From contig JAQVNC010000012.1 of NCBI GenBank assembly GCA_028703305.1, positions 1-32,277 on the forward strand: a stretch of 32,277 bases of DNA, in the 5' to 3' direction. Positions 1 through 32,277 of this stretch are shown piece by piece. Origin of the DNA: Patescibacteria group bacterium (GTDB lineage: Bacteria > Patescibacteriota > Patescibacteriia > Patescibacteriales > GWC2-42-12). The notes beneath the pieces were generated by a model. The model saw nothing but the letters and a program-made list of their open reading frames with translations, did no database searches and had not been told where the DNA came from. Each line of letters starts with the position of its first letter. The first letter of the stretch is position 1. The position numbers and the translations under genes are program-made.

Positions 1-91
1 TTTATATTTTTATAGTAATAATTTTTGTAAAAAATCGCTACAATTTCGTATGCGCGATAAAAATAATTTTTCCAAGACGGGCAGATAAATT

Positions 92-1276
92 ATGCCAAAA
101 AAAATTTTAATATTTTCCACCGCTTATCTGCCTTTAGTCGGCGGAGCGGAAATCGCCATTAAAGAGATTACCGACAGGATTGATGATATAGAATTTGACA
201 TGATAACTTTGCGCTTTAATGGCAATTTGCCTAAATTTGAAAAAGTCGGAAAAATTAATGTTTATCGCCTGGGCTTTACTAAAAATAATCCCAGTCCGGC
301 CGATTTATTAAAATGGCCGCTTAAATTAAATAAAATATTTTTTCCATTTTTAGCCTGCGCTAAAGCCTGTTGCCTGCACCGCAAAAATAAATATAGCGGC
401 ATCTGGGCGATGATGGCGGCTTTTGCCGGTTTTGCCGCCATGTTTTTTAAAACCTGCCATAAAAACGTGCCGTATCTTTTAACCTTGCAGGAAGGCGATC
501 CGATTCCGGAGATTAAGAGAAAAGTGCGTTTTGTTTTTCCATTGTTTCAGGGAATTTTTATTAAAGCCGATTTTATCCAGGTTATTTCAAATTATTTGGC
601 AGGGTTCGCGCGGGAAATGGGTTATAAAGGAGAGCTGGAAGTTGTGCCGAACGGCGTTGATGTTGAAAAGTTTAAAGGCCGATATTCAGATGAGGAAAAA
701 AATGGATTGAAAAATAAATTAGATATCATGGCCGGCGAAAAAATAATTATAACCGCCTCCAGACTGGTTAAGAAAAACGCGGTTGATGACGCGATTAAAT
801 CGCTTGAATATTTGCCGGCTAACGTAAAATTTTTAATTTTAGGCGATGGGCCGGACGAAAATAGCTTGAAGCTCTTGGCGAAAAATTTAAAGCTGGATAA
901 TCGGGTTTTATTTTTAGGCAATATTGAGCATAAAGATTTGCCAAAATATTTATCAATCACCGATATTTTTGTTCGGCCGTCGTTATCCGAGGGGCTGGGC
1001 ATTTCTTTTTTAGAGGCTATGGCGGCCGGATTGCCGGTTATTGCCACGCCGGTCGGCGGGATAGTGGATTTTTTGCATGATGGCCAAACCGGCCTATTTT
1101 GCGAAGCTCATAATCCGCAAAACCTTGCTTTAAAAGCGAAAATATATTTAGAAAATAAAGAATTAACCAAAAAAATAATAGCCAACGCCGAAAATTTGGC
1201 GGAAAAAGATTACGGCTGGAATTCTATCGCGGTTAAAATGAGAAATATTTTTAATAATTTGGCGGTAAAAAATTAA
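92..1276 (+). CDS. GT4 family glycosyltransferase (GT-B fold)
   Basis: A 394-residue cytoplasmic glycosyltransferase that would move a sugar from a nucleotide-sugar donor to a growing glycan. The N-terminal acceptor domain opens with a beta strand followed by VGGAE, usual in GT4 enzymes. The C-terminal donor domain carries VVPNGVDVEKF, LILGDGP and the EX7E pair at E300 and E308 in SEGLGISFLEAMAAGLPVI, which in this family contacts the donor phosphates and sugar. Length is normal. The ATG follows an A/T-rich leader with no Shine-Dalgarno motif. It is the first complete gene of the run and lies 3 bases before the next gene, so the two are probably co-transcribed. Family assignment is secure; donor and acceptor cannot be read from the sequence. 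Confidence 0.93.
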   Translation: MPKKILIFSTAYLPLVGGAEIAIKEITDRIDDIEFDMITLRFNGNLPKFEKVGKINVYRLGFTKNNPSPADLLKWPLKLNKIFFPFLACAKACCLHRKNKYSGIWAMMAAFAGFAAMFFKTCHKNVPYLLTLQEGDPIPEIKRKVRFVFPLFQGIFIKADFIQVISNYLAGFAREMGYKGELEVVPNGVDVEKFKGRYSDEEKNGLKNKLDIMAGEKIIITASRLVKKNAVDDAIKSLEYLPANVKFLILGDGPDENSLKLLAKNLKLDNRVLFLGNIEHKDLPKYLSITDIFVRPSLSEGLGISFLEAMAAGLPVIATPVGGIVDFLHDGQTGLFCEAHNPQNLALKAKIYLENKELTKKIIANAENLAEKDYGWNSIAVKMRNIFNNLAVKN

Positions 1277-1279
1277 ATT

Positions 1280-1978
1280 ATGCAAAAATTATCTATTGTC
1301 ATCCCGATTTTTAATGAGAAAAATACAATTTTGGAGGTTTTAAAAAGAATTGAAGCGGTTGAGCTGCCTTTAGGCAAGGAAATTATTTTAGTTGATGACG
1401 GTTCAACTGACGGCACGCGCGAAATTTTAAAAAGTTTGCCGGCAGAAAAATATAAAATCTTTTGTCAGGAGATAAACCAAGGCAAGGGCGCGGCCGTGCG
1501 CCGGGGCTTTAACGAGGCTACGGGCGATATTATTATAATCCAGGACGCTGATTTGGAATATGATCCGGAGGAATACGAAAAATTAATCAAGCCGATAATG
1601 GACGGCAAGGCTGACGTGGTGTACGGTTCAAGGCTAATCGGCTCGGAAGCGCATCGGGTTTTATATTTTTGGCATTATTTGGGCAACCGCTGTTTAACCT
1701 TTCTATCCAATATGCTTAGTAATTTAAATTTAAGCGACATGGAAACCGGCTATAAAGTTTTTTCGCGCGCGGCCTTAAATAAAATCAAGCCTTATCTGAT
1801 TTCCGATCGTTTCGGCATTGAGCCGGAGATTACCATGATGATTGGGAAAAATAAATTTAGAATATATGAAGTCGGCATAACTTATAGCGGCCGAACCTAC
1901 GAAGAAGGCAAAAAAATCGGCTGGCGAGACGGGTTCGCCGCGATTTGTCATATAATTAGGTTTGGCTTTAGAAGATAA
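1280..1978 (+). CDS. GT2 glycosyltransferase, dolichyl-phosphate-mannose synthase-like
   Basis: A 232-residue GT-A fold enzyme. It opens with [13 protein letters not shown], has the nucleotide-binding VDDGSTDGT (D39, D40) and the metal-binding QDADLEYDP (D89-A-D91), the combination typical of polyprenyl-phosphate sugar synthases of the DPM1 type. There is no C-terminal membrane hairpin, so it is a soluble or peripherally bound DPM1-like protein. Its likely role is to load a sugar onto undecaprenyl phosphate. The next gene begins with a GtrA domain, and GtrA proteins are thought to help such lipid-linked sugars cross the membrane, which supports the assignment. It is a paralogue of the gene at 11236, sharing the ends EGKKI(G/N)WRDG. 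The sugar is unknown. Confidence 0.9.
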
Positions 1979-1982
1979 AATT

Positions 1983-3566
1983 ATGATAGCTTTATTACTA
2001 AAATATAAACAAATTATAAAATACTTAATCGCCGGCGGCACAGCCACTTTGACCGATTTATGTCTGCTGTATTTTTTTACCGATATTTTGGATATTTGGT
2101 ATTTGCTTTCCGCCGTCTTGGCTTTTTCCATCGCGTTTTTCGTCAGTTTTTTTCTGCAGAAATTCTGGACTTTTAGGGATCCTGATAAAGAAGCGATGTA
2201 TAAGCAAATGGTAGTGTATTTTGGCGTTTGCTTAACCAATCTCGTTATAAATACCGTTTTAATGTATGTTTTTGTTGATTTTTTTAAGATTTGGTATATG
2301 TTGGCCCAGGTTATTATCAGCGGCTTAATCGCCTGCGAAAGCTATTTAATTTATAAATTTTTTATTTTTAATAAAAATATCAAGTCCGAAGAAGCCGGCA
2401 AAATAAAAATTTTAATCGCCACCGGCATTTACCCGCCCGATTTCCGGGGGCCGGCGACTATGCTTGAAGCCTTGCCCAAGTCGCTTGAAAAAAATGGTTT
2501 TTCGGTTAAATTGATTACTTATTCGGATATAAAAACTACGCCCGAAGAACGGGGCAGAATTTTTAGAATTTTAAGGCAAGGGCCGGGCGCAACGCGCCAC
2601 CTTAAATATTTTTTAACCATGCTTAAATTGTCTTTGGAAGCGGATTTTATTTATTGCACCGATACTTATAGCGTGGGCTATTTTTGCTATCTGATAAAAA
2701 AAATGATTGGGAAAAAGTATATTGTCAGGTTCGCCGGCGACAGCGCCTGGGAAACGGCGCTAAGGCTTGGCGTTACGGCCGACTATCTTATTGATTTTCA
2801 GAAAAAAACTTATACCCGCCCGATAGAAAAATTAAAAGCCAGGCGCGCTAAAATTATGGTTAAGGCCGACAAGGTTATCGCAGTCAGTAAATTTTTAGCC
2901 CGGGTGGCAGCGCTCATCGGCGTTAAAGAAGATAGGATAAAATTAATATACAATTCAATTGATTTTATAAATGAAAATTACGACGAAGATAAAATCAGGC
3001 GCGTCCGCGGGCAGTTTGGCCCGGAGGCGAAAATTATCATTTCCGCCGGCCAGCTTAATCCCTGGAAGGGCTTTGACGGCATAATCAGGGGTTTGTCGAA
3101 AATTGAAAAAGAAATGGGGGATAATGTCCACTTTTTAATTCTAGGCGAAGGCCAAGAAATGGAGAATCTTAAAAAACTGGCTCATGATTTAGGGGTTGAA
3201 GCTAAAGTTCATTTTTTGGGAAAAATTGACCACGGGGAAATTATGAATTATTTTAGAGCGGGTGATTTGTTTATTTTGAACTCCCATTATGAAGGCCAAT
3301 CGCATACTTTGCTTGAAGTGATGAAAGCGGGCACACCCATAATCGCTTCAAATATTGAAGCCAACCAAGAAGTTATTGAGGATAATAAAAACGGCATCTT
3401 GGTAAAATACAATAGCGCCGAAGAAATTAGCTCGGCGGTAGTCAGGATTTTAAATGATAAAACTTTGGCGGATAATTTCGTCAGCCAAGGCAGGGAAAAA
3501 TTAAAAATATTCAATTGGGATAATACGGTTAAGCTAACGCTTGAAGCGATAAGGGAGATTATATGA
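1983..3566 (+). CDS. GtrA membrane domain fused to a GT4 glycosyltransferase
   Basis: A 527-residue two-domain protein. Residues about 1-133 form a GtrA-type domain: four hydrophobic helices, an early YLIAGGTATLTDL segment and the family's QKFWTFRD motif after helix two. After a short charged linker, a full GT4 domain starts at about residue 140 (ILIATGIYPPDFRGPATM) and includes LILGEGQ and the EX7E pair E437/E445 in YEGQSHTLLEVMKAGTPII. GtrA proteins are normally stand-alone or linked to GT2 enzymes; a GT4 partner is unusual. I chose the ATG at 1983, four bases after the previous stop, over an in-frame TTG at 1962 inside the upstream gene. The next start overlaps the stop as ATGA. Both domains are clear; the joint function is inferred. 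Confidence 0.88.
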   Translation: MIALLLKYKQIIKYLIAGGTATLTDLCLLYFFTDILDIWYLLSAVLAFSIAFFVSFFLQKFWTFRDPDKEAMYKQMVVYFGVCLTNLVINTVLMYVFVDFFKIWYMLAQVIISGLIACESYLIYKFFIFNKNIKSEEAGKIKILIATGIYPPDFRGPATMLEALPKSLEKNGFSVKLITYSDIKTTPEERGRIFRILRQGPGATRHLKYFLTMLKLSLEADFIYCTDTYSVGYFCYLIKKMIGKKYIVRFAGDSAWETALRLGVTADYLIDFQKKTYTRPIEKLKARRAKIMVKADKVIAVSKFLARVAALIGVKEDRIKLIYNSIDFINENYDEDKIRRVRGQFGPEAKIIISAGQLNPWKGFDGIIRGLSKIEKEMGDNVHFLILGEGQEMENLKKLAHDLGVEAKVHFLGKIDHGEIMNYFRAGDLFILNSHYEGQSHTLLEVMKAGTPIIASNIEANQEVIEDNKNGILVKYNSAEEISSAVVRILNDKTLADNFVSQGREKLKIFNWDNTVKLTLEAIREII

Positions 3567-5008
3567 ATAAAGTTTTATTGATTAATCCGCCGTTTAATAT
3601 CGCCAAAGCCAATTATGACAGTTCGGTTTCGGCCGGGCTTTTAAGCATCGCTTCGTATCTGGATTTTAGGGGCGTAAAAGTAAAAATTTTGGACGGCGCC
3701 AGGCAAAGTAATTTTTGGCCGGAGCTTGAAAAAGAAATTTTAGATACTGGTTATGCCGGCTTGTCGGTTATGACAACGCAAGTGCCCGGCGCTTTAAAAA
3801 TTTCCGAAGCGATTAGGAAAATTAACCCGGGCTGTAAAATTATTTGGGGCGGAACCCATCCGACTTTTTTCCCGGAACAAACCATAAAGCATGAATTAAT
3901 TGACATAATTTCTTATGGCGAAGGCGAAGAAACTTTTTACGAAATCGCCGGCAATAAAAATTTATCGGAGATAAACGGCATTTTATTTAAGAGAGGGGAA
4001 GAAATAATAAAAAATCCGGCAAGAAATTTATGCCATCCGAATGAAATGCCGTTATTTAATTGGGAGCTTGCGCCGCGGGAAATTTTAGAAAAATTATATT
4101 TAGTGCCGTCGCTGACGTCGCGCGGCTGCCCGCATCGCTGCACTTTTTGCATTAACGCGATTTTAAAAAATAACTGGCGCGCTCGGACGGTAGAACAGGT
4201 GCTAAAGGATTTGCGAATCATAAAAAGCAAAGAATATTTTAAAGGCAAGCCTTTGAGATTTTGGGACGAAAATTTTTTCGTTGATTTAAACAGGGCTAAA
4301 GACATTATTAACGGCTTAATCGCCGAAAATTTAAATATCAGCTGGGAGACTACGGTTCGCGCCGATTATATTAGAGAAGGGATGATTGATGATGGCTTTA
4401 TGGAAAAATTAAAAAAATCAGGCTGTTATTTATTGTCTTTTGGCGCCGAGTCGGGCAGTCCGGAAATTTTGGCTAAAATCAAAAAGGATATTAAACCGGA
4501 ACAAATCATTTATTCGGCCGAGCAATGTTTAAAGCATAATATTATTCCGCAGTATTCATTTATGATAGGTTTGCCGGGAGAAACAAAAAAAGATATGTTT
4601 ATGACGCTTGATCTGATTGATAAGCTGATAAAATTAAGCGATAAGGTGCAAATTTTGGGGCCGCAAGCATTTAGGCCTTATCCGGGTTCGCCTCTTTATC
4701 AAGAGTGCGTAGCCAGCGGCTGGCAGGAGCCTAATAGCCTTGAAGACTGGGGGCATTTGATTGAGAATGAGTTAAGCTATTTAACCGTACAGAATTTTTC
4801 CTGGGTGCGCCATAAAGATTTTGTAGAATCCATGGAGGCCTATGTCCGTTTTGGCGCCCATAGTATAAGTAGCGCCATGGGGTCGTCGGTTAAGGCGCAA
4901 CGGCTTGTTAAATTGGCGTTTGTGTTGCTTTGCAAGTTAAGATGGAAATTAAAATTTTTTTTCTGGCCGATTGAGTTTAAATTAGCGAAAAAGTTTGTAG
5001 CTAAATAA
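3563..5008 (+). CDS. B12-binding-domain radical SAM protein
   Basis: A 481-residue enzyme of the class with an N-terminal cobalamin-binding Rossmann-like domain and a radical SAM barrel. The N-terminus reads KVLLINPPFN, and IWGGTHPTFFPEQ lies near residue 100, both typical of this architecture. The [4Fe-4S] motif CX3CX2C is at C189, C193 and C196 (SRGCPHRCTFC). FGAESGSPEILAKI and YSFMIGLPGET are usual later barrel motifs. Relatives C- or P-methylate unreactive positions or do other radical chemistry; no substrate can be named. It overlaps the GtrA-GT4 gene by four bases. The upstream sequence contains GGGAG about 6 bases before the start, one of very few Shine-Dalgarno-like sites here, perhaps because the start lies within a stop overlap. 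It closes the first gene group. Confidence 0.9.
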   Translation: MNKVLLINPPFNIAKANYDSSVSAGLLSIASYLDFRGVKVKILDGARQSNFWPELEKEILDTGYAGLSVMTTQVPGALKISEAIRKINPGCKIIWGGTHPTFFPEQTIKHELIDIISYGEGEETFYEIAGNKNLSEINGILFKRGEEIIKNPARNLCHPNEMPLFNWELAPREILEKLYLVPSLTSRGCPHRCTFCINAILKNNWRARTVEQVLKDLRIIKSKEYFKGKPLRFWDENFFVDLNRAKDIINGLIAENLNISWETTVRADYIREGMIDDGFMEKLKKSGCYLLSFGAESGSPEILAKIKKDIKPEQIIYSAEQCLKHNIIPQYSFMIGLPGETKKDMFMTLDLIDKLIKLSDKVQILGPQAFRPYPGSPLYQECVASGWQEPNSLEDWGHLIENELSYLTVQNFSWVRHKDFVESMEAYVRFGAHSISSAMGSSVKAQRLVKLAFVLLCKLRWKLKFFFWPIEFKLAKKFVAK

Positions 5009-5069
5009 GCTTTGAAAAATTATTTTTCCGCTTAGACGAAATAATGTTTATCTGATTTTACCGCATGAT

Positions 5070-5170
5070 GCTTGAGCTAAATTTATAAAATTTTCTACTG
5101 CGGAACTCGGCCGCCTGCTGGCGTCCTCAAACAGTCCTCGCACGAAAATTTTACCAAATTTAGCTCAAGC
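5070..5170. repeat. Long palindromic hairpin element, copy 1
   Basis: This fills the 178-base gap between the genes ending at 5008 and starting at 5187. The outer arms, GCTTGAGCTAAATTT (5070-5084) and its exact reverse complement (5156-5170), form a 15-bp stem. Inside lies a second stem of AAAATTTTC against GAAAATTTT, then a conserved core with TTTTCTACTGCGGAACTCG on the left and ACAGTCCTCGCACGAAAA on the right, able to pair through TGCG/CGCA and ACT/AGT. The tip is CGCC-TGCT-GGCG (5112-5123). Copy 2 at 16410-16509 shares the core but has different, still self-complementary, outer arms and tip. It could be a structured RNA, a REP-like DNA element or an mRNA-processing stem. No T-run follows, so it is not a standard terminator. 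Confidence 0.85.
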
Positions 5171-5186
5171 AAACTTTTAAAATATT

Positions 5187-6269
5187 ATGAAAATACTATC
5201 CTTAGGTTTAGACAATTCAATTTTAAATATATCTTCCCCTTTGGCGCGGAGGGCAATTCTTTATGGCGAAATGGTGGAAAAATATACGGTTTTAACGCCC
5301 GGTAAAAAAAATGTAGATGTTAAGCTGTCCGAAAAAGTTATTGCTTACGGTTTTGGCGGCCATAATAAATTAGAACAATTCATTAAAATTTATAATTCCG
5401 CAAAAAAATTATTGCAAGAGGATAAGTATAATGTCATAACCGTGCAAGACCAATATTATTTGGCTTTAATCGGCTTATATTTGGCGAAAAGATTTAATAG
5501 CGGCCTGGAAATACAGGTGCATGGTTTTGAAAAATATCGCGGCTTAAGAAAGCTAACGGCTAAGTATGTTTTGCCGCGGGCTAACGCCGTTAGATGCGTT
5601 AATCAAAGATTAAAAAAGCGGCTTGTTAACGAATTTGGCGTGAAAGAAGAGAGAATTACCGAAGTGCCGATATATTATGAACGCCTAGAGCCGAGCGCGC
5701 GGCGCCCAACGCGCGAGGGAAAAAATTTTGTATTTTTAACTGTCGGCAGATTGGTGCCGGTTAAGAATATCGGCCTGCAGATCGGGGCTATGTCCGAGGT
5801 GGCTAAAAAATATCCCGAGTCTGAATTATGGATTATCGGCGATGGAGCGGAGAGAGAGGAGTTAAAAGCTAAGAGTAAAAAGTTAAAAGCTGATGATAAA
5901 ATAAAATTTTTTGGCGAGAAGGGCCGGGCAGAGCTGGATTTAATTTATCAGCAAGTTGACGCGTTTTTGCTGACTTCAGATAGCGAAGGCTGGGGTATGG
6001 CCGTAGTTGAAGCCGCCGGTTTCGGCTTGCCGATTATTATGACTGATGTGGGCTGCGCCGGCGAAGTGATTAAGGATGGTATTAGCGGTTTGATAATCCC
6101 CGCAGGTGATAAGCAGAAATTAATTGAAAGCATGTTAAAAATAATTGAAAATAGGGGCTTAAGGGAAAAGTTGGGAGCCGATGCTAAATTGGCGGTTAGC
6201 AAACTGCCAAGCAAGGAGCGGACGCTTGAACTATATAAAAAATCTTGGGCGCTGGCCTTAAAAAAATAA
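5187..6269 (+). CDS. GT4 family glycosyltransferase
   Basis: A 360-residue GT-B glycosyltransferase. The N-terminal half is short and divergent (MKILSLGLDNSILN). The C-terminal donor domain is standard: FLTVGRLVPVKNIGLQI, LWIIGDGAEREELK and an EX7E motif in SEGWGMAVVEAAGFGLPII, followed by GEVIKDGISGLI. It is the first gene after hairpin element copy 1, whose right edge is 16 bases upstream of the start, so the element would lie in or just before its 5' leader. There is no Shine-Dalgarno motif. The next gene starts two bases after its stop. Donor and acceptor are unknown. Confidence 0.92.
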   Translation: MKILSLGLDNSILNISSPLARRAILYGEMVEKYTVLTPGKKNVDVKLSEKVIAYGFGGHNKLEQFIKIYNSAKKLLQEDKYNVITVQDQYYLALIGLYLAKRFNSGLEIQVHGFEKYRGLRKLTAKYVLPRANAVRCVNQRLKKRLVNEFGVKEERITEVPIYYERLEPSARRPTREGKNFVFLTVGRLVPVKNIGLQIGAMSEVAKKYPESELWIIGDGAEREELKAKSKKLKADDKIKFFGEKGRAELDLIYQQVDAFLLTSDSEGWGMAVVEAAGFGLPIIMTDVGCAGEVIKDGISGLIIPAGDKQKLIESMLKIIENRGLREKLGADAKLAVSKLPSKERTLELYKKSWALALKK

Positions 6270-6271
6270 AT

Positions 6272-6880
6272 ATGAACCAGTGGGATAAATTTTTTAAAGA
6301 AAAAATAACTAAAATTTTTGAAGAAAAAAAGGATATTATTGATATTGGCGGAGGCCTAAGGGTTGATCATAAAAAAGCCAACCGCTATGACAAAAAAAAT
6401 GTTTGGCTGGCCGATTATATTAAAAATTCCAATTATAAAATTTTAGATAAAGTGGCTGACTATAAGCCGGATATTGTGGGCGATATCCATAATTTGCCGA
6501 TGCCCGATGCCAGTGTAGACGCCATAATCTGCATCGCCGTTTTAGAGCATGTGGAAGAGCCGCTTAAGGCCATGAAGGAAATTTATCGGGTTTTAAAGCC
6601 CGGCGGCTACGCCTTTTTCTATGTGCCGTTTTTATATTATTATCATCCGTGCGAAAATTATTATCAGGATTTTTATCGCTTTACTTATGACGGAGTTAAA
6701 TACTTGGCGCGTGATTTTAAAACAGTGGAAATCCAAAATGTCCGCGGGGCGCTGGCCACGGTAATGAATTTATTGCCTGTATTCTCCAAGAAAAATTATT
6801 TATTTGATTGGCTTGACCGGCTGTTTAATAAAACTTTAAGCCGGCAGACCAGCGGCTATAATATATTTTGCGTAAAATAA
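6272..6880 (+). CDS. Class I SAM-dependent methyltransferase (Methyltransf_11 type)
   Basis: A 202-residue Rossmann-fold methyltransferase. Motif I is IDIGGG (I23-G28), followed after a longer than usual insert by DIHNLPMPDASVD, IICIAVLEHVEEP and the YRVLKPGGYAFFYVPF post-II region, a pattern common in small-molecule and sugar methyltransferases. The catalytic target is not visible. I prefer the ATG at 6272 to an in-frame TTG at 6245, which would overlap the upstream gene by 25 bases and add nine residues without family support. It sits between two GT4 genes, with the next ATG directly after its stop, so it probably methylates a sugar or chain terminus. It could be an O- or N-methyltransferase. 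Confidence 0.88.
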   Translation: MNQWDKFFKEKITKIFEEKKDIIDIGGGLRVDHKKANRYDKKNVWLADYIKNSNYKILDKVADYKPDIVGDIHNLPMPDASVDAIICIAVLEHVEEPLKAMKEIYRVLKPGGYAFFYVPFLYYYHPCENYYQDFYRFTYDGVKYLARDFKTVEIQNVRGALATVMNLLPVFSKKNYLFDWLDRLFNKTLSRQTSGYNIFCVK

Positions 6881-7930
6881 ATGAAATTGCTTATTTTAAC
6901 CCAAATTGTTGATATAAATGATGATATACTCGGCTTTATGCACGGCTGGATCGCCGAGTTCGCGAAAAAATGCGATCAGGTTATTGTTATTGCCTTAGGC
7001 GCTGGCCGGTATGATTTGCCAGGAAACGTAAAAGTTTTATCTTTGGGTAAAGAAAAAGGCGGATCAAAAATAAAATATTTAATAAATTTTTATAAATATA
7101 TTTGGCAAGAGCGGAAAAATTATGACGCCGTTTTCGCGCACATGAATAAGGAATATGTGATTTTGGGCGGCTGGTATTGGCGGTTAATCGGTAAAAAGGT
7201 GGCTCTATGGTACGTGCACAAGCAGGTAAGCTGCCAATTAAAATTGGCCGAAAAAATCGCCAATGTTATTTTTACCGCTTCGCCGGAAAGCTTTAATTTA
7301 AAAAGCCAAAAATTAAAAATAATCGGCCATGGAATTGATCTTAATAAATTTAATTATAGCCCGAGAGTTGAGTCTCATGGAAATTTTAAAATTATTTATG
7401 TCGGCAGAATCAGCCGGATAAAAAATCAGAAATTATTGATAGAAGCTATGGATATTTTAAATAAAAAAGGGATTAATGATATAAAAATTGATTTAGTGGG
7501 CAAGCCGATTTATCAAGACGACTATGATTATAAAAATGAATTGGTTAAGCTGATTGATGGCGCGCGGCTTGAAAATCAGGTACAATTTATCGGCAGCGTG
7601 CCTAATAAGGATATGGCGGAGGTTTATCAACAAGCCGACTTAAGCGTAAATTTATGCCCGGTCGGAGGCATGGATAAAGCGGTTTTAGAATCAATGGCGG
7701 ACGGTTTGCCGGTTATAGCTTATAATAAAACTTTCGCGCCCTTGCTTAAGCAATTTGAAAATTCAATGCTGGATAATTTAAGCAAGGAAGAGCTGGCGGA
7801 AAAAATTACCAGCTTTATAAATTTAGACATAAAAGATAAAAATTTAATCGGCCGAAATTTAAGCGATATAGTTTCTAAAAATTATGGCTTGGCCGGCTTA
7901 GTGGATAAAATAGTTGGTGAATTATCTTAG
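6881..7930 (+). CDS. GT4 family glycosyltransferase with a degenerate EX7E motif
   Basis: A 349-residue GT-B glycosyltransferase. The donor domain has IIYVGRISRIKNQKLLIEA, IDLVGKPI and FIGSVPNKDMAEVYQQADL, then GGMDKAVLESMADGLPVIAYN. The second Glu of the EX7E pair is present (LESMADG), but the position eight residues earlier is Gly rather than Glu. Some GT4 subfamilies tolerate this, so activity is still likely. The start codon directly follows the upstream methyltransferase stop with no gap. A 31-base A/T-rich spacer without visible signals precedes the next gene. The acceptor-binding half is not recognisable beyond the fold. Confidence 0.9.
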   Translation: MKLLILTQIVDINDDILGFMHGWIAEFAKKCDQVIVIALGAGRYDLPGNVKVLSLGKEKGGSKIKYLINFYKYIWQERKNYDAVFAHMNKEYVILGGWYWRLIGKKVALWYVHKQVSCQLKLAEKIANVIFTASPESFNLKSQKLKIIGHGIDLNKFNYSPRVESHGNFKIIYVGRISRIKNQKLLIEAMDILNKKGINDIKIDLVGKPIYQDDYDYKNELVKLIDGARLENQVQFIGSVPNKDMAEVYQQADLSVNLCPVGGMDKAVLESMADGLPVIAYNKTFAPLLKQFENSMLDNLSKEELAEKITSFINLDIKDKNLIGRNLSDIVSKNYGLAGLVDKIVGELS

Positions 7931-7961
7931 TTAAATCTTATCTGATATATAAATAACAAAT

Positions 7962-9449
7962 ATGGAGCATCAAAATAAAAAAGTAGCCTTAATCGCTTTA
8001 CGCTCCGACGACACCAAGGGCATTTCCCCTTTGGGCCAGATGTATCTGGCGACAGCGCTTAAAAAAAATGGCTTTATACCTAAAATCATTTATAAAAAAG
8101 AAAGTGAAGTCTGGCAGATTGAAGCGGAGATAGAAGAGTTTAAACCGGATTTAATCGGCATGTCGGTTTTTACCGGTTATTTAAACAAGCAATATGTTGA
8201 TTTAAGCAGAGCCTTAAAATCCCGGGGCTATTTAATAGCCTGGGGCAACGCTCACGCGTCGTTACTGCCGAGACAAGTTTTAAAAGAAAAATTTATTGAT
8301 TTTGTAATTATCGGCGAGGGCGAAGAAACGCTGGTTGAGCTGGTCAAAAATCTGGGCAATGTGGAAAATTATAAAAACATCGCCAGCCTGGGCTATAAAG
8401 AAAAGAACGGGGAAATAGCCATAAATCAGAGGAGAACTTTCGGCGATATGGATGAATTTTTGATTGACTGGTCGCTGATTAATGTTGAGGATTATATTGT
8501 GCCTTATTTTTCCGACAGATATAAAAGAACTTTGGCGGTGGTAAGCTCGCGGGGCTGCCCGTTTAACTGCCAGTTTTGTTATAATTTGGTTTTTAATAAT
8601 CGGCGCTGGCGCGCCCATTCGGCCGAAAAGCTAATCGCCAATTTAAAGCCGGTGATTGAAAAACATAAAATTGAAGCGATTAGGTTCCTTGATGATAATT
8701 TTTTCGTCAATAAAGAGCGGGCTTTCGCCATCGCCCGAGGCTTGGATCTGCCGTATTTCGCCGATGCCAGGGTTGAATATGTTGATGAAAAATTCGTGGC
8801 CGATTTAAAAGAGACTAAATGCAAAGAGATAATGTTCGGCTTTGAGTCCGGCTCGGAAAGAATTTTAACGGAAGTGGTGAAAAAGGGGACTACCACCAAA
8901 GATACCATTAAGGCCGTCACGTTATTAAATAATTCGGGCATCATGGCTTCGGGCTCAATCGTTTTCGGCCTGCCCACGGAAACCGAAGACGAATATAAAG
9001 AGACCATGAAATTAATAATTAAATTATTGGAAATAAATAATAATTTGGCTTTTACTTGCGGTTGGTTTTTACCTTACCCAGGAACCGGACTTTATGAAAA
9101 GGCTAAAGAATTGGGCTTTAAGCCGCCGGAAAAATTAGAAGATTGGGATCAGTTCGACCGCTGGCGCAATGACTATAAAATGGAGTGGGTTGATTGGGAT
9201 TATACTAAAGCGGTCAAATATTCCAGGCAGGTAGTCCATCTTTTAGCCCTGGCTTATAAAAGAAACATACCGATTTTAAAAACCATCCTTAAAAAAAGAG
9301 TTGAACATTTAAATTATTCCTGGCCGATTGATATTTATCTTTTTGCCAGATTAAGAAATATTTATTTATTCACCGGGCAGAAAAATTTTATGACTAGGCT
9401 GATTAAGCGAGTTATAGTTTATATAATAAAATTGAGGCAAAAAGCATAA
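7962..9449 (+). CDS. B12-binding-domain radical SAM protein
   Basis: A 495-residue radical SAM enzyme with the same layout as the gene at 3563. The N-terminal domain (about 1-130) carries PDLIGMSVFTGY and IIGEGEETLVELV, characteristic of B12-binding radical SAM proteins, although the usual opening LINPP is replaced by VALIALRSDD. The cluster cysteines are C199, C203 and C206 (SSRGCPFNCQFC). FGFESGSERILTEVVKKG and GSIVFGLPTETEDEYKETM follow in the barrel. The C-terminal 90 residues are basic and aromatic and may contact membrane or substrate. It closes the second glycosyltransferase/methyltransferase group. Substrate unknown; the setting suggests a glycan or lipid carrier. Confidence 0.89.
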   Translation: MEHQNKKVALIALRSDDTKGISPLGQMYLATALKKNGFIPKIIYKKESEVWQIEAEIEEFKPDLIGMSVFTGYLNKQYVDLSRALKSRGYLIAWGNAHASLLPRQVLKEKFIDFVIIGEGEETLVELVKNLGNVENYKNIASLGYKEKNGEIAINQRRTFGDMDEFLIDWSLINVEDYIVPYFSDRYKRTLAVVSSRGCPFNCQFCYNLVFNNRRWRAHSAEKLIANLKPVIEKHKIEAIRFLDDNFFVNKERAFAIARGLDLPYFADARVEYVDEKFVADLKETKCKEIMFGFESGSERILTEVVKKGTTTKDTIKAVTLLNNSGIMASGSIVFGLPTETEDEYKETMKLIIKLLEINNNLAFTCGWFLPYPGTGLYEKAKELGFKPPEKLEDWDQFDRWRNDYKMEWVDWDYTKAVKYSRQVVHLLALAYKRNIPILKTILKKRVEHLNYSWPIDIYLFARLRNIYLFTGQKNFMTRLIKRVIVYIIKLRQKA

Positions 9450-9458
9450 TTATATTTT

Positions 9459-10517
9459 ATGACGATTTGTTTTTTTGGAATTTATGATCCGCTTTACAGC
9501 CGCAACAGCATTTTAATCAAGGGGCTAAAGCAGAACGGGATTGAAGTGATTGAATGCAACGCCACGGCCGGCAGAATCGGCAAATATTTAACCTTAATCG
9601 CCAAGCATCGGCAGATTAGAAAAAAATATGACTTTATGATAGTGGCTTTTCCCGGCTATCAGGCGGTTATTCTGGCAAAATTTTTAACCTTAAAACCGGT
9701 TATCTATGACGCTTTTTTTTCAATTTATGACTCCGAGGTTTGCGACAGAAAATCCACCAAAACCGGGAGCTTAAAAGCTTTATATTATTGGATTTTAGAT
9801 TGGCTGGCTTGCCTGGCGGCAGATAAGATTATGCTTGATACTAGCGCGCATATAGATTATTTTTGCAGATTGTTTCGCTTAAAAAAAGAAAAATTCATCA
9901 GAGTTTTGTTAGGCGCCGATGATCAGCTTATAAAATTTACGCGGCCAGAGGCAAAAGAAAATTTAATAGTTCATTTCCATGGCATCGCCACGCCGCTTCA
10001 AGGAGTCGGTTATATAGTGGAGGCGGCCCGCTTGCTTAAGCAAGAGAATATCAAATTTAATTTAGTCGGCAGTAAAATTAGGCGCTATGAAATTAAAGGA
10101 GACGAGGCTAATATTAATTATATTAAAACCTTGCCCTACCCGGAGCTAATTAAGATTATGGCCGAAGCCGATATATGTTTGGGGATTTTCGGAAATTCCA
10201 TGAAAACTCAAGTGGTTATTCCCAATAAAATTTATGAGGCGCTGGCAGGCGGCAAGGCGGTAATTACGGCTGATACTAAGGCGGTCCGAGAAGTGCTTGC
10301 CGATAAGCAAAATTGTTTATTTTGCCGAATCGGTGATCCGCGAGATTTGGCCGATAAAATTATCATGTTAAAAAGAGACGAGAAGTTGAGGCAACAAATT
10401 GCCGAAAACGGCTATCAATTATTTATTGATAAATTAACGCCGATTAAGGTAACGGCCGATTTGGCTGAGCGGATAAAGCAAGGCGAATTTAATAAAAAAC
10501 AGCCGGTCGGCCGTTAA
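9459..10517 (+). CDS. GT4-like glycosyltransferase
   Basis: A 352-residue GT-B protein. The C-terminal half shows VHFHGIATPLQGVGYIVEA, FNLVGSK and VVIPNKIYEALAGGKAVITADT, the form of the donor-site motif found in GT4 branches whose first Glu is missing and which have PNKxYE instead. The motif CDRKS and two hydrophobic stretches around residues 70-120 suggest membrane association of the acceptor domain. It starts 9 bases after the preceding radical SAM gene and begins the third gene group. The family is fairly certain; specificity is not. Confidence 0.85.
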   Translation: MTICFFGIYDPLYSRNSILIKGLKQNGIEVIECNATAGRIGKYLTLIAKHRQIRKKYDFMIVAFPGYQAVILAKFLTLKPVIYDAFFSIYDSEVCDRKSTKTGSLKALYYWILDWLACLAADKIMLDTSAHIDYFCRLFRLKKEKFIRVLLGADDQLIKFTRPEAKENLIVHFHGIATPLQGVGYIVEAARLLKQENIKFNLVGSKIRRYEIKGDEANINYIKTLPYPELIKIMAEADICLGIFGNSMKTQVVIPNKIYEALAGGKAVITADTKAVREVLADKQNCLFCRIGDPRDLADKIIMLKRDEKLRQQIAENGYQLFIDKLTPIKVTADLAERIKQGEFNKKQPVGR

Positions 10518-10544
10518 GTCGGAGTTTAAAAATTAATAATATTT

Positions 10545-11225
10545 ATGTTTTATTTTTTTTGCACCAGAAAACCAAACTTTAGCAATATCAAAAAAATCGA
10601 TTATAATGATTATTGGGTTAATAGGAAATTTGAAATTAATAAAAAATTGAAAGAAAGGGAAGAAATTATATTAAAATGGGTGCCTCAAGGCGCGAAAGTT
10701 ATCGACCTGGGCTGCGGCAACTCGCTCTTGCCGACAAAGCTTAAAGAAAAAGGCTGTGATATAACCGTAGCCGATATTTCACCGATAGTTTTGGCCGGTT
10801 ATGAAAAATACGGCCTTGAGGGCAAGGTAATAAATTTAGAAGATATAGAAGCGGTTAAAAATATCAAAAAATTTGATTATATAATTTTAAGCGAAGTTTT
10901 AGAACATACAAAAAATCCCGAAGAAATTATCGAGGTTTTAAAATCTCACGCCGATTATTTAATAATTACGATTCCTAACAGCGCTTTTTACCGATACCGT
11001 TTGCATCTTTTTTGGTCGGGCCGCTTTTTTACCCAATGGGTTTATCATCCTTCCGAGCATTTAAGATATTGGAGCCATCTTGATTTTTTGGATTGGCTGA
11101 GCGCCTTAAATTTAAAAGTGGTGGAATGCCGTTCGTCTAACGGCCTAACCATCGGCCCGATAAAGCTGTTTAATCTTTTTAAAAATTTATTCGGCCATCA
11201 AATCTGCTATTTAATAAAAACTTAA
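10545..11225 (+). CDS. Class I SAM-dependent methyltransferase, MetW-like
   Basis: A 226-residue methyltransferase. Motif I is VIDLGCGNSLLP (I53-G58 core), with an acidic ribose-binding end of strand two (ITVADIS) and IILSEVLEHTKNPEEII. The later section SGRFFTQWVYHPSEHLRYWSHLDFLDWL resembles MetW-type and related sugar-cluster methyltransferases. It lies between a GT4 and a GT2 gene, 27 bases after the former and 10 before the latter, consistent with one transcript. Glycan or lipid-carrier methylation is inferred from context. An early FYFFCTRKPNF stretch before the fold may be a poorly conserved N-terminus, and an internal start cannot be excluded. Confidence 0.86.
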   Translation: MFYFFCTRKPNFSNIKKIDYNDYWVNRKFEINKKLKEREEIILKWVPQGAKVIDLGCGNSLLPTKLKEKGCDITVADISPIVLAGYEKYGLEGKVINLEDIEAVKNIKKFDYIILSEVLEHTKNPEEIIEVLKSHADYLIITIPNSAFYRYRLHLFWSGRFFTQWVYHPSEHLRYWSHLDFLDWLSALNLKVVECRSSNGLTIGPIKLFNLFKNLFGHQICYLIKT

Positions 11226-11235
11226 AAATTCAGTT

Positions 11236-11931
11236 ATGCCAAAATTATCCATAGTGATACCGGTTTATAACGAAAAAAATACCTTAGCCGAAATTTTAAA
11301 AAGAATTGAAGCGGCTGATTTAGGCGTGGCCAAAGAGGTGATTATTGTTGATGATTTTTCTAGCGACGGAACCAAGGAGATTTTAAAATCATTGGAAAAT
11401 GATTATAAAATAATCTATCAGCCTAAGAATTCAGGCAAAGGCGCGGCTTTGCGCGCCGGCTTTAAATTGGCGACCGGAGATTGGCTGGTGGTGCAAGACG
11501 CTGATTTGGAATATGATCCTAATGATTTTAAGGCCATGCTTAATCTGATGCGCGAGGCCGGAGCGCTTGTTGTCTACGGCTCCCGGCGCTTAGAGCACAG
11601 TTATTTTAAAACCCGCCATTCCGGCCATATTTACGCTTTCGGGGGAATTTTCCTGACTTGGTTCACTAATTTGCTTTACGGCATAAAGATTACTGACGAG
11701 CCGACTTGCTATAAAATGTTTAAAACAGATTTTTTGAAAAGCATAAATTTGGAATGCCAACGGTTTGAATTTTGCCCCGAGGTTACGGCGAAAATCGCCA
11801 GGCGCGGCATAAAAATTTATGAAGTGCCGATAAGTTATCGCCCGCGCCATAAAAGCGAAGGTAAAAAAATCAATTGGCGCGACGGCCTGGAGGCGCTTTG
11901 GATTTTATTAAAATATCGTTTTATAAAATAA
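11236..11931 (+). CDS. GT2 glycosyltransferase, dolichyl-phosphate-mannose synthase-like
   Basis: A 231-residue GT-A enzyme and close paralogue of the gene at 1280. It shares LSIVIPVYNEKNT at the start, VDDFSSDGT (D39, D40), QDADLEYDP (D88-A-D90) and EGKKINWRDG near the end. No membrane helix is present at the C-terminus. The likely reaction is transfer of a sugar to polyprenyl phosphate. The stop codon overlaps the start of the following radical SAM gene by one base (TAATG), suggesting translational coupling. Two copies in one locus suggest two different lipid-linked sugars or a duplicated module. Confidence 0.9.
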   Translation: MPKLSIVIPVYNEKNTLAEILKRIEAADLGVAKEVIIVDDFSSDGTKEILKSLENDYKIIYQPKNSGKGAALRAGFKLATGDWLVVQDADLEYDPNDFKAMLNLMREAGALVVYGSRRLEHSYFKTRHSGHIYAFGGIFLTWFTNLLYGIKITDEPTCYKMFKTDFLKSINLECQRFEFCPEVTAKIARRGIKIYEVPISYRPRHKSEGKKINWRDGLEALWILLKYRFIK

Positions 11932-13346
11932 TGCCTAACCAACAAAAAAAAGTTTTACTCATTAATCCGCCTTGGGTTATCGGTGAAGATAAGAATTTAT
12001 GGAAGCAGGTCGGAAGCTGCTGGCCGAGTTTAGGTTTGGCTTATATAGCGGCCGTGCTTGAGCAAGCCGGCTCACAAGTCAGATATCTTGACTGTTCCGC
12101 CGAGCATTTTACGGTCAACGACGCGGTAAAAGCCATTGGCGAATATCAGGAGAGTTTTGATTTTATCGGCTTAACCGCCACTACGCCTTTAATTAATAAT
12201 GCTTTGGCGATTGCTCGGGCGGTTAGAAAAATTTTCCCTCGGGCAAAAATAGTATTTGGCGGCGTCCACCCGTCAATCTTGCCAGATGAAATTATGGCGC
12301 AACCGGAAGTTGATTACGTGGTTATTGATGAAGGCGAAGAGACATTCATGGAGCTGGTTCAGGGCCGCGAGCCAAAAGATATCTTGGGGCTGTGCTATAA
12401 AGAGAATGGGCAAATTATTAAAAATCAGCTTCGGCCGCTAATTAAAAATTTAGACGACATACCCCCGCCGGCTTATCATCTCCTGCCTATGGATAAATAT
12501 TATCCGGCGGTCGGCAGCTACAAGCGCTTGCCGGCGATGATTCTATTCGCCACTCGCGGCTGTCCCGGCCGCTGCACTTACTGCCATCGCGCTTTTAGAG
12601 GCATCGTGCGCAAACGTTCGGCCCAGAGCATTTTAAATGAAATTAAAATTCTTAAAAAAAATTACGGCATTAAAGAAGTCGCCTTTTATGATGATACTTT
12701 TACTTTATTTAAAGACGTGGTTAAGGAATTTTGCGAAACGGTTATTAAAGAAAAAATTGACATCACTTGGTCGTGTTTTACTCGGGTTGACTGCGTTGAC
12801 GAGGCGATGTTAAGATTAATGAAACAGGCCGGCTGCCATTTGATTTTATTCGGCGTGGAATCGGCCGACGAGCAAATCTTAAAAAATATTAAAAAAAATA
12901 TTTCCCTTGAGCAGGTAGAAAAAATAGTCAAGTTATCAAGGGTTATAGGCATAGAAACGCGCGCTTCTTTTATGTTCGGCAATCAGGGAGAAACCGAGGA
13001 GACAATAAAAAAAACCATTGATTTTTCCCTTAAACTTGACCCGGACGAGGCGCAGTTCAATATAGCCACGGCTTACCCTGGGACTGAACTTTACGATTGG
13101 GCAAAAGAAAGGGGCTATATAAAAATTTTTAATTGGGACGATTACAGCATGTCTAATGTAGTTTTGGAATTGCCTAATTTAAGCAAAGAAAAGATGCAAT
13201 ATTATTACGCTCTGGCGCACCGCCGATTCTATCTAAGGCCTAAAATAATTTTACGCCGGCTTTTCCGCATAAGAACTTTTGATCAGCTAAAGCAGGAGAT
13301 TCGGGGCGGGCTCTTAGTTTTAAATTTTATTTCCGATAAAAAATGA
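11931..13346 (+). CDS. B12-binding-domain radical SAM protein
   Basis: A 471-residue radical SAM protein, the third in the window. It starts VLLINPPWV, has VFGGVHPSILPDEI and VVIDEGEETFMELV in the B12-binding domain, and the cluster cysteines C211, C215 and C218 in TRGCPGRCTYC. FGVESADEQILKNIKKN and ASFMFGNQGETEET follow. I use the ATG at 11931, which overlaps the upstream stop by one base, rather than an in-frame start at 11874 deep inside the GT2 gene. The next gene overlaps its TGA as ATGA. It may install a methyl group or another radical-derived change on a sugar or lipid; the actual reaction cannot be deduced. Confidence 0.9.
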   Translation: MPNQQKKVLLINPPWVIGEDKNLWKQVGSCWPSLGLAYIAAVLEQAGSQVRYLDCSAEHFTVNDAVKAIGEYQESFDFIGLTATTPLINNALAIARAVRKIFPRAKIVFGGVHPSILPDEIMAQPEVDYVVIDEGEETFMELVQGREPKDILGLCYKENGQIIKNQLRPLIKNLDDIPPPAYHLLPMDKYYPAVGSYKRLPAMILFATRGCPGRCTYCHRAFRGIVRKRSAQSILNEIKILKKNYGIKEVAFYDDTFTLFKDVVKEFCETVIKEKIDITWSCFTRVDCVDEAMLRLMKQAGCHLILFGVESADEQILKNIKKNISLEQVEKIVKLSRVIGIETRASFMFGNQGETEETIKKTIDFSLKLDPDEAQFNIATAYPGTELYDWAKERGYIKIFNWDDYSMSNVVLELPNLSKEKMQYYYALAHRRFYLRPKIILRRLFRIRTFDQLKQEIRGGLLVLNFISDKK

Positions 13347-14689
13347 ACAAAGAAAAATGGCTGTTATTCTGGCGACAGAATAGAATTTTAATTTTAATTT
13401 TGGTTGGGTCTTTTATCTTAAGCCTGGCTTATTCTTTTTATTTTAAAATTCCGCCGGCGGTTGACGCCCGGGCTTATGATAACATCGCCCAAAATCTAGC
13501 CAACGGCAACGGCTACCGGGAAAATTTAGATACCGATTTAGTCCATGATTTTGCCATTGCCCGAGTTGGACCTTTATATGAATACTTTCTGGCCGGAGTT
13601 TATAAAATTTTCGGCCATAGTTACGGCGCGGTCTGGACGATTCAGGCGGTTTTGCACGCTTTAACCGCCTGGTTAATTTATTTGGCTTCAATTCTAATTT
13701 TCGCGGCCAGCCAACAGCGCCGGGCGATCGGGCTCATGGCCGCGGCGATAATCGGCTTTTATCCGGATTTAATTGAAATCTCCGCTATGCTCATGACCGA
13801 GACGCTGTATTTATTTTTTATTTGTTTATTCTTTTATCTATTTTTCCGCTTTTTTTACGAACCAAAAAATTGGCTGTTGGTTTTTTTATTCGGCCTGGTT
13901 TCCGGTTTAGCGGTTTTAGCAAGGCCGCCGGTTTTATTTTTGCTGCCGGTGGCTTATTTTTTATTTTTTAGAAAAAAGCTGCTCTCACAGGCTATTATTT
14001 TTTCCATAGTTTTATTTTTGGTTTTTACTCCCTGGACGGTTAGAAATTATTTAACTTACGGGGAAATTATGCCTTTTGGCGCGGCCGGTAATTTTAATTT
14101 TTGGATAGGCAACTATCATGGCGGCAACGGTGAGCAGGAGCCGACCGAAGAGCATATTCAATTTTCCGCCAAGTACGGCGTTAGGGAGATTAACGGAGAA
14201 TCCATGAGGCAATTTAAATTATTTTTAAGCGATTATCCGGCCGAATTTTTAAAGTTAACCGCTCTCCGCGTTAACAAATATTTCAGCATTATCCGGCCGA
14301 TGGGCTTTTGGTTTTATCAAACGGGCTGGAGCCAGTTTTTATTTATTTTTTCTTCAGCCATGGCTTCAATTATTTTATTTGTTTTCGGCTTGGCCGGGGC
14401 GATTAAGTCTTTTTTGGCGCGCGAAGAGAAATTTTATTATTTATTGGCTTTCGCGGCCATTGCTCCTTTGATTATTTTTATTACGGTAGTTGAAACCAGA
14501 TATCGATTTCAAATTTATCCTTTATTGGCCATTTTCGCCGGTTATTTCGTCGTGTCATTAAAATATGAGGCCAGGCGCTGGACCAATAAGATATTATGGC
14601 TGTCGATCACTTTGATTTTTACCAACGGCCTAATTGATTTATTATTGAGTTCGGCGAAATTAAAAGAACGGCTGGGCTTGTTTTTCTAG
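13343..14689 (+). CDS. GT-C-type membrane glycosyltransferase (PMT/ArnT-like)
   Basis: A 448-residue polytopic membrane protein with roughly ten hydrophobic helices, the first at about residues 14-34. Just after helix one comes PPAVDARAYDNIAQNLANGNGY with acidic residues D41 and D46 in the position of the catalytic Asp of GT-C enzymes. RPPVLFLLPVAY and TPWTVRNYLTYG are motifs common to PMT_2-domain proteins. Such enzymes take sugar from a polyprenyl-phosphate donor on the outer face of the membrane. The GT2 gene immediately downstream could provide that donor. The start overlaps the radical SAM stop by four bases. No signal for the acceptor is visible. Confidence 0.87.
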   Translation: MNKEKWLLFWRQNRILILILVGSFILSLAYSFYFKIPPAVDARAYDNIAQNLANGNGYRENLDTDLVHDFAIARVGPLYEYFLAGVYKIFGHSYGAVWTIQAVLHALTAWLIYLASILIFAASQQRRAIGLMAAAIIGFYPDLIEISAMLMTETLYLFFICLFFYLFFRFFYEPKNWLLVFLFGLVSGLAVLARPPVLFLLPVAYFLFFRKKLLSQAIIFSIVLFLVFTPWTVRNYLTYGEIMPFGAAGNFNFWIGNYHGGNGEQEPTEEHIQFSAKYGVREINGESMRQFKLFLSDYPAEFLKLTALRVNKYFSIIRPMGFWFYQTGWSQFLFIFSSAMASIILFVFGLAGAIKSFLAREEKFYYLLAFAAIAPLIIFITVVETRYRFQIYPLLAIFAGYFVVSLKYEARRWTNKILWLSITLIFTNGLIDLLLSSAKLKERLGLFF

Positions 14690-14694
14690 AAAAT

Positions 14695-15429
14695 ATGGAA
14701 AATATTAATAAAAAAAATAAAAAAATAATCGCGATTTTGCCTGCTTATAACGCGGCTAAAACTTTAGAGCCGACGGTTAATGACATACCGCCGGATTGGG
14801 TTGATGAAATTATTTTAGTGGATGACGCCAGTAAAGACGAGACGGTGGCGATCGCTAAAAAACTTGGCTTGATAACTTTTGTCCATGAAAAAAACCGCGG
14901 CTATGGCGGTAATCAGAAAACCTGCTATCGGGAAGCATTGGCGGCCGGAGCGGACATTGTGGTGATGGTCCATCCCGACCACCAATATGATCCCAAGCTG
15001 ATTCCGGAAATAGTTAAGCCGCTGCTCCTGGATGAAGCCGACGCGGTTTTCGGCTCAAGAATGTTAAACCCTAAAAACGCCATTAAAGGCGGTATGCCTT
15101 ATTGGAAATTTACGGCCAATATTTTTTTAACCGCCATAGAAAACGCGATTTTAGGTTTTCATTTAAGCGAATATCATTCCGGTTTTAGGGCGTACTCGAG
15201 CCGGGTTTTATGTACGCTTCCTCTTGAAGAAAATTCAGATGATTTTGTATTTGACACGGAAATTATTACCCAGATGAAAAAGGCCGGCTTTTCCAGGATA
15301 AAAGAAATTTCCATCACTACCCGCTATTTCCCCGAAGCTTCAATGATTGGATTTTGGAAAAGCACTTTTTACGGGTTGTCGATTCTCTGGGTTATGATTA
15401 AATACTTATTATGGAAGATCAAGCGTTAA
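14695..15429 (+). CDS. GT2 glycosyltransferase, polyprenyl-phosphate sugar synthase-like
   Basis: A 244-residue GT-A enzyme with ILPAYNAAKTL, VDDASKDET (D43, D44), the NRGYGGNQKTCY segment and VHPDHQYDP (D95 and D99) as metal-binding site. This variant is common beside GT-C proteins and probably makes a lipid-phosphate sugar. One hydrophobic stretch is present near the end (FYGLSILWVMIKYLLW), which may tether the protein to the membrane. It follows the GT-C gene by 5 bases. The last 19 bases overlap the start of the next gene, so translation of the two is probably coupled. Confidence 0.9.
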   Translation: MENINKKNKKIIAILPAYNAAKTLEPTVNDIPPDWVDEIILVDDASKDETVAIAKKLGLITFVHEKNRGYGGNQKTCYREALAAGADIVVMVHPDHQYDPKLIPEIVKPLLLDEADAVFGSRMLNPKNAIKGGMPYWKFTANIFLTAIENAILGFHLSEYHSGFRAYSSRVLCTLPLEENSDDFVFDTEIITQMKKAGFSRIKEISITTRYFPEASMIGFWKSTFYGLSILWVMIKYLLWKIKR

Positions 15430-16382
15430 ACAATCATTTTTGCTATATCTGCGGGGGCGCTTTAGGCTTTTTATTTATGGCTAAGGATTATATCAGTTCC
15501 GAGACTTTTAGCCTCTATCAATGCCCGGTTTGCTCTCTGGCCGAGATTAAGCCAAGCCCGAAGCTGGCTGACTTCGCGAAATATTACCCTAAATTATATT
15601 ATGGAAAAAGGAAGTCGTTCACCGACTCTTTGATAAATAATGGCCGGCGCCGAAAAATTAAAAAAATTGCTGCTAGTTTTAAAAATAACGCTGATAAAAA
15701 ATCGCTTTTGGATGTTGGCTGCGGCGACGGCGGTTTTATTTCGCTGTTGGCCGCCGACGGCTGGCAGGTCGCTGGCACGGAAATGGCTTCTTTAGGCAGC
15801 CACAGCAAGCCGGCTTTGGTTAATATCTGCCGCCAAGAGCTTATTGATTGCGGTTTTAACGAAGCTGGCTTTGATATAATTACCATGTGGCATTCTTTAG
15901 AGCATTTGGCCGAGCCGCTTTCATATTTAAAAGAAGCCGGCAGGATTTTAAAAAAACAAGGCATGCTTTTAGTGGAAGTGCCGAATTTTAATTCCTGGCA
16001 GTCGGTGATTTTTAAGGATAACTGGTTTCATTTGGATGTGCCGCGGCATATTTTCCATTATGACAAAAAAAGTTTGGCGTTAATTTTAGAAAAGGCTGAT
16101 TTTAAAATTGTTAAAGTTTCTTATAATTCTTTAATTTACGGCCTGTTCGGCTTAATACAAAGCTGCCTTAATGTTTTTTGCCAAAGAAAAAACTTGCTGT
16201 TTGATTGGTTAAACGGAAAAGTCGGCTTAGCCGATATAAAGGCGGGTTCGGTTGGCGCCGGGGATTTTATTATTACTTTTATTTTAGCGATTCCGGCATC
16301 AATTTTTTCCTTGCTGATTTTCGCGCTAGAAGTTATTTTTAAAAGAGGGGGAGTTATTACTGTTTGGGCGAGGCGAGAATAA
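15411..16382 (+). CDS. Methyltransferase with N-terminal Cys4 zinc-ribbon-like domain
   Basis: A 323-residue class I methyltransferase. Two CX2C pairs (C11/C14 and C38/C41) form a probable zinc ribbon ahead of the catalytic domain, as in many sugar-cluster methyltransferases. Motif I is LDVGCGDGGF (L100-G105 core), followed by MWHSLEHLAEPL and PNFNSWQSVIFKDNWFHLDVPRHIFHY, a signature common in this group. About 25 hydrophobic residues near 285-312 suggest a membrane anchor. It overlaps the upstream GT2 by 19 bases and is the last gene before hairpin element copy 2. The substrate is probably a glycan at the membrane. Confidence 0.9.
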   Translation: MEDQALNNHFCYICGGALGFLFMAKDYISSETFSLYQCPVCSLAEIKPSPKLADFAKYYPKLYYGKRKSFTDSLINNGRRRKIKKIAASFKNNADKKSLLDVGCGDGGFISLLAADGWQVAGTEMASLGSHSKPALVNICRQELIDCGFNEAGFDIITMWHSLEHLAEPLSYLKEAGRILKKQGMLLVEVPNFNSWQSVIFKDNWFHLDVPRHIFHYDKKSLALILEKADFKIVKVSYNSLIYGLFGLIQSCLNVFCQRKNLLFDWLNGKVGLADIKAGSVGAGDFIITFILAIPASIFSLLIFALEVIFKRGGVITVWARRE

Positions 16383-16409
16383 AAAAGTTTTAGCTATCGG
16401 CCACATGAG

Positions 16410-16509
16410 ATTTGGGTAAATTTAATAAAATTTTCTACTGCGGAACTCGACCGAGATTACTCGGCCTCAGACAGTCCTCGCACGAAAATTTTACAAAATT
16501 TACCCAAAT
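16410..16509. repeat. Long palindromic hairpin element, copy 2
   Basis: This occupies most of the 150-base gap between 16382 and 16533. It shares with copy 1 the left core TTTTCTACTGCGGAACTCG and the right core ACAGTCCTCGCACGAAAA. The outer arms are different: ATTTGGGTAAATTT (16410-16423) and its perfect complement (16496-16509). The tip is also different but still pairs, CCGAG-ATTA-CTCGG (16451-16464). The total length of 100 bases is almost the same as copy 1 (101). Conserved core with changed but still complementary stems suggests that the fold matters. No coding frame or T-run terminator is visible in the rest of the gap. Confidence 0.85.
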
Positions 16510-16532
16510 TAGATGCCAAAAATAAATTATTT

Positions 16533-18008
16533 ATGCTTAATTTTTTTAAAAAATATTTTTTTAAGTTAATGTTGGCGGCGATTATTTTAGCTGTCATAAT
16601 TTTTTCTTTGACAACTTTAACCACTAAACCGCGGCTTTGGACGGATGAAGCTTTAAATATTGAACTAGCCAGAAATTTTTTATTTTTTGGCCATTTAGAT
16701 TTAGCCGTTGAACCGGGCGTATTTTCCGGCGTTCCATATTTATTGCAGTCAACCGGCTATCCGCTGACTATCACTTTAGCCGCATTTTTTAAGATTTTCG
16801 GTTTTGGCCTTATTCAAGCGCGGCTGTTCGCCTTATCTTTAATGGTAATTTTGTTGGTTACGGTTTATTGGTATGCCAAGAAGCTGTTTAATAAGACGCA
16901 GGCGCTTTACGCCACGCTGTTAATCGCGACTTTCGCTCCATTTTACGGCAACGGGCGCTGCGTTACCGGAGAAATTTTAGGGTTTATTTTTCTTATTTTC
17001 GGCCTTTATTTTTTGTTTGAGAAGAATGCCGCTCGTTTTAAATTTTTTAATTCAGGCCAACTTTTAGCCGGCATTTTTTTAGGGCTGGCCATTGTCACTA
17101 AGCCGTCGGTTTATTTAATGATCCTGCCGGCCGTTTTAATCGCTCTGATTTTTTTAAAGCGAGAATTTTTTAGCCGGGCATTTAATGTTTTATTAGGCAT
17201 GGCGCCGGCGGCATTTTTTTGGATAATTTTAAATGTTCCGAATTTTTTGGACCGTGAGCCTTGGCTTAAAATTTTAAATTTTTATAAAAACCCTTACGCG
17301 CCTTTATCGGTTTCCGATAATGTTTTTTTAAATTTCGCCGGTTTGCCGCAGAATACAACTTTAATTTATTTTTTGGGCCTGTTAGCCGTAATTTTTTGGG
17401 CGTTTTTAAAAAGAAGAGATTTTTTTAAACGTCATAACGGCCTAATAATTTTTTTCGCCGGCTATAGTATCCTCGCCCTGATTTATTTTTTTAAAAGTCC
17501 CGGCTGGCTGCGCTATCTAATGGCGGTTGAACTTTTTGCTTTTATAGTTTTAGGCCCGGCGCTTGAGGCGATTTTAGGTTCGCTGAATTTTAAAAATTTT
17601 AGCCTGGCCAATAAAGCGAAATTATTGGCCGGCGCCATGATTTTTCTGGCCATGTTCCAGGCCTGGCATCTTTTTACCAGAGCTGATATATTTTATTCGG
17701 ACACCTACTTAAAGGTGGCTGAATTCGTGGGAGGGCGTTCATCGGGCAAAACGGTTGGACTTTATAACGCCCTGCCGATTGCCTCATTAATTTTTCCGGA
17801 AAGAAAGTTTCAAATGACCGATGTTATGCTGGGTGTGCCGGTTTTGGGCCGTGACTTTTTGGCGGTCGAGGAAAGCCAGTGGCCGGATTTTGTTGTTGCC
17901 GCTACAAACGAGCCGTTAATGCTGCCGCACCAAAATATTATGCAATCAAGATATGAGCCTGTTTATTTTAATGATCCCTATACGGTTTATATTTTAAAAT
18001 CACGCTAA
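16533..18008 (+). CDS. GT-C-type membrane glycosyltransferase (PMT/ArnT-like)
   Basis: A 491-residue polytopic protein with about eleven hydrophobic helices. Helix one (about 10-28) is followed by RLWTDEALNIELARNF, where D38/E39 occupy the acidic site of ArnT/PMT-like enzymes in the first external loop. Other family features are STGYPLTITLAAFFKIFG, ATFAPFYGNGRCVTGEI and LGLAIVTKPSVYLMILP. The C-terminal 100 residues form a soluble outer-face domain. It is the first gene after hairpin element copy 2, starting 24 bases from its edge, and ends one base before the next gene. The expected donor is a polyprenyl-phosphate sugar; the acceptor is unknown. Confidence 0.87.
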   Translation: MLNFFKKYFFKLMLAAIILAVIIFSLTTLTTKPRLWTDEALNIELARNFLFFGHLDLAVEPGVFSGVPYLLQSTGYPLTITLAAFFKIFGFGLIQARLFALSLMVILLVTVYWYAKKLFNKTQALYATLLIATFAPFYGNGRCVTGEILGFIFLIFGLYFLFEKNAARFKFFNSGQLLAGIFLGLAIVTKPSVYLMILPAVLIALIFLKREFFSRAFNVLLGMAPAAFFWIILNVPNFLDREPWLKILNFYKNPYAPLSVSDNVFLNFAGLPQNTTLIYFLGLLAVIFWAFLKRRDFFKRHNGLIIFFAGYSILALIYFFKSPGWLRYLMAVELFAFIVLGPALEAILGSLNFKNFSLANKAKLLAGAMIFLAMFQAWHLFTRADIFYSDTYLKVAEFVGGRSSGKTVGLYNALPIASLIFPERKFQMTDVMLGVPVLGRDFLAVEESQWPDFVVAATNEPLMLPHQNIMQSRYEPVYFNDPYTVYILKSR

Positions 18009-18009
18009 T

Positions 18010-19155
18010 ATGAAATTAATTTATATAACAAACGTAAGGATTCCCACCGAAAAGGCCCATGGCTACCAGATAGGCAAAATGTGCGAAGAATTCAGCGGCC
18101 AAGGGGCTGAAGTTGAACTTTGGGTGCCGAATAGAAAAAATTTTATTAAGGATGATATTTTTTCTTTTTACGGCTTGAAAAATAATTTTAAAATTGTAAA
18201 AATCAACAGCTTTGACTTTTATAAGTATTGGAAATATCTGGGAAAATTAAGCTTTTGGCTGCAGAGCTTTTGGTTTATGCTGGGTTTAATATTTATTAAA
18301 ACCGATAAAAACGCGATAATTTATACCAGAGAGGCTGAAATTGGCTGGATTTTCCGCCTGCGAGGCTACCGGACGGTTTATGAAGCCCATAATTGGCCGA
18401 ATAAAAATCGGCTCTATAAATTTTTAATCGGCAGAGGCGGCGAAAATAATAAAATAGTGGTGATTACCAAAGGCTTAAAGGATTTATTTATTAAAAACAA
18501 TTGGCCGGAAAATAAAATTTTAGTGGCGGCGGACGGGGTTGATTTGGAAAAATTTGATATTGATTTAAATAAAGAGCGGGTCAGGAATGAATTAAATCTG
18601 CCACTGGATAAAAAAATAGTTTTATACATCGGCCATTTATATGAATGGAAAGGAGCGCAAGATTTGGCTGATGCCGCCGCTTTACTAAAAAATAATTTTT
18701 TAACGGTTTTTGTCGGTGGAGTCGCCGGCGACGCTAAAATTTTTAAAGAAAAAAATAAAGAAGCGATCGAGGCCGAAAAAATCGCCCTTTATCCGCACCA
18801 ATCGCGTAGTTTAATGCCAAGATGGCTTAAAGCCGCCGATATTCTAATCTTACCTAATAAAAGCCAAGAAAAAATTTCAAGCCATTTTACTTCTCCCTTG
18901 AAGCTTTTTGAATATATGGCCAGCGGTGCGCCGATAATCGCTTCGGATTTGCCAAGCCTTAGAGAGGTCTTAAATGAAAGAAACTGCCTTTTTTTCAAGC
19001 CGGACAACGCCAAAGACCTGGCGGCAAAGATTATGTTGCTATCTGAAGATCAAACGGCGGGCGAGAGAATAGCCAAGCAAGCATATTTTGACGTAAAAAA
19101 ATACGCCTGGGAGGAAAGGGCTAAAAATATTATTAATTTTATGGCAGAGAATTAA
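18010..19155 (+). CDS. GT4-like glycosyltransferase
   Basis: A 381-residue GT-B protein. The start KLIYITNVRIPTEKAHGYQI is typical of a GT4 branch often annotated group 1. The donor domain contains IVLYIGHLYEWKGAQDLADA and FTSPLKLFEYMASGAPIIASDLPSLREVL, where the usual first Glu is absent and SPLKLFEYM stands in its place, as in WcaI-like enzymes. A hydrophobic patch around residues 80-98 may hold the acceptor half to the membrane. It starts one base after the GT-C gene and leaves 35 non-coding bases before the aminotransferase gene. Donor and acceptor are unknown. Confidence 0.9.
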   Translation: MKLIYITNVRIPTEKAHGYQIGKMCEEFSGQGAEVELWVPNRKNFIKDDIFSFYGLKNNFKIVKINSFDFYKYWKYLGKLSFWLQSFWFMLGLIFIKTDKNAIIYTREAEIGWIFRLRGYRTVYEAHNWPNKNRLYKFLIGRGGENNKIVVITKGLKDLFIKNNWPENKILVAADGVDLEKFDIDLNKERVRNELNLPLDKKIVLYIGHLYEWKGAQDLADAAALLKNNFLTVFVGGVAGDAKIFKEKNKEAIEAEKIALYPHQSRSLMPRWLKAADILILPNKSQEKISSHFTSPLKLFEYMASGAPIIASDLPSLREVLNERNCLFFKPDNAKDLAAKIMLLSEDQTAGERIAKQAYFDVKKYAWEERAKNIINFMAEN

Positions 19156-19190
19156 TTTATCTATATTACCGAAAAAATTAAAGAAAAAAT

Positions 19191-20297
19191 ATGAAAAAAA
19201 ATATTTACGTGACTCAACCGTCTCTGCCTGACTTGGAAGATTTTATTGTCTATTTGAGGCAAATTTGGGAAAGTAAGATGCTGACTAATAACGGCCCGTT
19301 CCACCAACAATTTGAAAAAGAGCTGGCTGATTTTCTCGGCGTTAAGCATATATCGGTATTTACCAACACGACGCTGGCTTTAATGATTTCATTGCGAGCT
19401 TTAGAAATCAAAGGGGAAGTTATCACCACGCCGTATACTTTTGTCGCCACCTCTCATGCTCTCCATTGGAACAATATAAAACCTGTTTTTTGCGATATAA
19501 AATACGCCGACGGCAATATAGACGAATCAAAAATTGAAGCCTTAATCACGCCGGAGACTTCAGCCATTATGCCTGTCCTTACCTACGGCCATCCCTGCGA
19601 TTTTAAGAAAATAAGCGAAATAGCCAAAGCCCATGGTTTAAAAGTTATTTATGACGCCGCCCATGCCTTTAACGTCAAAGAGGACGGCGCTTCGGTTTTA
19701 AATTTTGGCGACCTGGCCATTCTTAGCTTTCATGCCACGAAAATTTTTAACACCTTTGAGGGCGGGGCGATAATTTGCCATGACCAAAAAACAAAAGAAA
19801 GAATAGACTATCTTAAAAATTTTGGCTTTAAAGACGAAGTCACGGTTGTCGGGCCGGGAATTAACGCTAAAATGAATGAATTTCAGGCCGCTTTGGGTTT
19901 GCTCCAGCTTAAAAAAGTAAATTCTTATATAGAAAAAAATAAAGCCATTCATGATATATATGAAAACGCCCTGAAGAATATAAAGGGCATTGGCTTGTTT
20001 GCCAAGAAGCAATCGATAGATTATAATTATTCATATTATCCGATTTTAGTAAAAGACGATTTTCCTTTAACTCGTGACCAGCTTTATGATAAGTTAAAGA
20101 AAAATGGCATTTACGCCCGCAGATATTTTTATCCTTTAGTTACGGAGTTTAAGCCGTATAATAGCATGGTTAAGGCAAAAAGCGATTTGGAAATCGCCTA
20201 TAAAGTCGCTGACCAAATATTGTGCCTGCCCATCTATCCAGGCCTGGCTAGCGATGAAGTGGACAGAATAATAAATTTAATTTATGAAGAAAAATAA
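19191..20297 (+). CDS. DegT/DnrJ/EryC1/StrS-family sugar aminotransferase (VioA/WecE-like)
   Basis: A 368-residue PLP enzyme that would transfer an amino group from glutamate to a keto-sugar nucleotide. The fold type I features are VFTNTTLALMISLRAL (phosphate site), VIYDAAHAF with the Asp that contacts the PLP ring nitrogen, and SFHATKIFNTFEGG with the Schiff-base lysine K184. Its last 14 bases overlap a PglD-type acetyltransferase gene. The pair resembles VioA/VioB or FdtB-type modules that make N-acetylated 3- or 4-amino dideoxy sugars from dTDP- or UDP-keto sugars. The needed synthase/dehydratase (RmlA/RmlB type) is not in this window. Exact substrate and amino position are not readable. 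Confidence 0.92.
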   Translation: MKKNIYVTQPSLPDLEDFIVYLRQIWESKMLTNNGPFHQQFEKELADFLGVKHISVFTNTTLALMISLRALEIKGEVITTPYTFVATSHALHWNNIKPVFCDIKYADGNIDESKIEALITPETSAIMPVLTYGHPCDFKKISEIAKAHGLKVIYDAAHAFNVKEDGASVLNFGDLAILSFHATKIFNTFEGGAIICHDQKTKERIDYLKNFGFKDEVTVVGPGINAKMNEFQAALGLLQLKKVNSYIEKNKAIHDIYENALKNIKGIGLFAKKQSIDYNYSYYPILVKDDFPLTRDQLYDKLKKNGIYARRYFYPLVTEFKPYNSMVKAKSDLEIAYKVADQILCLPIYPGLASDEVDRIINLIYEEK

Positions 20298-20958
20298 AAA
20301 AATTTTAATATTCGGCTCATCCGGGCATGCCAAAGCAATCACCGAAATTTTAGAAGAACAAAATTACGAAATAGTCGGCTATCTTGATTCTTTCGCTCCG
20401 GCTGGATCTAAAGTGCTTAGTTATAAAATTCTCGGGAACGAATATCTTCTGGCGAACGCTAATAAAAATTTTAAAACCGATAAAGTGGTAATCGCGGTCG
20501 GGGAAAATAGCGATAGATTTAAAGTATTTCAGAAACTTAGGAAAATAAATAAAAATTTAAAATATCCGCCCGTTGTCGCCAACAGCGCGAAAGTTTCTAA
20601 AAGCGCGGCTTTAGGCGAAGGAGCGGTTATTATGAATAATGTTTTAGTTAACACGGCTGGCGATATCGGTAAGTTTGTCGTGTTAAATACGGCCGCGATA
20701 GTCGAGCATAATTGTATTATTGGAGATTTTTCCAGCTTGGCCACGGGCGTATTATTGGGCGGCAACGTGCGTGTAGGCCAGGAAGCATTTATCGGCCTGG
20801 GAGCGCGGATAATCCAAAATAAAAAAATCGGCGAAGGCAGCGTAATCGGCGCCGGAGCAACGGTATTAACCGATATTCCGGATAAAGTTTTAGCCATAGG
20901 CACGCCGGCGAAAATTAAAAAAATAAATTATTCCAATTATAAAATTTTTTCTAAATAA
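20284..20958 (+). CDS. PglD/NeuD-type sugar O/N-acyltransferase, left-handed beta-helix
   Basis: A 224-residue acetyl-CoA-dependent acyltransferase. The N-terminal Rossmann-like domain carries KILIFGSSGHAKAI and GYLDS, the PglD sugar-nucleotide binding region. Hexapeptide repeats (about 105-205) follow, with the likely catalytic base H142 in VEHNCIIGD and a terminal IGAGATVLTDIPDKVLAIGTPAK. Family length is normal at about 210 residues. It most probably acetylates the amine made by the overlapping aminotransferase. The 14-base overlap means that translation is probably coupled. The alternative is O-acetylation of another sugar, less likely given the neighbour. Confidence 0.92.
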   Translation: MKKNKKILIFGSSGHAKAITEILEEQNYEIVGYLDSFAPAGSKVLSYKILGNEYLLANANKNFKTDKVVIAVGENSDRFKVFQKLRKINKNLKYPPVVANSAKVSKSAALGEGAVIMNNVLVNTAGDIGKFVVLNTAAIVEHNCIIGDFSSLATGVLLGGNVRVGQEAFIGLGARIIQNKKIGEGSVIGAGATVLTDIPDKVLAIGTPAKIKKINYSNYKIFSK

Positions 20959-20960
20959 AT

Positions 20961-21893
20961 ATGATTGATATTTCAATCGTGATTCCCGTCTATTTTAATG
21001 AAGGCAGCATTGAAAAAACATTCCTTAGATTAAGGAACGAAGTTTTTGTTAAATTTCCCAACTTATCGTTTGAAGTAATTTTCATTAACGACGGCTCCAA
21101 AGACGGCTCTGGGGAAGAAATCATGAAAGTAAAAAATAAATATCCGGAAAATGTCGTGGTTATTGAATTTACCAGAAATTTCGGGCAGGTTTCGGCAATC
21201 TGCGCCGGTTACGCTAACGCCCAAGGCAAAGCCATAATGAACATAGCGGCCGATATGCAAGAGCCGGCCGTGCTGTTAATTTCGTTGATAGAAAGCTACT
21301 TAAATAAGGAAGCTCTGGTTGTCATCGGCCAAAGGAAAGAGCGCGAAGAGACTATGTATAGGAAAACAACCTCGGATATATTCTATTTTCTTATGCGGAA
21401 ATTAAGTTTCGCGGATATGCCGACGGGCGGATTCGATGTCGCTTTGATTGATGAAAAAGTAAGGGACGTTATTTTGTCGTTAAACGAAGCTAACCCGTTC
21501 TGGCAGGGACAAATTTTATGGACCGGCTATCCGGTAAAAGTTGTGCCTTATGAACGAAAGCAGCGGTTAGTCGGCAAGTCAAGGTGGACGTTTTTTAAAA
21601 AAGTAAAATATTTGCTGGACGGCGTTCTTAATTATTCCTACGCGCCGCTGCGTTTCTTTTCTTTGCTGGGCATAATTTCTTTTTTTCTGGGCATTCTATA
21701 TTCAATTATCATAGTTATCCAATATTTTTTCTTTGAAACGCCTTTTACCGGCTGGGCTCCGATAATGATTGTTATCATGCTCTTTTCCGGCGTGCAATTA
21801 TTGATGCTGGGCTTAATCGGCGAATATTTATGGAGAATTTTTGACCAAACGAAAAATAGGCCAAGATACATGATTAGCAAGTTAATTAAGTAA
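20961..21893 (+). CDS. GT2 polyprenyl-phosphate glycosyltransferase, ArnC/GtrB-like
   Basis: A 310-residue GT2 enzyme with a C-terminal membrane hairpin, the form of ArnC, GtrB and YkcC. It has ISIVIPVYFNEGSI, INDGSKDGS (D44), TRNFGQVSAICAGYANA and ADMQEPAVLL (D98), where the family usually has DxQDP. RKQRLVGKSRWTFFKKVKYLLDG and two helices at about 230-252 and 265-290 follow. It should transfer a sugar to undecaprenyl phosphate for use on the outer face. It starts two bases after the acetyltransferase stop and precedes a GT-C-like membrane gene, which could use its product. The sugar may be the N-acetylated amino sugar made just upstream; this is inference. Confidence 0.93.
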   Translation: MIDISIVIPVYFNEGSIEKTFLRLRNEVFVKFPNLSFEVIFINDGSKDGSGEEIMKVKNKYPENVVVIEFTRNFGQVSAICAGYANAQGKAIMNIAADMQEPAVLLISLIESYLNKEALVVIGQRKEREETMYRKTTSDIFYFLMRKLSFADMPTGGFDVALIDEKVRDVILSLNEANPFWQGQILWTGYPVKVVPYERKQRLVGKSRWTFFKKVKYLLDGVLNYSYAPLRFFSLLGIISFFLGILYSIIIVIQYFFFETPFTGWAPIMIVIMLFSGVQLLMLGLIGEYLWRIFDQTKNRPRYMISKLIK

Positions 21894-21917
21894 AGTTTCA
21901 CGCTTCCACAAAAAAGT

Positions 21918-23695
21918 ATGCAAGACGCCCTGAAAAAAATAAAAAATTTTGGCCATGAGCACGGCTGGATTATTATCGCCTCCTTTTTATTGACATTCAT
22001 AATTTTCGCGCCGCTTCTGGCTTTCCCCGGCTTTATAAAAGATAAATATCATGGAATTAATATAAATCGTTTTAGCGGCGACGCTCATTTTTATTTAACT
22101 CGGGGCAAAGAAGTTTTGGACGGCCATGGCTTAGGCAGCCCGGTTTTAAGGGGAGGAAAGGAGGGGATGGATGTTCAGCTTTCTTCCAGCGAATATATTT
22201 TGCTCGCGCCCATAAAATTATTGGGTTTGGAGAAAAAATTCAATATCGCGTCGATTTATAATTTTTATAACTTTATCGGCGTTTTCTTTTTAATTTTACT
22301 TATTTATTTTTTTGTTTGGCAGTTGTCCGGCAGTAAATTATTGTCAATCGCCGCCGCTTTATTCGTTGTCGGCGGCTATTCCATTGTTTATAATAAATCG
22401 CTATTTTATAGCGATTTTAACGTCTACGCCCGGGTGATTTATCCTTATTTCAGTTCGCTCATTCTTTTTGCATATTTAAATTTACTGGTTGCCGGCCTGA
22501 AGACGGCCAAACTAAAATACAAAATTTTGGCCGGCTTGGTTTTCGGTTTGCTGTTCTATATATATTTTTACGCCTGGACATTCGCTTTGGCTTTTAACGC
22601 TTGTTTATTATTAATTTATTTATTTAGAAAAGATTTTTCAGAGGCGAAGGCTATTTCATTAATAAGCGGCATCGGCCTAGGGCTTGGTTTATATAATTTA
22701 ATCAGGCTGGTGTCTTTACTTAACCCCGAAAACGGAAGCCAGACGGCTTATTTTATGGCCATGTCGTACGGCCACGCGCCGGTTTTTAGTAAAATTGGCT
22801 TTATTGCCTTAGTTATATTCTCGCCTTCTATTGGTATAAAAATAAAGATGATAAAAACGCGCCTTTTATTTTCGCCGTAATTTTAAGCGGCTGGGCCGCG
22901 CTTAATCAGCAGATAATTACCGGTAAGCTGCTTCAGTACGGCCATTATTATTGGTACTTCATTGTTCCTTTGTCAATCATTATTAGTTTATACATGATTT
23001 GGCAACTGATAAAAAATGAAAAATTAAAAAAATATTTATTTTTAGCTTTAATCGCCCTGGTTTTCATTAACACCGCCGGGGGCCAGTATAAATCTTTTTT
23101 TACCACCGTCGAGTCAAAAACATATGAACAAAACTTCGGCCCGATATTCGACGCTTTGAACCGCGACAAAAATCCGGGAGTAATTTTAGCCGCCCAAAGC
23201 AATGCTTATCTATTTACCATTTATACTTCCCATGATTTGTTCTGGCATTCAGCCGCCTTTTTAAGCCTAGTGCCGGTTCAAAGATATGAAGAAGCGCTTT
23301 TCGTCTATTTATATTTAAATAAAGAGGCTAGAAATGATTTTAAGGGCTATTTGGAAAAAATTAGCGATAATAAAGCGCCGGAATCTTTTTATCAAGCCCT
23401 TTACCGCGACTTAGAAGGTTATCAGTCAGGCTATTCACTTTATGAGTATGACGATAAAGTCGCGAACGATGATAAAGAATTGAGCCTGAAGCGGCCAATG
23501 ATAATTGAACAATTAGATAAAAAATATAATGAAGCGATTAAAGATAATGGAATTAATAAAATATTAAAAAAATATGGAGTTAATTATATTGTCTGGGACA
23601 AAAATAAAAATCCGGAGTGGGATTTGTCTTTTATGGGTGATAAGATAAAAGAAGTTGTTTCTTTTAACAATATTTATCTTTACCGGATTTTCTAA
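21918..23695 (+). pseudogene. Polytopic GT-C-like membrane protein, broken by a frameshift
   Basis: Two reading frames together encode one membrane protein of about 590 residues. The first part (21918-22880, 320 residues) has an opening helix, then RFSGDAHFYLTRGKEV with D55 in the first external loop, and several further helices. It runs into an unrelated tail and stop at 22878. From about 22820 the frame one base back continues sensibly, through AFYWYKNKDDKNAPFIFAV and QQIITGKLLQYGHYYWYF, to a stop at 23695. A single base lost near 22818-22826 explains the break. A separate product starting at 22970 is possible but would lack the N-terminal domain. The family resembles GT-C enzymes; exact function is unrecognised. 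It may be a true mutation or a sequence error. Confidence 0.8.
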
Positions 23696-23770
23696 ATTAG
23701 CTTGGCCGGATAGGCTGGACAAAATCGGCCTAAAGGCGTAAATTATGCTTGTCTTGATATCTTATAAATT

Positions 23771-24952
23771 ATGAGAATTACTTTTATAGTTACCAAATTA
23801 AATTTTACCGGCGGCGGCGAGAATCATGATATTATCATAAAAATTCGCGGGCTTAAGGAAAGGGGCCATGAAGTGACGGTTGTAACTACTTTTTCCAAGT
23901 CCAATAGTATTCCTCCGGATATTAATTTTCAGCTGATTGAAGAGCAAAAACCGGGCAACGGACTTTTAAGTCTGCAATTTTTTATAGCCAATATTTTAAA
24001 AAAGCACGCTCCTGGTACCGATGTTTTTTATTTGATCAACAGCTCGTTTCTTTTCGGCGCCGGCTGGTATCGGCTAAGCGTTAGAGGCAGTAAGCCGGTG
24101 GTGGCCGATTTAAACGGTTATGCCGATTTTGTGGAAACTTATTATAAGAAAGAGCCGTTATATCCGTTGGCGCGGATACCCTTTAAGCAAAGTCTCTTGC
24201 GAAAAATAAAACATTGGTTTCGCATTTTGCTGGAGCGTTCAATCGGCGTTTATTTAACAAATCGTTTGGACGCGATTGTGATTATGACTAAAACAATCGC
24301 GCAACATTACGCTAGGGCAGGAGTAAAGCAAGATAAGATAACAATTATACCAAGCCCTCATGACATCCTGGCGCTTAGTAAGCAGCCGCTTCAAGACAAT
24401 CCCTTTTTTAAATATCCTAAGAATATTTTTCATATTCTTTTTACCGGCCGTTTCCATTTTGACAAAGGCGTTGATATACTGATTAAGGCATTTTCTCAAT
24501 GCGATTGCCCCGGCGCCATGCTTCATCTGGTCGGCGACGGCCCGGAGAAAGCGGCGCTGGAAGAAATGGTTAATAAAGCCGGGTTAAGCGAAAGAGTGAA
24601 ATTTTATTCTTGGCGAGAGCCCGGGAAGCTCATTCCTTTCTACCAGCACGCGAGTTTGTTCGTTCATACGGCTCGCTTGCCCGAGCCCTTAATCAGAACT
24701 ACTGTTGAAGCTATGGCTTTCGGTTTGCCTTTGGTTGCTACTGATACTTGCGGGGAAGACTGGTTTAAGGAAGTGGCAAAAACATTCCCGCTGGGCGATA
24801 TTAGCGCCTGCGCCAAAGCGATTGAAGCCGCTTACAGCGATAATAATTTTAGGGTTATGGCTAAAGCCAACGGCATAAAAAGAGCCAAGGAATTTGATTA
24901 TCGGCAGCAAATAATTAATTTAGACAATATTCTAACTTGTGTTTATGACTAA
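23771..24952 (+). CDS. GT4 family glycosyltransferase
   Basis: A 393-residue GT-B glycosyltransferase. The N-terminus has FTGGGENHDIIIKIRGLKE, a glycine-rich acceptor-domain loop. The donor domain contains HILFTGRFHFDKGVDILIKA, HLVGDGPEKAALEEMV and a complete EX7E motif in EPLIRTTVEAMAFGLPLVA. It follows a 75-base non-coding gap that contains only a weak inverted repeat, so it may share the upstream transcript. Its stop overlaps the following SDR gene by eight bases. Donor and acceptor unknown. Confidence 0.93.
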   Translation: MRITFIVTKLNFTGGGENHDIIIKIRGLKERGHEVTVVTTFSKSNSIPPDINFQLIEEQKPGNGLLSLQFFIANILKKHAPGTDVFYLINSSFLFGAGWYRLSVRGSKPVVADLNGYADFVETYYKKEPLYPLARIPFKQSLLRKIKHWFRILLERSIGVYLTNRLDAIVIMTKTIAQHYARAGVKQDKITIIPSPHDILALSKQPLQDNPFFKYPKNIFHILFTGRFHFDKGVDILIKAFSQCDCPGAMLHLVGDGPEKAALEEMVNKAGLSERVKFYSWREPGKLIPFYQHASLFVHTARLPEPLIRTTVEAMAFGLPLVATDTCGEDWFKEVAKTFPLGDISACAKAIEAAYSDNNFRVMAKANGIKRAKEFDYRQQIINLDNILTCVYD

Positions 24953-25802
24953 AAAAACAGAAACCATTCTTATAACCGGCCATTTGGGCTTTGTCGGTAA
25001 GCATACGGTAAGGCGCCTCTCGGATTTAGGGCATAAAGTCGTGGGCTATGACATTATTGAAGGAAATGATATTAGGGATTATGACAAGCTTTTAAAAATG
25101 ATTGAGCCGGGCATGAAAATCCTGCATTTAGCCGCGGTATCGACTTTTTGGGGCGCTGACAAAGACCCGATAGAGGCTTTTACGACTAACGCTTTGGGCA
25201 CAAAAAATATTATTCAAGCGGCCAAAGCCAAAGGCGCCGAGAGGGTTGTTTACGCCTCGACCGGTTCGGTTTATATGCCCATTGTTGAACAGCCTCCGTT
25301 AACTGAGAACCATCGAGCCATGGGCAATTCCCATTACGGCTGTTCAAAAAGATTGGGCGAGCTTTATGTTTTGCAGGCAGATTCGCCTTATGTTATACTG
25401 CGTTATGCCCATCTTTACGGCCAAGGCAAAGAGAAAGAAGGGGCGGTTGGCGGATTTATCGACCGCATGCGCCGAGGCATGGCGCCGGTGCTTTACGGCG
25501 GCAAGCAATCCAATGATTTTTGCTACATAAAAGACGTAGTGCAGGCGAATGAATTGGCTTTATTTACCCCGAACCTTAATGAGATTTATAATATTGGCAC
25601 GGGCGAAGAAACCACCACCGAAGATATATTTAAAATTATGCGCAAGGTAAGCGGCTATAATAAAGATTTTGAGTATCAAGAGCAGAGGTTGGTTGACGCC
25701 AGCAGATTTTTTTATGACATATCAAAAGCTCAAAAACTCTTGGGCTATAACCCCCAATGGAGTTTAAAAAAAGGGATTGAAGATATGTGGAATTTAATAT
25801 GA
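24945..25802 (+). CDS. NAD(P)-dependent epimerase/dehydratase, extended SDR
   Basis: A 285-residue short-chain dehydrogenase of the nucleotide-sugar type. The cofactor loop is GHLGFVGKH (G12, G15, G18), and the catalytic YX3K is Y131/K135 in [12 protein letters not shown], with STGSVY before it. [17 protein letters not shown] and [15 protein letters not shown] are usual substrate-domain features. Possible reactions are 4-epimerisation, 4,6-dehydration or 4-reduction of a nucleotide sugar. I prefer the ATG at 24945 to an in-frame GTG two codons upstream; both overlap the GT4 stop. It overlaps the next gene as ATGA. The acetyltransferase and aminotransferase downstream suggest it acts in an amino-sugar pathway. 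Confidence 0.9.
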
Positions 25803-26188
25803 AAATACCATATCAAAATTTTTGGGGAAAACAAACCATCGGCCAAGGCTCTACTTTTGGCGCCTTTGTTGACATCGGCGACGGCGTGGTAATCGGCAGT
25901 AACTGCAAAATTGAATGCTTTGTTTCCATCCCGCCGGGAGTAACTTTGGAAGATGATGTTTTTGTCGGACCGCAAGCCTGTTTTACCAATGATAAGCATC
26001 CGCGGGCGCGGGGCGAATGGAAAATGTCAAAGACATTGGTAAAGCAAGGCGCTTCTATCGGCGCCAACGCGACAATTTTACCCGGAATAGTAATCGGCCG
26101 AAACGCCACGATTGGTTCAGGCTCGGTTGTGACTAAAGATGTTCCGGACAATGAAACTTGGGCCGGCAATCCGGCGAAAAAAATATAA
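25799..26188 (+). CDS. WbpD/WlbB-like UDP-sugar N-acetyltransferase, left-handed beta-helix
   Basis: A 129-residue hexapeptide-repeat acyltransferase. The repeats run through [14 protein letters not shown] to [27 protein letters not shown]. The middle loop [19 protein letters not shown] matches the FTN-x-x-PRA loop of WbpD and WlbB, which acetylate the 3-amino group of UDP-2-acetamido-3-amino-2,3-dideoxy-glucuronate. It lacks the usual longer C-terminus and is rather short. The start at 25799 forms an ATGA overlap with the SDR gene. The aminotransferase 120 bases downstream is a natural WbpE-type partner, although the hairpins between them break the operon spacing. The exact substrate is inferred from the loop only. 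Confidence 0.88.
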
Positions 26189-26192
26189 ACCT

Positions 26193-26221
26193 TTGAAAAC
26201 TTTTTTAAAAAAAGTTTTCAA
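26193..26221. other. A/T-rich perfect palindrome, possible weak terminator
   Basis: Two 14-base arms, TTGAAAACTTTTTT and its exact complement, are separated by one A, directly after the WbpD-like stop codon at 26188. A hairpin with only two G-C pairs and no following T-run would be weak as an intrinsic terminator, yet its place between two genes suggests a 3'-end or insulating role. Confidence 0.45.
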
Positions 26222-26242
26222 TACTTTCAAAAAATACAAGGT

Positions 26243-26297
26243 ATCAAATAAAATTTTATAGCGAGCAAAGCTCTACGGCCATAAAATTTTATTTGAT
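26243..26297. repeat. Palindromic hairpin element, second type
   Basis: Perfect 17-base arms, ATCAAATAAAATTTTAT (26243-26259) and its complement (26281-26297), enclose a 21-base loop that holds a small inner hairpin, GAGC-AAA-GCTC (26263-26273), followed by TACGGCC. The outer part resembles the AAAATTTT stems of the two elements at 5070 and 16410, but the core sequence is different. It ends 11 bases before the start of the DegT gene at 26309. It could be a structured leader, a REP-like element or a transcription-end signal. Only one copy is in the window. Confidence 0.75.
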
Positions 26298-26308
26298 TAT
26301 ATTAGGAT

Positions 26309-27391
26309 ATGAAAATCAAATTATGCGATGTTAGTTTAAAAAAAGAAGAAAGGCGGGCGGTTGACCGGGTGTTGGCCTCGGGGAAATTAGCTCAAGGCAA
26401 AGTCGCGGAAGATTTTGAAAAAAAATTCGCCAAATTTATCGGAACTAAATATGCTTGCGCCGCGAGCAACGGCACGGCGGCTTTAGAGCTGGCCTTATTG
26501 GCTTTAGGCGTCGGTCCGGGCGACGAGGTTATAACCACGCCATTTTCTTTTATCGCCACGGCCAACGCCATTTTATATACCGGCGCTCGGCCGGTTTTTG
26601 TCGATGTTTTAGAAGACACTTTTAATATCAACCCGGAATTAATTGAAAAGAAAATTACTTCTAAAACTAAGGCGATTATGCCGGTGCATCTTTACGGTTT
26701 GCCTGCCAATATGGATAGAATCATGGAAATCGCTAAGAGGCGCGGTCTGGCCGTAGTGGAAGACGCTTGCCAGGCGCATGGCGCTGAAATGAACGGCAAG
26801 AAGGCCGGCTCAATCGGCGCGGCCGGCTGTTTTTCCTTTTACCCGACTAAAAATATGACGACCGGCGAGGGCGGCATGATAACCACCAACGACGCTAAGC
26901 TGGCGGAAAAAATCCGCCTGTTGCGCAATCATGGCATGCGCGTTCGCTATCAGCATGAAATAATCGGCTATAACTTAAGAATGACGGATATAGCGGCCGC
27001 TATCGGCCTGGAGCAACTAAAAAAGCTTCCCGGGTTTAACAGGAAGCGAACGGCCAATGCCGCTTTTTTATCTTCGCGCCTTAAATTAATAGAAGGCATA
27101 ACCGTGCCAACCGTTTCTAAAAATTATAAGCCTGCTTGGCACCAATTTACCGTCCGGGTTGGCTCAAAGTATAATTTGAGTCGTGAAAAATTAATGAAGA
27201 AATTAGCTTTAAAAAATATTGAAACCGCCCTATACTATCCGGTGCCAATACATCTGCAGCCGGCCTATAAAAATCTTGGCTATGTTGATAGTTTGCCGGT
27301 TGCCGAACGGCTTGCCAATGAGATACTCTCACTGCCGGTTCAGCCGAATTTAACCGTTAACCAATTAAAATATATTATTGCCCAGTTTTAG
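26309..27391 (+). CDS. DegT-family sugar aminotransferase (WbpE/ArnB-like)
   Basis: A 360-residue PLP-dependent aminotransferase. It has the usual start with VSLKKEERRAVDRVLASGKLAQGKVAEDFE-like spacing, ASNGTAALELALLALG, VVEDACQAHGAEMNGKKAG and the Schiff-base lysine K181 in SFYPTKNMTTGEGG. It is complete and of family length. It is a distant paralogue of the gene at 19191 and, next to the WbpD-like acetyltransferase, probably aminates C3 of a UDP-3-keto sugar (WbpE role) or C4 of a keto-deoxy sugar. The partner dehydrogenases (WbpA/WbpB type) are not in this window. The last 17 bases overlap the 3' end of the minus-strand gene, tail to tail. Confidence 0.92.
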   Translation: MKIKLCDVSLKKEERRAVDRVLASGKLAQGKVAEDFEKKFAKFIGTKYACAASNGTAALELALLALGVGPGDEVITTPFSFIATANAILYTGARPVFVDVLEDTFNINPELIEKKITSKTKAIMPVHLYGLPANMDRIMEIAKRRGLAVVEDACQAHGAEMNGKKAGSIGAAGCFSFYPTKNMTTGEGGMITTNDAKLAEKIRLLRNHGMRVRYQHEIIGYNLRMTDIAAAIGLEQLKKLPGFNRKRTANAAFLSSRLKLIEGITVPTVSKNYKPAWHQFTVRVGSKYNLSREKLMKKLALKNIETALYYPVPIHLQPAYKNLGYVDSLPVAERLANEILSLPVQPNLTVNQLKYIIAQF

Positions 27392-28946
27392 GGATGATGT
27401 TTAATTTTTTGGCTAAGAGATCAACTAATGGCTCAACTTCTTGGGCCATTTTTTTTATATCAGGCCATTGGCTGCGGTATTGCCAGAGATGGATTATATC
27501 AACCGGCGCCGAGTTTTCTAAAACCGCGGCGATAAAATAAAATAATTCCTGGCGGTCAAAATGAAAGTTTTCCAATTGCTCTTTAACCAATTTCGGCAAA
27601 TCAGGCATTGAAGCGCAATATTTCACCATGGACAGGGAATTATAAAAAGCCGCGCCGAAAGTAATGGCTGGTTTTTTGAATAATAAAGCTTCCCAGCCGG
27701 CCGTGCCGTTTATGGACGCGACCATTTTAGCTTTTTTAATAATAGCATAGCTGTTTATGCCCGGATTAATGAGCTTGACGTTGGGCATTTTTTTTATTTC
27801 CCGGTAAAATTTTCTGGCCCTAAAGCCGAACATATGGGGATGCTCTTTAACATACAATTTATAATTAATCGGCAGAGATTGGGCCAGCTGTTTAATGATA
27901 TTAATTTGGTCGGTAGCGAAAGGCGCGCAGAAAAGCAGGCTAAGTTCAGGCTCGACGCTAAGTGGGAAGAAGACAAAATCGTCATTATCGTCCATGGCGT
28001 CGTATAGATCGTCATAGCCGATTAAAATGCGAATTTTTTTCTTAAGGCTGTCATAAAGATAAAACCAGGGGTTAACTCGCATGTAATCGTTTTTTTGCTC
28101 GCTTGAGTAATAGTCTTTTATGGTTTTAATAAAACAGCGGATTGACCAATAGGCGCCGGACGGCAGTAAAAATTTCATTTGCTTAAAACGGCTGATTGGC
28201 TGCTGCTCAGGCGTGGCGGTTTCATCGTAAGGAGCGGGGTGATCAATATATTCCAGCAAAAGCGCTTCGGCGCGCGACGTTATCTCGGGCGAGGGCGATA
28301 TTTCCTTATTTTTTAGTTTTAAAAATTGTTCGTTTAAAGAAGAAAAATCGCGGGGATCTTCCGTAATCATGTATAAATTTCTAAAGCGGGGGAACTCCCC
28401 GGAGAAAACAGGGATATTTTTCTTTTTGGCGATACCAAGCAAAAGAAAGGTGCCTAAACTGCCAACCGTTGGGAAGAAAACAAAGTCGGGCTTTTCGGTT
28501 TCAAGAAAAGCGATGATTTTTTTAGCGGTGGCCTGCAGTATTTTAAGCAAATCCATGTGGTTAAAGATCGGCTGATCGTAAGGGTATTGCCTTAAAAATT
28601 GCCCATGCAAAAGAATCCTGTCAACCGTTAGATAAGGCCAAAGATTGGGGAGGCCGTATTCCTGCTCCAGCATTTTAAGATATGAAAAATCCACGATTTC
28701 ATTTTTATATTGCGCGTGCAAATCTTCGTCAAAAAGCAGCTCTGTGTATTTAACATCATTCTGGCTTAGGAGATAGTCGTAATTTTTTCTGACGCTGGTA
28801 AAACCGCAATGTGAAGCTACGTTATATTTTTTAGTAAAAACGTAAGCCATGGCATGGCCGACAGGGGCAAAGCTTCTTTGCAAAAGAAAGCAGCCTTTTA
28901 GCTGTTTTTTCTCGCCGCTAGAACTATCAATATTTTGTTTATTCAT
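27375..28946 (-). CDS. Capsule_synth-domain protein (KpsS/KpsC-like)
   Basis: A 523-residue soluble protein, the only minus-strand gene. The C-terminal half has the hallmarks of capsule polysaccharide biosynthesis proteins: LYVKEHPHMFG (E368-H369-P370) and SINGTAGWEALLFKKPAITFG (N413-E419 and following), which in KpsS/KpsC relatives line a CMP-Kdo-using active site. The N-terminal half has FFPTVGSLGTFLLLGIAKKKNIPVF, a Rossmann-like part. It could transfer an acidic sugar to a lipid or glycan. It has its own promoter on the minus strand, with the expected transcript start at the A of the ATG, so translation is probably leaderless. Its 3' end overlaps the neighbouring gene by 17 bases. Family fairly sure; reaction inferred. 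Confidence 0.82.
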   Translation of the reverse strand: MNKQNIDSSSGEKKQLKGCFLLQRSFAPVGHAMAYVFTKKYNVASHCGFTSVRKNYDYLLSQNDVKYTELLFDEDLHAQYKNEIVDFSYLKMLEQEYGLPNLWPYLTVDRILLHGQFLRQYPYDQPIFNHMDLLKILQATAKKIIAFLETEKPDFVFFPTVGSLGTFLLLGIAKKKNIPVFSGEFPRFRNLYMITEDPRDFSSLNEQFLKLKNKEISPSPEITSRAEALLLEYIDHPAPYDETATPEQQPISRFKQMKFLLPSGAYWSIRCFIKTIKDYYSSEQKNDYMRVNPWFYLYDSLKKKIRILIGYDDLYDAMDDNDDFVFFPLSVEPELSLLFCAPFATDQINIIKQLAQSLPINYKLYVKEHPHMFGFRARKFYREIKKMPNVKLINPGINSYAIIKKAKMVASINGTAGWEALLFKKPAITFGAAFYNSLSMVKYCASMPDLPKLVKEQLENFHFDRQELFYFIAAVLENSAPVDIIHLWQYRSQWPDIKKMAQEVEPLVDLLAKKLNIIPKTGQ

Positions 28947-28952
28947 AAGAAT

Positions 28953-28981
28953 ATTATAAGCTGATATTAGGGCAATGTCAA
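28953..28981 (-). promoter_or_regulatory. Consensus sigma70-type promoter for the minus-strand gene
   Basis: On the minus strand the sequence reads TTGACA (28981-28976), a 17-base spacer, then TATAAT (28958-28953), an exact match to the bacterial housekeeping promoter consensus. The -10 box is six bases from the ATG at 28946, so transcription should begin at or within a base or two of the start codon and give a leaderless mRNA. Confidence 0.88.
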
Positions 28982-28997
28982 GGTGATTTTGCGCCAG

Positions 28998-29017
28998 TTG
29001 ACACTTTTTGACACTTT
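28998..29017 (+). repeat. Tandem 10-bp direct repeat overlapping the promoter
   Basis: TTGACACTTT occurs twice in direct succession (28998-29007 and 29008-29017). The first copy contains the -35 box and the second lies in the spacer, so a protein bound here would cover the promoter. The spacing of one helical turn suits an operator. The natural candidate is the HTH protein encoded directly downstream, acting on its own promoter. This is inference. Confidence 0.6.
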
Positions 29018-29026
29018 GGTTATAAT
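28998..29026 (+). promoter_or_regulatory. Consensus sigma70-type promoter for the HTH/ABC gene group
   Basis: TTGACA (28998-29003), a 17-base spacer and TATAAT (29021-29026) match the housekeeping consensus exactly. The expected start at about 29033 gives a leader of about 14 bases to the ATG at 29047, without a Shine-Dalgarno motif. It should drive the HTH gene, ABC exporter and perhaps the genes after them. It is arranged back to back with the minus-strand promoter, 16 bases apart. Confidence 0.9.
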
Positions 29027-29046
29027 GAGTCTATAAAGTTAAATAT

Positions 29047-29295
29047 ATGGCAGACGAAATCAAAAGCAACGCCGTTTATACTACCGGCGAAACGCAAAAA
29101 TTATTAAAGATAAGCAACAGCACGATTAAGCGCATGCTTAAGAAAAAGCTGATTAGAGCCAATAAAGTCGGCGGGCAATATCGTATTTTGGGCAAGGAAA
29201 TTTTGCGCTTGGTTTCTCCGGAAGTTGAAAAAAAGGCGATCAAATCATATTTAAAACTGAAACAAAAAGTTGTGGATAAAATAAATAAATGGTAA
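29047..29295 (+). CDS. Small excisionase/MerR-type helix-turn-helix DNA-binding protein
   Basis: An 82-residue protein. Residues about 9-47 (YTTGETQKLLKISNSTIKRM through VGGQYRI) match the winged HTH_17 fold used by excisionases and small MerR-like regulators, in which the RxxRIxxxEIxR wing follows the recognition helix. The last 25 residues (ALKSYLKLKQKVVDK-like) are a basic helix. No integrase or phage gene is near, so a transcription regulator is more likely than an excisionase. It is the first gene behind a consensus promoter whose core contains a 10-bp tandem repeat, consistent with self-regulation. It is 16 bases before the ABC exporter gene. Confidence 0.85.
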   Translation: MADEIKSNAVYTTGETQKLLKISNSTIKRMLKKKLIRANKVGGQYRILGKEILRLVSPEVEKKAIKSYLKLKQKVVDKINKW

Positions 29296-29311
29296 AATTT
29301 TATTATTATTT

Positions 29312-31099
29312 ATGGCTTTATTTAATAATAAATTAGTAAATTTTTCCAAGATTTTTTATAGAGCCTACTGGGGCTATAAAAAACAGATTTTAGCGCTGAC
29401 CCTGCTCGGGTTTTTAAGCAGCTTGCTTGAGGGTGTGGGAATTAACGTGGCTATTCCCATGTTTTCTTTTTTGACCGGAGTAAGCAATCAGGCGACCGAT
29501 ACGATTTCCAGCTTTATCGCCAAAGCTTTTAAATTTCTCCATATAAATTACAGCTTGAAATATTTATTTATTTTTATCTGTATTTTGCTTATTTTAAGAG
29601 TTTTGGTCTTGCTCTTGTCAAATTATATCAAAATTAAAATCACGGCCACTTATGAAGAAAAAACCAGGGGCGAATTATTCAGGCTGACCGCCGGAGCCAG
29701 CTGGCAGTATCTTTTAAAGCAGAAATTAGGCCACCTGGAAACTATTTTAATTACCAACGTTCAATATGGCGGCTATTTATTGCAGTATATCAGCAACAGC
29801 TTAATGATCATGGCGAGCTTGGTTATTTTTCTTTTGGTGGCGATCAATATTTCTTGGTTTATTACTTTGATTACTATAGTCTTGGGCGGAATAATTTTTC
29901 TGGTTTTTAGGCCGTTCTTATACAAAACCAGGTCTTTTTCCCGAGAAAGGGAAAAAATTAATCGGCAGACGGCCCATCATGTTAATGAAAATATTCTAGG
30001 CATGAAAACGATTAAAGTGATGACGGCCAATAATAGCATCGCCGATACGGCCGAACAATATTTTAAAAAATTAAAGGAGCTGGTTATTAAAACTTCTTTT
30101 CTAAGCATAACTACCGATGCTTTAATTCAGCCGATTGGTCTGCTCTTTGTTTTCATAATTTTTGCCATTTCCTATAAAACCGGAGCTTTTAACTTTGCCG
30201 CTTTAATCGCCATAATATATCTAATCCAAAGAATTTTTACCTACGCCCAGCAGCTTCAAACCGTTCTCTACTCTATGACTGTTTCCGCCCCGTATGTTAC
30301 TAAGATGCTGGAATACAGAGACGAGGTTAAGCAGAATAAAGAAATTGACAGCGGCACGGCTGATTTTAAATTTGACGATTCCCTAGAATTTAAAAATATT
30401 GGTTTTGAGTATGACAATAAGAAAAGAGTCCTAAGAGACGTAAATTTTATTATTAAAAAAGGCGAAATGGTCGGCCTGATCGGGCCGTCGGGCGCCGGTA
30501 AAACCACGATTGTGGATATAATTTTACGCCTGTTTAATCCTACTATAGGAGAAATTTTATTGGATGGATCCAATATTAATAAAATCAAAGTTAGCGATTG
30601 GCGGAAAAACATCGGCTATGTTTCCCAGGATATTTTTCTTAAAAATGACACCGTCGCCAATAATATTAAATTTTATAATAATTCAATAACCGATGAAGAA
30701 ATGGTGGCAGCGGCCAAGATGGCCAATATCCATGATTTTATCCAAAGCTGCCCGGAGAAATACGATACTGTTATCGGCGAACGAGGCTTGCTCATTTCGG
30801 TCGGGCAAAGGCAGAGAATTATTATCGCCAGAATTTTAGCCAGGCGGCCGAAGATTTTAATCTTGGATGAAGCCACTAGCGCGCTTGACAATGAATCGGA
30901 AGTGAAGATTCAGCAGGTGATAGAGAATTTAAAAAATAAAGTGACGGTCTTGCTGATCGCCCATCGTTTATCAACGGTAATGAATTGCACTAAGTTATTT
31001 GTGCTGCAAGACGGAAAAATCAGCGAGCAGGGTTCGCCCGAAGAGCTCTTATCGGACAAGAATTCTTATTTTTATAAAGTAAATTATATTCGGAAATAA
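29312..31099 (+). CDS. ABC exporter, fused permease and ATPase (MsbA/PglK-like)
   Basis: A 595-residue half-transporter that should work as a dimer in the membrane. Six helices lie in residues about 20-310, followed by a nucleotide-binding domain with Walker A GPSGAGKTT (G391-T399), Walker B LILDEATSALD (D519, E520) and the switch histidine H551 in IAHRLST. The signature motif is ISVGQRQRI (495 onward) instead of LSGGQ. Length and domain order match lipid-linked oligosaccharide flippases (PglK) and lipid A flippases (MsbA). With glycan genes on both sides it probably flips a lipid-linked glycan across the membrane. Other substrates, such as a lipid or peptide, cannot be ruled out. Confidence 0.92.
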   Translation: MALFNNKLVNFSKIFYRAYWGYKKQILALTLLGFLSSLLEGVGINVAIPMFSFLTGVSNQATDTISSFIAKAFKFLHINYSLKYLFIFICILLILRVLVLLLSNYIKIKITATYEEKTRGELFRLTAGASWQYLLKQKLGHLETILITNVQYGGYLLQYISNSLMIMASLVIFLLVAINISWFITLITIVLGGIIFLVFRPFLYKTRSFSREREKINRQTAHHVNENILGMKTIKVMTANNSIADTAEQYFKKLKELVIKTSFLSITTDALIQPIGLLFVFIIFAISYKTGAFNFAALIAIIYLIQRIFTYAQQLQTVLYSMTVSAPYVTKMLEYRDEVKQNKEIDSGTADFKFDDSLEFKNIGFEYDNKKRVLRDVNFIIKKGEMVGLIGPSGAGKTTIVDIILRLFNPTIGEILLDGSNINKIKVSDWRKNIGYVSQDIFLKNDTVANNIKFYNNSITDEEMVAAAKMANIHDFIQSCPEKYDTVIGERGLLISVGQRQRIIIARILARRPKILILDEATSALDNESEVKIQQVIENLKNKVTVLLIAHRLSTVMNCTKLFVLQDGKISEQGSPEELLSDKNSYFYKVNYIRK

Positions 31100-31138
31100 A
31101 TTTATAATTATATTAAATAAAATTTAACATTATTTTTT

Positions 31139-31858
31139 ATGGAATTTCTAGCAATTATTCCCGCCCGCGGCGGCAGTAAGGGAATACCTCATAAAAATAT
31201 TCGTAAATTTAACGGCCGGCCGTTAATCAGCTATACCATCGCTCAAGCTAAAAAATCAAAGTTTATAACCAGAGTGGCGGTTTCCACCGAGGCGGAAAAT
31301 ATCGCGGCCATTTCCAAAAAATACGGAGCGGAAGTACCGTGCTTAAGGCCTAAATCTTTAGCTAAAGACAACAGCAAGGCGGTTGACGCCGTTCTCCATC
31401 TTTTGGATTATTTAAAAACAAAAGAAAATTATGTTCCGGATTATATTGTGGCTTTGCAAGTAACCTCGCCCATGCGGCTGGTTGAGGACATAGACGGGGC
31501 GATTAGCTTGCTTTTAAAAAGAAAAGCGGACGCGGTCGTAAGCCTTTGCGCCACCGAGCAGCTTTTATATATTAAAGACAAAAAAGATTTGCTAAAAATG
31601 GTTAGCGATGAAAAGTTTTTAAAATCAACCAATCGGCAGGAATTGCTCCAGACCTATAAGCTTGACGGTTCAATGGTCTACGCGATTAAAACAAAAGTTT
31701 TTTTGAAAGAAAAATCTTTTTTAGCGGGAAAATTAATCGGTTATGTTATTCCCCGCTGGCGGGCTTTAGACTTGGACGAGCCGCAGGATTTCGTGGTCAG
31801 CGAACTTATTTTCCGCCATAGAAATAAACTGGCGCGTAAAATCAAAAATTTTATTTAA
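31139..31858 (+). CDS. CMP-sugar synthetase (acylneuraminate cytidylyltransferase family)
   Basis: A 239-residue cytidylyltransferase that would join CMP to an acidic 2-keto sugar using CTP. The start FLAIIPARGGSKGIPHKNI is the CTP-binding loop of the NeuA family; RPKSLAKDNSKAVDAVLHLL, VALQVTSPMRLVEDI and LDLDEPQDFVVSELIF are further family blocks. The usual SPLR in the third is SPMR. Length is close to NeuA, PseF and LegF. The sugar could be a nonulosonic acid, Kdo-like acid or related compound; no NeuB-type synthase is in the window. It lies 39 bases after the ABC gene and 4 bases before the next. Confidence 0.9.
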   Translation: MEFLAIIPARGGSKGIPHKNIRKFNGRPLISYTIAQAKKSKFITRVAVSTEAENIAAISKKYGAEVPCLRPKSLAKDNSKAVDAVLHLLDYLKTKENYVPDYIVALQVTSPMRLVEDIDGAISLLLKRKADAVVSLCATEQLLYIKDKKDLLKMVSDEKFLKSTNRQELLQTYKLDGSMVYAIKTKVFLKEKSFLAGKLIGYVIPRWRALDLDEPQDFVVSELIFRHRNKLARKIKNFI

Positions 31859-31862
31859 AAAT

Positions 31863-32277
31863 ATGAACAAAAAAAATAAAGGCGTCGAGCTTTGGAAAAA
31901 AGCGAAAAAAATAATTCCCGGCGGCAATCAGCTTTTGTCCAAGCGCGCCGAAATGTTTTTGCCGGAGCAGTGGCCGGCCTATTATAAAAAGGCCAAGGGC
32001 ATAAAAGTCTGGGATTTAAACGGGAAGGTCTATAAAGATTTTACTATTATGGGAGTCGGCGCGTGTATTTTGGGCTATGCCGACCCTGATGTAAATAAAG
32101 CGGTTAAAGCCGCGATAGATAACGGTTCAATGTCCACGCTTAATTCTCCTGAGGAAGTGGCTTTGGCGGAATTGCTCGTTAAGCTTCATCCTTGGGCAAA
32201 TATGGTTAGGTACGCCAGGGGCGGCGGCGAGGCTATGACAGTAGCCGCGCGCATAGCCAGGGCTCACTCCGGCAAGG
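31863..32277 (+). CDS. Class III aminotransferase, glutamate-1-semialdehyde aminomutase-like (partial)
   Basis: The first 138 residues of a PLP enzyme whose 3' part lies beyond the window. It begins with KAKKIIPGGNQLLSKRAEMFLPE and has KVWDLNGKVYKDFT, GACILGYADPDVNKAV and VRYARGGGEAMTVAARIARA, the order seen in class III aminotransferases of the GSA type (the G-S/G-x-E-A phosphate region). The active-site lysine is not yet reached. Together with the cytidylyltransferase upstream it resembles clusters that aminate a CMP-activated or precursor sugar, but true GSA aminomutase for tetrapyrrole synthesis cannot be excluded from the fragment. Confidence 0.87.
   Translation, partial: MNKKNKGVELWKKAKKIIPGGNQLLSKRAEMFLPEQWPAYYKKAKGIKVWDLNGKVYKDFTIMGVGACILGYADPDVNKAVKAAIDNGSMSTLNSPEEVALAELLVKLHPWANMVRYARGGGEAMTVAARIARAHSGK

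Follow-up and report, generated by a model that had tools for sequence, protein, structure and literature searches.

Two hairpins of about 100 nucleotides lie in the window, the whole 32,277-nt stretch of Patescibacteria DNA analysed here. They hold the same core between arms that differ from one copy to the other, and each is followed by a glycosyltransferase gene. What kind of element maintains a fixed core within changing, self-paired arms: an undescribed structured RNA, a REP-like element, as the sequence-only reading had proposed, or a palindrome that replication keeps up passively? We addressed this from the anatomy of the two copies, from their relatives in the host genome and beyond, and from the genes and strands with which they are associated.

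Anatomy and folding of the window copies

Both hairpins were confirmed by sequence at the positions, and with the core blocks and tips, originally reported for them (Table 1), and sequence and folding together confirmed outer arms of 15 and 14 bp, each paired with itself. We refer to the + strand of the window (CTACTGCGGAACTCG ... CTCAAACAGTCCTCGCACG), which is sense to the neighbouring genes, as strand A, and to its complement (GTGCGAGGACTGTTTGAG ... CGAGTTCCGCAGTAG), the better folder, as strand B. RNA folding of strand A gave -43.5 kcal/mol for copy 1 and -40.1 kcal/mol for copy 2 (z of -7.2 and -7.95, with 0 of 200 shuffles equally stable), while strand B reached -49.2 and -48.6 kcal/mol, respectively. 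An internal loop in the core, GUUUGAG/CGAG, was considered as a kink-turn. As read from the sequence, the U run of an intrinsic terminator is missing 3' of the hairpin on strand A in both window copies.

Table 1. Parts of the two hairpin copies, in window coordinates
Feature	Position	Strand	Basis
Copy 1, whole hairpin element	5065..5175	- (B strand)	112.2 bits with covariance model R1; BLAST family
Copy 1, left arm TGCTTGAGCTAAATTTATAAAATTTT	5069..5094	+	read from sequence; pairs with 5145-5171
Copy 1, core, left block CTACTGCGGAACTCG	5095..5109	+	near-invariant columns in alignment A1
Copy 1, tip hairpin, variable, self-paired	5110..5125	+	folding; helix 3 in covariation analysis
Copy 1, core, right block CTCAAACAGTCCTCGCACG	5126..5144	+	sequence; alignment A1
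Copy 1, right arm	5145..5171	+	sequence and folding
Copy 1, flank motif CCGCATGA (family consensus C[TG]ACAT[GT]AAG on A)	5061..5068	+	alignment of copies
Copy 2, whole hairpin element	16405..16514	-	112.9 bits with R1
Copy 2, left arm GATTTGGGTAAATTTAATAAAATTTT	16409..16434	+	sequence and folding
Copy 2, core, left block	16435..16449	+	sequence
Copy 2, tip hairpin ACCGAGATTACTCGGC	16450..16465	+	sequence and folding
Copy 2, core, right block CTCAGACAGTCCTCGCACG	16466..16484	+	sequence
Copy 2, right arm	16485..16509	+	sequence and folding

Radical SAM and methyltransferase genes lie upstream of the window copies, two glycosyltransferase genes lie downstream, and the claim that a glycosyltransferase gene follows each copy holds (PF00534/GT4 and PF13231 PMT_2). 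The association is incidental, because other copies precede rplF, valS, pgk, ruvA, lexA, cysS, murB and many more genes (names from protein sequences). One copy sits between rpsH and rplF.

A dispersed family in the host genome and its relatives

The window copies are not a chance pair, since the host genome (G000; 925 kb, Patescibacteria) contains the element at 24 places by BLAST and at about 26 distinct places by R1, a covariance model built from 42 copies. The model also identified at least 27 and at least 16 distinct places in the congeners G001 and G003, and eight copies in G002 that constitute a subfamily with its own arms and with outer inverted ends GAACTCAT...ATGAGTTC; it detected 0 copies in three other genomes of the host family (G004, G005 and G009). 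The sequence-only reading had looked to such a search for many intergenic copies, which were recovered, and had taken a lack of relatives elsewhere as evidence against it, an outcome excluded by the copies across the host genome and other genomes.

Several variants of the element were also observed. In a 168-nt form in G008 (L399-L404), the tip has given way to a longer insert, itself conserved, that contains CTGGCCACGAA...AGCTAGCG. The conserved core of L051 and of L427 is interrupted at GTTCC/GCAG by a GC-rich palindrome (CTGCCTGCCGGCAGGCAG type), and at L014, before cysS, the element is adjoined downstream by one copy of a widespread repeat, CATTGCGAGGAG...GCGGCAATCTC.

Compensated change in arms and tip

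In an alignment of 42 copies (A1), 94.1% of cells were paired, and 26 of the 42 stem pairs displayed two-sided change. Compensated cells numbered 202, compared to 54.5 in shuffles, a control uncorrected for the relatedness of the copies, and at most 55 in slid controls. These pair counts uphold at the family level the covariation of the stems first suggested by the two window copies. The core helix is near-invariant and therefore gives no covariation, which is carried by the arms and the tip. Compensated changes are also seen directly when orthologous copies of sister species are compared (L004/L427, L018/L415 and L422/L440).

Turnover of sites among close relatives

Of 25 sites in G000, the 79% complete genome of G001 has a copy at only 2 to 4. 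At the murB site, a congener has a 4-bp gap compared to ~130 bp in G000, with TAAT on both sides, and this one site supplies the evidence for target duplication; the valS site is empty in the same congener. At the rplF and pgk sites, sister genomes retain the left flank and left arm without the core or right arm. These one-armed sites are most simply deletion remnants, because no solo arm lacking the core was found in G000 when up to one mismatch was allowed. Collectively, the patchy presence of the element and the turnover of its sites make a mobile, non-autonomous, REP-like repeat most likely.

The one-armed sites in G001 and G002 had also prompted the idea that the arms derive from the target, with insertion copying the target as an inverted repeat, which was ruled out by the lack of core-less arms in G000. 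An arms-only palindrome without the core, AAATGGGCTAAATTTATAAATTTAGCCCATTT, is present at L246:1500-1530 in G001 and is probably a core-deleted copy. In addition, the rpsH-rplF gap of the ribosomal protein operon contains different palindromes in different relatives (L021, L194, L195, L196 and L205).

Orientation relative to replication and choice of strand

GC skew over the surrounding 8-32 kb was used as a proxy for replication direction. All 23 of the G000 copies examined have strand A as the positive-skew strand, as do 64 of 69 host-family copies (two spurious fuzzy matches left out), and a test of this polarity on 63 of 68 copies gave p = 8e-14. The positive-skew strand is taken as the leading strand, and thus has the same sequence as the lagging-strand template. 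This orientation is as expected if entry occurs into single-stranded DNA at replication forks, and polarity relative to replication, with use of the lagging-strand template, also characterises the single-stranded DNA mechanism of IS200/IS605 elements. Outside the host family the pattern differs, with no polarity seen in Nitrospirales and a non-significant 34 to 21 in other phyla. Among 51 copies between co-directional genes in three congeneric genomes, A is the sense strand in 48 (48 to 3), gene direction and skew being confounded in most cases. L005 and L007 of G000 are antisense to both neighbours yet concordant with skew, while one G012 copy follows the genes and not the skew; the few discordant copies lean towards replication over gene direction. 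Alternatively, the polarity could result from differential loss, if palindromes with the more stable fold on the lagging-strand template were lost more often.

When the arms alone are considered, B folds better in 35 versus 10 family copies and in 97 versus 43 copies elsewhere, and G-U exceeds A-C on B in every set (35:14, 76:58, 12:6 and 11:3). The excess within the host family is mostly inherited, as its distinct G-U and A-C positions number 14 versus 13. These data provide moderate evidence that the folded form is a single strand of B polarity, either DNA or RNA, and the B-strand folding bias speaks against the mRNA-sense strand as the target of selection. A function at the mRNA level in the host was accordingly rejected: the orientation fits, but the sense strand is the poorer folder, and the exceptional copies tend to follow skew.

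Recurrence of the core in unrelated phyla

Unrelated bacterial phyla share the core, GAGGACTGTTTGAG-[tip]-CGAGTTCCGCAG. In GTDB genomes, the pattern GAGGACTGTTTGAG-N(2-30)-GAGTTCCGC matched at least 116 stretches, with carriers among Proteobacteria, Bacteroidetes, Lachnospiraceae, Coriobacteriia, Nitrospirales, Myxococcota, Omnitrophota, Gastranaerophilales and Patescibacteria. Because the search demanded the exact core, its invariance in these matches is by construction; the informative part is that, across phyla, the arms and tips are wholly different yet self-paired. Copy numbers are as high as 65, in a Myxococcota genome; Niveibacterium has 25 copies, and the complete chromosome of a Nitrospirales member (G344) has 14. 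The reversed pattern produced 0 matches in the carrier genomes and in 287 Patescibacteria, only 3 of which contain the exact core pattern. Neither BLAST of plasmid, phage and E. coli collections with one tip variant nor an exact-core scan of viral contigs found the core, searches that rarer forms may escape, and carriage by plasmids or phages was rejected on these results. No match to any of 4227 Rfam covariance models was obtained, which dismisses a known RNA family, and no paper describing the core was found in the literature searched by sequence strings and topics.

On the Nitrospirales chromosome (L326-L338), the element is a sharp-ended unit of ~215 nt in which the core hairpin is followed by a GGTCCTTTTGCCGAAACAAAAGGACC hairpin and then by CGTCGTGCGGGGGCGAAACCCCGCA; the CGTCGTGCGGGGGCGAAACCCCGCA part resembles a CGTC-type REP, and a GTAG-like hairpin lies upstream in some copies. 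In Gallionellaceae and relatives (L074, L076, L083, L123, L133 and L154), copies form inverted pairs, spaced 1.1-1.7 kb, with one or two accessory genes between them. These genes include DUF3800 and a marginal match to DUF2971, and the arrangements could represent mobile gene cassettes.

Search for a mobilising enzyme

No mobile-element gene family recurs beside the copies, where mostly housekeeping genes recur, and a 17-locus cluster considered as an autonomous partner consists of spurious ORFs inside the repeat itself. Of 30 carriers, 15 lack Y1_Tnp (PF01797), among them G012, with 15 copies by pattern, and the complete chromosome G344, and there is no core near the Y1 loci of the host family. 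A requirement for Y1/RAYT mobilisation was rejected on this evidence. In the search for a Y1/REP-type transposase that had been proposed from the sequence, the host genome showed one RAYT-like gene. The RAYT-like gene scores 27 bits against NF047646, whose cut-off is 80 bits, and lies 38 bp from a contig end, so that its surroundings are seen on one side only.

RVT_1 is absent in G344, G330, G345, G267, G011 and G010, and a requirement for reverse transcriptase, as in SINE-like retroelement mobilisation, was rejected since several carriers are missing it. G000 has a reverse transcriptase gene (RVT_1) at C26:3938-4609 (L349), which may belong to a diversity-generating retroelement. The copies may have been mobilised in the past by an enzyme since lost.

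Comparison with known elements and alternative explanations

The hairpins behave like REPs or single-stranded DNA miniature elements, yet fail the tests of a REP tag and transposase. As with REPs and REPINs, they are short, dispersed, non-coding intergenic palindromes with variable arms, single or in inverted pairs; in contrast, they are ~100-215 nt long, have a conserved core inside the stem and lack a foot tag. The foot or loop near the core is GTAG, GGAG, GTGA or CGAG in the host family and CAGCC in other phyla, and only in G000 is a 3' flank of GT[AC]G frequent. REPs are mostly lineage-specific (PMC3733652, PMC6006769), whereas the present core spans phyla. Di Nocera et al. described REP dimers inside longer palindromes, as well as CGTC REPs without a dedicated transposase (PMC3733652), and it is this situation that the present family most resembles. 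Miniature elements derived from IS200/IS605 have subterminal hairpins and polarity relative to replication (for the general mechanism, PMC6006769). The polarity is likewise present in the host family and absent in Nitrospirales, but the element is one hairpin rather than separate left- and right-end hairpins, has no identified fixed cleavage site and requires no TnpA in its carriers. Like MITEs, it is non-autonomous, palindromic and multi-copy, with inverted outer ends in the G002 subfamily; its ends vary wholly between subfamilies around a conserved centre, opposite to the pattern of a MITE, and the conserved terminal inverted repeats of TIR-type MITEs are not seen. With respect to anatomy only, its conserved part lies beside the tip and not at the foot, in contrast with integron attC sites.

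Three further accounts have to be weighed against a mobile repeat. A classical REP mobilised by a RAYT (Y1) transposase would explain the dispersed palindromes and inverted pairs and the single RAYT-like gene of the host, but that gene falls far below its cut-off, no GTAG/CGTC tag is fixed at the hairpin foot across hosts, half of carriers lack Y1, no core lies beside Y1 genes, and the core is common to several phyla. Membership in the REP/RAYT class is thus not borne out, and this account appears very unlikely. Template switching, in which replication copies one arm from the other and the repeat is a passive by-product whose fold is unselected, has been described for RNA hairpins (PMC8794818). 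It would account for the runs of neighbouring compensated changes between orthologues (AA to GG with TT to CC), for entire tips exchanged between orthologous copies and for arm-only remnants at orthologous sites. However, it leaves the spread to new sites and a sequence-conserved core common to unrelated phyla unexplained, and many covarying pairs display several different pair types. As an explanation of the whole family it is improbable, and template switching, which the sequence-only reading had also named as an outcome that would count against it, may contribute to the upkeep of the arms.

The last account is a functional structured RNA, with B transcribed, or A within mRNAs, and the copies kept by selection. 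The better folding of B-strand arms, the excess of G-U over A-C on B in all sets, and the sharp ends and three hairpins of the Nitrospirales copies are consistent with this possibility. Conversely, the family G-U excess stems from few recurrent positions, B is antisense to the flanking genes, Rfam has no match, copy number is variable and sites turn over, and we consider such a function unlikely. Of the two natures offered by the sequence-only reading, the dispersed, REP-like one is thus retained, whereas a functional RNA in mRNA does not agree with the weaker folding of the sense strand.

A probable mechanism and its implications

Based on the data presented above, the hairpins are probably a non-autonomous, REP-like mobile repeat, with a core recognised in trans and entry in one polarity at replication, an explanation we favour with some reserve. 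From the observed family, structure, compensated change, patchiness, site turnover and strand polarity, we infer a single-stranded intermediate and recognition of the hairpin. One DNA strand would fold into the hairpin, and a trans-acting factor would recognise the conserved core (on the B strand, GCGAGGACTGTTTGAG-tip-CGAGTTCCGCAG) in the folded strand. The arms and tip would need only to pair, and could drift in compensated steps. In the host family, new copies would enter in one polarity, most simply into the single-stranded lagging-strand template, and would collect in short intergenic gaps. Against this mobile repeat stand the lack of a mobilising enzyme among the genes searched, the absence of copies from plasmids, phages and viral contigs, which is unusual for a mobile element, the polarity results outside the host family, the confounding of gene direction with skew, and a target duplication from one site.

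The hairpin repeat family is real and widespread, and apparently not previously described. REP-like repeats are normally lineage-specific and tied to a RAYT. More tentatively, the family could be an overlooked class of bacterial non-autonomous element, in which a cross-phylum hairpin core is the sole conserved part and movement at replication forks depends on an enzyme that is neither Y1 nor reverse transcriptase. The orthologous copies with compensated changes offer a natural test of selection versus template switching in the upkeep of palindromes, and the combination of one core across many phyla, compensating arms and a locked replication polarity points to an as yet unnamed mobiliser.
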